From: Polynucleobacter sp. MWH-Svant-W18
Lineage (GTDB): Bacteria; Pseudomonadota; Gammaproteobacteria; Burkholderiales; Burkholderiaceae
Assembly (NCBI RefSeq): GCF_018687495.1
Contig: NZ_CP061293.1
Location: 620,001-684,000, forward strand
DNA: 64,000 bases
Reading direction: 5' to 3'
Shown here: positions 1-64,000 of the stretch, piece after piece
Layout: every line of letters starts with the position of its first letter
Numbering within the stretch: position 1 is the stretch's first letter
Notes under the pieces: model-generated
Told to the model about the DNA's origin: nothing
The model's database searches: none
The model's input: the letters and a program-made list of their open reading frames with translations, nothing else
Program-made: the position numbers and the translations under genes

Positions 1-721
1 TTTGACGCCAGAAGATGAGCAGCAGCTCCGTGATTTTGCAGACGAGCATCAAGTGTGGATTTGGTTGCAATCCAAGGGTATTGAAACCGTAACACCATTT
101 TACCCAGAGACTGGCAAGCTCTGTTATCGCTTACCCGAATTTGAAATCGAGATGCCGTTCAAGCCCACAGACTTTACCCAAGTCAATCACATGATGAATC
201 GTGTATTAGTGAGTAGGGCGATTCGTTTACTTGAAGTGGAATCTAGTGATCGCGTGCTCGATTTGTTTTGTGGCATTGGTAATTTCACTTTACCGCTTGC
301 CAGAAAAGCACAGCAGGTCTTGGGGATCGAGGGTCTTGAAACCTTAACGAATCGAGCTAATGCAAATGCTGAACATAATGGTTTAGCAAAGCAAGTGAGT
401 TTCATGCAAAGTGATTTATTTGAAGTGACGCCAGAGACGATTGCATCTTGGGGCAAAGCAGAGCGCTGGTTGATGGATCCACCCCGAGAAGGGGCGCTGG
501 AGATTTGCAGATCCCTTGCGCAACTACAGTTGATGAAAAGTGATCTCCTTCCAAAACGGATTGTGTATGTCTCTTGTAATCCCAAGACCTTAGCTAGAGA
601 TGTGGAGATTTTGTGCCATGAGGCAGGCTATATCCTTAGCAGTGCAGGAATTGTGAATATGTTTCCTCACACCTCCCATGTAGAGTCTATGGCGGTATTT
701 GATCTAGCAAAGAGTCACTAA
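1..721 (+). CDS. rlmD: 23S rRNA (uracil-5-)-methyltransferase, 3' part (RlmD/RumA type)
   Basis: This is the C-terminal part of a TrmA/RumA-family methyltransferase, which puts a methyl group from SAM on C5 of a 23S rRNA uridine. The reading frame is open to the left edge, so the N-terminus (TRAM domain and iron-sulfur cysteines in the full protein) lies outside the window. The TTG at position 2 is an internal codon. Visible are the SAM-binding motif LDLFCGIGNFTLPLA, the DPPREG motif and the catalytic-cysteine motif VYVSCNPKTLARD. The ending MFPHTSHVESMAVF is typical of RlmC/RlmD proteins. RlmD (U1939) is favoured over RlmC because RlmD is the common betaproteobacterial form, but the missing N-terminus prevents certainty. 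Confidence 0.88.
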   Translation, partial: LTPEDEQQLRDFADEHQVWIWLQSKGIETVTPFYPETGKLCYRLPEFEIEMPFKPTDFTQVNHMMNRVLVSRAIRLLEVESSDRVLDLFCGIGNFTLPLARKAQQVLGIEGLETLTNRANANAEHNGLAKQVSFMQSDLFEVTPETIASWGKAERWLMDPPREGALEICRSLAQLQLMKSDLLPKRIVYVSCNPKTLARDVEILCHEAGYILSSAGIVNMFPHTSHVESMAVFDLAKSH

Positions 722-753
722 ATCCCGGATTGAGAACGATTTTTACGGGTTTT

Positions 754-770
754 AGCACTAAATGGGTGCA
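754..770. promoter_or_regulatory. NtrC-like palindrome
   Basis: A 17-bp dyad with half-sites GCACT and GGTGC around AAATG. It fits the GCAC-N7-GTGC pattern of enterobacterial NtrC sites and resembles the two palindromes upstream of glnA in this window. It lies 111 bp before the 28-codon ORF at 882. I found no GG-N10-GC sigma54 promoter between the site and that ORF, so a role in nitrogen control is only a suggestion. Confidence 0.35.
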
Positions 771-881
771 AATCAGTTTTTTGCGGTGCAATATGGTTTT
801 AGGACGTTTCGCTAGAGGGGTACATTGGAATCGTGCAGAGAAATCTTGCTGCTAACCAGTTTTCCCGAAGAGGAGTTGATC

Positions 882-968
882 ATGAAGGCCGCAGATAGCA
901 TCACTGTTGTAGTGATCTTAATTGCCCTGTCTTGCGCTGTTCAAGCTTTTGTTACCTACCTAGAATAA
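882..968 (+). CDS. Putative 28-residue single-pass membrane peptide
   Basis: A short ORF starting MKAADSITV and ending AFVTYLE. Residues about 7-26 are almost all hydrophobic and would form one transmembrane helix, with a charged N-terminus and a final Glu. An AGGAG ribosome-binding site at 871-875 sits 6 nt before the ATG, and a strong terminator follows 15 nt after the stop. A good ribosome-binding site, a membrane-like product and a dedicated terminator together argue for a real gene. I do not recognise the family. It could instead be a leader peptide or part of a small RNA. Confidence 0.5.
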   Translation: MKAADSITVVVILIALSCAVQAFVTYLE

Positions 969-983
969 AGCTTGAGTAAAACA

Positions 984-1005
984 AAAGGCGCCCGAGGGCG
1001 CCTTT
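984..1005. terminator. Bidirectional intrinsic terminator
   Basis: A perfect 9-bp stem, AAAGGCGCC paired with GGCGCCTTT around a CGAG loop. It lies between the 28-codon ORF (plus) and the Bax-inhibitor-1 family gene (minus). A/T tracts flank both sides, so it can serve both convergent transcripts. Confidence 0.8.
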
Positions 1006-1062
1006 GGCAATATGCGATAGCAACGGAGAGTTGCTAGGTAACTTTGACTCTCTGAATCTCGC

Positions 1063-1764
1063 TTAGTCTCGGTTACCGCCAACAATACCCAATAGGGCTA
1101 GTAAGTTGGTAAAGACGTTGTAGACATCTAAGTAAATAGCCAGAGTAGCCATGATGTAGTTAGTCTCACCACCGTTGATGACACGCTGCACATCAACCAA
1201 GATGAAGGCTGAGAAGATGGCGATTGCGAGAACCATCACAGTCAACATCAATGCTGGCAACTGCAACCAGATGTTGGCCAATGAGGCAACGATCAGCAGT
1301 AGTACGCCCACCATCAACCACTTGCCCATGCCAGCAAAGTCACTCTTGCTCACGGTAGCAATCGTTGCCATCACAGCAAAGATTGCGGCTGTGCCACCGA
1401 AGGACAGCATGATGAGCGCAGCGCCATTGCTATAGCTATTGAGGGTGTAGCCGATCAGGCGGGACATCATGATGCCCATGAAGAAGGTGAAGCCCAACAA
1501 GAGTAGGACACCTACGCCAGTCTCTTTGTTCTTTTCAATAGCCCAAAAGAAACCGAATGCCACCGCCATAAATACGATAAAGCCGATAAAAGGGCTGCCA
1601 GAGAATAAGTCCAGACCCATGGCAACGCCAAGCCACGCACCAATCACGGTAGGTACCATGGATAGTGCCAAGAGGGCATAGGTATTACGTAGGACGCGGT
1701 TGCGTACCTGTACTGTGCTGATCGAGCTGGTTTGCCCGAAGCCGTAAGAGTTCAGATCACTCAT
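1063..1764 (-). CDS. Bax inhibitor-1/YccA family inner-membrane protein
   Basis: A 233-residue polytopic membrane protein with about seven hydrophobic helices and a short polar N-terminus (MSDLNSYGFGQTSS). It matches the BI-1/UPF0005 family in length and in the C-terminal helix region, where DVYNVFTNLLALLG carries the conserved acidic residue of the family's pore/pH-sensor region. E. coli relatives are YbhL and YccA; YccA binds FtsH and moderates its proteolysis. That is of interest because the FtsH modulators HflK and HflC are encoded at 11.2-13.6 kb. The start is supported by an AAGGAG ribosome-binding site just upstream. The gene stands alone on the minus strand and shares its terminator with the ORF at 882. 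Confidence 0.88.
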   Translation of the reverse strand: MSDLNSYGFGQTSSISTVQVRNRVLRNTYALLALSMVPTVIGAWLGVAMGLDLFSGSPFIGFIVFMAVAFGFFWAIEKNKETGVGVLLLLGFTFFMGIMMSRLIGYTLNSYSNGAALIMLSFGGTAAIFAVMATIATVSKSDFAGMGKWLMVGVLLLIVASLANIWLQLPALMLTVMVLAIAIFSAFILVDVQRVINGGETNYIMATLAIYLDVYNVFTNLLALLGIVGGNRD

Positions 1765-1940
1765 ATTGACTCCTTCTGTCTAGTGATTACATAAGCCCAT
1801 CAAGGGCTGTTGACATTAAGTATAGACAAAAGAGCCAAATTTCAAGAACCTTAAATAAAGACCTACAAAACAAGGGCTTATGCCCAGTAAATTCAAGGGC
1901 TTAGCCCTACTTGTCTAGGGGTAAATACCGCTAAGCAATG

Positions 1941-1946
1941 TATAAT
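1941..1946 (+). promoter_or_regulatory. Possible ndk promoter -10 element
   Basis: A perfect TATAAT 88 bp upstream of the ndk start, preceded directly by TG. I see no good -35 hexamer at 16-18 bp spacing; TTGTCT at 1911-1916 is too far away. The region also carries repeated CAAGGGCT motifs (1801, 1871, 1894). The hexamer is seen; its use is inferred. Confidence 0.35.
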
Positions 1947-2033
1947 TTGGGGGTCGTTGGCGTAGGCAGGGCGATTGAGCCCAGATTCTTAGCCACCCAA
2001 CAAATAACTTTGAAATCACTATTGGAGTATTGC

Positions 2034-2459
2034 ATGGCAATTGAACGCACCCTTTCTATTATCAAACCTGATGCTGTCGCTAAAAACGTCATCGGCAAAA
2101 TCTATGACCGTTTCGAATCTGCTGGTTTGAAGATTGTCGCGTCCAAAATGGCGCATCTCTCCCAATCTGAAGCGGAGCAGTTCTACTCGGTTCATAAAGA
2201 GCGTCCTTTCTTCAAAGATTTGGTGAGCTTCATGATTTCTGGTCCTGTGATGATTCAGGTATTGCAAGGCGAAGGCGCAATTGCAAAGAACCGCGATCTG
2301 ATGGGCGCAACCGATCCTAAAAAAGCAGAGAAAGGCACAATTCGTGCTGACTTTGCTGACAGCATCGATGCAAATGCGGTACACGGTTCTGACGCTCCTG
2401 AAACAGCTGCAGTGGAAGTTGCATTCTTCTTCCCTGGCATGCAAGTTTTCAATCGTTAA
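2034..2459 (+). CDS. ndk: Nucleoside diphosphate kinase
   Basis: A cytoplasmic 141-residue enzyme that transfers the gamma-phosphate between NTPs and NDPs through a phosphohistidine. The start [16 protein letters not shown] and the active-site segment [12 protein letters not shown] (catalytic His in the NxxHGSD motif) are diagnostic, and the length is standard. The frame is open further upstream, but the ATG at 2034 with GGAG at 2024-2027 gives the family's usual N-terminus. It opens the housekeeping cluster that continues with rlmN, as in other Burkholderiales. Confidence 0.97.
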
Positions 2460-2500
2460 TCCGCTGTATTCCTAAAGCTATTGATTAATAAGTAGTCGCA

Positions 2501-3709
2501 TTGACCTCCCCGCGCGTAAATCTCTTAGATTTTGACGCCGACCAAATGGCGGCGTATGTCGCGGGGTTGAATGAAAAGCCCTTTAGGGCAAAACAACTCA
2601 TGCAGTGGATACACCAACGTGGTGTATCTGATATCAACGATATGAGTGATCTGGCAAAAAGCTTTCGAGCAACCTTGCTAGATAAGGCTGAAGTTCTTTC
2701 CCTGCCTGTTATTAAAGATGAGCACGCCCAAGACGGTACCCGTAAGTGGTTGCTAGATGTTGGGGCCGGTAATGCGGTGGAGTCAGTGTTTATTCCTGAG
2801 GATGATCGCGGTACTTTGTGTATTTCTTCCCAAGCAGGTTGCGCAGTCAATTGCCGCTTTTGTTCCACTGGCCATCAAGGCTTCTCACGCAATCTCACTT
2901 CCGGTGAAATCATCGGTCAGTTGTGGTTCGCTGAACATCTCTTGCGCAGTGATCCAGAAGCGATTCGCAGAATAGAAAAATACCCCACTCCAGGTTGGGA
3001 GCACACTGGGCGCGTCATCTCCAATGTGGTGATGATGGGCATGGGTGAGCCCTTACTCAATTACGACAATGTTGTTTCTGCTTTGCGTTTGATGCTTGAT
3101 GACAGGGCCTATGGTTTGTCACGTCGTCGCGTCACGGTTTCGACTTCAGGTGTGGTACCAATGATTGATCGCCTCGCCCAAGATTGCCCAGTTGCACTGG
3201 CCGTATCTTTGCACGCACCGAACGATGCCTTGCGTGATCAGTTGGTGCCACTCAATCAAAAATATCCCTTACGTGAATTGCTCGATGCTTGTGAGCGCTA
3301 CTTACCATTTGCGCCAAGAGACTTTTTGACATTTGAATACTGCATGCTTGATGGCGTGAATGATTCGGATATTCAAGCAAAAGAACTCGTGCGCTTACTC
3401 AAGAACATCAAGTGCAAAATTAACTTGATTCCATTTAATCCATTCCCAGAATCTGGCCTCAAGCGCTCCTCAGCCCAGCGGGTTAACGCCTTTGCTAGCA
3501 TTCTTTTGGATGCAGGCATGGTAGCTACTGTGCGCAAGACTCGCGGTGATGATATTACTGCCGCCTGCGGCCAGCTGGCAGGCGATGTTGTAGATCGCAC
3601 CCGAGTACGTGAACGCGCTGTTCATAAAGCCGAGATCGATATCGCCGAAGTTGAGTCAGATGAACAGCCGAATGAGCAGCCCATTGAGTGGCTTAAAAAA
3701 TTAAATTAA
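2501..3709 (+). CDS. rlmN: Dual-specificity 23S rRNA/tRNA (adenine-2-) methyltransferase
   Basis: A radical-SAM enzyme that makes 2-methyladenosine at 23S rRNA A2503 and at A37 of some tRNAs. The CxxxCxxC cluster motif is at Cys114, Cys118 and Cys121 (GCAVNCRFC). The upstream Cys107 and the methyl-carrying Cys356 ([14 protein letters not shown]) are both present, so the enzyme looks active. It is 402 residues, slightly long because of a C-terminal acidic extension rich in Glu and Gln. The start is a TTG with only a weak ribosome-binding site, chosen because it gives the expected N-terminus. It lies 41 bp after ndk and 27 bp before ispG, probably in one transcript. Confidence 0.95.
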
Positions 3710-3736
3710 ACATGAGACCCTGATCAATAGATTCCC

Positions 3737-5005
3737 ATGAGCTCTAATCATTCTTTACCACCGTTTCCCTTAGGACCATCTCCTAAGAGAGCAACTCGTC
3801 AGGCGAAGGTTGCGTGGAAAACGAACATCATTACTGTTGGTGGTGATGCACCCGTGCGCGTGCAGTCAATGACCAATACCGATACGGCAGACGCAGTAGG
3901 GACAGCCATTCAGGTAAAGGAATTAGCACGTGCGGGTTCAGAGATGGTGCGCATTACTGTCAATACGCCAGAAGCTGCAGCAGCTGTTCCCTATATTCGT
4001 GAGCAGCTAGATAAGATGGATGTGTTGGTGCCATTGATTGGCGACTTCCATTACAACGGCCACACCTTATTGAATGATTTTCCGGATTGCGCCAAAGCGC
4101 TGTCGAAGTACCGCATTAATCCCGGTAATGTGGGTAAGGGCGCCAAGCGTGACCCACAGTTTGCGCAAATGATTGAAGCAGCTTGCAAATACGATAAGCC
4201 GATTCGGATTGGGGTGAACTGGGGCAGTTTAGATCAAGAGCTACTAGCCTCCATCATGGATAGCAATGCAGCCTTGGAGAATCCAAAGACTGCGCAAGAA
4301 GTGATGATTGAAGCGTTGATTCAATCAGCATTGCAATCAGCAGAAAAAGCCCTTGAGTTGGGTATGAACCCTAATCAAATTTTGCTTTCTTGCAAAGTGA
4401 GCAATGTTCAAGACTTAGTAGCGGTCTATCGCGATCTTTCACGTCGCTCTGACTATCCACTGCACCTTGGTTTAACTGAAGCCGGCATGGGTAGTAAAGG
4501 GATTGTGTCTTCTACTGCAGCAATGGGCATTTTGTTGCAAGAAGGCATTGGCGATACGATTCGTGTTTCGCTCACGCCTGACCCAGGTGCACCACGTGAG
4601 AATGAAGTGATTGTTGCCCAAGAGATTTTGCAAACGATGGGCTTACGTAATTTCACGCCTATGGTGATTGCTTGTCCTGGTTGTGGCAGAACGACCAGTA
4701 CCACTTTTCAAGAGTTGGCAGCCAACATCCAATCCTATTTACGTCAACAAATGCCTGTCTGGAAGAAAACCCATCCTGGCGTTGAAAACATGAATGTGGC
4801 TGTGATGGGCTGCATTGTGAATGGCCCAGGGGAGAGTAAGCACGCTAATATCGGTATTTCCTTGCCGGGAACTGGTGAAACGCCTGCTGCACCAGTTTTT
4901 GTGGATGGGGTAAAGGTAAAAACCTTGCGTGGTGAGAAAATTGCAGAAGAGTTTCAGGTCATCGTCGATGAATACGTTAAACAGAACTACGCTGCCAAAG
5001 CCTAA
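3737..5005 (+). CDS. ispG: 4-hydroxy-3-methylbut-2-en-1-yl diphosphate synthase (flavodoxin)
   Basis: The [4Fe-4S] enzyme of the MEP isoprenoid pathway, which turns 2-C-methyl-erythritol 2,4-cyclodiphosphate into HMBPP. Cluster ligands are Cys313, Cys316 ([10 protein letters not shown]) and Cys359 ([10 protein letters not shown]), with Glu366 as the fourth ligand typical of the family. The N-terminal TIM barrel starts near [10 protein letters not shown] and the length is normal for the proteobacterial form. In Ralstonia and Burkholderia, pilF and a rodZ-like gene usually lie between rlmN and ispG; both are absent here. hisS follows after 30 bp. Confidence 0.96.
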
Positions 5006-5035
5006 TAGATCCAAATTAGTAGAACAAGAATAAAA

Positions 5036-6355
5036 ATGACTGATCAAACCAAAGTTCAAAAGACGCAAAAGATTAATGGCGTACGCGGCATGAATGACTT
5101 ACTGCCGGCAGATGCTGCACAGTGGGCGCATCTTGAGCATGTTCTGCGTGATTTGACACGTGCTTATGGCTATGAGTTTTTAAGAACACCGATTGTTGAG
5201 GCAACAGCAGTATTTCAACGGGGGATTGGCGAGGTTACCGACATTGTTGAAAAAGAAATGTATTCCTTTGAGGATCGACTCAATGGCGAGCAACTCACTT
5301 TGCGTCCTGAAGGTACTGCAGCGCTAGTGCGCTCTGTGATTGAGAATAATTTGTTGTATGAAGGACCAAAGCGCCTTTGGTATACCGGCCCCATGTTCCG
5401 TCATGAGCGTCCACAGCGCGGCCGCTATCGTCAGTTTCATCAATTTGGTATTGAGGCACTAGGCTTTGCTGGCCCGGATATCGATGCGGAAATTATTCTC
5501 ATGGGTCAACGCCTCTGGGATGAGCTTGGACTCAAAGGTGTGCGCCTTGAGATCAATTCTCTTGGTCAAGCCAATGAGCGGGCTGAGCATCGTGCTGCTT
5601 TAGTGACTTACTTTGAGAGTCATCAAACGCAATTGGATGAAGATTCACAGCGTCGCCTCATGAGCAACCCCTTACGCATTTTGGATTCTAAAAATCCTGA
5701 GATGCAGGGATTGATCGAAGGCGCACCCAAGTTATTGGATTTCTTAGGAGAAGAATCGCTAGCGCACTTTAATGCTGTGCAGGCTTTACTCAAAGCCAAC
5801 AATATTCCTTGCAAGATTAATCCGCGCTTAGTGCGGGGTTTGGATTATTACAATCTCACCGTATTCGAATGGATCACGGATGAGCTCGGCGCACAAGGTA
5901 CGATTGCCGGCGGCGGCCGTTACGATCCATTGATTGAACGCATGGGTGGTAAATCAGCCCCTGCTTGCGGCTGGGCGATGGGTATGGAACGCGTCCTCGA
6001 ACTCATGAAAGTTTCTGGTTCTTTGCCAGAAACCCAGGCACAGTGCGATATTTTTGTATTGCATCAAGGTGGTGAGACCCTCACAACCGCCATGATCATT
6101 GCCGAACGATTGCGCAGTGCTGGTATCGACACCATTCTTTTCTGCCCTCCAGATGGCCAAACTGCCAGCTTTAAGTCCCAAATGAAAAAAGCGGATGCTA
6201 GCGGCGCTGCTTTTGCAGTCATTATTGGCCCAGATGAATTGGCTAAGAATGAGGCTGGACTCAAAGACCTGCGGGGCACTGGGGAGCAAAAAGCCGTACC
6301 TCTGGATGGGGTACTAGAGGCTGTAATTGATGCCTTAGTAGGCAGCTCCGAATAG
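5036..6355 (+). CDS. hisS: Histidyl-tRNA synthetase
   Basis: A class II aminoacyl-tRNA synthetase that charges tRNA-His. Motif 2 is seen at [19 protein letters not shown], the histidine-binding signatures at [15 protein letters not shown], and motif 3 at [13 protein letters not shown] (written [14 protein letters not shown] in the protein). [12 protein letters not shown] lies in the catalytic core, and a C-terminal anticodon-binding domain occupies about the last 95 residues. At 439 residues it is of normal length. It sits between ispG and yfgM in the conserved cluster. A paralogous HisRS-like regulatory subunit, HisZ, is encoded at 13590; that protein lacks these synthetase features. Confidence 0.96.
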
Positions 6356-6380
6356 AATGAGTCTATTCATTGCATGCAAT
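6350..6380. repeat. Two adjacent inverted repeats between hisS and yfgM
   Basis: A 7-bp stem GAATAGA/TCTATTC with a 5-nt loop (6350-6368) overlaps the hisS stop codon. It is followed directly by the perfect 12-bp palindrome ATTGCATGCAAT (6369-6380). No T-tract follows, so this is not a typical terminator. It could be a processing site or an operator. Confidence 0.45.
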
Positions 6381-6415
6381 CGTCATAAATTACCTATTAA
6401 TCAGCTTGGATTCAC

Positions 6416-7075
6416 ATGCCTTTAGATCTAGAAGAACAAGAACAGTTAGACCAACTTAAAGCGTTTTGGCAAAAATACCGCAACCTCATTACTGGGGTGT
6501 TGACTGCCGCTTTATTGGCTTATGCTGCTTATAGTGGCTATCAGTGGTGGCGCAATAGTCAGGCGCTAGAGGCATCCAAGCTTTACGAGACGATGGTTGT
6601 CGCCATTGCCAAAGGCGATAAAGAAGTGACAATGCGTGCTACTAATGACTTGCAAAAAGATTTTCCACGCACTCCCTATGCTGCAATGTCCAGCCTAATT
6701 GCTGCTCGCATTGCAGCAGATGCTGGGGATAGCACCCAAGCAACTGAGTATTTGCGTTGGGCTGCGAAGAATGCCTCCAATGATGGCTATCTTGCTTTAG
6801 CAAAATTGCGCTTAGTGACACAGTTAATTGAGCAGGGCAGTGAAAAAGACTTTGCAGAAGCCGATCAGATCTTGAAAGAAACCCCGATTGCAGGCTTTGA
6901 GGCTCTATGGCTAGAGCGCCGTGGGGATTGGTACTTAGCCCAAAAGAAAAACGCAGAAGCAAAAGTCAGCTATCAAGATGCCTGGAAGAAATTGGACCAA
7001 GCTAAAGAGTTCCCTGAAGAGGCGCGTCGTCTCTTGAAGGTGAAGTTGGATGCCGTAGGGGGAGTAGCGCAGTGA
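6416..7075 (+). CDS. yfgM: YfgM family TPR protein, ancillary SecYEG translocon subunit
   Basis: A 219-residue protein with a short cytoplasmic N-terminus (MPLDLEEQEQLDQLKAFWQK), one transmembrane helix at about 22-42, and a periplasmic tetratricopeptide-like region. The E. coli homologue joins the SecYEG/PpiD translocon and helps hand periplasmic proteins to chaperones. The N-terminal EQEQLDQLKAFW pattern and the position between hisS and bamB are both characteristic. The stop overlaps the bamB start region, which suggests translational coupling of two envelope-biogenesis genes. Confidence 0.9.
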   Translation: MPLDLEEQEQLDQLKAFWQKYRNLITGVLTAALLAYAAYSGYQWWRNSQALEASKLYETMVVAIAKGDKEVTMRATNDLQKDFPRTPYAAMSSLIAARIAADAGDSTQATEYLRWAAKNASNDGYLALAKLRLVTQLIEQGSEKDFAEADQILKETPIAGFEALWLERRGDWYLAQKKNAEAKVSYQDAWKKLDQAKEFPEEARRLLKVKLDAVGGVAQ

Positions 7076-8229
7076 TGATTTCACAAAAGCAAATAACAAG
7101 ATTTGCCGGTATTGCACTGCTAGCGAGCTTCATTGCGGTTGCTCTAGTCGGTTGTTCAGGTAACTCACGTGTACGCAAGCCAGCAGAGCTGGTTGCTGTA
7201 ACGAATCAATTTGATATGCAGCCAGTCTGGTCGACCAGTGTTGGCGCTTCTGAAGGTTTTAATTTCCACCCAGTCGTTGCGGGTGATGCTGTCTATGCAG
7301 CTTCACAACGGGGCAACTTGGCCAAAATTGATTTAGCGAACGGCAATAAAGTTTGGGAAGTTTCAGTGCCTGAGCGCCTCTCCATTGGCCCAGGTTCGGA
7401 TGGCCGTACTACGGTGGCCGTGAGTACCAAGGGTACTGTTTATGCCTATGACGACACTGGCAAAGCACTGTGGAATGTGAATGTTGGTAGCGAAGTATTG
7501 AGCGAGCCAATTGTGGCTGCGGGCATTGTGGTTGTGCGCGCCTTAGACAACCGGTTTATTGGTTTGGATGCGCTTACTGGTGCACGCAAATGGACTTATC
7601 AACGTCAACAATCCTCACTGTCATTGCGGGTGGGTTATGGCATGTTGGCAATCGGCAATGAAGTGATTGTCACGGGCTTTGCGGGCGGACGCTTTGGCAT
7701 GATTGCGATTGCGAATGGTGGCTTGATTTGGGAAACACCAGTTTCTTTCCCAAAAGGCTTCTCTGAAATTGAGCGTTTAAATGATGTGACTGCTAAGCCT
7801 AGTATGGAAGGCGATATTATTTGTGCAGTTTCTTATCAAGGCCGCATTGGTTGTGGTCAAGCCCGGACTGGCGCACTTCTCTGGTTTAAGGATTACTCAA
7901 GCTATACCGGCACTTCACAAAGTGCAGAGCTGGTATTTTCTGCCAATGAAAAATCCTATGTCACCGCATTTGCCACCAAGGACGGTAATCAAGTTTGGGA
8001 AAACACCCAACTCGTGAACCGTGATTTAGGTGAGTCCTTAGCGATTGGTAGGGTGGTATTGATGGGGGACGCACAAGGTTATGTGCATGCTCTGAATCAA
8101 GCCACAGGCGAAATGGTTGCACGCATGCGTCACGATAGCAGCCCCATTACCGCCGCTCCAATTGCAGTGGGCGGCCTCATCTTGATTCAATCTCAGGGTG
8201 GAAAAATTGCGGCGTACAGTCCTAAATGA
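7072..8229 (+). CDS. bamB: Outer membrane protein assembly factor BamB (lipoprotein)
   Basis: A beta-propeller lipoprotein of the BAM complex, which inserts beta-barrel proteins in the outer membrane. The signal peptide ends in the lipobox LVGC, with lipidated Cys28 when counted from the GTG at 7072. After it come PQQ-type propeller repeats such as [30 protein letters not shown] and [10 protein letters not shown], whose GxxxW pattern marks the blades. The start could be GTG 7072 (GGAG 7 nt upstream) or the next codon, ATG 7075. It overlaps yfgM at the start and der by 4 bp (ATGA) at the end. Confidence 0.94.
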
Positions 8230-9590
8230 ATCCAGTCATCACTATTGTCGGTCGTCCCAATGTCGGAAAGTCCACACTCTTTAATCGCCTGACCCGCTCA
8301 CGCGATGCATTGGTTGCAGACTTTTCTGGTTTAACGCGGGATCGTCACTACGGTAAAGGTCGCATTGGCGAGCGCGCATTTATTTGTGTAGATACCGGCG
8401 GTTTTGAGCCTGTCGCAAAGACCGGCATTGTTGCGGAGATGGCCAAGCAAACCAAACAAGCGGTTGCTGAATCTGATGTGGTGATTTTCTTGGTCGATGG
8501 TCGCCTTGGTATGGCGCCACAAGATCGCGTGATCGCCGATTTCTTAAGAAAGACTGGTCGCCCAATTATTTTGGCGGTGAACAAAACTGAAGGCATGCAA
8601 GCAGGGGTTGTTACGGCTGACTTTCATGAGCTCGGCTTAGGCGAGCCTTTCCCAATTTCTTCTGCGCATGGCGATGGCGTTCGTGGTTTGATCGACGATG
8701 CCCTAGATGCCTTGGGTATTGAAGAGCCAGACGAGGAAGAGCAGGCAAACGATCCGAACCGCCCCATGAAGATTGCTGTCGTGGGCCGTCCTAATGTGGG
8801 TAAATCCACGCTCATCAATAAATTGATTGGTGAAGAGCGCGTGATTGCATTTGACATGCCCGGTACAACACGCGATGCAATTGAAGTTCCTTTTGAGCGT
8901 AATGGCAAGCCTTATATCCTCGTAGATACCGCAGGCTTACGCCGTCGTGGCAAAGTATTTGAAGCGATTGAGAAGTTCTCAGTGGTTAAAACCTTGCAAG
9001 CGATTGCTGATTGCAATGTCGTGATCTTGATGCTCGATGCTCAACAAGATATCTCTGAGCAAGATGCACATATTGCCGGCTTTATTGTTGAAGCTGGTCG
9101 TGCTTTAGTAGTTGCTGTGAACAAGTGGGATGGCCTTGATGCCTATGTAAAAGAGCGTGCCCGTTTAGAGATCGCACAAAAGTTGCGTTTCTTGGATTTT
9201 GCGAACGTGCATCCAATTTCAGCTAAGAAGGGTACTGGTCTGAAAGAGCTCTTTAAAGACGTTGATGCTGCTTATGCCGCAGCGATGGCGAAATTGCCAA
9301 CTCCACGTTTAACACGAATCTTGCAAGAAGCTATTGAGCATCAACAGCCAAAACGGGTTGGCATGGGTCGACCAAAATTGCGTTATGCACACCAAGGGGG
9401 TATGAACCCTCCGATTGTGGTGATCCATGGAACCTCCTTGAGTGGTGTAACGGATAGCTATAAGCGCTACCTTGAAGGACGCTTTAGAGATGTCTTCAAA
9501 TTACGGGGCACGCCCCTGCGTATCCAGATGAATACCGCTAAAAACCCCTATGTAGATGAGGACCAGGGCAAAAAAGGTAAAAAGCGCTGA
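8226..9590 (+). CDS. der: Ribosome biogenesis GTPase Der (EngA)
   Basis: An essential tandem-GTPase needed for maturation of the 50S subunit. It has two full G domains: P-loop GRPNVGKST at residues 9-17 with DTGGF and NKTE, and a second GRPNVGKST at 187-195 with DTAGL and NKWD. A C-terminal KH-like domain follows. An acidic linker ([11 protein letters not shown]) joins the G domains, and the C-terminus is basic (DQGKKGKKR). The length of 454 residues is normal. The start overlaps the bamB stop by 4 bp, so the two are probably translated together. Confidence 0.97.
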
Positions 9591-9734
9591 TTTTGGGCTT
9601 GATTTTTTTAAAATTAGGCTCAATATAGAGTGTTCAGTAGCTGTAAAAACACCTTGTTTGCAGTAAATTATTTTTCATTAAAAGCAAGACTCCCAAAATA
9701 AAAAACGCATCAGAAAAGATAAATAAGGAGCAGT

Positions 9735-9974
9735 ATGAATAACAAAATTCAATTACTACAAGATCCATTTCTCAATGCATTGCGCAAAGAGCATATTCCT
9801 GTTTCGATCTATTTGGTCAACGGCATTAAGTTGCAGGGCAATATTGAATCCTTTGATCAATATGTTGTGTTGTTGCGCAATACGGTGACCCAAATGGTTT
9901 ACAAACATGCAATCTCCACGATCGTTCCTGCTCGTGCGATTGACTTTCGCATAGAAGAAGCTAGCTCTGTATAA
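9735..9974 (+). CDS. hfq: RNA chaperone Hfq
   Basis: A 79-residue Sm-like protein that forms hexamers and pairs small RNAs with mRNAs. Sm1 is at [20 protein letters not shown] with the proximal-face residues, and Sm2 is the [10 protein letters not shown] motif. The C-terminus is short, as in other betaproteobacteria. An AAGGAG ribosome-binding site lies 5 nt before the ATG. A 144-bp A/T-rich gap separates it from der and probably holds a promoter, though I cannot assign hexamers with confidence. The end of hfq overlaps the probable start of hflX. Confidence 0.97.
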
Positions 9975-11208
9975 AACAGGTGTAGATGCGGCTCGCGCCA
10001 TCCTGGTTGGGGTAGATACCGGACGCGAAGATTTCGCAGATAGCATGGCCGAACTTAGCCTATTGGCTGATAGTGCTGGCTCTATACCCGCAGCGAGTGT
10101 CATTGCCCGCAAAGGTCGCACCGACCCTGCTTTATTTATTGGCTCGGGTAAGGCCAATGAGCTCAAACGGGCTTTGGAAGAGCATGATGCTGAGCTCGCA
10201 ATCTTTAATCATCCGCTTTCCCCAACGCAGCAACGTAACCTGGAGCGTCATCTAGGTCGCCATGTGATGGATCGCACGGGCTTGATATTGGATATCTTTA
10301 GTCAAAGAGCGCAAAGCCATATTGGTAAGACGCAAGTAGAGCTGGCGCAAGTGCGTTATCGCATGTCTCGACTAGTGCGAGCATGGAGCCACTTGGAGCG
10401 TCAGCGTGGTGGTATTGGTGTGCGTGGTGGTCCAGGTGAAACGCAGATGGAGCTTGACCGCCGTATGCTGGCAACCAAGGCCAAGCGTCTAGAGCTTGAA
10501 CTAGAAAAACTGCAGCGCCAACAAAGAACTCAAAGAAGGGCGCGCAATCGCAAGGATGTGTTCTCGGTATCCTTGGTCGGCTATACCAATGCCGGTAAAT
10601 CAACGCTCTTTAATGCCTTAACTAAAGCAGGGACATATGCCGCTGACCAGCTCTTCGCCACCCTAGATACCACTTCCAGAAAAGTACATTTAGAGGATGT
10701 GGGCTCGATTGTGGTCTCAGACACCGTCGGATTTATCCGAGATCTGCCTCACCAGTTAGTTGAGGCCTTTAGAGCTACTTTAGATGAAACCATCCATGCA
10801 GACCTGATTTTGCATGTGATTGATGCCTGTAGCCCAGTTGCTAGAGAGCAAAAGGCAGAAGTAGAGGCAGTTTTAGAGGAAATTGGAGCTGACCACATCC
10901 CGCGGATTGAGGTCATGAACAAGATTGACCAGATGCCCCAAACCTTTACCCGTGGGGCAGTTTTGGAGCGGGATGGGGAGGGCTTTCCGAGCCAGATTTT
11001 CCTATCAGCCAAGACCGGCCTGGGCCTGGATTTACTACGCTCAGCCCTCGCGGAATGCTCTCAAATGACTGATAGAATAAGGGTCGAGCACAACCGTGCC
11101 AAGAAGCAATTGGCCCCGGACGAGTTTTTAGAGCCTTTACCTGAACGACCAGCAACTTCTGAATTTAATCCGATTCCCAACCGAAGCTATTTTCCTAATG
11201 ATGCGTAA
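9967..11208 (+). CDS. hflX: Ribosome-associated GTPase HflX (start codon unclear)
   Basis: A GTPase that binds and splits 70S ribosomes, acting under stress such as heat. The glycine-rich HflX domain ([19 protein letters not shown]) and the G domain ([18 protein letters not shown]) are clear. The first ATG is at 10045, but the codons before it read [17 protein letters not shown], which aligns with the N-terminus of E. coli HflX. The frame is open back to 9955 yet contains no ATG, GTG or TTG. The best candidate is CTG at 9967, preceded by the purine-rich AGAAGAAG and overlapping the hfq stop region. A conservative start is 10045. The end overlaps the hflK start. Confidence 0.85.
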
Positions 11209-12700
11209 ATTTACAGGCCTGTTTTCGGTCAATGACCCAGGTTGGGGTAATACCCCCAATACCGGATCTAAAGATGCCAAAGATGGGCAGGGAAATGAGC
11301 AGGCGCCAAAAGTAGAGCCCGATAGCAATAAACCGGTAGAGACTCAGCCAACACAGCAACCCACTAAACCCAGTGGCCCACCAGACTTAGATGAGCTCTG
11401 GAGAGATTTCAATGACAGGATTGCTGGAATTTTTGGCGGTCCAAAAAAACCTGGCCTAGGTGCATCACCCAGTAAGCCTGCTAACAAACCGAATAGCACT
11501 GATATTCCACCACCATCACAGCGAGGCAATGGTGGTAACGGTAGTAATGGCGGTAATGGTGGTGTGCCAAATTTCAATTTCACCAATCCATTTGGTTCGA
11601 AGGCCAGTGTCTTGATTGGCGCTGCCGCAGTATTCTTCATTTGGGTTTGCAGTGGCTTTTTCATTATTCAAGAAGGTCAAGCTGGCGTCATCCTGACTTT
11701 CGGTAAATATGACTACACCGCTAAGCCAGGTATTAATTGGCATCTGCCTTGGCCGATTCAGTCAGAAGAAACCGTGAACTTATCTGGCGTGCGCTCAGTG
11801 GAAGTAGGGCGTCCAGTATTAATTAAGGCCACCAATCAAAAAGATTCATCCATGCTTACCGAAGATGAAAACATCATCGACGTGCGCTTTGCTGTGCAAT
11901 ATCGCTTAAAAGATCCAACCGATTATTTATTCAATAACCGCGATCCAGATACTGCAGTAGTTCAAGCCGCAGAAACTGCTGTGCGAGAAATCGTTGCTCG
12001 GAGCAAGATGGATACCGTCTTATATGAAGGCCGCGAAAAGATTGGTATTGATTTGGCGAACTCTATTCAGAAAATTCTGGATAGCTACAAGACCGGCATT
12101 TATGTAACTAGCGTCACAGTACAAAATGTTCAGCCACCAGAGCAAGTGCAAGCAGCATTCGATGACGCAGTGAAAGCTGGTCAAGACCAAGAACGATTAA
12201 AGAGTGAAGGGGAGGCCTATGCCAATGACATTATTCCCCGTGCAAAAGGCACTGCGGCCCGCTTAATTCAAGAGGCTGAGGGTTATAAGGCAAGGGTTGT
12301 GGCAACTGCGGAAGGCGATGCCACCCGCTTCAAGCAAATTTTGGTGGAGTACGCTAAGGCACCACAGGTCACACGTGATCGCATGTACATCGATAGCATG
12401 CGCGAGATGTATAACAACGTAACGAAGATTTTGGTCGATACAACGAAGAGCAATAGCCTCTTGTATTTACCTTTAGATAAGATCGTTGCTCAGGTCAGTG
12501 CGGAAAGTGCGCAGGCCGCCAATACTCAAGTCAATCCATCCAGTACAGCCACTACCCCAACTGGCAGCGTGACTGTGGGCGGAGCGACTGGTAGCACTGC
12601 AACTACGGCAGCACCAACTACGACTACTAACACTTCATCATCAAGCAGTACTACTGATAAGCGCGATGGTCTGCGCAGTCGTGATCGGGAGTCCCGATAA
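11198..12700 (+). CDS. hflK: FtsH protease modulator HflK
   Basis: An SPFH/prohibitin-family membrane protein that forms a large cage with HflC around the FtsH protease. The N-terminal region of about 130 residues is low in complexity and rich in Gly, Asn and Pro (GNGGNGSNGGNGG). A transmembrane helix follows at about 140-160, then the SPFH domain beginning QEGQAGVILTFGKY. The C-terminal tail is an unusual Ser/Thr/Ala-rich stretch ending in DKRDGLRSRDRESR. The start may be ATG 11198 or 11201; both overlap hflX. hflC starts on the last base of its stop codon. Confidence 0.95.
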   Translation: MMRKFTGLFSVNDPGWGNTPNTGSKDAKDGQGNEQAPKVEPDSNKPVETQPTQQPTKPSGPPDLDELWRDFNDRIAGIFGGPKKPGLGASPSKPANKPNSTDIPPPSQRGNGGNGSNGGNGGVPNFNFTNPFGSKASVLIGAAAVFFIWVCSGFFIIQEGQAGVILTFGKYDYTAKPGINWHLPWPIQSEETVNLSGVRSVEVGRPVLIKATNQKDSSMLTEDENIIDVRFAVQYRLKDPTDYLFNNRDPDTAVVQAAETAVREIVARSKMDTVLYEGREKIGIDLANSIQKILDSYKTGIYVTSVTVQNVQPPEQVQAAFDDAVKAGQDQERLKSEGEAYANDIIPRAKGTAARLIQEAEGYKARVVATAEGDATRFKQILVEYAKAPQVTRDRMYIDSMREMYNNVTKILVDTTKSNSLLYLPLDKIVAQVSAESAQAANTQVNPSSTATTPTGSVTVGGATGSTATTAAPTTTTNTSSSSSTTDKRDGLRSRDRESR

Positions 12701-13569
12701 TGAATGCTAATCGCCTTATTGCAGCTGCCATTGCATTCATTGTCTTGATGTATGTGTTGTCATCCAGCATCTTTATTGTCGATCAGCGCAAATTCGCAGT
12801 GGTGTTCTCTTTTGGGCAGATCGTGCGCGTCATTGAGGAGCCGGGCCTGCGCGTTAAGCTGCCAGCCCCATTTGAAAGCGTTCGTTTCTTTGATCGCCGT
12901 ATTTTGACGATTGATAATCCAGAGGCAGAACGCTTTATTACTGCTGAGAAGAAGAACTTATTAGTCGATTCTTATGTGAAGTGGCGCATTGTAGATCCTC
13001 GTAAATTCTTCATTAGTTTTAAGGGTGATGAGCGTTTAGCGCAAGATCGTTTAACTCAGTTAGTGCGCTCCGCTTTGAACGAAGAGTTCACTAAACGTAC
13101 AGTTCGGGAATTGATTTCTGATCAGCGCGAAGAAGTCATGCAAGGGATTCGGAAAAAGGTTGCTGATGACGCGAATGATATTGGTGTTGAAATTGTCGAT
13201 GTGCGTCTAAAGCGGGTTGATCTCTTGGCTGAAATCAGTGATTCTGTTTATCGTCGTATGGAGGCAGAGCGCAAGCGAGTTGCGAATGAACTGCGTTCTA
13301 TGGGCGCGGCAGAGTCAGACAAGATTCGTGCCAATGCAGAGCGCCAACGCGATACGATTTTGGCTGAAGCTTACCGTGATGCCCAGAAGATCAAAGGAGC
13401 AGGGGATGCTAAAGCTACAGCCCTCTATGCCGAGGCATTCGGGCGCGATCCTCAGTTTGCTCAGTTCTATCAGAGTTTGGAGGCCTACCGGAGTTCTTTC
13501 AAGGATAAGAAAGACATCATGGTGGTTGAGCCAAACGGTGAATTCTTTAAATTCCTGCACAAAAAATAA
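12700..13569 (+). CDS. hflC: FtsH protease modulator HflC
   Basis: The partner of HflK: 289 residues, with an N-terminal signal-anchor helix (residues about 5-25) and a periplasmic SPFH domain starting VDQRKFAVVFSFGQIV. A long charged helix (RMEAERKRVANELRSMGAAE) follows, as in the coiled-coil part of the HflKC cage. The ATG shares one base with the hflK stop, indicating translational coupling and matched amounts of the two proteins. The hfq-hflX-hflK-hflC order is the classic one, here without miaA in front. Confidence 0.96.
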   Translation: MNANRLIAAAIAFIVLMYVLSSSIFIVDQRKFAVVFSFGQIVRVIEEPGLRVKLPAPFESVRFFDRRILTIDNPEAERFITAEKKNLLVDSYVKWRIVDPRKFFISFKGDERLAQDRLTQLVRSALNEEFTKRTVRELISDQREEVMQGIRKKVADDANDIGVEIVDVRLKRVDLLAEISDSVYRRMEAERKRVANELRSMGAAESDKIRANAERQRDTILAEAYRDAQKIKGAGDAKATALYAEAFGRDPQFAQFYQSLEAYRSSFKDKKDIMVVEPNGEFFKFLHKK

Positions 13570-13589
13570 GAAAGTGAATAATCCACATC

Positions 13590-14750
13590 ATGAATCGTTG
13601 GTTACTTCCTGAAGATATTGCAGACGTTTTGCCAGCCCAGGCTCGCAAGGTGGAGACCCTGCGTCGTACGATTTTGGATCTCTATCAATCCTACGGATAT
13701 GAATTAGTCACGCCTCCAATCTTGGAGTTCTTAGATTCTTTATTGACTGGCACAGGTTCAGATCTCAATCTACAAACATTTAAGTTAGTCGATCAGTTGT
13801 CAGGACGTACCCTAGGTTTGCGCGCTGACATGACCCCGCAAGTGGCTCGGATTGATGCGCACTTATTAAACCGTACTGGCGTTACTCGTCTTTGCTATGC
13901 AGGCTCGGTTGCCCACGCACGTACTCCAGTAGGAAGCTTAGCGCGTGAAGAGTTGCAGATCGGTGCTGAAATCTACGGTTGTGCTACTTGGGAGGCTGAC
14001 TTTGAAGCCATCACACTGTTACTAAAGACGCTATCAACTGCTGGCCTGGAAAAGGTTTACCTCGATTTATCTCACGCTGGCATCCTGACTGGTATCTTGG
14101 CTGAACAAAAGCTCGATAGAAATGCAATTGAGTCTCTCTATGATTTATTGCAAAGCAAGGATCGTCCTCGCCTTAGCCAATGGGCCTCTTGCTTACCAGC
14201 GAAAACTACCGAAGCACTCATGGCCTTAACTGAATTAAATGGTCCTTGTGCTGAAGTCTTAGTCAAAGCTAAAAAAGTATTGCCTCAGCATGCAGCCATT
14301 GATCAGGCTCTCGCTGATCTGGAGCGTTTAGTCTCTGCCGTCAGTGCATCCAGTGGTCTAGAGCTCAGCATTGATTTGGCGGATCTGCGCGGCTATCAGT
14401 ATCACAGCGGTGTGATGTTTGCTGCTTATGTCGATAAGCATCCGCAGCCGATTGCAAGAGGCGGGCGCTATGACCATGTAGGCCAGGCCTTTGGTCGCTC
14501 ACGTCCTGCTACTGGATTCTCATTAGATTTGCTGACCTTAGCAAGCTTGTCGCCTCTATCAGTGCGCAAGTTGGCGATTGCTGCCCCTTGGATCAATGAT
14601 GTCGAGCTAAATCAAGCAATTGATGCTCTGCGCAGTCAAGGTGAGGTGGTCGTTCAGTTGATGGCTGGTGAAACTGCCGATGCTGCCGAATATGAATGTG
14701 ATCGTGAGTTAGTCAAGCAGGGTAACTCTTGGGTAGTAAAGAAGAAATAA
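13590..14750 (+). CDS. hisZ: ATP phosphoribosyltransferase regulatory subunit HisZ
   Basis: A HisRS-like protein without tRNA-charging activity that forms a complex with short-form HisG and makes it sensitive to histidine, the first step of histidine biosynthesis. It keeps the class II fold signatures (RADMTPQVARIDAHLLN, ARGGRYDHVGQAFGRSRPATGF) but lacks the C-terminal anticodon-binding domain of HisS, and at 386 residues it is shorter than HisS. The position between hflC and purA is conserved in Burkholderiales. Presence of HisZ implies that the genome encodes the short HisG, which is outside this window. Confidence 0.93.
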   Translation: MNRWLLPEDIADVLPAQARKVETLRRTILDLYQSYGYELVTPPILEFLDSLLTGTGSDLNLQTFKLVDQLSGRTLGLRADMTPQVARIDAHLLNRTGVTRLCYAGSVAHARTPVGSLAREELQIGAEIYGCATWEADFEAITLLLKTLSTAGLEKVYLDLSHAGILTGILAEQKLDRNAIESLYDLLQSKDRPRLSQWASCLPAKTTEALMALTELNGPCAEVLVKAKKVLPQHAAIDQALADLERLVSAVSASSGLELSIDLADLRGYQYHSGVMFAAYVDKHPQPIARGGRYDHVGQAFGRSRPATGFSLDLLTLASLSPLSVRKLAIAAPWINDVELNQAIDALRSQGEVVVQLMAGETADAAEYECDRELVKQGNSWVVKKK

Positions 14751-14774
14751 ATAAAAGTAGTACCGCATTATTAA

Positions 14775-16160
<1,386 letters not shown>

Positions 16161-16218
16161 TGGAAAATTATCGATTACCCATTTTTTAACATTCGCATTA
16201 GAGACAAAGGTTTACAAC

Positions 16219-18435
16219 ATGACTGCGCGTACCACCTGCAATAGCCTTCAAGTAGCAACTCCACTTTATCGTTTTATCGAAGACAAAGTTCTTCCTGGAA
16301 CTGGTATCAAGAGTGCAGATTTTTGGAAGGGCTTTGATCAAATCGTTAAAGACTTAACGCCAAAGAATGAGGCCTTGCTCGCTAAGCGTGATCGTATTCA
16401 GGTGGATTTGGATAAATGGCACCAAGCCAATCCTGGCCCAATCAAAGATATGCCAGCTTATCGCAAGTTTCTAAAAGATATCGGCTATTTGGATGAAGTT
16501 CCAGGTAAGGTTCTTGGCACAACACAAAATGTAGATGATGAATTAGCACTACAAGCAGGTCCTCAATTAGTGGTGCCTGTTCTCAATGCGCGTTATGCAT
16601 TGAATGCTGCCAATGCACGCTGGGGTTCTTTATATGATGCTCTTTACGGCACAGACGTATTGTCCGAGGAAGATGGCGCAACGAAAACTGGTGCTTACAA
16701 CCCCATCCGTGGTGCTAAGGTCGTAGCCTATGCCCGTAATTTCTTGGATCAATCTGCGCCATTGGCCAAAGGCTCTCATAAAGATTCAGTGGCCTACACA
16801 GTGGACGGCAATCAGTTAGCAGTCAAACTCAAGGATGGCAGCACAACTGGTTTGGCTGATGAAAAGCAATTTGTAGGTTATCAAGGCGATGCTGCAGCTC
16901 CAAGCTCAATTTTGTTGCGTAATAACGGCATTCACATTGATATTGAAATCAATAAGTCCAAAACGATTGGTTCAGGTGATCCTGCTGGTATTAATGATGT
17001 GATCTTAGAAGCAGCGCTTTCGACTATTCTGGACTTAGAAGACTCGATTGCTGCAGTGGATGCAGACGATAAAGTACTCGCCTATGAAAATTGGCTAGGT
17101 ATTTTGAAGGGTACTTTGGTTGAGGAAGTAAAGAAGGGTGATAAGACTATTACCCGCACACTCAATCCAGATCGCAAGTACAAAGCAGGTATTGGTGCCG
17201 TCGATGCTAAAGATGGCGTGGTGACTTTGCATGGCCGCTCACTCCTTTTCCTGCGTAACGTTGGCCACTTAATGACCAACCCAGCCATTATTACTGGTGA
17301 TGGTAAAGAGATTTACGAGGGTATCTTGGATGCTGTAGTTACCGTATTGATTGCTTTGTATGACATCAATCGTCCTGCTAACCAAGCGATTGGTAATACT
17401 CGCAAGGGATCGGTTTACATCGTGAAACCAAAAATGCATAGCCCAGAGGAAGTCGCTTTTGCGAGTGAGCTCTTTGGTCGTGTTGAGAAATTACTGGGTT
17501 TACCAGCAGATACAGTGAAGTTGGGCATCATGGACGAAGAGCGTCGCATGAGTGCAAACATTAAGGCTGCAATTGCTGCTGCAGGTGCGCGCGTAGCCTT
17601 TATTAATACTGGCTTCTTAGATCGTACTGGCGATGAAATGCACACTGCCATGTATGCCGGTCCAATGATGCGCAAAGGGGATATGAAAACCAGCAAATGG
17701 TTATCTGCCTATGAGCGTCGTAACGTATTTGCAGGTCTGGACTGTGGCCTTCGTGGTCGCGCTCAGATCGGTAAGGGCATGTGGGCTATGCCTGACATGA
17801 TGAAAGCCATGGTTGAGCAGAAGATTGTTCATCCAAAGGCTGGTGCTAATACTGCTTGGGTACCATCACCAACGGCTGCGACTTTACATGCACTCCACTA
17901 TCACCAAGTGAACGTTGCGGCTCTTCAAAAAGAAATGGAAAAGCTCAATACCGCTGCAGAAGCAGAAGCATTGATTGATGACTTATTGGCTGTGCCAGTT
18001 GTTGAAAAAGCAAATTGGTCAAAAGAAGAGATCGCCCAAGAGTTGGATAACAATTGCCAAGGCATCTTGGGTTATGTAGTACGCTGGATTGACCAAGGTG
18101 TTGGTTGCTCTAAGGTTCCTGACATCCATAACGTAGGCTTGATGGAAGATCGTGCCACTTTGCGCATCTCTAGTCAGCATATTGCCAACTGGTTGTTGCA
18201 CGGTATTGTGACTAAAGAGCAAGTAAATGAGGCTTTGCAGCGTATGGCTAAGGTAGTCGATGGTCAAAACGCTGGTGATCCGCTTTACCAACCGATGATG
18301 CCGAATTACCAAGACTCTTTTGCTTATAAAGCGGCAAGTGATCTCATCTTCAAAGGTCTAGAGCAGCCTAATGGCTACACAGAGCCATTGCTACACGCTT
18401 GGCGTTTAGAAGTAAAGAAAGCGCAAGCGAAGTAA
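16219..18435 (+). CDS. glcB: Malate synthase G
   Basis: Condenses glyoxylate with acetyl-CoA to give malate in the glyoxylate/glycolate pathway. The 738-residue length with the inserted beta domain fits isoform G rather than the shorter isoform A (AceB). Conserved segments include [62 protein letters not shown] and [16 protein letters not shown]. The frame is open further upstream into purA, but the ATG at 16219 gives the family N-terminus; the upstream GAGACAAAGG may act as a ribosome-binding site. A terminator follows the stop. It would let the cell use glycolate or C2 compounds. Confidence 0.95.
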
Positions 18436-18453
18436 TTCAGGTTGATCTGTCAA

Positions 18454-18489
18454 AAAAAATGGATTTGTCGAGAGGCAAGTCCATTTTTT
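18454..18489 (+). terminator. Intrinsic terminator after glcB
   Basis: A 14-bp stem (AAAAAATGGATTTG with CAAGTCCATTTTTT, one G-T pair) around an 8-nt loop, ending in six T. It lies 18 bp after the glcB stop. Confidence 0.8.
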
Positions 18490-18511
18490 ATTTGCCAATC
18501 TTATCAAGCAC

Positions 18512-19027
18512 ATGTTTAGCTTCTTTAATCTCTTCTCTCGATCCCATCCCGTCTTTTCCTTTCGGATGCATGATGGTGGTAGAGATGCAGCTGGCTTTAA
18601 GGGTGGGGCAGGTGACTGTGTGGTGAGATCCATTGCGATTGCTGCCAATCTTCCTTACTTACAAGTCTATGAAGATCTACGTGAGGCTAATGCTCGGTAC
18701 GCGAACGAGCGAGATAACAAGCTTTCAAGACACCTCACGCGGAAAGGTTCATCGCCCCGTAATGGAAATCATCGTAATGTCTTTCATGATTACATCCTGA
18801 GTCATGGCTTTGAGTGGGTACCGACGATGAAAGTAGGCGCCGGATGCCAAGTGCATTTGAGGCCTACTGAATTGCCAACCGATACCCTCATTGTGAAGGT
18901 ATCGAAGCATCTCACTGCCGTCATTGACGGAGTGATTTATGACACTCATAACCCTTCAAGAGGGGGAAATCGTTGTGTCTATGGGTATTACATTAAGAAG
19001 AAGTCAAATCTTCACGACCATACTTGA
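18512..19027 (+). CDS. Conserved protein of unknown function, possible papain-like fold
   Basis: A 171-residue protein of a family I know only as conserved hypothetical, found in bacteria and some phages. The pattern is GDCVVRSIAIA (Cys36), NGNHRNVFHDYI, HLTAVIDGVIYDTHN (His133, Asp144) and a final RCVYGYY. A Cys near the N-terminus followed by His and Asp/Asn near the C-terminus is the order of a papain-like catalytic triad, so a cysteine peptidase or amidase fold is possible; that is inference. No signal peptide is evident. Start is ATG 18512 or ATG 18566 (MHDGGRDAAGF). It begins 22 bp after the glcB terminator, and its 3' end overlaps the convergent ion-channel gene by 35 bp. Confidence 0.75.
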   Translation: MFSFFNLFSRSHPVFSFRMHDGGRDAAGFKGGAGDCVVRSIAIAANLPYLQVYEDLREANARYANERDNKLSRHLTRKGSSPRNGNHRNVFHDYILSHGFEWVPTMKVGAGCQVHLRPTELPTDTLIVKVSKHLTAVIDGVIYDTHNPSRGGNRCVYGYYIKKKSNLHDHT

Positions 19028-19508
19028 GATTCCAAGCTTTTTTGTAGGCATCGGTCATGCCGAACATGCCTGAGGTAGTCCAGGCCAAAGAAAATAATCC
19101 TGTAAACGCAATAAAAAACGCTAAGCTTTTCCATCCCATTGGTAGAGTATCTGCCTGAAAGCCAACGGTGGTGTAGCAACTGCCTGCAAAAAGCAAAGCC
19201 TCTACACCATCTTTCATGAGGCCTAAGCCCAGTAAGAAAAAGCTCCACAGAATAATTTCAGTGATGTGAACTAGGGCGATAAAGAAGAATGACGCATAGA
19301 AGTGCATGAAGACACGATTGTATTGACCAAGTTTCAAATTTGAGTCAGTCTTGATTTCAAAACGCATGATAATGTGATTGAGCAGACTGCCATGAAAAAC
19401 TAGGATGATTAATAGACCGAGAATGCCAAAGAAGATATCCGTGATCAATGGTATGAATGGAATGCCTAGCAAGGAGGAGTTGGCTAGTGGGTCTGAAATG
19501 ATTGACAT
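18993..19508 (-). CDS. Ion channel family membrane protein (pore-loop, potassium-channel-like)
   Basis: A 171-residue inner-membrane protein with three to four hydrophobic helices and a pore-loop motif, FAGSCYTTVGFQADTLP. The TTVGF resembles the TVGYG selectivity filter of potassium channels, and the next helix ends GMFGMTDAYKKAWN. No C-terminal RCK or cyclic-nucleotide domain is present. Whether it conducts K+ is inferred. The ATG at 19508 (MSIISDP) is preferred over a TTG at 19613, which would run into the divergent MFS gene. No Shine-Dalgarno is visible before 19508; a TGACA/AATATT promoter pair at 17-bp spacing can be drawn just upstream. The last 35 bp overlap the convergent gene. Confidence 0.75.
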   Translation of the reverse strand: MSIISDPLANSSLLGIPFIPLITDIFFGILGLLIILVFHGSLLNHIIMRFEIKTDSNLKLGQYNRVFMHFYASFFFIALVHITEIILWSFFLLGLGLMKDGVEALLFAGSCYTTVGFQADTLPMGWKSLAFFIAFTGLFSLAWTTSGMFGMTDAYKKAWNLKYGREDLTSS

Positions 19509-19578
19509 AAGGGGTGGTCTGCAAATATTGGTATCAGAGGTGATAATGTCATATTGACCAGTGTGTGTAAAGTAGACC

Positions 19579-20826
19579 TTGAGCCAGCCTTCCAACCTTT
19601 TTGATTCCCCCAAGCGAGAACGTTTTTTTCTCCTAGCTTTAGCGGGAATTCAGTTCACACATATCTTGGATTTCATGATCATGATGCCTTTGGGGCCTCA
19701 GTTCATTAAAGCCCTGTCCATCAATACCCATCAGTTTGGACTGTTACTTTCTTCTTATACATTTGCGGCAGCGATAGCAGGGGTATTTGCCACCTACTAT
19801 ATTGATCGTTTTGAGCGTAGAGGACTGTTGTTGCGTCTTTATGTCTGCTTTATCGTGGCGACGGTTGCCTGTGGATTTGCACCGGACTATCACTCACTGT
19901 TTATTGCTCGAGCTTGTGCAGGTGCTTTTGGTGGAATCTTAGGATCTCTAGTGCAAACTATTGTGGCTGACTCCATTCCGTTTGAGCGGAGGGGTAAAGC
20001 CTTGGGTACGGTTATGGCGGCATTCTCCGTCTCAACGGTTGCAGGTGTGCCGCTCAGTTTGTTCTTAGCTAACCATATTCAATTTCTAGGATGGCGCGCC
20101 CCCTTTATTTTCATCGGTCTAATCTCCATCATTATTTTGATTATTGGCTATCGCAATATTCCCAAAATATCTGGACACCTCCATCATATTCACGAAGGCA
20201 GTCGCTGGAAGCAAATTTATGACATCGTGATCGCCCATCATCACTTGCGAGCCTTTTTATTCATGGCTTTAATTATGTTGACGGGATTCTCGGTGATTCC
20301 CTACATTGCGCTTTATCTCACCTCTAACGTCGGTGTTGCGGATTCTTATATCTCGTTGATTTATCTCTGTGGTGGTGTGGCGACATTAATGAGTTCGAGA
20401 TACATCGGACATATGGCTGACAAGTATGGCAAGGTCAAAGTGTTTCGATTCTTGGCGATTGTGAGCTTAGTTCCCCTGATCGTGACTACCAATTTAGTTC
20501 CGGTGCCTTTGTGGATGGTATTGATTAACTCTACAGCTTTTTTCATCCTGATTTCAGGGCGGATGATCCCCGCGATGGCTATGGTGAGCCAAGTGGTCAC
20601 CCCTCAAATTCGGGGAACCTTTATGAGTTTGGTGGGTTCAACGCAAATGCTTGCTTCCGGTATTGCTTCTGTAGTGGCGGGCATGATTGTGACGATTCGG
20701 CCAGACGGCATGATGGAGCATTACAACCTAGTGGGCTATGGGGCAGCCCTCTGTGGTTTGCTGACATTTTGGCTGGTAGGATATATTCATACTGATGCCA
20801 AAATTCCTGCAGAAAATAACGCTTAA
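19579..20826 (+). CDS. MFS transporter
   Basis: A 415-residue major facilitator protein with about twelve transmembrane helices. The loop 2-3 motif appears as YYIDRFERRGLLL, and helix 5 has the motif-C-like STVAGVPLSLFLA typical of drug:H+ antiporters. A central cytoplasmic loop with several His (ISGHLHHIHEGSRW) separates the two halves. It resembles arabinose/chloramphenicol-type exporters (AraJ-like), but the substrate cannot be told. The only suitable start is a TTG at 19579; later ATG codons would lose helix 1. It diverges from the ion-channel gene across about 70 bp. Confidence 0.85.
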   Translation: MSQPSNLFDSPKRERFFLLALAGIQFTHILDFMIMMPLGPQFIKALSINTHQFGLLLSSYTFAAAIAGVFATYYIDRFERRGLLLRLYVCFIVATVACGFAPDYHSLFIARACAGAFGGILGSLVQTIVADSIPFERRGKALGTVMAAFSVSTVAGVPLSLFLANHIQFLGWRAPFIFIGLISIIILIIGYRNIPKISGHLHHIHEGSRWKQIYDIVIAHHHLRAFLFMALIMLTGFSVIPYIALYLTSNVGVADSYISLIYLCGGVATLMSSRYIGHMADKYGKVKVFRFLAIVSLVPLIVTTNLVPVPLWMVLINSTAFFILISGRMIPAMAMVSQVVTPQIRGTFMSLVGSTQMLASGIASVVAGMIVTIRPDGMMEHYNLVGYGAALCGLLTFWLVGYIHTDAKIPAENNA

Positions 20827-20849
20827 GAAAACAGAAATAGGGAGTGCAC

Positions 20850-21533
20850 ATGATTCAATTTAAAAGGCCAGATGGTCAATTGCTAGAGGGTTATCTAGTC
20901 GAGCCAGCTGGTTCAACTGATGCCCCTGGAGTCGTCGTCATTCAAGAATGGTGGGGCTTAGATGATGAAGTGAAGTCTGTAGCAGATCGTTTAGCTAAAG
21001 CAGGTTACCGCGCGCTCGTCCCAGATTTATATCGTGGTAAGTTGGCGCTCGAAGCGAATGAGGCTGAGCATTTGATGGGTGATCTGAACTTTGGAGACGC
21101 AGCAGGTCAAGATATTCGTGGCGCAGTTCAATATCTCAAAGCGACTGGTAGTAAAAAAGTAGCAGTCACTGGATTTTGTATGGGCGGCGCACTAACCGTA
21201 CTATCTGCATGCAATGTTCCAGAGTTAGATGGCACGGTAGTTTGGTATGGCTATCCACCGCTAGAGTATGTTGATGCTCAGGCGATTACGAAGCCGATGC
21301 TAGCCCATTGGGCCTTGCACGATGATTTTTTCAGCATTTCGGGGGTAGATTCACTCGAGGAAAAACTCCAGCAAGCGGGTGTTCATTATGATTTTGAGCG
21401 CTATGATGCCAAACACGCTTTTGCTAACCCAAAATCTGATGTGCGAGGCTTGCCGCCTTTGCAATATAACGAAGCGGCAGCAAAGCTAGCTTGGGATAGA
21501 ACTATGGAGTTCTTGAAGAAGAACCTGACTTAA
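20850..21533 (+). CDS. Dienelactone hydrolase family protein
   Basis: A cytoplasmic alpha/beta-hydrolase of 227 residues. The nucleophile elbow is GFCMGG with Cys110 in place of the usual Ser, as in dienelactone hydrolases. The acid is Asp158 or Asp159 (LHDDFFS) and the His is His189 (DAKHAFANP). The oxyanion region IQEWWGLDDEV is also typical. True dienelactone hydrolase works in chloroaromatic breakdown; family members without catabolic neighbours, as here, may act on other esters, so a specific substrate is not assigned. The ATG at 20850 with GGGAG upstream is chosen over the GTG two codons earlier. Confidence 0.88.
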   Translation: MIQFKRPDGQLLEGYLVEPAGSTDAPGVVVIQEWWGLDDEVKSVADRLAKAGYRALVPDLYRGKLALEANEAEHLMGDLNFGDAAGQDIRGAVQYLKATGSKKVAVTGFCMGGALTVLSACNVPELDGTVVWYGYPPLEYVDAQAITKPMLAHWALHDDFFSISGVDSLEEKLQQAGVHYDFERYDAKHAFANPKSDVRGLPPLQYNEAAAKLAWDRTMEFLKKNLT

Positions 21534-21556
21534 CTAAAAACCGAAGTGAATTTGTT

Positions 21557-22054
21557 ATGCATCTTTTCTCAGAAAATCTCGCCATTGAAGTAGCTAGCTA
21601 CTATCGCAATATTGTTTTGGGTCACGGCGCCACTCCAAAGGTATTTACGATGGTTAATGGCGATGGCGATCAGTATTTATTCTTTATTGATGATTTGCAG
21701 ATGGAGAGGGTCGACGAAGATCAGTTCTTAGCCTATATCGTGCAACAGCATGATGCACTCACTTATGCTCGGGGAACTTTGGTTATTGTCGATCAGTCCC
21801 AGCAATTTATTGAGTTTGCAGTGGTAGATAAGGATGATCAGCAGGCGATTGTTTGCTCCGCAGAGCTCACGCGAGATCTGGAGGATAAGCCTATTGCGTT
21901 GTCAGAGTTTGAGAAGACTTTAGTAAAAAGAGAGTCCATTGTTTTTGGACATCTTTATGATCCTGTAAAGCTTTCAGACGAAAAAACCGAGGATTATGAA
22001 AGTCTTTGGGAAGAAATGAAAGCCAAGATCTTGCATCGCTCAATGGCGATTTAA
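21557..22054 (+). CDS. Protein of unknown function (165 residues)
   Basis: I do not recognise this protein. It is acidic, with no signal peptide and no transmembrane helix, and looks like an alpha/beta cytoplasmic protein: MHLFSENLAIEVASYYRNIV, then FFIDDLQMERVDEDQFLAYI, then RGTLVIVDQSQQFIEFAVVDK and a charged C-terminal helix (LWEEMKAKILHRSMAI). It begins 23 bp after the dienelactone hydrolase gene and is probably co-transcribed with it. Codon use looks like its neighbours. Confidence 0.7.
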   Translation: MHLFSENLAIEVASYYRNIVLGHGATPKVFTMVNGDGDQYLFFIDDLQMERVDEDQFLAYIVQQHDALTYARGTLVIVDQSQQFIEFAVVDKDDQQAIVCSAELTRDLEDKPIALSEFEKTLVKRESIVFGHLYDPVKLSDEKTEDYESLWEEMKAKILHRSMAI

Positions 22055-22066
22055 AAAAGCTTGAAT

Positions 22067-23416
22067 TTAATCCAACTTGTGTTTTAGATAACTTCTAGAA
22101 AGTGCCTCAAGGCCAAAAGATCCAAAGAGGGCTAAGGCCAATGCGATTGCGCTACCAGGGGCGCTCTCGACCACGTTAATAAATAGCGTAGTAAACAAGC
22201 TGAGGTTCACCACAATCGCAGTCCATAAGGGCCAAAGTTTGGCGCCCGTTTGCTTCCGTACCTTGATGTGGCCATAAGTAATGGCTGCATAAACCAATAA
22301 GAAGGCTAGACTAGCCATCTTGCCAACTACATCCAATGGAAATGCTAGCACTAAGGCAATCACAATGAATGAAGAAACGCTTAAAGCACGGATTTGTGTT
22401 TTTAAAACAGCCCCACCCAGAATCTTGGAGATCGAGCTTTTTCTGGCCATGTCTGCGGCAATATTCGATGCTGCAAAAATCGTGGCATTGAGTGCTGCTG
22501 CACAAGCTAAAAGTGCAGAGGCGGCGATGATGCTAAAGCCCAGCTTTCCAGCAACCATTTGAGCGGCATCAGCTAGTACATGCCCATTAAATTGGAGCAT
22601 TTGTGCTGGACTCATTAACAGCACTACGGCGGTGCTCACCAATACATAGGCTATTGTTACTAAGATGAGTGCCGAGAACATCGCTAATGGCAGTTCTTTT
22701 TGCGGCTCACGCATTGCATTAGAGGAGTTGGTTACCACTCCGAAGCCCTGGTAGTTGATATAGAGGATCCCAGTAGCAATAGCGATGCCATTCATAGACC
22801 AGCCAGACGCTTCAAAGTTGCTGACATTGGCAATATGAATGCCACCAGCAGAAAACAGAAGCAGGGCGACGGTGACAAAACCGATTGCAATGGTTTCAGC
22901 TTTACCAACAATATCGGTGCCCAGTAGATTGATTCCCGCACACAGCACAACAATGACTGCACCTATGATTTTGACTTCGAATGCTGAGAGATTTCCGCCG
23001 GAAATGGTGTTGGCGTATTCAGAAAATCCACAAGCATACAGTGCTGCTGCAATCAGATAAGCAATATATTGAAATGAGTTGAGCCCCCCTGAAATCAGTC
23101 CATCGCCAAAGCTCATTACGGTAAAAGTAGCTGCTCCGCCGCTACTCGGAAAGGTGGCACCCAATTTGGCATAAGAGTAGACCGAGAAAGAGGCTGCAAT
23201 TGCTCCCAATAAGAAGGCGATTGGTACATGGGTACCAGCATGTGCACTAGCGGTGCCAAGCAAAGAAAAGAGACCAGCGCCCATCATCCCGCCTATTCCT
23301 AGGGCGGTAGCAGAAAAGAGGCTAATTTCTTTGCCCTTTGCGCTGGTTTTCTTTAATAGGCTGGAGTTCAAGGTTTCTTGCTTAGCTAGGGTTGCATTTG
23401 CTTCATTTAACCCCAT
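22067..23416 (-). CDS. Amino acid permease (APC superfamily)
   Basis: A 449-residue inner-membrane transporter with about twelve helices. The N-terminal helix 1 motif GIGGMMGAGLFSLLG fits the unwound substrate-binding GxGxG segment of APC permeases, and SYAKLGATFPSSGGAATF follows in helix 3. Substrate is not predictable; this branch often carries neutral or cationic amino acids. The frame continues upstream into tRNA-Leu, where it would read [14 protein letters not shown], a known artefact of translating a tRNA gene. I therefore place the start at ATG 23416, 21 bp downstream of the tRNA 3' end, though no clear Shine-Dalgarno precedes it. No terminator separates tRNA and gene. Confidence 0.87.
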   Translation of the reverse strand: MGLNEANATLAKQETLNSSLLKKTSAKGKEISLFSATALGIGGMMGAGLFSLLGTASAHAGTHVPIAFLLGAIAASFSVYSYAKLGATFPSSGGAATFTVMSFGDGLISGGLNSFQYIAYLIAAALYACGFSEYANTISGGNLSAFEVKIIGAVIVVLCAGINLLGTDIVGKAETIAIGFVTVALLLFSAGGIHIANVSNFEASGWSMNGIAIATGILYINYQGFGVVTNSSNAMREPQKELPLAMFSALILVTIAYVLVSTAVVLLMSPAQMLQFNGHVLADAAQMVAGKLGFSIIAASALLACAAALNATIFAASNIAADMARKSSISKILGGAVLKTQIRALSVSSFIVIALVLAFPLDVVGKMASLAFLLVYAAITYGHIKVRKQTGAKLWPLWTAIVVNLSLFTTLFINVVESAPGSAIALALALFGSFGLEALSRSYLKHKLD

Positions 23417-23437
23417 ATAGGGTCTATGGAGAGTGTT

Positions 23438-23524
23438 TGGTGCCCAGGAAGGGACTCGAACCCCCACAACCTTACGATCGCCAGCACCTGAAGCTGGTGC
23501 GTCTACCAATTTCGCCACCTGGGC
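23438..23524 (-). tRNA. leuX-type tRNA-Leu(CAG): tRNA-Leu (anticodon CAG)
   Basis: The minus strand folds into a class II tRNA. The acceptor stem is GCCCAGG/CCTGGGC with discriminator A and an encoded CCA end (23438-23440). The anticodon stem CCAGC/GCTGG holds the loop TTCAGGT, anticodon CAG, reading CUG codons. The variable arm is long, as expected for leucine, and the T arm has GGTTCGAGTCC. The length is 87 nt with CCA. Confidence 0.96.
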
Positions 23525-23532
23525 ATGCCTCT

Positions 23533-23538
23533 ATTATA
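23533..23538 (-). promoter_or_regulatory. -10 element of the tRNA-Leu promoter
   Basis: A perfect TATAAT on the minus strand, 8 bp upstream of the tRNA 5' end, preceded by a run of C. The hexamer at 17-bp spacing (AAGCCT) is a poor -35. This promoter may also transcribe the downstream permease gene. Confidence 0.55.
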
Positions 23539-23681
23539 GGGGGATGGGCGTTTTTAGGCTTTTTGAACGCCATTTTGGCTTTTTCAGATTGGTCTTAGTG
23601 GTTTGATACAGTAGGCCTATTCATAACAAAAATAGATATCAACAGATATATAGTAAGGGCATGTATTGCCGAAGGAATTAA

Positions 23682-26069
23682 ATGCGTAAAGCAAAAGACT
23701 TGGTGCCGCGAGAGGCTGATCGTTTAGGAACAGTCCAGGGTCACCGAGATGGATTTGGGTTTGTAATCCCCGACGATGGTGGGGAAGATATTTTTCTCTC
23801 TGAACGAGAGATGTCCCGTGTAATGCACGGCGATAGAGTGAACGTCAAAGTATTAGGAACAGATCGACGTGGTCGTCCTGAAGGGCAAATTGTTGAAGTC
23901 GTTCTGCACGCGAATAAGGTAGTCATTGGCCGTCTCTTGAATGAAAACGGTGTCTTGATTGTTGCGCCAGAAGATAACCGCATTGGTCATGACATTTTGA
24001 TTCCGCCAAAAGGACAGGGACAAGCAAAATTAGGTCAGGTAGTTAGCGTAGAAATTATTGACTATCCAGATAGCTATCGCCAAGCGGTTGGCCGCGTGGT
24101 TGAGGTCTTGGGCGAGATTGATGACCCTGGGATGGAGATCGAAATCGCTGTACGCAAGTATGGTGTGCCACATGAGTTCTCAGCTGCTGCTATGAAAGAA
24201 GCTGCAGCGCTTCCCGATACAGTTCAGCAGGCCGATTTAGAGGGTCGAGTAGATTTACGGGACATTCCATTGGTCACCATTGATGGTGCTGATGCGAGAG
24301 ACTTCGATGATGCGGTATATTGCGAACCCATCATGTATGGCAAAACTAAAGCCTGGCGTTTGATTGTTGCCATTGCCGACGTTTCCCATTACGTCAAACC
24401 TGGACATCCCTTGGATGACGAAGGCTTGCTCCGGGCAACCTCAGTCTACTTCCCAAGACGTGTCATTCCGATGCTCCCAGAGAAGATCTCTAATGGCTTG
24501 TGCTCGCTCAATCCTGATGTAGATCGTCTTTGTATGGTCTGTGACTCCGTAGTAGATAACAACGGTACAGTCTTGGCCTACCAGTTTTATCCAGCAGTGA
24601 TGCATTCTGCACAACGCTTTACCTATGACATCGTTTGGGAAATTCTCTCAAATAGTAAAGGGCCTGAAGCAGCGCGTTTTGCGCAATTCCGTCCCTTATT
24701 GGGCAATCTCTACTCTTTATTTAAGATTCTCCTGGCTGCGCGCGAGCGACGTGGCGCAATTGAATTCGAGACGACTGAGACCCAAATCATTAGTAATGAG
24801 CTGGGCAAGATTCTGCGTATCGAACCACGCTTGCGCAATGATGCTCATCGTTTAATTGAAGAGTGCATGCTAACGGCGAACGTCTGTGCTGCCGACTTCA
24901 TTGAGAAGAATAAACATCTGAGTCTTTACCGTGTACACGGTGAGCCCTCCGAAGAGAAGTTGGTGACTTTGCGTCAGGTGCTGAGAACCTCTGGTTTGTC
25001 ACTAGGCGGTGGCGAGAAACCTAAGCCACGCGATTTTGCAAAATTGATGCGTGAAATTAAAGATCGTCCTGACGCTAATATGTTGCAATCTGTAGTATTG
25101 CGCTCCATGCAACAAGCGATGTATCAGCCCGATAATGAAGGCCACTTTGGCTTGGCTTATCCAGCGTATTCTCATTTCACAAGTCCGATTCGCAGATATC
25201 CTGACTTGCTGACCCATCGCGTGATCAAGTCCATCTTGCAAAAGAAGCCTTACGCTCCCGTTATTCCGCCGAACGTGCCATTGAATTTGACACTGCCACG
25301 TAAAGGTAAGGGTCGTGAGAATGCAGTCAATGCCAAGAAATCCCAAAATGATGCCAAGGCTGTCCCAAGCAAAGGCGTTAGAACGCCGAAGGGCGGTAAT
25401 GCTGCTTTACCTATTTGGGGTCAGTTAGGAGTCCATTGCTCATCCAATGAGCGCCGTGCTGATGAGGCATCGCGAGATGTTGAGGCTTGGCTCAAGTGCT
25501 ATTACATGCGTGACCATCTTGGTCAAGAATATGCAGGATCAGTAACTAGCGTTGCCAACTTTGGATTGTTCATTCAGCTGGAAAACCTATTCGTTGAGGG
25601 TATGGTCCATGTCACCGAACTTGGTGGAGATTACTTCCAATACGATGAGGCACGTCAAGAGTTGCGCGGTGAACGCACTGGTATTCGTTATCGCTTAGGC
25701 GATCGCCTGCATGTATTGGTGAGCCGTGTCGACCTAGATGCCCGTAAGATCGAATTTAGTCTAGTTAAATCCGTTGGGGCTGATGCGAGTGGCGCCTCTA
25801 ATCGCCGTCAATTGCTCTTAGCGGCTGATACTGGCAGACCTAATAAAAAAGCAGCATCTAAAAAGACTCGCCCTGCGAATAAGACTCCACAAAAGCCCAG
25901 CGGCATTAATGTGAATGCTGCTAAGTCTGCTGGAGCGTTGAGTGCCACCCAATCGAAGAGCAAGGCTAGTCGCAAGAACGGCAAAGGCAATAAGCCCGGT
26001 AGAACGCCAGGGAAGGCTGCTGGAAATAAGCCTCCAGTGCGCAATACCCGAGCGGCTCGTCGTAAATAA
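23682..26069 (+). CDS. rnr: Ribonuclease R
   Basis: A 3'-to-5' exoribonuclease that degrades structured RNA and acts in rRNA quality control and trans-translation. Order: N-terminal cold-shock-like RNA-binding domains (GTVQGHRDGFGFVIPDDGG), the RNB catalytic domain with the metal-binding aspartates in DGADARDFDDAVY, the HFTSPIRRYPDLLTHR motif, an S1 domain near 600-680 (GSVTSVANFGLFIQL), and a Lys/Ala-rich basic tail of about 90 residues. A basic low-complexity insert (about residues 535-575) separates RRYPDL from the HCSSNERRADEASRDVE motif. Length is 795 residues. rlmB starts 25 bp downstream. Confidence 0.95.
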   Translation: MRKAKDLVPREADRLGTVQGHRDGFGFVIPDDGGEDIFLSEREMSRVMHGDRVNVKVLGTDRRGRPEGQIVEVVLHANKVVIGRLLNENGVLIVAPEDNRIGHDILIPPKGQGQAKLGQVVSVEIIDYPDSYRQAVGRVVEVLGEIDDPGMEIEIAVRKYGVPHEFSAAAMKEAAALPDTVQQADLEGRVDLRDIPLVTIDGADARDFDDAVYCEPIMYGKTKAWRLIVAIADVSHYVKPGHPLDDEGLLRATSVYFPRRVIPMLPEKISNGLCSLNPDVDRLCMVCDSVVDNNGTVLAYQFYPAVMHSAQRFTYDIVWEILSNSKGPEAARFAQFRPLLGNLYSLFKILLAARERRGAIEFETTETQIISNELGKILRIEPRLRNDAHRLIEECMLTANVCAADFIEKNKHLSLYRVHGEPSEEKLVTLRQVLRTSGLSLGGGEKPKPRDFAKLMREIKDRPDANMLQSVVLRSMQQAMYQPDNEGHFGLAYPAYSHFTSPIRRYPDLLTHRVIKSILQKKPYAPVIPPNVPLNLTLPRKGKGRENAVNAKKSQNDAKAVPSKGVRTPKGGNAALPIWGQLGVHCSSNERRADEASRDVEAWLKCYYMRDHLGQEYAGSVTSVANFGLFIQLENLFVEGMVHVTELGGDYFQYDEARQELRGERTGIRYRLGDRLHVLVSRVDLDARKIEFSLVKSVGADASGASNRRQLLLAADTGRPNKKAASKKTRPANKTPQKPSGINVNAAKSAGALSATQSKSKASRKNGKGNKPGRTPGKAAGNKPPVRNTRAARRK

Positions 26070-26094
26070 GAACAGTAGAGAATAAGCACATCAG

Positions 26095-26850
26095 ATGAAA
26101 CAAATATTGGTTGGCTTTCATGCGGTACAAGCGCGCTTACGCGTTGACCCAGATAGTCTTAAGGCGGTCTATTTTGACCCTAGTCGTCGTGATCGACGTA
26201 TGGGCGATTTTTTAAAACAAGCAGAAGAAATCTTAGGTGAGCGTTTGCATGCAGCAGATGCAGAGCGTTTACATAAATTGACTGGCCATGATCGTCACCA
26301 AGGCGTCGTTGCCTTAGCTGAAAAGATGACCATAGCGCGCACCATTACAGAAGTGGTGGAGGATGTCGAGGAAGCGCAGCAAAAGCCACTCTTCTTAGTT
26401 TTGGATGGCGTTACCGATCCCCATAATTTTGGTGCCTGTTTGCGTGTAGCCGATGGTGCTGGTGTCAATGCAGTGGTGATTCCTAAAGATCGTTCAGCAT
26501 CCATCAACGCTACCGTCAGCAAAGTCTCTAGCGGCGCATCTGAAGTGATGCCCGTGATTACCGTAACCAATCTCGTTCGGAGCATGAAAGAAATGCAAGA
26601 AGCGGGTGTTTGGTTAATTGGCACTGATGATGAAGCTCAAAAATCGATCTACGATATTGATCTGACAGGCCCGATTGCGATCGTGATGGGCGCTGAAGGT
26701 GAAGGCATGCGCCGCCTCACTAAAGAAACCTGTGATGAACTTGTCCGTATCCCGATGCAGGGAGTGGTGGAGAGTTTGAATGTATCGGTGGCCAGCGGTG
26801 TATGTCTCTATGAGACATTAAGACAACGTCTTGCTAAAACCAAAAAATAA
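26095..26850 (+). CDS. rlmB: 23S rRNA (guanosine(2251)-2'-O)-methyltransferase RlmB
   Basis: A SPOUT-class methyltransferase that modifies G2251 in the peptidyl-transferase P loop. Order: N-terminal substrate-binding domain with FHAVQARL and HQGVVA, then the SpoU domain with the knot motifs [31 protein letters not shown] and [20 protein letters not shown]. The 251-residue length is normal. It follows rnr closely, as in E. coli and Ralstonia, which links RNA decay with ribosome modification in one transcript. Confidence 0.95.
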
Positions 26851-26898
26851 GCCTAAGCTGAATTTAGTACTTACTAAATACATACTTAAGGGGTTGAT

Positions 26899-27084
26899 AT
26901 GAAATGCAATATTGGTCACACTGAACGCGTTCTACGGATGACAGTTGGCGTTACCCTAATGGGTTTAGCTGGATTTGGGATTACTGGCCCTTGGGCTTGG
27001 ATTGGAATTATTCCGCTATTGACTGGAATGATTGGCAATTGCCCCCTTTATAGTTTGATTGGCATCAGTACTGCCAAAAAATAA
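26899..27084 (+). CDS. DUF2892 family small membrane protein
   Basis: A 61-residue protein starting MKCNIGHTERVLRMTVGV, with two hydrophobic segments (about 14-32 and 33-52) and the conserved GNCPLYSLIGIST near the end. This is the DUF2892 (YgaP transmembrane-like) domain, which elsewhere occurs alone or fused to rhodanese. It has an AAGGGG ribosome-binding site 7 nt before the start. Its molecular role is not known. It is convergent with tal. Confidence 0.85.
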   Translation: MKCNIGHTERVLRMTVGVTLMGLAGFGITGPWAWIGIIPLLTGMIGNCPLYSLIGISTAKK

Positions 27085-27107
27085 GTAGTTCTATTACTAG
27101 CAAGGCT

Positions 27108-28070
27108 CTACGCAAGTAGGGCTTCTAGTTTTTCTGTGTCGATACAGAAATTACGAATACCTTCAGCCAATTTCTCGGTGGCCATTGCATCATTATTCAG
27201 TTGTAAGCGGAAGCTTGACTCATCTAGTTTTAATGGGGTGATCTGTGCATTCAAAGCGCTAGTGGCATCCAATTTCTTGCTAACGCTAGCAGTATTCGCG
27301 CTCAACTCTGCCAATAGCTCTGGGCTAATAGTTAGTAGGTCACAGCCTGCTAGTTCAAGGATCTGGCTGGTATTGCGAAAACTCGCACCCATGATTTCAG
27401 TAGCAATGCCAAAGTGTTTGTAGTATTGGTAAATGCGTTTGACAGAAGTCACACCAGGATCATTGGCGCCGCCATGATTGGCATCACTCCAGCTAGTACC
27501 AAGCTTTGCTTTATTCCAATCGGTAATGCGACCGACAAATGGAGAAATCAATTTGGCATTGGCAGCGCCGCATGCGGCAGCTTGCACTAAAGAGAAGAGC
27601 AGGGTCATATTGCAATGAATACCGGCAGACTCTAATTCTTTTGCGGCAGCAATGCCTTCCCAAGTGCCAGCTAACTTGATCAAAATCCGCTTGCGATCAA
27701 TGCCATGAGATTCGTACAGGGAAATGAGGTGTTTCGCTTTAGCGACTGTTGCCTTTGTATCAAAGGAAAGACGTGCATCGACTTCAGTAGAAACGCGGCC
27801 AGGAACAATTTTTAGAATCTCTAAACCAAACGCTACCAAGATATAGTCCACTAGGTCTGTCGGACTCATGCCTGGGTGTGCAGCCTTAACGGAGTTCACC
27901 AAAGATTGGTAATTGCTTTGCTGTGCCGCCTTGAGAATAAGGGATGGATTGGTCGTGGCATCTTGCGGCTGAAACTCTTGCATGCGCTCAAAGTCACCTG
28001 TATCTGCTACAACGGTCGTGAATTTCTTGAGCTGCTCAAGTTGACTGGATGTAAGGGCGGTGCTATTCAT
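27108..28070 (-). CDS. tal: Transaldolase
   Basis: A pentose-phosphate pathway enzyme that transfers a dihydroxyacetone unit between sugar phosphates. The Schiff-base lysine lies in [35 protein letters not shown] and [12 protein letters not shown] are family signatures of the TalB-type classic transaldolase. Length is 320 residues. It is divergent from rpiA, another pentose-phosphate enzyme, across about 100 bp that contain the palindrome TATCATATGATA; shared control is possible. Confidence 0.96.
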
Positions 28071-28116
28071 GGCTTATGGGTCTAAAAGAAGTCTGCTTTG
28101 GAAGGTTTCTGATGAA

Positions 28117-28128
28117 TATCATATGATA
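28117..28128. promoter_or_regulatory. Palindrome in the tal/rpiA divergent region
   Basis: A perfect 12-bp palindrome, TATCATATGATA, between the divergent tal and rpiA genes. It may be an operator or part of overlapping -10 elements. No regulator can be named. Confidence 0.3.
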
Positions 28129-28172
28129 GATGCATTCATTACTCAGTTCTAGTAAAGGCGTTTGGCGGACAC

Positions 28173-28883
28173 ATGACTCAGGATCAATTAAAGCAAATGG
28201 TGGGTGAAGCAGCTCGGGATGAGGTTCTCAAGCTGGCTGCTGGACAAATTTTAGGTGTGGGTACTGGCTCAACTGCCAACTTTTTCATTGATGCCTTAGC
28301 CCCCCACAAAGATCATTTTGCAGGTACGGTTTCCAGTTCGAATGCCACTACTGAGCGACTGCTCAAGCATGGCTTCAAAGTGCTAGATCCCAATGATGTC
28401 GTCAGCCTTCCAGCTTATGTTGATGGCGCCGATGAAATCGATCCTGCTGGCCACATGATCAAAGGGGGCGGTGGGGCGCTGACTCGAGAAAAGATCATTG
28501 CCTCCATGGCTAAGCAATTTATTTGTATTTGCGATTCCTCTAAGCAAGTGCCGGTACTCGGTAACTTCGCGCTTCCAGTAGAAATCATTCCTTTGGCAAA
28601 GGGTGTGGTTGCTAGAGAGCTGGAAAAGCTTGGCGGTAAAGTAACCTTGCGCCCAGCCAAAAGTATTCGGGCTGATCTCCAACAAACCCCTAGTGAGCCC
28701 TTTGTGACAGATAACGGTGGTTGGATTTTGGATATTACTGGATTGAAGATTAGCGACCCTATTGCTTTAGAAGCTCAAATCAATCAAATTGCAGGCGTGA
28801 TCACGGTTGGACTCTTTGCCAAAGAAAAAGCGGACATCTTGTTGGTCAGCAATACCTCTGGCGTGGAAAGAATCGTCCTCTAG
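28173..28883 (+). CDS. rpiA: Ribose-5-phosphate isomerase A
   Basis: Interconverts ribose 5-phosphate and ribulose 5-phosphate. Motifs [24 protein letters not shown] (catalytic Asp/Glu) and [12 protein letters not shown] (catalytic Glu and Lys) are intact; the length of 236 residues is slightly above the E. coli protein. It is transcribed away from tal and ends just before a strong bidirectional hairpin. Confidence 0.96.
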
Positions 28884-28886
28884 AAA

Positions 28887-28923
28887 GTAAAAAACCCGAC
28901 GGGGTATGCCCATCGGGTTGTTT
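28887..28923. terminator. Bidirectional terminator (rpiA / minus-strand small RNA)
   Basis: Outer stem AACCCGA/TCGGGTT and inner GGG/CCC around GTATG. On the minus strand the stem is followed by six T, a strong terminator; on the plus strand the following tract is weaker. It closes rpiA on one side and the putative small RNA on the other. Confidence 0.8.
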
Positions 28924-29046
28924 GCCATGGTTTGCATGGCGCAGGCACTCGGAAGGTATTTAGTTCCTTAGCCTATAAGCACATAGATGTGCTTATTCTT
29001 AAATGGCTTTCGCCAATGTGGCGGGGCACTCAAACTGCCTCACCAC
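28887..29046 (-). ncRNA. Putative structured small RNA (about 160 nt)
   Basis: The minus strand between yggX and rpiA has no ORF but contains a chain of stem-loops. In transcript order they are an 11-bp stem with one mismatch (29046-29018), a TGGC/GCCA stem closed by GAAA (29015-29004), a 10-bp dyad ATAAGCACAT/ATGTGCTTAT (28996-28975), a weak AAGG/CCTT stem, a perfect GCCATG/CATGGC stem (28940-28924), and a terminator with six T. A good promoter ends just before the first stem. It does not look like 6S, 4.5S, tmRNA or RNase P RNA. It could also be the structured 3' end of the yggX transcript. Confidence 0.55.
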
Positions 29047-29052
29047 AATTAC

Positions 29053-29081
29053 ATCCTATGCCTGTGTTTTGACTGTGTCAA
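29053..29081 (-). promoter_or_regulatory. Promoter for the putative small RNA
   Basis: On the minus strand, a perfect -35 TTGACA (29081-29076) and a -10 TAGGAT (29058-29053) are separated by exactly 17 bp. The predicted transcription start is about 29046, at the base of the first stem-loop. It lies directly after the yggX stop codon. Confidence 0.6.
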
Positions 29082-29097
29082 CACTCCAGATCAAGAT

Positions 29098-29370
29098 TTA
29101 CTCAGCTGGTGGAACGTAACCCTGTGCCATATCTGCACCACCCTCAAAGAAGTATTTCTCGACCTGCTTCAGAAGGTACTGGCGAGCACGGGGATCGGCC
29201 ATATTGAGGCGATTTTCGTTAATTAACATGGTTTGCTGCTTTAACCAGGCAGCCCAAGCTTCTTTAGAAACTTGATTCCAAATCTTTTTGCCAAGCTCGC
29301 CAGGAAGCGGAGCAAAATCCATTCCTTCAGCCTCTTTGTTGAGCTTGATGCATTGAACCATGCGTGCCAT
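29098..29370 (-). CDS. yggX: Oxidative damage protection / Fe(2+)-trafficking protein YggX
   Basis: A 90-residue protein of the YggX family, which in Salmonella and E. coli protects iron-sulfur enzymes from oxidative damage and may carry Fe(II). The N-terminus [19 protein letters not shown] with the conserved Cys, then [12 protein letters not shown] (written [12 protein letters not shown] here), [14 protein letters not shown] and the FF residues of KYFFEGG are characteristic. It is downstream of argA on the same strand with a 32-bp gap. Confidence 0.94.
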
Positions 29371-29402
29371 CTGTAATGCCTTTCTGAATAATTGCTTTTT
29401 AC

Positions 29403-30767
29403 TTATAAATCTTTAGTTAAGACCATGGACTTGCGGTCCCAGTTGTAAATTTGCTTTCTTTCTTCAGGTAAGTCATCTACCGTTGCCCTCTTAAAGCCAC
29501 GCTTTAAGAACCAATGTTCTGTTCTCGTGGTGAGTACAAACAATTTTTTAATACCTTCTTGTTTGGCGCGCATTTCAATACGCTTTAATAAACGTTCGCC
29601 GTCACCGGATCCTTGAACATCTGGATCGACTGCTAGGCAAGCCAATTCACCAACACCATTGGGGAAGGGAAAGAGGGCTGCGCAACCGAAGAGTACGCGG
29701 TCATGCTCAATCACTGAAAAGCGCTGAATATCCCGTTCAATCACATCTTGCCCACGGGCCGCTAAGATGCCTTCCTCTTCTAGTGGCATCGTTAATTGCA
29801 AGATGCCGCCAACGTCGTCTTGGTTGGCCTCGCGCAAGTTTTCAATATCGGAAGAGGCCAGCATCATGCCAATACCATCATGGGTAAAGAGCTCTTCCAG
29901 TAGAGCACCATCTTGATTGCAAGGCAGGAAATGAACACGGCTCACCCCAGCCCGTATCGCACGGCCCGAGATATTAAGCAGACTCTTCATGCTAACGCCA
30001 ATATCTTTATGCTCATGCATATAGTCTTGCAACTGCGGTAAGGACAGCTCAGTAATGAGATCGCCTTCCTGATCGTGAAGCCCTTCAAATTGACTTAAGA
30101 AAATCAACTTATCAGCCTTCAGTGCAGCAGCAGTGAAAGCAGCCACATCTTCATAGGCGAGATTAAATGCTTGACCCGTTGGTGAAAAACCTAAAGGAGA
30201 AAGCAAAACAATCTTATTGCTATCTAACGATAACTTGATAGAAGTGGAATCCACCTTACGTACTAGACCTGTGTGAATATAGTCAACACCTTCGACCACG
30301 CCGACTGGCATCGCAGTGATGAAGTTTCCTGAGATCACAGAAATGCGAGAGCCAGCCATCGGGGTATTGGGTAAGCCACGACTAAATGCCGCTTCGATAT
30401 CCAGACGTAATTCACCGGCAGCTTCTTTAACGCACTCTAGTGCTGCCGCATCCGTAATGCGATAACTGTTTATTGAACTCTTACCAAACTTGCTCTTAAT
30501 CTTGCGCAACATCAGTTGCTCTTCGATTTGAGGGCGGATACCGTGAACCAGGACGATACGCATACCCATGGCATGCAACATCGCGATGTCCTCAATGAGG
30601 TTCTCAAGACCCGCTTCTTGAACTAACTCACCCGCGAAGGCAATGACAAAAGTCTTTTCGCGGAAGCTATGAATGTAAGGGGCAACGTCGCGTAACCATC
30701 CTACAAATGGGAAGTTGGAGGTAGATTCAGTGGCGCTGAGCGCCTGGTTCGGTGCATTTGTTGGCAT
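29403..30767 (-). CDS. argA: Amino-acid N-acetyltransferase (N-acetylglutamate synthase)
   Basis: First enzyme of arginine biosynthesis. It has an N-terminal amino-acid-kinase-like domain (residues about 20-290, [24 protein letters not shown]), which binds arginine for feedback control, and a C-terminal GNAT acetyltransferase domain (about 305-450, [21 protein letters not shown], the acetyl-CoA loop). 454 residues is standard for classic ArgA. The start is 17 bp from the GTG of hrpA. A TATAAT lies 9 nt before the ATG, so the mRNA would be almost leaderless. Confidence 0.95.
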
Positions 30768-30776
30768 AGTGAGAAA

Positions 30777-30805
30777 ATTATAGGGTGCAAGAGCCTATAA
30801 ACCAA
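30777..30805 (-). promoter_or_regulatory. Probable argA promoter
   Basis: On the minus strand, -35 TTGGTT (30805-30800) and a perfect -10 TATAAT (30782-30777) are spaced 17 bp. The start point would be at about 30770, only about 3 nt before the argA ATG. The promoter overlaps the first codons of hrpA if that gene starts at GTG 30785. Confidence 0.5.
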
Positions 30806-33800
30806 CAAAAACCCAAAGCAATGCCAAAGCCTGTGCCTGCTTCCAACACCCAGCGTAGGCTGGAAATCCGCTTTCCAGAGGAGTTGCCGGTATCGGGTCA
30901 GCGTCAGCTGATCAAGGATGCCTTGCTGAGCCATCAGGTGGTCATTGTGTGCGGTGAAACAGGCTCAGGTAAGACCACGCAATTGCCAAAGATCTGTTTA
31001 GACCTGGGTAGGGGGACCATCAATGGTGGCAAATTGATCGGCCATACCCAACCCCGCCGAATTGCAGCGACTGCCACAGCCAAACGCATTGCCCAAGAAC
31101 TGGGCTCACCCATCGGTCAGGATGTAGGCTATCAAGTGCGGTTTGCAGACAAGACTAGCAATACGGCTTCAGTCAAGTTGATGACGGACGGCATCTTGTT
31201 GGCCGAGACACAGCGCGATCCTCAGCTTCGCGCCTATGACACTCTTATCATCGATGAGGCCCATGAACGTAGCCTGAACATTGATTTTCTGCTGGGGTAT
31301 CTACGGCAATTACTGACCAAGCGGCCAGATCTCAAGCTGATCATTACCTCAGCCACCATTGATGCCCAGCGTTTTGCAGAACACTTTGCAATCAACGGCA
31401 CTGTAGCGCCAGTCATTGAGGTCAGCGGTCGACTCTTTCCAGTCGAGCAGCGATATGCACCGCTAGAGCCCGATGCGAATTCAACTGGGAAGCCAGATGG
31501 CAAAAAAGAATCTAAAGTTGCCAAGGAAATTCCTGAAGCGGTTACTGAAGCAATTACTCATCTCTGGCAAGAAGGGGCTAGTGGGGCTGGCGATGTCTTA
31601 GTCTTTCTACCAGGTGAGCGTGAGATTCGGGACTGTGCAGAAGCTCTGCGTAAAGACCACATCCTCCAGCAACGCTTTCATCCAGAGATTCTGAGTTTAT
31701 TTGCGCGCCAATCTGTTGCTGAGCAAGAGCGGGTATTTAATCCAGGTAATGGCCGCCGCATCATCCTGACCACTAACGTTGCTGAAACATCCTTAACCGT
31801 CCCCAATATTCGTTATGTAATTGATAGTGGCTTGGCGAGAGTCAAGCGCCACTCTTACCGTAATAAGGTAGAGCAATTACAGATTGAGCCGATTTCACAA
31901 GCAGCTGCTAATCAGAGAGCAGGGCGTTGTGGACGTGTCTCTGATGGTATTTGCATCCGCTTATATAGCGAGCTGGATTATCAAAGCCGTCCTAAATTTA
32001 CCGATCCTGAAATTTTGCGCAGTTCTCTAGCAGCAGTCTTGCTGCGCATGAGCTCACTGCGCTTACCAAAGATTCAGCATTTCCCTTTCATTGATAAGCC
32101 GCTTGGCAGGGCTATTACTGATGGCGTACAACTATTAGATGAATTGGGTGCGATTGAATATGATGAGAAGGACCAAGTTGATGGCAAGGATCTGAACAAT
32201 AGTTTCAAACTCACTCCGATTGGAAAGCAATTAGCTGATTTACCACTAGATCCTCGCATTGGCAGAATGCTTCTTGCTGCCAAAGAACAAAATGCCTTAA
32301 AAGAAGTCACCATTATTGCCTCCGCATTGGCCACCCAAGATCCCCGTGAGCGACCAATGGATCAAGGTGCAGCAGCAGATCAAGCGCATTTGCAGTTCGC
32401 CGATGAACGCTCTGAGTTCTTGAGTTTTGTGAAGCTCTGGAACTGGTACCAAGATGCTTTGCAACACAAGCACAGCAATCGCCAATTAGAAAATTTATGC
32501 AGAAGCAAGTTCTTATCTCCACGACGTCTTCGTGAATGGCGTGATGTCCATGGTCAGTTGCATACCATGCTCGGTGAAAAGGGCTGGAAAGAAAATGGCC
32601 TGCCTGCTACCTATGAGCAAGTTCACTTGTCATTGCTGACAGGTTTGCTTGGTTATGTGGCTAAAAAAGAGGAAGACGAAAAGTCTCAAGACCGCAATAG
32701 TAAGACTGGTGGGTATGTCGGAGCCCGTGGCATTCGGCCATTCATCTGGCCTGGCTCCACCATTGGAAAAAAGGCAGGTGCCTGGATTTTGGCTGGTGAA
32801 TTGCAAGAGACAAACCGAATGTATGCTCGCACGATTGCGAAGATTGAGCCGCAATGGGTTGAGAAAGTCGCCGCCCATCGCCTAATTAAATCGTTAAGCG
32901 ATCCATTTTGGGATAACCGTCAGGGTGAAGTACTGGTGTTTGAGCGGGGAACCCTATATGGTTTGCCAATCTACCATGGTCGCAGAGTTCGCTATGAGCC
33001 GCACAATTTTTCAGAGGCACGTGAGTTATTTATTGGACAGGCCTTAGTTCAAGAAGAGCTGTTTGGTCGCATGGAATCGCCAGCGCTACAGCGAGAAATT
33101 GAAGCGGATGCCAAGAGAAAATATCCCGGGCAATTTGGTTTCTTCTGGCACAACTGCCGTTTGATTAAAGAAATTGAAGCGCTAGAGCATCGCTCACGTC
33201 GTCCCGATGTTTTGGTCGATGATGATTTGCTGTTTGCTTTTTATGAATCTCGCCTACCTAAAACGATTTGTAATCGGGAGGGCCTCAAAGCGTGGCTGCA
33301 AAAAGAACCTGAACTTGATACCCAGCTTAGACTGGAAAAAGCAGACTTAATGCGGCATGAGGCTGCAGGTATTACCGTAGATCGTTATCCCAAGAAGCTT
33401 CTGGTGGGTGGGGCAGAACTCAACCTGACTTATCACTTTGAGCCTGGTAGCCCCAAGGATGGCGTGACTTTGGTGGTGCCGCTCACACAACTCAATCAAG
33501 TCGATGGCCGCCGCTGTGAATGGTTGGTGCCAGGTATGTGTGAAGAAAAGGTATTGCTACTACTCAAATCTCTTCCTCAGAAGCTGCGCCGTCATTGTGT
33601 TCCATTGCCTGACTATGCCAAGTCATTTTTAGAGCGTACATTAGATGCCAAGCAATTTGGAGTTGGTGACTTTCTGGATAGTCTCATCAGTGATATTCGT
33701 AAAGAACGTGGACTGGAGATTAAGCGCACAGACTTTAGACCAGAATCCTTGCCGCTGCATTCCGCAATGAACTTTCGTTTGGTTGATGAACATGGACGAC

Positions 33801-34828
33801 AGCTAGAAGTGGAGCGTAACCTTGCACGCCTTCGCTCAGAGTATGGCGAAACTGCTCGCAGTGCTTTTCAGGCGATTGCACAAGAGACGGCGCAGACAGA
33901 GTTAGGGGTAGATGCGCCTAAAGTTAGCGCTAATGCAGATGCAAAAGCCCGCTCAGTAGAGCAATCAGGCTATCGCTCTTGGGAATTTGGCGAGCTTCCT
34001 GAAACCCTTGAGATCCAAAAGGGGAGCAAGACCCTATTTGGCTATCCGGCCTTGGTGGATCGGGGGGATTACTGTGACCTAGAGGTATTTGATGATCTAG
34101 TCGAGGCCAGAAAGCAGCACCAGCAAGGATTGCGCAGATTATTTTCACTAAGTAATAGAGACACGCTCAAGGCACTGCAAAAACAATTGCCTGGTATTCG
34201 GGAGCTAGGATTGCTCTTTATTAATATTGGCTCAGTCGATGGCTTGATCGAACAAATTATTCATCTTGCAGTCGAGCGGGCTTTCATGATCGATCCTCTG
34301 CCTGTGAATGCTGAGCAATTTGCAGAGCGCTTACAGGCCGGTAAGCCACGCTTAGCACTCATTGCACAAGAGATTTCTAAACATGCCTTAGCTGCGCTTA
34401 AGGCCTATGCTGATTTGCAGAAGAAGATTGCTAGTGCTAAAGCAGCATCTCCAACTGCCTACGCTGATATTCAAACGCAACTCCAGGGTTTAATCTTTGC
34501 CAAGTTTGTAGCACAGACTCCCTATGCTCAGCTTGTGCACATCCCCCGTTATTTAAAAGCCATCGCACTCAGAATTGATAAGTTGCGCTCCAACCCGACT
34601 CGTGATGTCCAGTGCCAAAAGGATTGGGAATCGGTTGCAAGACCATGGCAAAAGTTGCTTCAGGGCAGCAAGGGTTCAGCAGCCTATGCCATGAATGAAG
34701 ACCCTGCGCTACAAGATTTTCGTTGGCAACTCGAAGAGTTGAGGGTGGCGCTCTATGCTCAGGAGCTCAAAACCCCAACGCCAATGTCTTTAAAGCGCTT
34801 GGAAAAGGTTCTGGCTAGCTTGCGCTAG
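30785..34828 (+). CDS. hrpA: ATP-dependent RNA helicase HrpA
   Basis: A 1347-residue DEAH-box helicase; E. coli HrpA rescues stalled ribosomes and processes fimbrial mRNA. Motifs in order: I GETGSGKTTQLPK, II IIDEAHERSLN, III TSATID, IV-V NVAETSLTVPNIRYVIDSG and VI QAAANQRAGRCGR. The HA2/OB-fold region follows near residues 410-700, and the long HrpA C-terminal domain (DUF3418) from about 750. A proline- and Lys-rich short N-terminus precedes EIRFPEELPVSGQR. The start may be GTG 30785 or ATG 30821; the latter avoids the argA promoter. Neither has a strong ribosome-binding site. Confidence 0.94.
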   Translation: MQEPINQQKPKAMPKPVPASNTQRRLEIRFPEELPVSGQRQLIKDALLSHQVVIVCGETGSGKTTQLPKICLDLGRGTINGGKLIGHTQPRRIAATATAKRIAQELGSPIGQDVGYQVRFADKTSNTASVKLMTDGILLAETQRDPQLRAYDTLIIDEAHERSLNIDFLLGYLRQLLTKRPDLKLIITSATIDAQRFAEHFAINGTVAPVIEVSGRLFPVEQRYAPLEPDANSTGKPDGKKESKVAKEIPEAVTEAITHLWQEGASGAGDVLVFLPGEREIRDCAEALRKDHILQQRFHPEILSLFARQSVAEQERVFNPGNGRRIILTTNVAETSLTVPNIRYVIDSGLARVKRHSYRNKVEQLQIEPISQAAANQRAGRCGRVSDGICIRLYSELDYQSRPKFTDPEILRSSLAAVLLRMSSLRLPKIQHFPFIDKPLGRAITDGVQLLDELGAIEYDEKDQVDGKDLNNSFKLTPIGKQLADLPLDPRIGRMLLAAKEQNALKEVTIIASALATQDPRERPMDQGAAADQAHLQFADERSEFLSFVKLWNWYQDALQHKHSNRQLENLCRSKFLSPRRLREWRDVHGQLHTMLGEKGWKENGLPATYEQVHLSLLTGLLGYVAKKEEDEKSQDRNSKTGGYVGARGIRPFIWPGSTIGKKAGAWILAGELQETNRMYARTIAKIEPQWVEKVAAHRLIKSLSDPFWDNRQGEVLVFERGTLYGLPIYHGRRVRYEPHNFSEARELFIGQALVQEELFGRMESPALQREIEADAKRKYPGQFGFFWHNCRLIKEIEALEHRSRRPDVLVDDDLLFAFYESRLPKTICNREGLKAWLQKEPELDTQLRLEKADLMRHEAAGITVDRYPKKLLVGGAELNLTYHFEPGSPKDGVTLVVPLTQLNQVDGRRCEWLVPGMCEEKVLLLLKSLPQKLRRHCVPLPDYAKSFLERTLDAKQFGVGDFLDSLISDIRKERGLEIKRTDFRPESLPLHSAMNFRLVDEHGRQLEVERNLARLRSEYGETARSAFQAIAQETAQTELGVDAPKVSANADAKARSVEQSGYRSWEFGELPETLEIQKGSKTLFGYPALVDRGDYCDLEVFDDLVEARKQHQQGLRRLFSLSNRDTLKALQKQLPGIRELGLLFINIGSVDGLIEQIIHLAVERAFMIDPLPVNAEQFAERLQAGKPRLALIAQEISKHALAALKAYADLQKKIASAKAASPTAYADIQTQLQGLIFAKFVAQTPYAQLVHIPRYLKAIALRIDKLRSNPTRDVQCQKDWESVARPWQKLLQGSKGSAAYAMNEDPALQDFRWQLEELRVALYAQELKTPTPMSLKRLEKVLASLR

Positions 34829-34887
34829 GTCAATTCGAGTTAAACGGAGGGGCATTAAAACCTGCTTGCATTGCTTACAATAGAGGG

Positions 34888-35898
34888 ATGCACACATTTA
34901 TCACGATTAGTAGATTTCACAGAATTACAGCCTTACTGGCTTTACTCTCCGTAAACGGGGTTTTTGCACAAACTAGCACTTCTGTAGCCGAGCCCAAGAT
35001 TGCCATTATTTTGAACTCTGGTGCTGCCTCGGTGAGTCTGATTGATATGCCCACTCGGCAAGTGATTAAAACCGTTCCAGTTGGTAAAGAGCCACATCAT
35101 TTGATGATGACCCCAGATCAAAAAACATTGTTGATTGCCAATGCTGCAGGCAATGATGTTGTTTTAATGAATCCAACTACCGGTGAGTTGACCGGAAAAA
35201 TCCCAAACATCATTGATCCATACCAAATTGGGTATTCACCTAATCACAAATGGTTTGTGGCAAACGGCAATCGTTTGGATCGTGTCGACATCTATGCTGC
35301 CAATAGTGCTGATCTGAAATTAGCCAGTTCAGTGAAACTAGGCAAGACCCCAAGTCATATTGCATTCACTTCAGATAGCAAAATTGCATTTATCACACTG
35401 CAAGACTCGAGCGAACTTGCAGCGATTGATTTAGAAACTCAAAAAGTACTTTGGGTAATTCCCACGGGCAAAGTTCCTGCAGGCTTATGGATGACACCTG
35501 GTGACCAGTACTTATTGATTGGCATAACAGGTGAAGACTATGTTCAAGTCATTGATTGGAAGACCCGCAAGGAAGTGAAGCGCATCCCAACTGGTAAGGG
35601 TGCTCATAATTTCCGGCCACTTGGCGATAAAAAGCATGTATTCGTCAGTAATCGTATTGCATCAACTATCAGTCTGATTAATATGCATACCTTAGAGAAG
35701 GTGGGTGATATTACCGGCTTGCCCTCTGGTCCAGATGATATGGAAATTACGCCGGATGGAAAAACCTTGTGGGTGACCTTTCGCTTTTCCAAAAAGGTTG
35801 GAGTGATTGATATCCCTACGATGAAATTACTCACCGTGATTCCCGTTGGGAAATCGCCGCATGGCGTATTTTTCTACCCCAGAGCCTCCTGGGAATAA
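34888..35898 (+). CDS. Secreted YncE-like beta-propeller protein
   Basis: A 336-residue exported protein. A signal peptide with a likely cut after GVFA (about residue 27) is followed by seven-bladed propeller repeats with the YVTN-like pattern: VSLIDMPTRQVIKTVPVGKE, LIANAAGNDVVLMNPTTGEL, ITLQDSSELAAIDLETQKVL, VSNRIASTISLINM and WVTFRFSKKVGVIDIPTMKL. These resemble YncE and the cytochrome d1-like fold, but no haem-binding motif is present. It probably acts in the periplasm; the function is unknown. The polysaccharide deacetylase gene follows after 9 bp, so the two are likely one operon. Confidence 0.83.
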   Translation: MHTFITISRFHRITALLALLSVNGVFAQTSTSVAEPKIAIILNSGAASVSLIDMPTRQVIKTVPVGKEPHHLMMTPDQKTLLIANAAGNDVVLMNPTTGELTGKIPNIIDPYQIGYSPNHKWFVANGNRLDRVDIYAANSADLKLASSVKLGKTPSHIAFTSDSKIAFITLQDSSELAAIDLETQKVLWVIPTGKVPAGLWMTPGDQYLLIGITGEDYVQVIDWKTRKEVKRIPTGKGAHNFRPLGDKKHVFVSNRIASTISLINMHTLEKVGDITGLPSGPDDMEITPDGKTLWVTFRFSKKVGVIDIPTMKLLTVIPVGKSPHGVFFYPRASWE

Positions 35899-35907
35899 AT
35901 CTTCATC

Positions 35908-36687
35908 ATGAAGTGCAAAGCCCTCATTCGTTTAACAGCCGCATTCGTATTCGGCTGTTTTGCATTGAGCAGTGCCGCACAAACAAGCAGTTGCAATAAA
36001 ACGGTTTACCTCACATTTGACACTGGCAATATGTCTGTTGCTGAAAAGGTGGCAGAGATTCTCAAGCGCCAAGATGTCAAAGCCACTTTCTTTTTAGCAA
36101 ATGAAAAAACCTTTCGTGGCGACTTCTCCCTAGATGATTCTTGGAAAGCATTTTGGCAAGAGCGTCTTAAGGAAGGTCATCATTTTGGTAGCCATACCTA
36201 CGATCATGTGTATTTTGTGAAAGATGGGCCCAAGGGGCAAGTCTTTGAGAAGCCTCAATTTGGCCCCAAAGCGGGCGAGACTATTTTGTATAACGAGGCT
36301 GCCATGTGCAAAGAGATTCGTCGGGTAGATCTTCGTTTTATTGAGCTAACCGGGCAGCCTATCCAAAAAATCTGGCGAGCACCAGGTGGCAAAACTTCAC
36401 CAACCCTCATTCGGATGGGGGATATGTGCGGCTATCAGCATATTGGCTGGGCAGCAGCTGGCTTTTTAGGGGATGAGCTCAACTCAGATAAGCATCCCAA
36501 TAGTTTGCTTCTAGAGAAGGCGAGTCGTGATCTGAAGGATGGCGATATCACGATGGCTCACTTAGGTATCTGGTCTAGAAAAGATCCTTGGGCACCTGCC
36601 GTACTGGAGCAACTGATTGTGAATCTCAAAGGGCGCGGCTTTTGCTTTGGCTTATTACCCAAGTCAAGTCTACCCTCACACAAATAA
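35908..36687 (+). CDS. Polysaccharide deacetylase family protein, exported
   Basis: A 259-residue NodB-domain protein with a signal peptide (cut after about Ala24, SSAA-QTS). NodB motif 1 is LTFDTG (Asp38, with Thr39 where TFDDG has the metal-binding second Asp). Motif 2 is SHTYDH (His96, His100), and a later motif, IWRAPGGKTS, carries the conserved Arg-Ala-Pro. The final AHLGIWSRKD has the last conserved His. A metal-dependent deacetylase acting on a cell-wall or exopolysaccharide is likely, but the Thr39 change makes catalysis less certain. It lies 9 bp after the propeller gene and 24 bp before the desaturase-family gene. Confidence 0.84.
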   Translation: MKCKALIRLTAAFVFGCFALSSAAQTSSCNKTVYLTFDTGNMSVAEKVAEILKRQDVKATFFLANEKTFRGDFSLDDSWKAFWQERLKEGHHFGSHTYDHVYFVKDGPKGQVFEKPQFGPKAGETILYNEAAMCKEIRRVDLRFIELTGQPIQKIWRAPGGKTSPTLIRMGDMCGYQHIGWAAAGFLGDELNSDKHPNSLLLEKASRDLKDGDITMAHLGIWSRKDPWAPAVLEQLIVNLKGRGFCFGLLPKSSLPSHK

Positions 36688-36711
36688 ACTAGAGATCAGT
36701 CAAAATAGGGC

Positions 36712-37683
36712 ATGGACTTTATTTCGATAACCTCCTTAATCTCTGATGCTTACGGCAGCGTTCAGGAATTCATTTTTTCTAATGTAGTTGGACCCTTGCT
36801 GTATCAGTTTGATTTGATGTCTTGGGCTGAAGATGTTTTTGATGGCATTGATTGGTTCTTGTTTGGCTGCGTACAGGTTTTCTTGATTGTGCTTGTACTG
36901 AGAACCTGGGAACATTTTGCCCCTGCTGAGAAACAAGAGCGTTTTTCTAAAAGCAGCAGGGCCGATGTTTTTTATACCCTGTTCCATCGCTTGGGAATCT
37001 TTCATGGCTTGATGTTTATTGCTTTATCAGGATTCTTTTTTCAAATCGATTCAATCTTGCATGACTTCCGCTTTGATCGCTTGAATGTCGAAAACTGGTG
37101 GCCTAGCATCACCTCTATTCCAGTAGTCAGTTTTCTGATTTATCTCGTCTTGCTCGATTTCTTTGACTACCTCTATCATCGCGCCTCACATGCCTTTAAT
37201 TGGTGGTGGCAGCTACATGCTTTGCATCACAGCCAAACTGTGATGACTGCTTGGTCTGATAATCGCAACCACTTACTTGATGACATCATGCGTGCGGTCT
37301 TCTTATCTTTAATTGCCTTGATATTCGGGGTGCCTCCAGGTCAATTTATTATGCTGGTCGCGCTAAGCCAATTTATTCAGAGTTGGCAGCATGCCAATAT
37401 CAAATTGCACCTCGGTGTAGGGCGTTATGTATTGATATCCCCGCTGTACCATCGCATGCATCATGCCGTGGGCTATGGTCATGAGGCCAAGGGCAAACCG
37501 GGTGTGCTTGGAGGTTGTAACTTCGGCATTCTGTTTCCGTGGTGGGACATGCTTTTTAGTACGGCGATCTTTCCGAAGGAGGTCTATCCTACAGGAGTCA
37601 GAAACTTAGCTGTATCGCAAAATATTTTGACTCAGCAGTGGCAAGGTCTCGTCCACGCAGTAAAAGAGTTATTACCAAAGTAA
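36712..37683 (+). CDS. Sterol desaturase / fatty acid hydroxylase family protein
   Basis: A 323-residue integral membrane di-iron enzyme. Four or more hydrophobic helices carry the histidine clusters HRASH (HxxxH), HALHHS (HxxHH) and HRMHHAVGYGH (HxxHH), which bind the two irons. Bacterial members hydroxylate or desaturate lipids such as fatty acids, hopanoids or carotenoids; the substrate here is unknown. It belongs to a plus-strand group with exported polysaccharide and propeller proteins, hinting at an envelope role. Confidence 0.87.
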   Translation: MDFISITSLISDAYGSVQEFIFSNVVGPLLYQFDLMSWAEDVFDGIDWFLFGCVQVFLIVLVLRTWEHFAPAEKQERFSKSSRADVFYTLFHRLGIFHGLMFIALSGFFFQIDSILHDFRFDRLNVENWWPSITSIPVVSFLIYLVLLDFFDYLYHRASHAFNWWWQLHALHHSQTVMTAWSDNRNHLLDDIMRAVFLSLIALIFGVPPGQFIMLVALSQFIQSWQHANIKLHLGVGRYVLISPLYHRMHHAVGYGHEAKGKPGVLGGCNFGILFPWWDMLFSTAIFPKEVYPTGVRNLAVSQNILTQQWQGLVHAVKELLPK

Positions 37684-37736
37684 ATATAGGCACTCACTGA
37701 GATGAAGTTCTCAGGTGAAGTGCAAGAGGAGTATGA

Positions 37737-38606
37737 ATGGTTGGATTGCCGCAAGTCTTTAGATCCTTTGGTTTGGCCTTGGTGGGAACAATGCATCCAA
37801 GAATGCTATGGCTAAGCCTGCGACCATTTTTGATCGTCTCGGTGCTATGGGGTTGCCTCATCTGGTTGACCTGGACTCCCGCCTTAGAAGCTTTGAGTAT
37901 TTTCTTAACCACCTCCATGTTTACGAGCTGGATACAAGAAGGCTTAATTTGGGCCGGCTTTGAAAATGCTCGAGCATTTATCGCTCCTTTATTTTTTGTG
38001 ATGCTGATTATTCCCTTGATCACAATTAGCTTATTGGTATTTGTTGCGTTTTCAACTGTGCCAACGGTAGTAAAGATTGTCGTGCGTCAATCCCACTATC
38101 AAGATCTAGAATCCAAACATGGTGGCAGCTTCTTTGGAAGCCTGGTCTACAGCTTATGGTCTGCCTTGATTTGTTTAGCCTTAGTGATGTTGACCTTACC
38201 CGTTTGGTGGGTGCCTCCACTAGTCGCAGTGCTACCACCATTGTTGTGGGGATGGTTAACGATGCGCTTAATGTCCTACGATGTATTGGCCAAACATGCC
38301 AGTACTCAAGAGCGCGATCAACTACTAGAAAAATACCGCTGGCCTTTACTCACAATGGGTATTGTTTCTGGCATGTTGGGTGCTGTGCCAACTTTCTTCT
38401 GGGCAACTTCTGCATTGGCTTTAGTATTGTTCCCGATCGTGAGTTTTGTCGCTTTATGGATTTATTCTTTGATCTTTGTATTTGCAGCTTTATGGTTTAG
38501 CCATTTCTTATTGGATGCTCTCAAAGAGTTACGACAGGATGAATTGGATCAAGCCTTAACGGTGCCCACGCGTGTAGTTGAGACGGAACTTCCTTACCAT
38601 GGTTGA
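37737..38606 (+). CDS. EI24 domain (CysZ-like) membrane protein
   Basis: A 289-residue membrane protein with about six hydrophobic helices arranged like the EI24/CysZ family. In E. coli, CysZ takes up sulfate; other members have no known role and this one lacks cys gene neighbours, so I do not call it CysZ. AGAGGAG lies 5 nt before the ATG at 37737; the ATG at 37733 leads only to a nine-codon frame. Its end overlaps the next gene by 8 bp. Confidence 0.8.
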   Translation: MVGLPQVFRSFGLALVGTMHPRMLWLSLRPFLIVSVLWGCLIWLTWTPALEALSIFLTTSMFTSWIQEGLIWAGFENARAFIAPLFFVMLIIPLITISLLVFVAFSTVPTVVKIVVRQSHYQDLESKHGGSFFGSLVYSLWSALICLALVMLTLPVWWVPPLVAVLPPLLWGWLTMRLMSYDVLAKHASTQERDQLLEKYRWPLLTMGIVSGMLGAVPTFFWATSALALVLFPIVSFVALWIYSLIFVFAALWFSHFLLDALKELRQDELDQALTVPTRVVETELPYHG

Positions 38607-39462
38607 TGCACTTAAAAAAGTTGAAATCGATAACCCCGCCAACGAGGCAGAGACTGCACGCCGTTTTGGTTTGATTGTGATTGGCGATGAGATTCTCTCT
38701 GGCCGTCGTCAAGATAAGCATATGGCTAGCTTGATTGACTTACTCAATGAACGTGGTCTAAGTCTTTCTTGGGCCAAGTATGTGCCAGATGATCCAGAGC
38801 AAATTACAGCCACACTGAAAGACAGTTTCGCTAGTGGCGATGTCGTGTTTAGTACTGGCGGTATTGGAGCAACACCAGACGATTACACTCGCCAATGCGC
38901 GGCATTAGCATTGGGCACTAAATTAGAGTTGCATCCCACAGCGCAAGAACTCATTGCGGGGCGCATTCAGTCGATGGCAGAAGGGGACCCGATTAAATCT
39001 GATCTCAATACTCCTGAGAATCAGCAGCGTTTCAAAATGGGCGAGTTCCCGATCGGTAGTGAAATCATTCCCAATCCCTATAACCAAATACCGGGCTTTC
39101 GGATTTCGGAGCATCACTTTGTTCCTGGCTTTCCGGTGATGGCTGGCCCCATGATGGCCTGGTGTTTGGATAATCATTACAAAAGCCTCTTCCATCAGGA
39201 GAATTGGGCGGAGCAGAGTTTCATCGTGCCCAAGGGTATTGAGTCGACTTTGACCCCCTTAATGGAGCGCATCCAAGAAAACTTCCCTGGGGTGAAGGTC
39301 TTTAGCCTGCCCTCAGTAGGCGACCCTAGTAAAGGTGGCGTATACGCTCAGCGTCATATTGAATTGGGCATCAAAGGCAACGCAAACCTCCTCGAGAGCG
39401 CTTGGCTTGCTCTTCGAACCGGCACCCAAGAACTGGGATACGAGATCCACGATATTAGCTAG
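38599..39462 (+). CDS. Molybdopterin-binding (MoCF) domain protein, CinA-N-like
   Basis: A 287-residue cytoplasmic protein with a MoaB/MogA-like domain: FGLIVIGDEILSGRRQDKHM, then STGGIGATPDDYTRQ. This is the N-terminal competence/damage-inducible protein A (CinA) domain, which in other bacteria hydrolyses ADP-ribose or binds a molybdopterin-like ligand. The C-terminal nicotinamide-nucleotide amidase domain of full CinA is absent; the rest is a smaller domain (VFSLPSVGDPSKGGVYAQRH). The start at ATG 38599 is preferred over a TTG at 38578. A long terminator hairpin follows. Confidence 0.83.
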   Translation: MVDALKKVEIDNPANEAETARRFGLIVIGDEILSGRRQDKHMASLIDLLNERGLSLSWAKYVPDDPEQITATLKDSFASGDVVFSTGGIGATPDDYTRQCAALALGTKLELHPTAQELIAGRIQSMAEGDPIKSDLNTPENQQRFKMGEFPIGSEIIPNPYNQIPGFRISEHHFVPGFPVMAGPMMAWCLDNHYKSLFHQENWAEQSFIVPKGIESTLTPLMERIQENFPGVKVFSLPSVGDPSKGGVYAQRHIELGIKGNANLLESAWLALRTGTQELGYEIHDIS

Positions 39463-39470
39463 TCAGTCAT

Positions 39471-39510
39471 ATACCCTTATTGCACCAAATTAGTGCTATA
39501 AGGGTATTTT
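39471..39510 (+). terminator. Long terminator hairpin between the CinA-like gene and glnA
   Basis: A 10-bp outer stem ATACCCTTAT/ATAAGGGTAT and an inner GCAC/GTGC stem, ending in TTTT. The inner part is also an NtrC-like palindrome (39481-39497), so one DNA segment may serve both as a terminator and as an operator. Confidence 0.75.
39481..39497. promoter_or_regulatory. NtrC-like site 1 upstream of glnA
   Basis: A 17-bp element, TGCACC-AAATT-AGTGCT, close to the NtrC consensus GCACC/GGTGC dyad. It lies about 140 bp before the likely glnA transcription start and is part of the preceding terminator hairpin. Confidence 0.55.
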
Positions 39511-39532
39511 CAGGGTGTCAAACCCGTAAATG

Positions 39533-39549
39533 AGCACTTAATTAGTGCA
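39533..39549. promoter_or_regulatory. NtrC-like site 2 upstream of glnA
   Basis: A 17-bp element, AGCACT-TAATT-AGTGCA, with perfect GCACT/AGTGC half-sites. Its centre is 52 bp from that of site 1, close to five helical turns, so two dimers could bind on the same face of the DNA. Confidence 0.6.
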
Positions 39550-39598
39550 ATAATGAATGTTCCCATTTGTTTGCTTCAGTAAATTACATACATCCAAT

Positions 39599-39614
39599 AG
39601 GCATGTTTGGTGCC
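39599..39614 (+). promoter_or_regulatory. Possible sigma54 (-24/-12) promoter of glnA
   Basis: GG (39600-39601) and GC (39612-39613) have the required 10-bp spacing, within AGGCAT-N5-GTGCC. The match to TGGCAC-N5-TTGCA is moderate, and such a pattern can occur by chance. The substitutions seen in NtrC make use of sigma54 here uncertain. Confidence 0.4.
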
Positions 39615-39678
39615 TGGAATAAACAAGGGTGTATGCCTTGAGTTTGAATTCCGAGTTTAGTTAATAGAGGAGATTTGC

Positions 39679-41094
39679 ATGACGAAGACCGTCGCTGATG
39701 TGATGAAGTTAGTTAAAGAGAAAGAATGTACTTTCGTTGATTTCCGCTTTGTGGATACAAAAGGTAAAGAGCAGCATGTTTCTGTACCGATCTCCGCGTT
39801 TGACGAAAGCAAGTTTGAAGATGGTCATGCATTTGACGGCTCATCCATTGCTGGTTGGAAAGGGATTGAAGCATCTGATATGTTGCTCAAACCAGATCCA
39901 ACAGCTGCTTACATTGACCCATTCTATGAAGAGCCAACCTTAGTGTTGACTTGTGATGTGATCGAGCCATCCGATGGCAAAGGTTACGACCGCGACCCAC
40001 GCTCTATTGCAAAACGCGCCGAAGCGTATTTGAAGAGCACTGGTTTAGGTGATGCTGCTTACTTTGGTCCAGAGCCAGAGTTCTTTATTTTTGACGGCGT
40101 TCGTTGGGGTGCCGACATGCAAGGTTGCTTCGTGAAGATTGATTCTGAAGAAGCGCCATGGTCATCAGGTCTTGAAGTTGAAGGCGGTAACACCGGTCAC
40201 CGTCCAGGTAAAAAAGGCGGTTACTTCCCAGTGGCTCCAGTAGATACATTCCAAGACATGCGTTCTGAAATGTGTTTGATTCTCGAATCATTGGGTATTC
40301 CAGTTGAAGTACATCACCATGAAGTTGCTGGCCAAGGCCAAAACGAATTGGGTACAAAGTTCAGCACATTGGTACAGCGCGCTGACTGGACTATCTGGCA
40401 GAAATACGTGATTCAAAACGTTGCTCATGCTTACGGCAAGACAGCAACCTTTATGCCTAAACCAGTAGTGGGTGATAACGGTTCTGGTATGCACGTTCAC
40501 CAATCTGTTTGGAAAAACGGTGAGAACTTGTTTGCTGGTAATGGTTACGCTGGTTTGTCAGAGTTTGCTCTCTACTACATTGGCGGCATCATTAAGCACG
40601 CTAAGGCATTGAACGCAATTACCAACCCAGGTACAAACTCTTACAAGCGTTTGGTTCCAGGCTTTGAGGCTCCAGTGAAATTGGCTTACTCAGCACGTAA
40701 CCGTTCTGCCTCTATCCGTATTCCACACGTTTCTAGTCCTAAGGGTCGTCGTATCGAAACCCGTTTCCCAGATCCATTGGCTAACCCATACTTGGCATTC
40801 TCTGCCTTGTTGATGGCTGGTTTGGACGGCGTACAGAACAAGATTCATCCAGGTGAAGCTGCTGACAAGAATTTGTATGACTTGCCACCAGAAGAAGATG
40901 CAAAGATTCCAACCGTTTGCGCAAGCTTGGAAGAAGCATTGGATGCCTTGCAGAAAGATCATGAGTTCTTGACTCGTGGTGGAGTATTTACAGAGTCCAT
41001 GATTGATGCGTACATCAATTTGAAGATGGATGATGTCACACGTTTCCGTATGACTACTCATCCAATCGAATTTGATATGTACTACTCCCTGTAA
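39679..41094 (+). CDS. glnA: Glutamine synthetase, type I
   Basis: Makes glutamine from glutamate, ammonia and ATP, as a cytoplasmic dodecamer. The signatures [35 protein letters not shown] and [18 protein letters not shown] are intact. The adenylylation site is Tyr400 in NLYDLPPEE, so activity should be controlled by GlnE. Length is 471 residues. A strong AGAGGAGA ribosome-binding site precedes the ATG by 6 nt. ntrB and ntrC follow directly, and two NtrC-like palindromes lie upstream, so transcription should respond to nitrogen. Confidence 0.98.
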
Positions 41095-41108
41095 GCGAAG
41101 GAGAGAAC

Positions 41109-42242
41109 TTGAGCGCAGGTCTGTTGCGCAATTCGTTCAAGGGAGCAGCCACGGCTGCTCCTTTTTTTCCGACATTGCTTGATCAGATGCCCAATGCCAT
41201 CCTGGTATTTGAGGCTCAGAGCCAACAATTGGTTTACGTGAACCCAGCTGCGGAATCTGCACTGGACCTCTCGCGCAAATCACTTGAGGGTCAGTCTGTG
41301 CACGCTTTATTTGGGGATAACAGTGCTTTGAGTGACATGATTGCTGAGGTGAGAGCAGGTCATGTCTCGGCACAACGTCAAGAAATGGTTTTGCATTCCC
41401 TACCCAGTAGTATTCATCAAGAATCAACCCCAGCACATGTAGTCATTGCAGCGCTCGAGGATCCCGAGCTCATCATGATGGAATGGTTTCCGATCGACCA
41501 GCAATTGAGAAGTGAGCGTGATGAGCGTGTTACACAGCAGGTAGAAGCCAACAAACAGTTAATGCGCAATCTGGCGCATGAGATTAAAAATCCTTTGGGC
41601 GGTATTCGGGGTGCGGCTCAGCTCTTAGAGTTTGAGTTACCGGAAAAGGGTTTACGTGAGTACACCCAAGTCATTATCAAAGAGTCAGATCGTTTACAGA
41701 CCTTAGTTGATCGTCTTTTGGCGCCACATCGTAAAGCGCACGTGATAGAAGCATTTAATGTGCATGAAGCGCTTGAGCGCGTCCGCAGCCTAGTATTGGC
41801 AGAGTTTCCCAAGGGTTTAAAGATCATCCGCAATTACGACACCAGTCTTCCAGACATTCTTGGTGATCGTGAACAACTCATTCAAGCTGTACTGAATATT
41901 GTGCATAACGCAGCACAAGCGCTTTCAGATGAGATTAAAGCGGGTGTTGCGCAGATTGAACTCAATACGCGGGTGGCTCGTTCAGTCACGATTGCTAAGC
42001 ACCGTTATAAGTTGGCCATGGATTTGCACGTAATTGATAACGGTCCCGGTATTCCGAAAGAAATTATTGAGCGTATTTTTTTCCCACTAGTATCTGGACG
42101 AGAAGGGGGTAGTGGCCTGGGCCTTACCCTCGCACAAACCTTTGTTCAACAACACCGGGGCTTTATTGCTTGTGACAGTCGCCCTGGACGTACTGATTTT
42201 CATATTCAAATTCCATATCGCAGTCAGGAGAAAGCATCATGA
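41109..42242 (+). CDS. glnL: Nitrogen regulation sensor histidine kinase NtrB (GlnL)
   Basis: Soluble kinase/phosphatase that sets the phosphorylation of NtrC in response to PII protein. A PAS domain (about residues 22-125, QMPNAILVFEAQSQQ) is followed by the dimerisation box NLAHEIKNPLGGIRGAAQLL with His157, and an ATPase domain with NIVHNAAQAL, DNGPGIP and GREGGSGLGLTLA. The start is TTG 41109 with AAGGAG 5 nt upstream. The first ~20 codons contain a strong terminator hairpin (41142-41168); the next ATG is 41187, within the PAS domain. The end overlaps ntrC by 4 bp (ATGA). Confidence 0.94.
   Translation: MSAGLLRNSFKGAATAAPFFPTLLDQMPNAILVFEAQSQQLVYVNPAAESALDLSRKSLEGQSVHALFGDNSALSDMIAEVRAGHVSAQRQEMVLHSLPSSIHQESTPAHVVIAALEDPELIMMEWFPIDQQLRSERDERVTQQVEANKQLMRNLAHEIKNPLGGIRGAAQLLEFELPEKGLREYTQVIIKESDRLQTLVDRLLAPHRKAHVIEAFNVHEALERVRSLVLAEFPKGLKIIRNYDTSLPDILGDREQLIQAVLNIVHNAAQALSDEIKAGVAQIELNTRVARSVTIAKHRYKLAMDLHVIDNGPGIPKEIIERIFFPLVSGREGGSGLGLTLAQTFVQQHRGFIACDSRPGRTDFHIQIPYRSQEKAS
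41142..41168 (+). terminator. Terminator/attenuator inside the 5' end of ntrB
   Basis: An 8-bp G/C-rich stem, GGAGCAGC/GCTGCTCC, with a CACG loop, followed by seven T. It lies 33 bp inside the ntrB frame. It would end most glnA transcripts unless ribosomes translating ntrB prevent the hairpin. Confidence 0.8.
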
Positions 42243-43690
42243 AACCAATTTGGATCGTTGACGATGATCAATCCATTCGTTGGGTCTTAGAAAAAGCCTT
42301 GGCACGTGAAAATATTCCGCATAAGAGCTTTTCAAACCCCAATGATGTGCTCAACGCTTTAGAGAAGGAATCTCCTCAGGTATTGATTTCGGATATCCGT
42401 ATGCCGCGCGGCAATGGTTTGGATTTATTGCAGCATGTCAAAGCCAGTCATCCAAATTTACCAGTGATTATCATGACGGCATACTCTGATCTGGATTCTG
42501 CGGTGTCCTCCTTTCAAGGTGGTGCATTTGAATACCTCACCAAGCCTTTTGATATTGAAAAAGCAGTGGAGTTAATTCTTCGTGCGGTAGAGCAAAGTAC
42601 TCGAAATGAGGCAGGCACTAAAGATTTGACGGGCTGGCGGCAAGAGGCAACCGAGATCATCGGTCAAGCACCCGCCATGCAAGAAATCTTCCGTGCCATT
42701 GGTCGTTTAGCGCAGTCGCATGCCACAGTTCTGATTACTGGTGAATCTGGTACGGGTAAGGAGCTTGTTGCACATGCTCTGCATAAGCATAGCCCTAAGG
42801 CAAAAGGCCCATTTGTATCGCTCAGCACTTCCGCTGTTCCAAAAGATCTATTGGAGTCAGAGTTATTTGGCCATGAACGTGGTGCTTTCCCAGGTGCGCA
42901 GACATTACGTCGTGGACGTTTTGAGCAAGCCGATGGCGGCACACTCTTCTTAGGTGAAATTGGTGATCTGCCATTTGATTTACAAACACGATTATTGCGT
43001 GTGTTGTCCGATGGCCATTTTTATCGCATCGGCGGTCAAGATCCTATCAAGGTAAACGTTCGTGTGATTGCCTCTACCCATCAGAACCTGGATGCTCGTG
43101 TAGCAGCAGGCTTCTTCCGCGAAGATTTATTGCATCGTTTGAATGTCATTCGTTTAAGAATGCCTTCATTGCGCGAACGCAGTGAGGATATTCCGATGTT
43201 GGCGAGACATTTCATGCTCGCTTGCGCAAAATCCTTAGGCGTAGAGCCCAAGAAGCTTTCAGATGAAGTCCTGAAAGAAATTGCTGCAATGCCATTTCCA
43301 GGAAACGTACGTCAATTAGAGAATCTATGCCATTGGCTTACCGTGATGACACCTGCCAATGTGATTGGCGTTACTGATTTACCTGCTGACATCATGGCGG
43401 AAGCTGGTGAGCAGCCTGTTATCTTGCAGGGCGAGTCTTCTAGTTCAAATCCGGCTATTGCAAAAGTAGCTACTGGCGATTGGGAGAATGGTCTTGGACG
43501 TTTGGCCGTGAAGATGTTGCAGGATGGTGATACTGAGGTCTATGACGCCCTATGTGCCCGCTTTGAGAAAGCAGTATTGCAAGCAGCGTTAGAGGTAACC
43601 CGTGGCCGTAGAGTGGAGGCAGCACAACGCCTAGGTATCGGCCGCAATACCATTACTCGTAAATTGCAGGAACTGGGGATCGATGACTGA
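42239..43690 (+). CDS. glnG: Nitrogen regulation response regulator NtrC (GlnG) with altered AAA+ motifs
   Basis: A 483-residue enhancer-binding protein: receiver domain (Asp52 in SDIRMPRG), AAA+ domain (about 140-380, Walker A GESGTGKE at 168-175) and a Fis-type helix-turn-helix at the end (AAQRLGIGRNTITRKLQEL). Three conserved AAA+ positions differ from the norm. The sigma54-contact loop reads GAFPGA (Pro218 for Thr). Walker B reads GTLFLGE (Gly239 for Asp). The usual LNxAA segment reads LSTSA. The receiver, arginine-rich FREDLLHRLNV and DNA-binding parts are intact, and the frame is unbroken. It may bind DNA normally but be impaired in ATP hydrolysis or in sigma54 activation. Confidence 0.93.
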   Translation: MKPIWIVDDDQSIRWVLEKALARENIPHKSFSNPNDVLNALEKESPQVLISDIRMPRGNGLDLLQHVKASHPNLPVIIMTAYSDLDSAVSSFQGGAFEYLTKPFDIEKAVELILRAVEQSTRNEAGTKDLTGWRQEATEIIGQAPAMQEIFRAIGRLAQSHATVLITGESGTGKELVAHALHKHSPKAKGPFVSLSTSAVPKDLLESELFGHERGAFPGAQTLRRGRFEQADGGTLFLGEIGDLPFDLQTRLLRVLSDGHFYRIGGQDPIKVNVRVIASTHQNLDARVAAGFFREDLLHRLNVIRLRMPSLRERSEDIPMLARHFMLACAKSLGVEPKKLSDEVLKEIAAMPFPGNVRQLENLCHWLTVMTPANVIGVTDLPADIMAEAGEQPVILQGESSSSNPAIAKVATGDWENGLGRLAVKMLQDGDTEVYDALCARFEKAVLQAALEVTRGRRVEAAQRLGIGRNTITRKLQELGIDD

Positions 43691-44531
43691 TTCAATCCGC
43701 ATTGCTGCGTGGAATGTAAATTCTTTAAAAGTTCGCCTTCCACAGGTACTTCGCTGGTTGCAAGATCAGGAGCAACAAAAGCAAGCCATTGATGCCTTGT
43801 GCTTACAAGAGCTCAAGCTCACGGATGATAAGTACCCACATCAAGAGCTTGAGGCTGCTGGCTATCTCAGCTTGGCAGCAGGGCAAAAGACTTATAACGG
43901 TGTAGCAATCATTGTGCGCAAAGCTGCCTTGGCAGCTATTGCCTCGGATGTGCAAACCACTTTTTTAAAACCCATTCGGAATATCCCTGGTAGCTCTGAT
44001 GAACAGCAGCGCATTTTGGCTGCGACCATTCCATTTTCAGGAACCCAACCCATTCGACTAGTCTCCGCATATTTTCCGAATGGACAATCACCCGATAGCG
44101 ATAAGTTTGCTTACAAGCTAGACTGGTTAAATAGGTTACAAAGCTGGTTAACATCCGAATTAGAGCAGAGCCAGCGCTTGGCTTTGCTGGGCGACTTCAA
44201 TATTGCACCAACCGATGAAGATGTTCATGATCCCAAAGCTTGGGAGGGGCAGAACTTAGTTTCACCACCTGAAAGAAATGCATTCCAAGAGTTATTAAAT
44301 CTGGGGCTGCATGATTCATTCAGAATGTTTGCACAAGCACCCAAGACCTATAGCTGGTGGGACTATCGCATGATGGGTTTTAGACGCAATGCTGGGATGC
44401 GTATTGATCACATTTTGCTGAGTGAACAACTCAAAGAAAAGTGCAGTGCTAGCATCGTAGATAAAGAGCCTAGAACTTGGGAGCAGCCTTCAGACCATGC
44501 TCCGGTGATAGCAACTATTAAAAAAATCTAA
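43683..44531 (+). CDS. xthA: Exodeoxyribonuclease III
   Basis: A DNA-repair enzyme with AP-endonuclease and 3'-5' exonuclease activity. Signatures of the EEP family: AAWNVNSLKVRLPQV, LCLQELKL (catalytic Glu), LLGDFNIAP (Asp and Asn), and the closing QPSDHAPVIATI with the catalytic Asp-His. RNAGMRIDHILLS is also conserved. Length of 282 residues is slightly above E. coli Xth. It overlaps the ntrC stop by 8 bp, so it is translationally coupled to the nitrogen regulators. Confidence 0.94.
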   Translation: MTDSIRIAAWNVNSLKVRLPQVLRWLQDQEQQKQAIDALCLQELKLTDDKYPHQELEAAGYLSLAAGQKTYNGVAIIVRKAALAAIASDVQTTFLKPIRNIPGSSDEQQRILAATIPFSGTQPIRLVSAYFPNGQSPDSDKFAYKLDWLNRLQSWLTSELEQSQRLALLGDFNIAPTDEDVHDPKAWEGQNLVSPPERNAFQELLNLGLHDSFRMFAQAPKTYSWWDYRMMGFRRNAGMRIDHILLSEQLKEKCSASIVDKEPRTWEQPSDHAPVIATIKKI

Positions 44532-44541
44532 GCGCATTTCA

Positions 44542-45165
44542 GTGACTAGTGCATCTATGATGCCAATTTTGTACTCCTACCGAAGATGCCCTTATGCTAT
44601 GAGGGCGAGGATGGCTCTTCAATACGCTGGCATTGCGTTCGAGCATCGAGAGATTGCTTTAAGGGATAAACCCAAATCGATGCTACTAGCATCGCCCAAG
44701 GGAACTGTTCCAGTGCTGTGTGTTGATGGTCAAGTCATCGATCAAAGCTTGGATATTATGCGCTGGGCACTGGACAAATCAGACCCCGATGGCTGGAAGA
44801 GTGTCGATGAGCAGATTGCTGAAAGTTGGATCGAGAAGAATGATGGCCAATTCAAGTTGCTGTTAGATCAATACAAGTATCCCAATCGCTACCCAGAGCT
44901 CAATCCAGAAGAAGTTTTAATTGCAGCAATGGAGATGATGTTAAAACCCATCGAAACTGCGCTACAGGCAAATCAATATCTATTGGGCAACAAAGTGTCT
45001 TGGGTAGATATTGCTATCTTTCCATTCATCAGGCAGTTTGCCGCCGTTCATCCGGAAAGATTTACACAGTTGCCATTGCCGGCTACTCAAAAATGGTTAG
45101 AGCAACTGATTCAATCACCATTATTCAATTCTGTAATGGAGAAGTATCCCACTTGGGTGGATTAG
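44542..45165 (+). CDS. Glutathione S-transferase family protein
   Basis: A 207-residue protein with a thioredoxin-like N-terminal domain, LYSYRRCPYAMRARMALQYA, in which the CPYA motif marks a Cys-type GST or glutaredoxin-2-like enzyme. The GSH-binding GTVPVLCVDGQVIDQSLDIM follows, then an all-alpha C-terminal domain (WVDIAIFPFIRQFAA). It is probably a cytoplasmic GSH-dependent reductase or lyase; the substrate is unknown. The start may be GTG 44542 or ATG 44557; no clear ribosome-binding site decides. It is convergent with prlC, 15 bp apart. Confidence 0.86.
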   Translation: MTSASMMPILYSYRRCPYAMRARMALQYAGIAFEHREIALRDKPKSMLLASPKGTVPVLCVDGQVIDQSLDIMRWALDKSDPDGWKSVDEQIAESWIEKNDGQFKLLLDQYKYPNRYPELNPEEVLIAAMEMMLKPIETALQANQYLLGNKVSWVDIAIFPFIRQFAAVHPERFTQLPLPATQKWLEQLIQSPLFNSVMEKYPTWVD

Positions 45166-45180
45166 TCAGTACAAGACAGC

Positions 45181-47319
45181 CTACGCTAAGCCACCATGTC
45201 GAAGTAGAGCATCAATACTGGGCTCTCTGCCACGGAAGGCCTTGAAAGATTCGGCCGCAGGACGACTGCCACCCACTTCCAAAATCTCTTCTCGGTAACG
45301 AGTTCCTGTTTCGGTATCGAGCACGCTACCAGTGAGTTTTGCAGCTTCCTCAAAGGCGGAGTAAGCATCAGCTGAGAGCACCTCTGCCCATTTGTAGCTG
45401 TAATAACCCGCTGCATAACCACCAGCAAAGATATGGCTAAAGGAATTGATCCAACGAGAGATTTCTGGTTGCGTAATGATGTTGTATTCATCAGCAATTT
45501 GACGTGAAACATCAAGTACGGCATGGCCTTTAGCATCCTGAGCATCAAAGCGAGAGTGCAAGCGCCAATCGGTTAAGGACATCACAATTTGACGTAGGGT
45601 TGCAAAACCATTCTGAAAATTCTTAGCAGCAATCATTTTCTCAAAGAGTTCACGCGGTAACGGCTTTCCTGTTTCTGCATGTGCAGTCATTTTTTCTAAC
45701 ACTTCCCATTCCCAGCAGAAGTTTTCCATAAACTGACTTGGCAGTTCAACTGCATCCCATTCCACGCCATTAATTCCGGAAACGCCTAATGCGCCTACTT
45801 GGGTAAGTAGGTGATGCAGTCCATGACCACTTTCATGGAAGAGGGTAATCACATCATCATGGGTAATAGTGGGTTGACGCAATATCCCATCGACTTTGAC
45901 TGGCGCAGCAAAGTTGCAAACTAGGTAAGCAACCGGAACTTGGATTTCACCGTTGGCAAGTTCTCTGCGACCACGAGCATCATCCATCCAGGCACCGCCA
46001 CGTTTCCCGGGGCGAGCATAGGGATCTAAATAAAAATAGGCCTGAATCTTTCCTGCTAGATCTTTTACAACAAAGGACTGCACATCTGCATGCCAAGTAG
46101 GCAAGTCAGCAGCCTCAATCTTCACGCCAAAGAGCGTCTGAATCACTTGGAATAAACCATCCAATACCCTGGGAAGTGGAAAGTATTGCTTAAGCTCGTT
46201 TTCAGAAAAAGAATAACGAGCATGCTTCAAGCGTTCTGCAGCAAAAGGAACATCCCATGGCTCAAGGCCATTGCTCGATTCACTGGCGAGTCCCAACTCT
46301 GTTTTTGCATACTCACAAAGTTCTTGCCAATCTTGCTGGGCAAATGGTTTTGCTTTATTGGCAAAGTTGGTTAAAAAGAGATCCACTTCATCAACACTGC
46401 TTGCCATCTTAGGCGCTAAGCTCAGAGCCGCATAATTCGCAAAGCCCAACATGCGTGCCTCTTCATCCCGCAGTCTGAGTTGCTCGAGCATGTTAGCCGT
46501 GTTATCCCAAGCCAGATCACCCTTGGCATATTGGGGGGCTAACTCGGATGCGCGTGTGACATAGGCTTCATACATGAGGCGACGTAAGTCGCGGTTCTCT
46601 GAGTACTGCATCACGGGATAGTAAGAGGGGAAGTGGAGGGTAAATGCCCAACCTTTCAAACCTTTCTGCTCTGCAGTATGTGCAGCGGCAGCGATAGTAT
46701 CTTCTGGAAGACCAGCCAGGTCTGCTCTGTTTGTAATGAGATGGACGAAACCATCAGTTGCGTCTAAAACATGATCTGAAAACGCTTTACCCAAGGCTGC
46801 TTGTTGATCCTGAATTTCGGAGAAGCGCAATTTATCAGCATCATTTAATTCTGCACCACCAAGACGAAACTCTCGCAAGGAGTTTTCAATCACTTTCTGT
46901 TGCGCGCGGCTGAGCTGCGCATATTCAGGACTGTTCTTCAGTTCCTTAAACTTCTGATAGAGCGCCAGATTTTGTCCAAGACTGGACATGAATGCTGTAA
47001 CCTCCGGGAGTATCTCTCCATAGGCAGTCCGCAGCTCTGGGGTATCGGCAACACTATTGAGATGGGATATCACACCCCATGATCTGCCCAATGCTTCCGT
47101 TGCATCCTCTAAGGGTTCGGCTAACTGATCCCAAGTAGCCGGAATGTGAGAATTGGTTGCAGCATCCACCGATTCTTGTGCATGCTTGAGCAAAAAGCGG
47201 ATTGCTGGTGCAATGTGCTCAGGCTTGACATCTGAATAAGCAGCGATGCCTCGACCAAAGGTCAGCAGGGGATTATTTTGTAAGGCAGGGGGTAAGCTAG
47301 GAAAGAAGGTATTTGTCAT
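45181..47319 (-). CDS. prlC: Oligopeptidase A (M3 family metallopeptidase)
   Basis: A 712-residue cytoplasmic zinc endopeptidase that degrades signal peptides and other short peptides. The zinc motif is FHESGHGLHHLL (HExxH), followed by the downstream Glu in PSQFMENFCWEWE. The C-terminal substrate-binding segment YYSYKWAEVLSADAYSAFEE and the GGSRPA ending are typical of the M3 family. folD lies 29 bp upstream on the same strand, and the order kinase-regulator-folD-prlC suggests one transcript. Confidence 0.94.
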   Translation of the reverse strand: MTNTFFPSLPPALQNNPLLTFGRGIAAYSDVKPEHIAPAIRFLLKHAQESVDAATNSHIPATWDQLAEPLEDATEALGRSWGVISHLNSVADTPELRTAYGEILPEVTAFMSSLGQNLALYQKFKELKNSPEYAQLSRAQQKVIENSLREFRLGGAELNDADKLRFSEIQDQQAALGKAFSDHVLDATDGFVHLITNRADLAGLPEDTIAAAAHTAEQKGLKGWAFTLHFPSYYPVMQYSENRDLRRLMYEAYVTRASELAPQYAKGDLAWDNTANMLEQLRLRDEEARMLGFANYAALSLAPKMASSVDEVDLFLTNFANKAKPFAQQDWQELCEYAKTELGLASESSNGLEPWDVPFAAERLKHARYSFSENELKQYFPLPRVLDGLFQVIQTLFGVKIEAADLPTWHADVQSFVVKDLAGKIQAYFYLDPYARPGKRGGAWMDDARGRRELANGEIQVPVAYLVCNFAAPVKVDGILRQPTITHDDVITLFHESGHGLHHLLTQVGALGVSGINGVEWDAVELPSQFMENFCWEWEVLEKMTAHAETGKPLPRELFEKMIAAKNFQNGFATLRQIVMSLTDWRLHSRFDAQDAKGHAVLDVSRQIADEYNIITQPEISRWINSFSHIFAGGYAAGYYSYKWAEVLSADAYSAFEEAAKLTGSVLDTETGTRYREEILEVGGSRPAAESFKAFRGREPSIDALLRHGGLA

Positions 47320-47348
47320 ACCCTCTAGCTTAATGGATCTCAGCCAAT

Positions 47349-48203
47349 CTAAGGCTTAGCTGCCTTTTCGGCAGCTTCCAAGGTATTCATGAGCAGCATA
47401 GTGATTGTCATTGGACCAACGCCACCAGGAACGGGGGTAATCCAGCCGGCTATGTATTTAGCAGTATCAAAATCGACATCACCACAAAGCTTGCCGTCCG
47501 GAAGACGATTGATACCCACATCAATGACAACTGCACCAGTTTTCACCATATCGCCTGAAACCATTCTCGGTTTTCCGGTAGCTACTACCAGAATGTCTGC
47601 ATCTTTAGTGTGGTGAGCGAGGTCACGGGTCTTACTGTTACAAATTGTCACAGTGGCACCTGCTTGCAAAAGCAACATAGCCATTGGCTTGCCCACAATA
47701 TTAGAGGCACCAACAATGACAGCCCGCGCGCCACGAATCGGATAATCAATACTCTCCAGAATCTTCATGCAACCATAGGGTGTGCAAGGTTTAAATTCTG
47801 GTTGGCCAACCATTAAGGCACCTGCATTGGCAACGTGAAAGCCGTCCACGTCTTTATGAGGGGCAATCGCCTCCAAGACACGCTCAGCTGCAATGTGTTC
47901 AGGTAGGGGGAGCTGTACCAAGATGCCATGAATTGAGGGATCCGCATTCAGGGTAGCAATACGAGCGAGCAATTCTTCTTCACCAAGCTCTGCAGAGTAA
48001 CGCTCTAACACCGAATGAAAGCCGACTTCTTCACAGGCTTTGACCTTATTGCGCACATATACTTGGCTAGCAGGATTGTCACCAACGACGATGACTGCTA
48101 ATCCAGGTCGAACACCCTTCGCCGTCACAATAGCCCCTCGAGCTGCGATCTCAGTGCGGATTTTTTTAGAGAGTGCGTTACCGTCTAGTAGTTGGGCAGG
48201 CAT
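47349..48203 (-). CDS. folD: Bifunctional methylenetetrahydrofolate dehydrogenase / cyclohydrolase
   Basis: Interconverts 5,10-methylene-THF and 10-formyl-THF for purine and formyl-methionine synthesis. Signatures: [16 protein letters not shown] (catalytic Lys), [12 protein letters not shown], the NADP-binding [16 protein letters not shown], and [18 protein letters not shown] at the end. Length is 284 residues. It lies 19 bp after the FixJ-type regulator gene, the usual arrangement in Burkholderiales. Confidence 0.96.
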
Positions 48204-48222
48204 TGCGGTCGAGATATTCTGA

Positions 48223-48867
48223 TTAGTTAGGCTGGGGATCGGATAAGGCTAAGCGGAGCAGGTCCGCTACGGTATTGACGTTCAATTTTTCCATGATGTT
48301 GGCACGGTGCGCCTCAACAGTCTTAATGGAGATGCCTAAGTCATCGGCAATTTGCTTATTCAGACGACCGGCTACGATGCGCTCCAAAACTTGGCGTTCA
48401 CGACCAGTCAATTTGCTCAGCAGGCTCTGCGTAATTTTGCGTTGACTTGCTTGTGAGTAGTCCACTCTGGCTTTTGCAAGCATGCGATCGACTAAACCAC
48501 AGAGATCATTTTCTTTAAAAGGCTTTTCAATGAAATCGACTGCACCACGTTTCATAGTGGACACTGCCATAGAGACATCACCGTGACCAGTAATAAAGGC
48601 TACAGGCATTGGTAGATTTTCACTAATCAAACGCTCTTGTAATTCAAGGCCAGACATTCCTGGCATACGCACATCCAAGATGGCGCAAGAGATGGTGGAC
48701 TTATCGGTGCTTTGTAGAGACTGTAAGAAACGTTCTGCGCTTGCGTGACAACGAACGACGTAGCCATTGCTTTCTAGAAGCCAGGTAAGAGAATCGCGGA
48801 CAGCCTCATCATCATCAACAACATATACAACTTCGGCTTGGTTGGGTTTGGCAGTGGCTAAGTTCAT
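48223..48867 (-). CDS. FixJ-family response regulator
   Basis: A two-component regulator of 214 residues from the preferred ATG at 48867. The receiver domain has DDD (18-20), phospho-acceptor Asp65 in [10 protein letters not shown] and the Lys in FIEKPF. A LuxR-type helix-turn-helix follows ([34 protein letters not shown]). Upstream starts at ATG 48909 or TTG 48915 would overlap the kinase gene and are not excluded, as no start has a clear ribosome-binding site. Its partner is the adjacent PAS kinase. Targets are unknown; the divergent aceE operon is an obvious candidate. Confidence 0.88.
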
Positions 48868-48901
48868 TTTGGGTCTCGCGTGGTGATTCAGACTACGAAA
48901 A

Positions 48902-51418
48902 TTATGCATTTCCAATGGAATCCGAAGATTCTATGGGTAGAAGTATTGTAAAGGTGCAGCCGACCAGCTTGGTGTGTTCAGAATCCATAATATTGGATGC
49001 CCAGAGGCGTCCGTGGTGGGATTCAATGATGGAGCGGCAAATATTCAGCCCCATGCCCATCCCATCGGTTTTGGTACTGAAAAACGGCTCAAACATGCGT
49101 TCAATCACCGATTCGGCGATGCCACCCCCAGAATCAGTTACCCGAATTCTGAGCATGGCCGGAAAAATATTGGTGTCCAAGTCAGCGCTAATCTTGACGG
49201 GTGGGGCTGACCAGCGCGAGGACAGGGGGTAGGCCTCCCGCATACTATCCAAGCCATTTTTGAGCAGGTTCACTAATACTTGCAATATCAGAACAGGATC
49301 AAGGCTAACTTCACGTAAATTTGCAGCAATATTTGATTCAATGCTTAAGCGATGACGATTGGCTTCAATTTCTACTAAGCCCACTGCGTCGTTGATGATG
49401 TCAGCTATTGAGGATGTTTTGCGTTGCGATTCACTACGCTTTACAAATCCTCTAATGCGTTGAATGATGGTACCTGCACGATGAGCCTGTTCTGAGGCTT
49501 TCTCTAGCGCTGGCAAAACTTCTTTATTTAAATTAGGATCAATATTGCCATCTAAACGCTTGGCGACACCCATGCAGTAATTTGAAATTGCAGAGAGTGG
49601 CTGATTCAATTCATGGGCAAGGGAAGAAGCCATTTCACCCATTGTGGTGAGACGACTCGTAAATTGCATCCGTTCTTCTTGTTGACGCGCTAACTCTTCA
49701 GCTTCTTTGCGGATGGTGATGTCGGTAGCAATCTGCAACTGAGCGAGCTCACCATCTACCCATGGGATCACGCGTCGACGCACCTCATACCAGTGGTTGC
49801 CATCTTCGCTGAGCTGAATTTCCTCTGACTCAGATTCTTGATATAAAAAAGAGGCGGGAATAGATGGCGCAGATTCGTGCATATCTTCAGCGATATCATG
49901 CAGCGTTTTAATGGTATTGATATCGCCTGCTAATTTAAAATGCCCTTCAGAGTCATTGCCAAAATTTTCTCGGTAGAAGCGATTCGCAAACAAAAGTTCA
50001 TTGGTTTCTAGATCCACTACGGATACCGCTGCATCTAGACCCTCGAGAACTGTGGTGAAGCGATCTTGTGAGGCCGCTAACTCTTCGCGAATCCTTTTGG
50101 GCTCAGAGATATCGATTAAAGAAGTAACCCAGCCGGTTTGTTTGCCTTTTTCATTAATTAAAGGTGCAATGAAGGTACGGGTTTCAATGAGTGTGCCATT
50201 GCGCCGCAAAATAGCTCCCTCAATACCCTTTTTGGAGACAACTTCAGAGTTCAAGGCCCGATTCATCTTCTCGGACAACTCTTCACGTCGAGCGTCTGGC
50301 CAGAAGGGGAAAGGGGGCTTCAGTCCAATGAGCTCTTCAGGGTTCCAGCCAGTCATTTCGCAGAATGCGCGATTGACATAGGTAATACGTTTATCCATAT
50401 CATGCGCACGTATACCAACTGGTGTAGAGTTTTCCATCGCATTTCGAAAGCTCGTCTCTTTACGCAAACTGGCTTCCGCCTCTTGACGAACTTGCATCTG
50501 TTTTAAGACTGACCACAAACTCCAAATCACGAAGGAACTCAACCCCAACAGCACGCCAATCAACATTCGAAAGGTTAAATTTGTTGGCGGAGGATAGGTA
50601 TCAATTCGTAAGGTCAGGTTTGGACTCAGTACTCCAATATCCAAACTCGTTTGGTTGCTAAAAGATCTTTTAGGTGTCCCGCGATCAGAGGAAATAGACA
50701 AAATGCGTTCATCATCTGCCAGCAAGGTAAAGCGGTAGTGGGCTTTTAGATCGGATGGAATAATATCCAACACTCCTTGGGTGGAGTAGAGCACAGCTAG
50801 GTATCCAATAGCCTCACCGCCCACGATATTGGGCACTACTTGCCAGAACACGATGCTGCTCTCTTTTGCCAATGGGTCCTGACTAGGAATATCCAAGCTC
50901 ATGAATTTACTAAATGCAGCTCTGCCAGTAATTTTGCTTAATTCAACCGTACTGTTTAGTGCGCTAGTGCTAGCTTGGCCATTTTGTGTATTGCCAATCC
51001 AATTACTATTCTTGCTGCCTTGTGGGGCCATCCATTGATTCTGCAGATTTTGATTCAGTGAAATGATTTTGATGATTTCATGGTTGCTTAGTGCAAGCGC
51101 CTCTGCTTGCTCAAAAGCAATTTTGTTCAGCTTGACTTGATCTTCGGTAGCAGCCAGTTCGCGATTAATACTGGTGAACGCTTCTAGATTATTGGCAAAG
51201 CGCAATTGGATGCGTTGCTTAGCAAACGACAGTTCACGAAATAGGGCGGCTTCTTGTTGATTCTTTTCTTGTAAGTGCAAAGTGCCCAGAATGATGCCCA
51301 TGACTACGGTAAAGAGCACGATGGCAATCAGGGGGGTGTAAACGAGCCTAAATCCCCGGATTTTTCGGAGCCATTTAAATGGACTAAAGAGAATGCTAAT
51401 CAAAGCCGTAAATTTCAT
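48902..51418 (-). CDS. PAS-domain sensor histidine kinase
   Basis: An 838-residue inner-membrane kinase. Two transmembrane helices (about 25-45 and 285-305) enclose a periplasmic sensor region of about 240 residues. Two PAS/PAC domains follow (about 320-450 and 450-575), then the dimerisation box MGEMASSLAHELNQPLSAIS with His602, and an HATPase domain (VNLLKNGLDSM, DSGGGI, GMGMGLNICRSI). The H-box is of the FixL/DctB type, which pairs with FixJ-like regulators. The PAS domains lack the haem-binding residues of FixL as far as I can judge, so the signal is unknown. It is divergent from aceE over about 205 bp. Confidence 0.9.
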   Translation of the reverse strand: MKFTALISILFSPFKWLRKIRGFRLVYTPLIAIVLFTVVMGIILGTLHLQEKNQQEAALFRELSFAKQRIQLRFANNLEAFTSINRELAATEDQVKLNKIAFEQAEALALSNHEIIKIISLNQNLQNQWMAPQGSKNSNWIGNTQNGQASTSALNSTVELSKITGRAAFSKFMSLDIPSQDPLAKESSIVFWQVVPNIVGGEAIGYLAVLYSTQGVLDIIPSDLKAHYRFTLLADDERILSISSDRGTPKRSFSNQTSLDIGVLSPNLTLRIDTYPPPTNLTFRMLIGVLLGLSSFVIWSLWSVLKQMQVRQEAEASLRKETSFRNAMENSTPVGIRAHDMDKRITYVNRAFCEMTGWNPEELIGLKPPFPFWPDARREELSEKMNRALNSEVVSKKGIEGAILRRNGTLIETRTFIAPLINEKGKQTGWVTSLIDISEPKRIREELAASQDRFTTVLEGLDAAVSVVDLETNELLFANRFYRENFGNDSEGHFKLAGDINTIKTLHDIAEDMHESAPSIPASFLYQESESEEIQLSEDGNHWYEVRRRVIPWVDGELAQLQIATDITIRKEAEELARQQEERMQFTSRLTTMGEMASSLAHELNQPLSAISNYCMGVAKRLDGNIDPNLNKEVLPALEKASEQAHRAGTIIQRIRGFVKRSESQRKTSSIADIINDAVGLVEIEANRHRLSIESNIAANLREVSLDPVLILQVLVNLLKNGLDSMREAYPLSSRWSAPPVKISADLDTNIFPAMLRIRVTDSGGGIAESVIERMFEPFFSTKTDGMGMGLNICRSIIESHHGRLWASNIMDSEHTKLVGCTFTILLPIESSDSIGNA

Positions 51419-51504
51419 GAATGAGGGTCATTTTGCCTGATTACGTGCTTAGAAAGCCATTTTTCCCCATTAAATCAGCATCTTATTTGCGCTGCAATAA
51501 ATTA

Positions 51505-51535
51505 CCACATTATGAGAAATATTATCATTATGTGG
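51505..51535. promoter_or_regulatory. Inverted repeat upstream of aceE (operator candidate)
   Basis: Half-sites CCACATTATGA and TCATTATGTGG (10 of 11 positions complementary) around a 9-bp spacer. It ends 8 bp before the aceE -35 element. The segment 51514-51532, read on the minus strand, also matches the Fur consensus at about 15 of 19 positions. Either a Fur site or the site of another regulator, such as the adjacent FixJ-type protein, is possible. Confidence 0.5.
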
Positions 51536-51543
51536 GAAATTGC

Positions 51544-51572
51544 TTGTTTACACCCATATACCTTCCTAGAAT
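51544..51572 (+). promoter_or_regulatory. Probable aceE promoter
   Basis: -35 TTGTTT (51544-51549) and -10 TAGAAT (51567-51572) with a 17-bp spacer, giving a leader of about 45 nt before aceE. The ribosome-binding site is TTGGAG at 51610-51615. Confidence 0.6.
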
Positions 51573-51623
51573 GTTGTCTATAAAGTTGCTACATACAAGT
51601 GAAGTACTTATTGGAGACAAGTT

Positions 51624-54320
51624 ATGGCTGCAGTTCCAGAGCAGATATTAGGTAAGCAAAATTCTCAGGATGTAGACCCTGGAGAAACCCAAGAATGGTT
51701 GCAGGCCTTAGATGGTGTCATTCATAACGAAGGCGCTGACAGAGCGGCTTACTTAATAGACCAGCAAATTTCTCATGCACGGGTCAATGGTGTCGTCCAA
51801 CCTTTCCATGCAGAAACTCCTTACATCAATACGATCCCAGTTGAGAACCAAGCTCGGTTACCTGGTGATCAAAATATTGAGCACCGCATTCGTTCCTACA
51901 CTCGGTGGAATGCAATGGCAATGGTCTTGCGTGCCAATAAAGATACAAACGTAGGCGGACACATCTCTTCTTTCCAGTCAGCAGCAACTTTATATGACGT
52001 TGGATTTAATCACTTCTGGCATGCCCCATCACCAGAACATGGTGGCGACCTAATTTTTGTTCAGGGCCACTCTGCACCAGGCGTTTACGCACGTGCTTAT
52101 ATGTTGGGCCGTTTATCAGCCGATCAGTTAAATCACTTCCGCCAAGAGGTTGGTGGCAAAGGGATTTCAAGCTATCCACACCCTTGGTTAATGCCGGACT
52201 TCTGGCAGTTCCCTACGGTATCGATGGGCCTTGGTCCGATCATGGCTATTTATCAAGCGCGTTTCATGCGTTACTTGCAAGACCGTGGCTTTATTAAGAA
52301 TGAAGGTCGCAAGGTCTGGGCATTCTTGGGCGATGGCGAAACCGATGAACCTGAATCCTTGGGCGCTATTGGTATGGCCGGCCGTGAAAAGCTAGACAAC
52401 CTCATCTTTGTGATTAACTGTAATTTGCAGCGTTTGGATGGTCCAGTACGCGGTAACGGCAGCATTATTCAAGAGCTTGAGAGTGAGTTCCGTGGCGCTG
52501 GTTGGAATGTCATCAAGGTGGTGTGGGGCGGCCATTGGGATGCCTTATTTGCGCGTGATAAAAAGGGTATCTTGATGCAACGTTTGGGCGAGATCGTTGA
52601 CGGTCAGTACCAAACTATGAAATCAAAGAATGGTGCCTATGTCCGTGAGACCGTTTTCAATACGCCAGAGCTCAAAGCTTTAGTAAGTGATTGGAGTGAT
52701 GATGAAATTTGGCAACTTAATCGTGGTGGTCATGATCCGCATAAAGTCTATGCAGCCTTTCATGCAGCGGTAAATCACAAAAATCAACCTACCGTTATTT
52801 TGGCTCACACCATTAAAGGTTACGGTATGGGTGGCTCCGGTGAGGCAATGAATATTGCGCACCAAGCGAAGAAGATGAACGACGACGACGTTCGCCGATT
52901 CCGCGATCGTTTTGAAATTCCCGTTAAAGACGAAGACCTTGATGAGATGCCTTTAGTTAGCTTTGCTGAAGGCAGCCCTGAATTGGAGTACATGAAGGCG
53001 CGCCGCCAAGAGTTAGGCGGTTACTTGCCGCAGCGTCGAACCAAGGCAGAGAGTTTGCCTGTACCAGCATTAGATGCATTTGCACCATTGTTGGAAGCAA
53101 CTACTGAGGGTCGCGAGATCTCCACTACGATGGCTTTTGTCCGCATGCTCAATACTGTGGTGCGAGATAAAACCATTGGTAAGCGTGTAGTGCCGATTGT
53201 TCCAGATGAGTCCCGTACCTTTGGTATGGAAGGCATGTTCCGCCAACTCGGCATTTGGAACCAATTAGGCCAGCTTTACACCCCAGAAGATCACGATCAA
53301 TTGATGTTCTATAAAGAGGATAAGACTGGTCAGATCTTGCAAGAGGGTATTAACGAAGCGGGTGGTATGTGCGATTGGATCGCCGCTGCAACTTCTTACT
53401 CTACACATGGCGTGCCCATGTTGCCTTTCTATATCTTCTACTCGATGTTTGGTTTTCAGCGTATCGGCGACTTAGCCTGGGCGGCTGGTGATATGCGTAG
53501 CCGCGGCTTCTTGTTAGGCGGTACTGCGGGTAGAACCACCTTAAACGGCGAAGGCTTGCAACACGAAGATGGTCACAGTCATCTTTGGAGTGGCGCAGTG
53601 CCAAACTGCATCAGCTACGACCCAACTTTCTCGTTTGAATTAGCAGTAGTGATTCAGGATGGTATGCGTCGTATGTTGGAAGTGCAGGAGGACGTTTATT
53701 ACTACGTCACATTGATGAATGAGAACTATGCACATCCAGCGATGCCTAAAGGTGCTGAAAAAGACATCATTAAAGGAATGTACAAGCTCAAGTCAGTTGG
53801 TGACGATAAAGCGAAGTTGCGCGTTCAGCTCCTTGGTTCTGGCACCATCTTCCGTGAAGTGATTGAGGCTGCTGAGTTATTGCAAAAAGATTGGGGTGTA
53901 GCATCGGATTTATGGGGTTGCCCAAGTTTTACTGAGTTGGGTCGCAATTGGAATGCAGTACACCGCTCCAACTTGCTCAACCCAACTGCGGCGCCAGCTT
54001 TGTCCCATGTGGAAAAGTGCCTCAAAGATACTTCTGGCCCTGTGATTGCTGCAACCGACTACGTCCGTTTGTTTGCTGAGCAAATTCGTCCAGCAATTCA
54101 GCACCTAGGTCGCCGCTACGAAGTATTGGGTACGGATGGCTTTGGTCGTTCTGATACCCGTGAAAAACTCCGTGACTTCTTCGAAGTGGATCGTCGCTGG
54201 GTGGTTGTGACTGCCTTGAGATCTTTGGTGGATGCAGGCCAGATGGATCGTCAAAAACTGGCTGAAGCGATCAAGAAGTATGGCATCGACACTACTAAAC
54301 CAAACCCAATGACGGTTTAA
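51624..54320 (+). CDS. aceE: Pyruvate dehydrogenase E1 component, homodimeric type
   Basis: Decarboxylates pyruvate with thiamine diphosphate and passes the acetyl group to the E2 lipoyl domain. 898 residues is the length of the homodimeric proteobacterial E1. The ThDP motif begins at GDGETDEPESLGAIGMA and ends with NCNLQRLDGPVRGNG. HISSFQSAATLYDVGFNHFW and GGTAGRTTLNGEGLQHEDGH are also typical. The ATG at 51624 has GGAG 8 nt upstream. The order aceE-aceF-lpdA gives the full complex in one operon, and expression is probably set by the region shared with the divergent kinase gene. Confidence 0.97.
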   Translation: MAAVPEQILGKQNSQDVDPGETQEWLQALDGVIHNEGADRAAYLIDQQISHARVNGVVQPFHAETPYINTIPVENQARLPGDQNIEHRIRSYTRWNAMAMVLRANKDTNVGGHISSFQSAATLYDVGFNHFWHAPSPEHGGDLIFVQGHSAPGVYARAYMLGRLSADQLNHFRQEVGGKGISSYPHPWLMPDFWQFPTVSMGLGPIMAIYQARFMRYLQDRGFIKNEGRKVWAFLGDGETDEPESLGAIGMAGREKLDNLIFVINCNLQRLDGPVRGNGSIIQELESEFRGAGWNVIKVVWGGHWDALFARDKKGILMQRLGEIVDGQYQTMKSKNGAYVRETVFNTPELKALVSDWSDDEIWQLNRGGHDPHKVYAAFHAAVNHKNQPTVILAHTIKGYGMGGSGEAMNIAHQAKKMNDDDVRRFRDRFEIPVKDEDLDEMPLVSFAEGSPELEYMKARRQELGGYLPQRRTKAESLPVPALDAFAPLLEATTEGREISTTMAFVRMLNTVVRDKTIGKRVVPIVPDESRTFGMEGMFRQLGIWNQLGQLYTPEDHDQLMFYKEDKTGQILQEGINEAGGMCDWIAAATSYSTHGVPMLPFYIFYSMFGFQRIGDLAWAAGDMRSRGFLLGGTAGRTTLNGEGLQHEDGHSHLWSGAVPNCISYDPTFSFELAVVIQDGMRRMLEVQEDVYYYVTLMNENYAHPAMPKGAEKDIIKGMYKLKSVGDDKAKLRVQLLGSGTIFREVIEAAELLQKDWGVASDLWGCPSFTELGRNWNAVHRSNLLNPTAAPALSHVEKCLKDTSGPVIAATDYVRLFAEQIRPAIQHLGRRYEVLGTDGFGRSDTREKLRDFFEVDRRWVVVTALRSLVDAGQMDRQKLAEAIKKYGIDTTKPNPMTV

Positions 54321-54334
54321 AACGAGATCAATTC

Positions 54335-55924
54335 ATGAGTCAAATAATCGAAATCAAAGTCCCCGATATTGGTGACTATAAAGATGTGCCTGTTATTGAA
54401 GTGTTGGTGAAGGCCGGCGACAAGATTGAGAAAGAGCAATCTATCGTTGTACTGGAGTCTGATAAAGCAACGATGGATGTTCCCTCATCCCACTCTGGGC
54501 TTGTGAAAGAAGTGAAGGTCAAAGTGGGTGACAGCCTCTCTGAAGGATCTGTTGTGATCACTTTGGAAGAGGGCGCTACAGCGGCTACTCCAGCTCAAGC
54601 AGCCCCTGCTCCAGTTGCAAGCCCTGCAAGTTCTGGTGGTACACCTATGGAGATCAAAGTCCCCGATATTGGTGACTATAAAGATGTACCCGTGATTGAA
54701 GTGTTGGTGAAGGCCGGCGACAAGATTGAGAAAGAGCAATCTATCGTTGTACTGGAGTCTGATAAAGCCACTATGGATGTTCCTTCAACACACTCCGGCG
54801 TTGTTAAGGAAGTCAAAGTGAAAGTCGGCGACAACCTATCTGAGGGATCAGTGGTCTTGATTCTGGAAGGTGGATCTTCAGCTGCTGCCCCTGTAAGTGC
54901 ACCAGCTGCAACTACAGCACCTGCACCCACTAAGGCAGTTGAGCCTCCAATTGTTCGTGCTCCAGCACCGCCTCCGGTGAGCAATGTAGCCCCAGCGGTG
55001 GATGCTGCGTTAAGTCATGCAAGTCCATCCGTACGTAAATTTGCGCGTGAGTTGGGCGTGACCATTACTCAGGTTAAGGGATCTGGCCCTAAGGGGCGCA
55101 TTACTCAGGAAGATGTACAAGCTTTTGTGAAAGCCGCAATGAGTGGTGGCGCTACCAGTGCCTCAGCATCCAGTGGTGGCAGCTTGGGCGGTCTCAATTT
55201 GATCCCATGGCCAAAAGTGGATTTCACAAAGTTTGGTGAAATTGAGCGTCAACCCTTAAATCGAATTAAGAAGCTTACTGCAGCGAACCTTGGCCGCAAT
55301 TGGGTGATGATTCCTGCGGTAACTTATCACGAGGATGCAGACATTACTGATTTGGAGGCATTCCGTGTGCTTACCAATAAAGAGAATGAAAAGAAGGGTG
55401 TCAAGATTACGATGCTCGCATTCTTAATGAAGGCTGCAGTTGCTGCTTTGAAGAAATATCCCGAGTTCAATAGCTCGCTCGATGGCGATGATCTAATTCT
55501 CAAAAAATATTTCAATATCGGCTTTGCTGCAGACACGCCAACGGGATTGGTTGTGCCGGTAATTAAAGACGCAGATAAAAAAGGTATCTTTGAGTTGGCT
55601 AAAGAGACTTCTGAGCTGGCTGCGCTTGCCCGTGATGGTAAGTTAAAGCCTGATCAGATGCAGGGCGCGAGCTTTACGATCTCCTCTTTAGGTGGCATTG
55701 GAGGAACTTACTTCTCTCCAATTGTGAATGCTCCTGAAGTCGCTATTCTGGGCGTTAGCAAAGCTGCCATGAAACCCGTTTGGGATGGTAAGCAATTTGT
55801 GCCACGTCTGATTTGCCCATTATCACTCTCTGCTGATCATCGCGTGATTGATGGCGCATTAGCAACTCGCTTCAATGTGTATATTGCACAACTTTTAGCC
55901 GACTTCCGTCGTGCTTCGCTGTAA
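54335..55924 (+). CDS. aceF: Dihydrolipoamide acetyltransferase (E2), two lipoyl domains
   Basis: The core of the pyruvate dehydrogenase complex. Lipoyl domain 1 is about residues 3-79 (Lys44 in ESDKATMD) and domain 2 about 105-180 (Lys144 in the same motif), each followed by an Ala/Pro-rich linker. The E1/E3-binding domain is about 228-265 (ASPSVRKFARELGVTI), and the catalytic domain ends in SLSADHRVIDGALATRF with the catalytic His-Asp. The two lipoyl domains are coded by segments exactly 300 bp apart that are nearly identical over about 130 bp. It lies 14 bp after aceE. Confidence 0.96.
   Translation: MSQIIEIKVPDIGDYKDVPVIEVLVKAGDKIEKEQSIVVLESDKATMDVPSSHSGLVKEVKVKVGDSLSEGSVVITLEEGATAATPAQAAPAPVASPASSGGTPMEIKVPDIGDYKDVPVIEVLVKAGDKIEKEQSIVVLESDKATMDVPSTHSGVVKEVKVKVGDNLSEGSVVLILEGGSSAAAPVSAPAATTAPAPTKAVEPPIVRAPAPPPVSNVAPAVDAALSHASPSVRKFARELGVTITQVKGSGPKGRITQEDVQAFVKAAMSGGATSASASSGGSLGGLNLIPWPKVDFTKFGEIERQPLNRIKKLTAANLGRNWVMIPAVTYHEDADITDLEAFRVLTNKENEKKGVKITMLAFLMKAAVAALKKYPEFNSSLDGDDLILKKYFNIGFAADTPTGLVVPVIKDADKKGIFELAKETSELAALARDGKLKPDQMQGASFTISSLGGIGGTYFSPIVNAPEVAILGVSKAAMKPVWDGKQFVPRLICPLSLSADHRVIDGALATRFNVYIAQLLADFRRASL
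54351..54480 (+). repeat. Direct repeat copy 1 in aceF (lipoyl domain 1)
   Basis: This stretch matches 54651-54780, exactly 300 bp downstream, with about five mismatches. After position 54480 the two copies diverge clearly, although they still code for similar protein. This looks like a homogenised tract. Confidence 0.85.
54651..54780 (+). repeat. Direct repeat copy 2 in aceF (lipoyl domain 2)
   Basis: Second copy of the tract described at 54351. The mismatches fall at the GTGCCTGTT/GTACCCGTG and GCAACG/GCCACT codons and are mostly synonymous. Confidence 0.85.
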
Positions 55925-55933
55925 GGAGAATTT

Positions 55934-57721
55934 ATGGCTAAGCAAATGATCCTCGTGCCTGATATTGGCGATTATTCTGATGTTCCAGTAATTGAAGTGC
56001 TGGTTAAAGTTGGTGATGTAGTTGAAAAAGAGCAGCCACTGTTAGTGCTCGAATCTGATAAGGCGACGATGGAAGTTCCAGCTGACGCTGCGGGAACCGT
56101 CACTAGCATTTCAGTAAAGTTGGGTGACAAGGTTAGTAAAGGCACAGTGATTGCTGAGATTGAGGCAAGTGCTGCTGCCCCTGTAGCTAAGCCTGCTGCT
56201 GTGGCTGCACCAGCTGCCACTTCATCTACTCCTGCTGCGGCTCCAGCCCCAGCCCCCGTTGCTGGTCAATACAGTGGCAAAGTGGATCATGAATGTGAAG
56301 TATTGGTACTCGGTGCGGGCCCTGGTGGCTATAGCACGGCATTTAGAAGTGCTGATTTGGGTATGAATACTGTTTTAGTAGAGCGTTACGCTACCTTGGG
56401 TGGCGTGTGCTTGAACGTTGGCTGTATTCCCTCAAAAGCTTTGCTGCATACCACTGCGGTGATGGATGAAGTCAAAACCATGTCTAAGCATGGCATCACT
56501 TTTGGTGAACCCAAGATCGAGATTGATCAACTGCGTGGCTATAAAGATTCTGTGATTGCTAAATTGACCGGTGGATTGGCTGGTATGGCAAAAGCCCGTA
56601 AGGTCAAAACCGTGCGTGGCTTAGGACGATTTTTAGACGCTCATCACGTTGAAGTGGAATTAACCAATGGCACTGGTCAAGACCTGACTGGCCAAAAAGA
56701 AGTAGTGCGCTTTCAGAAGGCCATTATTGCTGCAGGCAGTCAGCCTGTGAAATTGCCATTCTTGCCAGAAGATCCCCGAATTGTGGATAGTACTGGCGCT
56801 TTATTACTCAAGAGTATTCCGAAGCGCATGCTCGTGATTGGCGGTGGCATTATTGGTTTAGAGATGGCAACCGTGTACAGCACGCTTGGTTCACGCATTG
56901 ATATTGCAGAGATGATGGATGGTCTGATGGCTGGTGCTGATCGCGACCTAGAAAAAGTCTGGGAGAAGTTTAATGCCGGACGCTTTGAAAAAGTCATGCT
57001 GAAGACGCGCGCTGCTAAAGCGGAAGTGAAATCGGATGGCATTCAAGTGACTTTTGAAGGCGAGAATGCCCCAGCAGAACCACAAACATATGATTTGGTA
57101 TTGGTGGCGGTAGGTCGGACTCCAAATGGTAAGAAGATTGATGCGGGCAAGGCCGGTGTTCAGGTGGACGAGCGGGGCTTCATTTCAGTGGATAAACAAA
57201 TGCGCACCAATGTGCAAAATATCTTTGCTATTGGGGATATTGTTGGTCAACCCATGTTGGCACACAAAGCAGTGCATGAAGGTCATGTCGCTGCTGAAGC
57301 TGCAGCGGGTGAAAAGTCTTACTTTGATGCCAAGCAAATCCCATCCGTTGCCTATACAGACCCTGAGGTAGCTTGGGCTGGTTTAACTGAGGAGCAGTGT
57401 AAAGCTCAAGGCATTGCCTACGAGAAGGGGCTCTTCCCATGGGCTGCAAGTGGTCGTGCAATTGCAAATGGTCGTGATGAAGGTTTCACCAAATTGATAT
57501 TTGATGCAGCCACCCATCGCATTATTGGTGGCGGTATTGTCGGAACCCACGCAGGTGATCTGATAGGTGAAGTCTGCTTAGCCATCGAGATGGGTGCTGA
57601 TGCGGTAGATATTGGCAAAACTATTCATCCACATCCCACGCTAGGTGAGTCTGTGGGTCTGGCAGCTGAAGCAGCGCATGGGCACTGTACAGATTTACCA
57701 CCAGTGAAGAAGAAGTCCTAA
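55934..57721 (+). CDS. lpdA: Dihydrolipoamide dehydrogenase (E3) with N-terminal lipoyl domain
   Basis: Reoxidises the dihydrolipoyl groups of E2 and reduces NAD+. 595 residues: an N-terminal lipoyl domain (about 3-78, Lys in ESDKATMEVP) and an Ala/Pro linker are fused to the flavoprotein. The FAD motif is VLGAGPGGYSTAF, the redox disulfide is GGVCLNVGCIPSK, the NAD motif is VIGGGIIGLEMA, and the C-terminal active-site His lies in HPHPTLGES. Lipoyl-E3 fusions are known in Burkholderiales and Neisseria. AAGGAG precedes the ATG by 6 nt, and a strong terminator follows. Confidence 0.96.
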   Translation: MAKQMILVPDIGDYSDVPVIEVLVKVGDVVEKEQPLLVLESDKATMEVPADAAGTVTSISVKLGDKVSKGTVIAEIEASAAAPVAKPAAVAAPAATSSTPAAAPAPAPVAGQYSGKVDHECEVLVLGAGPGGYSTAFRSADLGMNTVLVERYATLGGVCLNVGCIPSKALLHTTAVMDEVKTMSKHGITFGEPKIEIDQLRGYKDSVIAKLTGGLAGMAKARKVKTVRGLGRFLDAHHVEVELTNGTGQDLTGQKEVVRFQKAIIAAGSQPVKLPFLPEDPRIVDSTGALLLKSIPKRMLVIGGGIIGLEMATVYSTLGSRIDIAEMMDGLMAGADRDLEKVWEKFNAGRFEKVMLKTRAAKAEVKSDGIQVTFEGENAPAEPQTYDLVLVAVGRTPNGKKIDAGKAGVQVDERGFISVDKQMRTNVQNIFAIGDIVGQPMLAHKAVHEGHVAAEAAAGEKSYFDAKQIPSVAYTDPEVAWAGLTEEQCKAQGIAYEKGLFPWAASGRAIANGRDEGFTKLIFDAATHRIIGGGIVGTHAGDLIGEVCLAIEMGADAVDIGKTIHPHPTLGESVGLAAEAAHGHCTDLPPVKKKS

Positions 57722-57743
57722 ATAGCTGAGCCAGTTCAAAAGA

Positions 57744-57769
57744 AAAAGCCCCGAGTAATCGGGGCTTTT
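57744..57769. terminator. Bidirectional terminator between lpdA and the phasin gene
   Basis: A perfect 11-bp stem, AAAAGCCCCGA/TCGGGGCTTTT, with a GTAA loop. It serves the aceE-aceF-lpdA operon on the plus strand and the phasin gene on the minus strand. Confidence 0.88.
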
Positions 57770-57791
57770 GCATTACAGGAGATCAGGTAAA

Positions 57792-58346
57792 TTATTTCTT
57801 TTTTGCAGCTTTCGTTGCGGTATCTGCAGCTTTCATCACAGTGTCAGTAGCCGTGCTGAGATTTGTTTGTGCTACCTCAACCGCGTGCTTCACTGCTTTC
57901 TGGCTAGTTTCAAACACATTGTTTGCAGAAGCAATTGCTTGCTTCATTGCCTGCACCGCTGCATCGGAACCGGCGGGGGCATTCTTCGTCCACTCTTCTA
58001 CCAATGCATTGATTTTTTCTTGACCTGCTTGAAATTCTTTTTCAGCAGACTTAGTGAAGTTGTTTTGAGTCTCATGAGCCAACTCGTACAAGTGGCGGCT
58101 ATAAGCCATAATTTTCTCTGCCATAGGCTGCACTGCTTCAGCTTGATGGGCTAAGAGCTGCTGGATATCTTTAACTTCTAAAGCTTTTCTTGCGCTAGTC
58201 ATGCTGTCGCTCAAACTTTGTTTGGCAATATGCATATTGAGTTCAACGAGTTTCTCAATACTCTGGAGCGCTTGATTGGTCAAACCACTCAAGGTTTCTA
58301 AATTGGCTTTTTGCGCTGCTGCGATTTGTTCTGGTGTTAAGTTCAT
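57792..58346 (-). CDS. phaP: Phasin family protein
   Basis: A 184-residue helical protein that coats polyhydroxyalkanoate granules. The N-terminus NLTPEQIAAAQKANLETLSGL with the following LVELNMHIAKQSL is characteristic of the betaproteobacterial PhaP family. The C-terminus is an Ala/Lys/Thr-rich stretch ending ATKAAKKK, like the PhaP/PhaM tails that touch DNA or PHB. The ATG at 58346 has AAGGGA upstream; an ATG five codons earlier would overlap that site. A TGC-N3-GCA element lies about 95 bp upstream. PHB synthesis genes are not in this window. Confidence 0.9.
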   Translation of the reverse strand: MNLTPEQIAAAQKANLETLSGLTNQALQSIEKLVELNMHIAKQSLSDSMTSARKALEVKDIQQLLAHQAEAVQPMAEKIMAYSRHLYELAHETQNNFTKSAEKEFQAGQEKINALVEEWTKNAPAGSDAAVQAMKQAIASANNVFETSQKAVKHAVEVAQTNLSTATDTVMKAADTATKAAKKK

Positions 58347-58438
58347 TTCAATCCCTTTCATTTGGATTTGCGTTCAATTTTCGCTTGAGGTCTATGTCTG
58401 ACTGTATAGGGTTTGGAGGAATTTTACATCATTAATAT

Positions 58439-58447
58439 TGCGTCGCA
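58439..58447. promoter_or_regulatory. PhaR-like TGC-N3-GCA element upstream of phaP
   Basis: TGCGTCGCA, extended by a further GCA, about 95 bp before the phasin start. PhaR, which represses phasin genes in PHB producers, is known to bind TGC-rich elements of this kind. The motif is short, so chance occurrence is possible. Confidence 0.3.
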
Positions 58448-58553
58448 GCATAAAGAATCATGACTTCGCCTTAGTGAGTAACAGAGTCACCATAACAAAA
58501 GAGCCTAAAATCAATGATTCAGTTCAATCCCCCCAATTTTCAGCAAGAGATTC

Positions 58554-59441
58554 ATGAAGCTTAGTTTAGATAATGCTATTGCACCGTTTTTTGTGCTGAT
58601 TTGGAGTACGGGATTTGTCATCGCACGGTTGGCGATGCCATATGTTGAGCCAGCCACATTTTTGTTTTGGCGTTTTGCAGGCGTTCTAGCTGCCATGGCA
58701 GCACTCAGTCTGATTTGGCGAATCACTTGGCCGAGTTGGTCGCAAATGAAGCATATTGCGGTTGCTGGCATCTTGTTGCAGTTTGGTTATTTACTCGGGG
58801 TTTGGTTTGCAGTACGACTCGGAATGACTGCTGGCTTAGTGGCCATTATTGTTGGTCTACAACCGATCTTGACAGCGTGGTTTGCGGCATGGGTTTCAGA
58901 AAAAGTGACTCCACGCCAATGGATAGGCTTGGGGTTTGGCTTTGCGGGTGTGGCTTTGGTAGTGATGGAAAAAATTGGCTTTGCCCATATTCCATTTGCT
59001 AGTTATGTATTGGCCGTCATTGCCTTACTCTCAATTACTTTTGGCACCCTGTATCAGAAAAAGTATTGCCCAGTGTTTGATCTGCGAGCAGGCTCGTCCA
59101 TTCAGTTTGGCGTATCAGCCGTCCTCTGTTTTCTTTGCATGTATTTCTTTGAGTCTGGCGTGATGGTCTGGAATGCTTCGGTCATTGGTGCTTTGCTTTG
59201 GGCTATCTTTCCGCTATCCATTGGATCGATTAGTTTGTTATTTATGATGATTCGTAAGGGGGCGGCTACCAAAGTCACCAGCTTGCTGTATCTCACACCA
59301 CCAACCACGGCATTGATGGCTTGGTTCCTATTTGATGAGCCATTTACCGCCATGATGGCTGTCGGTCTGGGCTTAACGATGACTGGGGTGGTTCTGGTTA
59401 ATGCCCGTCAAACCAATACGGTAGCTACGATTGCAGAATAG
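58554..59441 (+). CDS. EamA/DMT family transporter
   Basis: A 295-residue inner-membrane protein with about ten helices in two EamA repeats (first around FVLIWSTGFVIARLAMPYVEP, second around YVLAVIALLSITFGTLYQKK). Such proteins export amino acids or other metabolites; the substrate is not clear from sequence. It is a single gene, divergent from the phasin gene. Confidence 0.87.
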   Translation: MKLSLDNAIAPFFVLIWSTGFVIARLAMPYVEPATFLFWRFAGVLAAMAALSLIWRITWPSWSQMKHIAVAGILLQFGYLLGVWFAVRLGMTAGLVAIIVGLQPILTAWFAAWVSEKVTPRQWIGLGFGFAGVALVVMEKIGFAHIPFASYVLAVIALLSITFGTLYQKKYCPVFDLRAGSSIQFGVSAVLCFLCMYFFESGVMVWNASVIGALLWAIFPLSIGSISLLFMMIRKGAATKVTSLLYLTPPTTALMAWFLFDEPFTAMMAVGLGLTMTGVVLVNARQTNTVATIAE

Positions 59442-59539
59442 AACACCCCAAAATGTCCAAGATGGGGCGAATAAACCCTTTCTGACATTAGAAATTAATT
59501 ATCATTCGGTATGTTGAAAGTTTTGGAAGGTATTTTGGG

Positions 59540-60559
59540 ATGCGTTTGAATCGATTTTGGCCATTTGCCCTAGCTTTGCTGATCGGCTTGACTGCCTCTG
59601 TAAATGCACCAGTATTTGCAGCTAGCAAAGATAAGGATAAAGATAAGCAAGCCAAATCGAGCAAGGTAGTTGTAAAGACTGCTAAATCGCCTAAGAGACC
59701 TAAGACAGTCCGAGTGACTGTTACGCGTTCGAATGCGCCAGTGGTTGCCGGACCACCATCTCTTGCCACTGCTCTAGGATTACGCGGTCAGCATGATGAG
59801 CTCAGCCTCAAATCTAGTGTTGCAATGGTTGTCAACCAAGACACTAAAGAAGTGTATTTTGAAAAAAATCCGAGCGTTAGCCTGCCGATTGCATCCATTA
59901 CAAAATTAATGACAGCAATGGTTGTCTTGGATTCCAAGTTGCCCATGGATGAGACCATTGTGATTAATGCGGACGATGTTCACATTTATGCCAAGTCTCG
60001 CCTAGCTGGTGGAACTGTACTCACGCGTGAAGAAGCGCTCTTACTGGCGCTGATGTCTTCCGAGAACCGTGCAGCATATACCTTAGGTCGTAACTATCCA
60101 GGGGGTATTCCAGCGTTTGTGGATGCGATGAACCGCAAAGCAAAAGACATTGGGATGGACCATTCGCATTTTGCGGATCCTACTGGCCTGATGAGCGAGA
60201 ACGTTGCTTCAGCCGAGGACCTCACCCGCATGCTCAATGCCGCGTATCAATACAAGACGATTCGTGAGTTCTCTACTTGGCCTGATTTGACGATGGTGAT
60301 TGCAAATCGCCCGCAAAAATTCCTAAACACGAATCGCTTAGTGCGTTCTGGTGATATGAATATCGGATTGCAAAAGACTGGCTTTATTAATGCCGCAGGC
60401 AAGTGCCTGGTTATGCAAGCACGAGTGAACAACACACCCTTATTGCTGGTCTTCTTAGATTCTGTTGGAACCCAATCGCGTTTCGCAGATGCGGTGAGAG
60501 TGCGAGATTGGTATGAACGTATGCCTTCAGGCGCTCAACCTATCCGTCGCTTAATGTAA
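59540..60559 (+). CDS. pbpG: D-alanyl-D-alanine endopeptidase (PBP7-like)
   Basis: A 339-residue periplasmic serine peptidase of the S11 family, cutting peptidoglycan cross-links. The signal peptide ends near PVFAAS, then a Lys-rich low-complexity stretch (SKDKDKDKQAKSSK) precedes the catalytic domain. Active-site motifs are SITK (Ser119, Lys122), SEN (MSSENRAA) and KTG (LQKTGFINAAG). The arrangement matches PBP7 (PbpG); a DacA-type carboxypeptidase is less likely because the C-terminal domain is missing. It is convergent with the IclR gene, 1 bp apart. Confidence 0.9.
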   Translation: MRLNRFWPFALALLIGLTASVNAPVFAASKDKDKDKQAKSSKVVVKTAKSPKRPKTVRVTVTRSNAPVVAGPPSLATALGLRGQHDELSLKSSVAMVVNQDTKEVYFEKNPSVSLPIASITKLMTAMVVLDSKLPMDETIVINADDVHIYAKSRLAGGTVLTREEALLLALMSSENRAAYTLGRNYPGGIPAFVDAMNRKAKDIGMDHSHFADPTGLMSENVASAEDLTRMLNAAYQYKTIREFSTWPDLTMVIANRPQKFLNTNRLVRSGDMNIGLQKTGFINAAGKCLVMQARVNNTPLLLVFLDSVGTQSRFADAVRVRDWYERMPSGAQPIRRLM

Positions 60560-60560
60560 T

Positions 60561-61385
60561 TTAGGCTGGAGCACCAGGCTCAGAGGACTTGGGTTTGAAG
60601 CCCATCCCCTTGGAGATCTGGAGGGCGGTGTCTTGTAGTGCCTTTAGCCAGTCAGCTTGCATGCGGTCTGTTGGAGCGCTCAGTGATAAGCCAGCAACCA
60701 ATTTTCCTGAGTCATCCAAAATCGCTGCAGCTAAACAGCTCACGCCGAGCTCAAGTTCTTCATCATCACGTGCATTGCCATCTCTACGCACTTGATTGAG
60801 TGCAGTTTCTAGTTTGGCTAAATCAGTGATGCTATTGCGAGTATGACCAGAAAGCCCTGTACGTGTCACATAGGCGCGCACTTGGTTAGGGTCATCACTT
60901 GATAGGAATAGTTTTCCGACTGAGGTCAGGTGAAGCGGGGCACGTCCACCAATGGCTCGAACTACTTGCATGCCAGAGCGTTCGCTATAGGCACGATCGA
61001 CATACACAATTTCATCACCTTGGCGAACGGATAAATTGACAGTCTCACCTGTAAGCTTGTGAAGGGTACGCATGGGTACTTGTGCAGCTTCACGAACAGA
61101 GAGTCGTGCTTTGACTAAGTTACCAAGTTCTAGCAGTTTTAAGCCAAGTCGATAAGTGCCGCCATCGCCACGCTCAACCAGACGACAAGCAACCATGTCA
61201 TTCAAAATTCGGTGGGCAGTGGAGGGATGCAGAGCAGTTTGCTCAGCCAAATTCTTGAGGCTGCAAGATTCTTCTTGCTCGGCTAAGGCGTCGAGCAAGT
61301 TCATCATGCGATCGAGCACCTGGATGGCAGTTTTGCCAACTTCGCCAGTATTTTTAGCAGTTTTGATCGGTTTGGTCGTACTCAT
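60561..61385 (-). CDS. IclR-family transcriptional regulator
   Basis: A 274-residue regulator. An N-terminal winged helix-turn-helix (about residues 20-80, SLKNLAEQTALHPSTAHRILNDMVACRLV) is followed by an IclR ligand-binding domain (about 95-265, with APLHLTSVGKLFLS and GVSCLAAAILDDSGKLVAGLS). Ligand and targets are unknown; no catabolic genes are adjacent. An inverted repeat and a TACAAT element lie immediately upstream, consistent with autoregulation. Confidence 0.92.
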   Translation of the reverse strand: MSTTKPIKTAKNTGEVGKTAIQVLDRMMNLLDALAEQEESCSLKNLAEQTALHPSTAHRILNDMVACRLVERGDGGTYRLGLKLLELGNLVKARLSVREAAQVPMRTLHKLTGETVNLSVRQGDEIVYVDRAYSERSGMQVVRAIGGRAPLHLTSVGKLFLSSDDPNQVRAYVTRTGLSGHTRNSITDLAKLETALNQVRRDGNARDDEELELGVSCLAAAILDDSGKLVAGLSLSAPTDRMQADWLKALQDTALQISKGMGFKPKSSEPGAPA

Positions 61386-61400
61386 AGCCCTTATTGTATC

Positions 61401-61431
61401 GATTTCAGAGCTAATTGCATATTATGAAATC
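61401..61431. promoter_or_regulatory. Inverted repeat upstream of the IclR gene
   Basis: Perfect GATTTCA/TGAAATC half-sites with a 17-bp spacer. A second, overlapping dyad AAATCC/GGATTT occupies about 61428-61447. A TACAAT hexamer (minus strand, 61398-61393) lies between this and the start codon. An operator for the adjacent regulator is the simplest reading. Confidence 0.45.
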
Positions 61432-61478
61432 CCATTTTATGGATTTGAGGCTGGAAAAACACCCACTTGGGCTTGGGA

Positions 61479-62513
61479 TCAGGGCTGTCTGAGCGCCTTG
61501 GCACACTCATTCACAAGATCCGGGCCTCGGTAGATGAGGCCGCTATAGAGTTGAACTAAAGACGCTCCAGCCATGATTTTTTCCCTGGCATCTGCCCCCG
61601 ACATAATGCCGCCTACGCCAATGATTGGCAGAGTGTTTCCTAATCTGGCTTTGAGCGCCCTAATTACTTGATTCGATGCTGCCCGAACTGGCGCGCCTGA
61701 TAAGCCGCCCGTTTCTTGCCCATATTGCATACCTTGAACTGCATCACGTGCAATCGTAGTGTTGGTGGCGATGATGGCATCGATTTGAAACTCCATTAAT
61801 AGGTCAGCAATTAAATGGATGTCTTCTGTATTTAAGTCAGGCGCAATTTTCAAGAAGAGCGGTTTGCGCACACCATAGCGATCACATAATTCTTGCCGAG
61901 CTTGATCTAACTTGCTGAGTAATGAGCGCAACATCTCTTCGCCTTGGAGTGCTCTCAGATTCTGGGTATTCGGGGAGGAGATATTGACTGTAATGTAGGA
62001 GGCAATCTCATAAACAGCCTGCATCGCCAAGATGTAATCGCTTGCCGCATTCTCAATCGGCGTATCTGCATTCTTGCCGATATTCATCCCCAAGACACCG
62101 CCGGATTGCCAAAAGCTGGAGCGACGTACACGTACTACGCAAGCATCAACCCCATCATTATTAAACCCCATGCGATTAATAATCGCCTGGGCTTCAGTGA
62201 GCCGAAACATGCGGGGCTTAGCATTGCCAGCTTGTGGGCGAGGAGTGACTGTACCAATCTCTAAAAATCCAAAGCCAAGCGCAGCGAGAGCATCAATATG
62301 CTTACCATCTTTATCCAGACCCGCAGCTAAACCGACAGGGTTCGAAAAGGTGATGCCGCAAAGCGTTTGTGGATCAGCTATGGGTTTGGTAACAAGGCGC
62401 TCAAGCAAACCCCAGCGTTGTGCACGATCTAAGTTACTGAGCGTCAGGTTATGCGCTTGTTCAGGATCTAGACAAAAGAGCCAAGGGCGTAAAAGAGAAT
62501 AGCGATCGATCAT
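61479..62513 (-). CDS. pyrD: Dihydroorotate dehydrogenase (quinone), class 2
   Basis: Membrane-associated flavoenzyme of pyrimidine synthesis, oxidising dihydroorotate with quinone. The N-terminal helix [23 protein letters not shown] is the class 2 membrane/quinone region. FMN-binding and catalytic motifs are [39 protein letters not shown] (catalytic Ser) and [17 protein letters not shown]. 344 residues is normal. It follows bpt on the minus strand with a 9-bp gap, in the order aat-bpt-pyrD. Confidence 0.96.
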
Positions 62514-62522
62514 GGGTAGATA

Positions 62523-63269
62523 TTATGACCCACTCAATGCTTGCCAGTGGTCATCGATCAAACCTTCCATCGGTTGATAGTTCACCTTATAGGACATCTT
62601 CTCACTCTCTTGAATGTAATAGCCGAGATACAAATAGGGTAGGTTCAGCTCTTTAGCTTGAGCAATTTGCCACAAGATACTGAAAGTTCCGTAACTGGCT
62701 GCGTGTTCCGAGGTATCAAAGAAGGTATAAACCGAAGAAATGCCTTGCTCGAGGATGTCAATCATGCTGACCATACGAAGACGGCCGGGATGGGAGTCGT
62801 GGGGTCCATCACGGAACTCCACGATGCGTGAGTTCACCCGGCTTTGCAATAAGAACTGCATGTATTGATCTTGATCATCGTTATCCATTTCACCGCCAGC
62901 ATGACGTGCATTTTGATAGTGCTGATAGAGCTGGTAGTGCTCTTCTTGATAACCTAAGTTCAACACAAACGCCTGTAATCCAGAATGTTTTTTCCAAGCG
63001 CGACCTTGGCTCCGAGAGGGAATAAATTGATTCACCAAAATGCGGGTAGCAATGCAGGCTCTGCAGTTGTCGCAATAAGGGCGATAGGTATAGAGACCAC
63101 TCCGACGAAAACCCGCATTAAGTAATTCGTTATAAATATCCGCATGAATCAAATGAGATGGAGTGGCTACTTGTGAGCGCGCCATTTTATTTAGCAGATA
63201 GCTACAAGGGTAGGGCGCAGTTGCATAAAACTGGATTGCGGTCAGCGGAAGTTCTTTAAGCTGGGTCAT
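62523..63269 (-). CDS. bpt: Aspartate/glutamate leucyltransferase (arginyltransferase family)
   Basis: A 248-residue aminoacyl-tRNA-protein transferase of the ATE1/Bpt type, adding Leu to N-terminal Asp or Glu and so making N-end-rule substrates for ClpS-ClpAP. The N-terminal region has [16 protein letters not shown] and [23 protein letters not shown] with the conserved Cys residues. The C-terminal GNAT-like part contains [15 protein letters not shown] and [17 protein letters not shown]. Its start overlaps the aat stop by 4 bp (ATGA), so the two N-end-rule enzymes are translated together. Confidence 0.95.
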
Positions 63270-64000
63270 AGCCAGTGGGTCAAGATGGTTTTATCAAAGG
63301 TCCAAGATCCTTCAATCTTAGTTTGATTTAGAGATATTTGCAGCGCTTCCAGAAATTCTTTTCTCGGAATAGGCGTAGCGCCCAAGGAGCTAAGGTGGGC
63401 TGTCTCTTGTTGGCAATCGATCATCGCAATGCCATTTTGTAAGCACCAGGCACTTAAGGCCGCTAAGGCTATCTTGGAGGAGCCAGGTTTGCGGCTGAAC
63501 ATGGACTCACCAAAAACCATACCGCCAAAGGAGACGCAATACAGGCCGCCAATGAGTTGATCTTGCTCCATGACAGCAATACTATGAGCATGACCTTGTT
63601 CATGCAGTGCGGTATAGGCATCCATGATTTCATGGGTAATCCAAGTGCCATCCTGATCTTTACGCTCACTGGTCGCGCAAGCGCGGATTACCCCACTAAA
63701 ATCCATATCGACTTGAACTTGTGCTTTTGCATCTTGGCAAAACAAACGAATGCATTTTTTCAGAGAGTCACTGCACTTAAAGGCGCTTGGCTTTAAAACC
63801 ATTCGAGGATCGGGTGACCACCACAAGACCGGTTGATTATCAGAGTACCAAGGAAAAATACCGAGTTGATAAGCCCGAGAGAGCTGTCCAGGATAAATAC
63901 GTTCACTCACGGCAATGAGGCCAGGAACGCTGGGGTCAGGATCAGCAGCTAAGAGTGGATTAGGAAAAGGGTCATGAGGGCCCAGCCAAGCAATCTGGCT
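63266..64000 (-). CDS. aat: Leucyl/phenylalanyl-tRNA-protein transferase (5' end cut by window)
   Basis: Adds Leu or Phe to proteins with N-terminal Lys or Arg, marking them for ClpAP. A GTG at 63910 would give 214 residues, but the frame stays open to the right edge and the codons read [19 protein letters not shown], the conserved Aat N-terminus. The real start therefore lies just outside the window. Other signatures: [62 protein letters not shown] and [15 protein letters not shown]. It overlaps bpt by 4 bp. Confidence 0.95.

Follow-up and report, generated by a model that had tools for sequence, protein, structure and literature searches.

HRC-28-1 of Polynucleobacter as a putative free-standing small RNA gene with its own promoter

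Bacteria of the genus Polynucleobacter are very common in fresh water. The literature searched yielded no paper on a regulatory small RNA active in them. The closest described system is the HRC-28-1 motif, reported by Brewer et al. in 2021 from 33 examples, mostly in Polynucleobacter (PMC8632094). In these examples the upstream gene is PRK05408, a yggX-like gene for oxidative damage protection, and rpiA lies downstream in reversed orientation. The motif folds into six stems of which the final one is a terminator. A riboswitch was judged unlikely by its authors, who suggested instead that it belongs to the 3'-UTR of the gene upstream (PMC8632094). HRC-28-1 is absent from Rfam and a full-text literature search for the name returned no further paper. 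Searches for RNA-seq or small RNA studies in Polynucleobacter likewise returned nothing on it beyond the motif paper. Until now it has been only an unexplained structure, possibly a messenger tail. A second predicted RNA of freshwater Burkholderiales, Polynucleobacter-1 (RF01718), is listed in PMC2864571.

The window analysed here is the whole 64,000-nt stretch at positions 620,001 to 684,000 of contig NZ_CP061293.1 from Polynucleobacter sp. MWH-Svant-W18. Its source genome is a single contig of 1.77 Mb whose closest named relatives are Polynucleobacter. The small RNA locus occupies 29081-28887 on the minus strand, between yggX and the convergent rpiA. The yggX stop codon is separated from the -35 element of the small RNA promoter by 16 nt, and the 3' end of the RNA lies a few bases off the rpiA stop. 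The features of the window that bear on the locus are as follows.

9735-9974, plus strand: hfq (Pfam PF17209), candidate RNA chaperone in the same window
28173-28883, plus strand: rpiA (Pfam PF06026), convergent gene downstream of the RNA
28887-29046, minus strand: small RNA transcript (HRC-28-1), probable start at about 29046 and end in the T run at about 28889-28887, placed by fold and covariation
28889-28919, minus strand: intrinsic terminator, AACCCGATGG...CCGTCGGGTT followed by a T run, stem at 28919-28893
28924-28940, minus strand: hairpin P5, GCCATG/CATGGC, then an AAAC linker
28943-28974, minus strand: hairpin P4, outer stem AGGC/GCCT and inner stem GGAA/TTCC
28975-28996, minus strand: hairpin P3, conserved apex CATCTATG
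29004-29015, minus strand: hairpin P2, TGGC-GAAA-GCCA with a GNRA tetraloop
29018-29046, minus strand: 5' hairpin P1, loop ends CAG...GTG conserved
29053-29081, minus strand: sigma-70-type promoter, -35 TTGACA at 29081-29076, 17-nt spacer, -10 TAGGAT at 29058-29053
29098-29370, minus strand: yggX (Pfam PF04362), co-oriented neighbour upstream of the RNA, with a product for Fe(2+) trafficking / oxidative damage protection

An earlier note, made from the letters of this DNA, had described a TTGACA-17-TAGGAT promoter after yggX on the minus strand, a G/C-rich terminator with a T run and an hfq gene in the same window. All three were recovered at the positions given above. The note had also described the roughly 160 nt in between as free of an ORF, and this agrees with the reading frames observed. 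No conserved frame was found in the transcript across members, where the longest closed ORF has a median of 18 aa, and the longest closed ORF in the window's own copy is 21 aa, the same as in shuffled sequences. A hidden small protein was rejected accordingly, there being no conserved frame among members.

The comparison with Rfam, which the same note had named as a check, was run against Rfam 15. No family reached its gathering score at the locus, the sole gathering-level match in the window being a tRNA. The view that the RNA is not 6S, 4.5S, tmRNA or RNase P RNA therefore held, as none of these rose above the gathering threshold. Matches at the locus to RT-17, anti-hemB, trpB and RAGATH-12 were far under their thresholds and were rejected. 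The small RNA between yggX and rpiA is HRC-28-1, matched on place, genus and stem count. The earlier suspicion of a computationally predicted RNA motif of freshwater bacteria was consequently correct, and its description as unannotated holds for Rfam and fails for the literature (PMC8632094).

Folding of the transcript 29046-28887 resulted in a free energy of -68.8 kcal/mol, compared to -42.4 +/- 4.0 kcal/mol for dinucleotide shuffles (z -6.5), and none of 200 shuffles folded as low. The structured fold anticipated from the letters was thereby upheld, while the count of four or five stem-loops was too low, since six hairpins including the terminator were observed. P1 keeps its shape and is free in sequence. 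P2 is missing in L047/L149, which represent one genome, and in L153-L155 (three genomes) it is replaced by a longer hairpin that lacks the GNRA loop. The strands UGGC and GCCA occur in both P2 and P5, and cross-pairing between these hairpins is feasible in 93-96% of cells of the larger alignment described below (A3). This rate is lower than that of local pairing and is in part forced by it; the recurrence hints at an alternative fold.

Conservation of the fold was evaluated in two alignments. The first (A1) comprised 47 distinct yggX-type sequences, collected from the yggX neighbourhoods of named genomes and from blastn matches, and was aligned with MAFFT without reference to structure. The second (A3) comprised 81 members including divergent ones. 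In A1, 98.8% of cells were paired and two-sided changes were observed at 17 of the 47 pairs; in A3, which was fitted to a covariance model and so favours the structure, they were observed at 35 of 47. Compensatory changes in relatives, whose absence the earlier note had listed among the findings against its proposal, were thus found in both alignments, and none of the covariation measures for A1 or A3 was reached by any of 500 shuffles. A tree-aware null was also employed, in which the substitutions of each column were re-dropped onto the branches of the tree. Against this null the covariation score summed over the 47 pairs of A1 was 303, compared to -1 +/- 19, and the summed score of A3 was 1012, compared to 10 +/- 46. 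Five single pairs of A1 reached E < 0.05 when only the 47 structure pairs were counted, and no single pair did so when all column pairs were counted. These comparative sequence data support the predicted six-hairpin fold, also with respect to a null that takes phylogeny into account.

The promoter was examined both by score and by exact pattern. A score scan returned 4 promoter-like sites, compared to 4.2 in shuffles, meaning that the score by itself is unremarkable. The window would be expected to hold 0.05 copies of the exact pattern TTGACN-N16/17-TAGGAT. Throughout the 1.77 Mb genome it occurs 5 times, compared to once in a reversed control, and on the basis of this count a promoter-defined regulon was rejected. 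Across members, TTGAC[A/G/T]-N16/17-TA[G/A]NNT was found directly 5' of P1 in all 78 distinct upstream regions, 71 of which have TAGGAT as their -10 element. Between the yggX stop and P1 lie anywhere from 51 to 117 nt, while the promoter stays fixed before P1.

In the DNA fetched, ten divergent members (L141-L148, L151 and L152) have neither yggX nor rpiA beside them and occupy five other kinds of locus. Six of these loci are a site shared by a PIN-domain gene and a polyketide_cyc2 gene, where the RNA of L142-L147 follows the PIN-domain gene and is convergent to the polyketide_cyc2 gene, L146 and others being assigned to this group by their shared downstream gene. The remaining sites are single: one with azlD and a LysR gene, one with a cupin_7 gene, one with a HemN-type radical SAM gene and SBP_bac_3, and one with TctC and a gene labelled HD-GYP-like from its sequence alone, without a domain scan. 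Six genomes assembled as single contigs carry a relocated copy, and no second copy was found in any of them. Two divergent copies at unrelated loci, L151 1174-1337 and L152 1152-1313, were observed in genome G187.

The location of these copies bears directly on the published proposal that the RNA is a structured 3'-UTR element of the yggX mRNA, acting in cis on stability or serving as the source of a processed 3' fragment (PMC8632094). The RNA shares the strand of yggX and usually lies directly behind it with no terminator in between, and read-through would yield a yggX-linked transcript at least sometimes. An element of this kind would be expected always behind yggX and devoid of a promoter of its own. 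On the contrary, all members have their own promoter and ten are found elsewhere. Three of the latter (L141, L148 and L152) are preceded by a divergently oriented gene, and as the upstream gene points away a 3'-UTR is impossible at those loci. We accordingly regard the 3'-UTR explanation as improbable. Even less credence is given to a cis antisense RNA, or a mere shared terminator region, that acts on rpiA. The RNA does have a palindromic terminator and ends within a few bases of the rpiA stop, but the conserved structure lies outside rpiA and none of the ten relocated members is found at rpiA. A riboswitch was rejected as well, as the RNA terminates ahead of the convergent rpiA and no co-directional gene follows it.

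A promoter that is kept in every member, together with copies at other loci, therefore indicates a separate small RNA gene. The comparative sequence evidence supports a free-standing structured small RNA gene equipped with a putative promoter and terminator of its own. This is what had been read from the single copy as a complete small-RNA gene, and the retention of promoter, fold and terminator across members, including relocated copies, bears that reading out.

The distribution of the gene was investigated by blastn and with covariance models. By blastn the RNA was present in 39 of 101 near genomes, every one of the same genus. A first covariance model, built on A1 and run against 186 Polynucleobacter genomes at E <= 0.1, returned matches in 128, including divergent members with scores of 43-107 bits. 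When these were added to a second model, 128 genomes were again returned, at E <= 0.01. Each of these counts includes a few weak terminator-only matches, e.g. G149 and G160 in the first and G037 and G050 in the second, so that the true number is slightly lower. Outside the genus no convincing match was found in 398 and 299 genomes of the family and 300 of the order, and no copy was found on plasmids or phages. The matches of both models in other genera of the family (<= 43 bits) were, where inspected, promoterless 3' ends of coding genes with GC-rich terminators, and were rejected. HRC-28-1 thus appears confined to part of Polynucleobacter, although very divergent versions could have escaped the search.

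Within the genus the gene also appears to have been lost. In L156 (G160) and L157 (G149) a terminator follows the yggX stop almost immediately and neither genome has another full match, apparently on account of outright loss by clean deletion. More distant relatives have a short gap between yggX and rpiA with a different terminator. The apparent losses and these short gaps imply that the gene is dispensable in some species.

A further stretch resembling a small RNA, L181 1021-1178 (G139:C291:2620-2777), has TTGACA-17-TAATAT, an identical P3 apex CATCTGTG, a fold with z -7.0 and a terminator. The contig carries groES/groEL and belongs to an 84%-complete MAG, and the stretch was found in no other of the 186 genus genomes. 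It is either a distant relative of HRC-28-1 or part of a contaminant contig.

With respect to function, the housekeeping sigma factor would direct RNA polymerase to start at about 29046; transcription would stop at the terminator and leave a stable product of about 160 nt, which the 5' hairpin P1 probably shields from decay. The terminator tail and the A-rich linker would bind Hfq, and the small RNA would act in trans on mRNAs via short loop regions. Where the RNA follows yggX, read-through may supply a longer transcript as a further source of the same 3' end. A search of the genome for the ProQ domain (PF04352) returned no match while the E. coli control was positive, and ProQ was rejected as a partner. 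With hfq in the window and no ProQ domain found, Hfq is the likelier chaperone. Trans action linked to Hfq was ranked first and protein binding second, the role of Hfq being plausible from gene content. Overall, we consider it fairly probable that the locus is an independently transcribed Polynucleobacter small RNA gene of about 160 nt that is trans-acting and probably Hfq-linked.

The conserved unpaired stretches are short, namely CAG/GTG in the P1 loop, TCTA in P3 and AAAC before the terminator, and the longest loop, that of P4, differs between species. This would be unusual for a base-pairing regulator of the ordinary kind and speaks against one. A small RNA that acts chiefly through protein binding, as a scaffold or sponge, instead of base pairing is hence a serious if less probable explanation. 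The molecule is almost wholly paired, its best-conserved parts are whole hairpins and their apices (the P2 GNRA loop and the P3 apex), and its longest loop is free to change; as no ProQ domain was found the partner would be Hfq or some unknown protein. Against protein binding stand the absence of P2 in L047/L149, its replacement in L153-L155, and the fate of the GGA motifs, which are not kept and have disappeared from P4 of L141 and L154. GGA motifs are a sign of a CsrA sponge, which was rejected since the GGA of P4 is stem-bound and lost in those two members. A more specific version, that of a rigid genus-specific small RNA that holds a protein, has changed locus several times, taking its promoter along, and has been lost in some species, is put forward tentatively and is rather unlikely. 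If true, it would represent a young stable RNA regulator restricted to one freshwater genus. Trans action linked to Hfq remains our preferred reading.

The motif itself is already on record, and what is corrected here is its reading, now that of an independent gene that carries a promoter. Since this promoter is fixed and copies occur elsewhere, it becomes a defined gene that is open to deletion or expression, and the natural losses provide ready-made comparison strains.

Compared to known systems, the locus shares with HRC-28-1 the genus, the site behind a PRK05408/yggX-like gene and convergent to rpiA, and six stems ending in a terminator. The motif paper drew on 33 examples and proposed a 3'-UTR, whereas here about 80 distinct sequences were aligned and 128 genomes recorded, a few by their terminator only. 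What is chiefly added to the description in that paper are the relocated members and the conserved promoter, found here in every member. Polynucleobacter-1, also predicted from freshwater Burkholderiales, did not reach its Rfam threshold here. With Hfq-dependent trans-acting intergenic small RNAs the locus shares a promoter of its own, an intrinsic terminator with a U tail, a length of about 160 nt and an hfq gene in the genome. It differs from them in that a long conserved unpaired seed was not seen and in that its binding of Hfq is putative.
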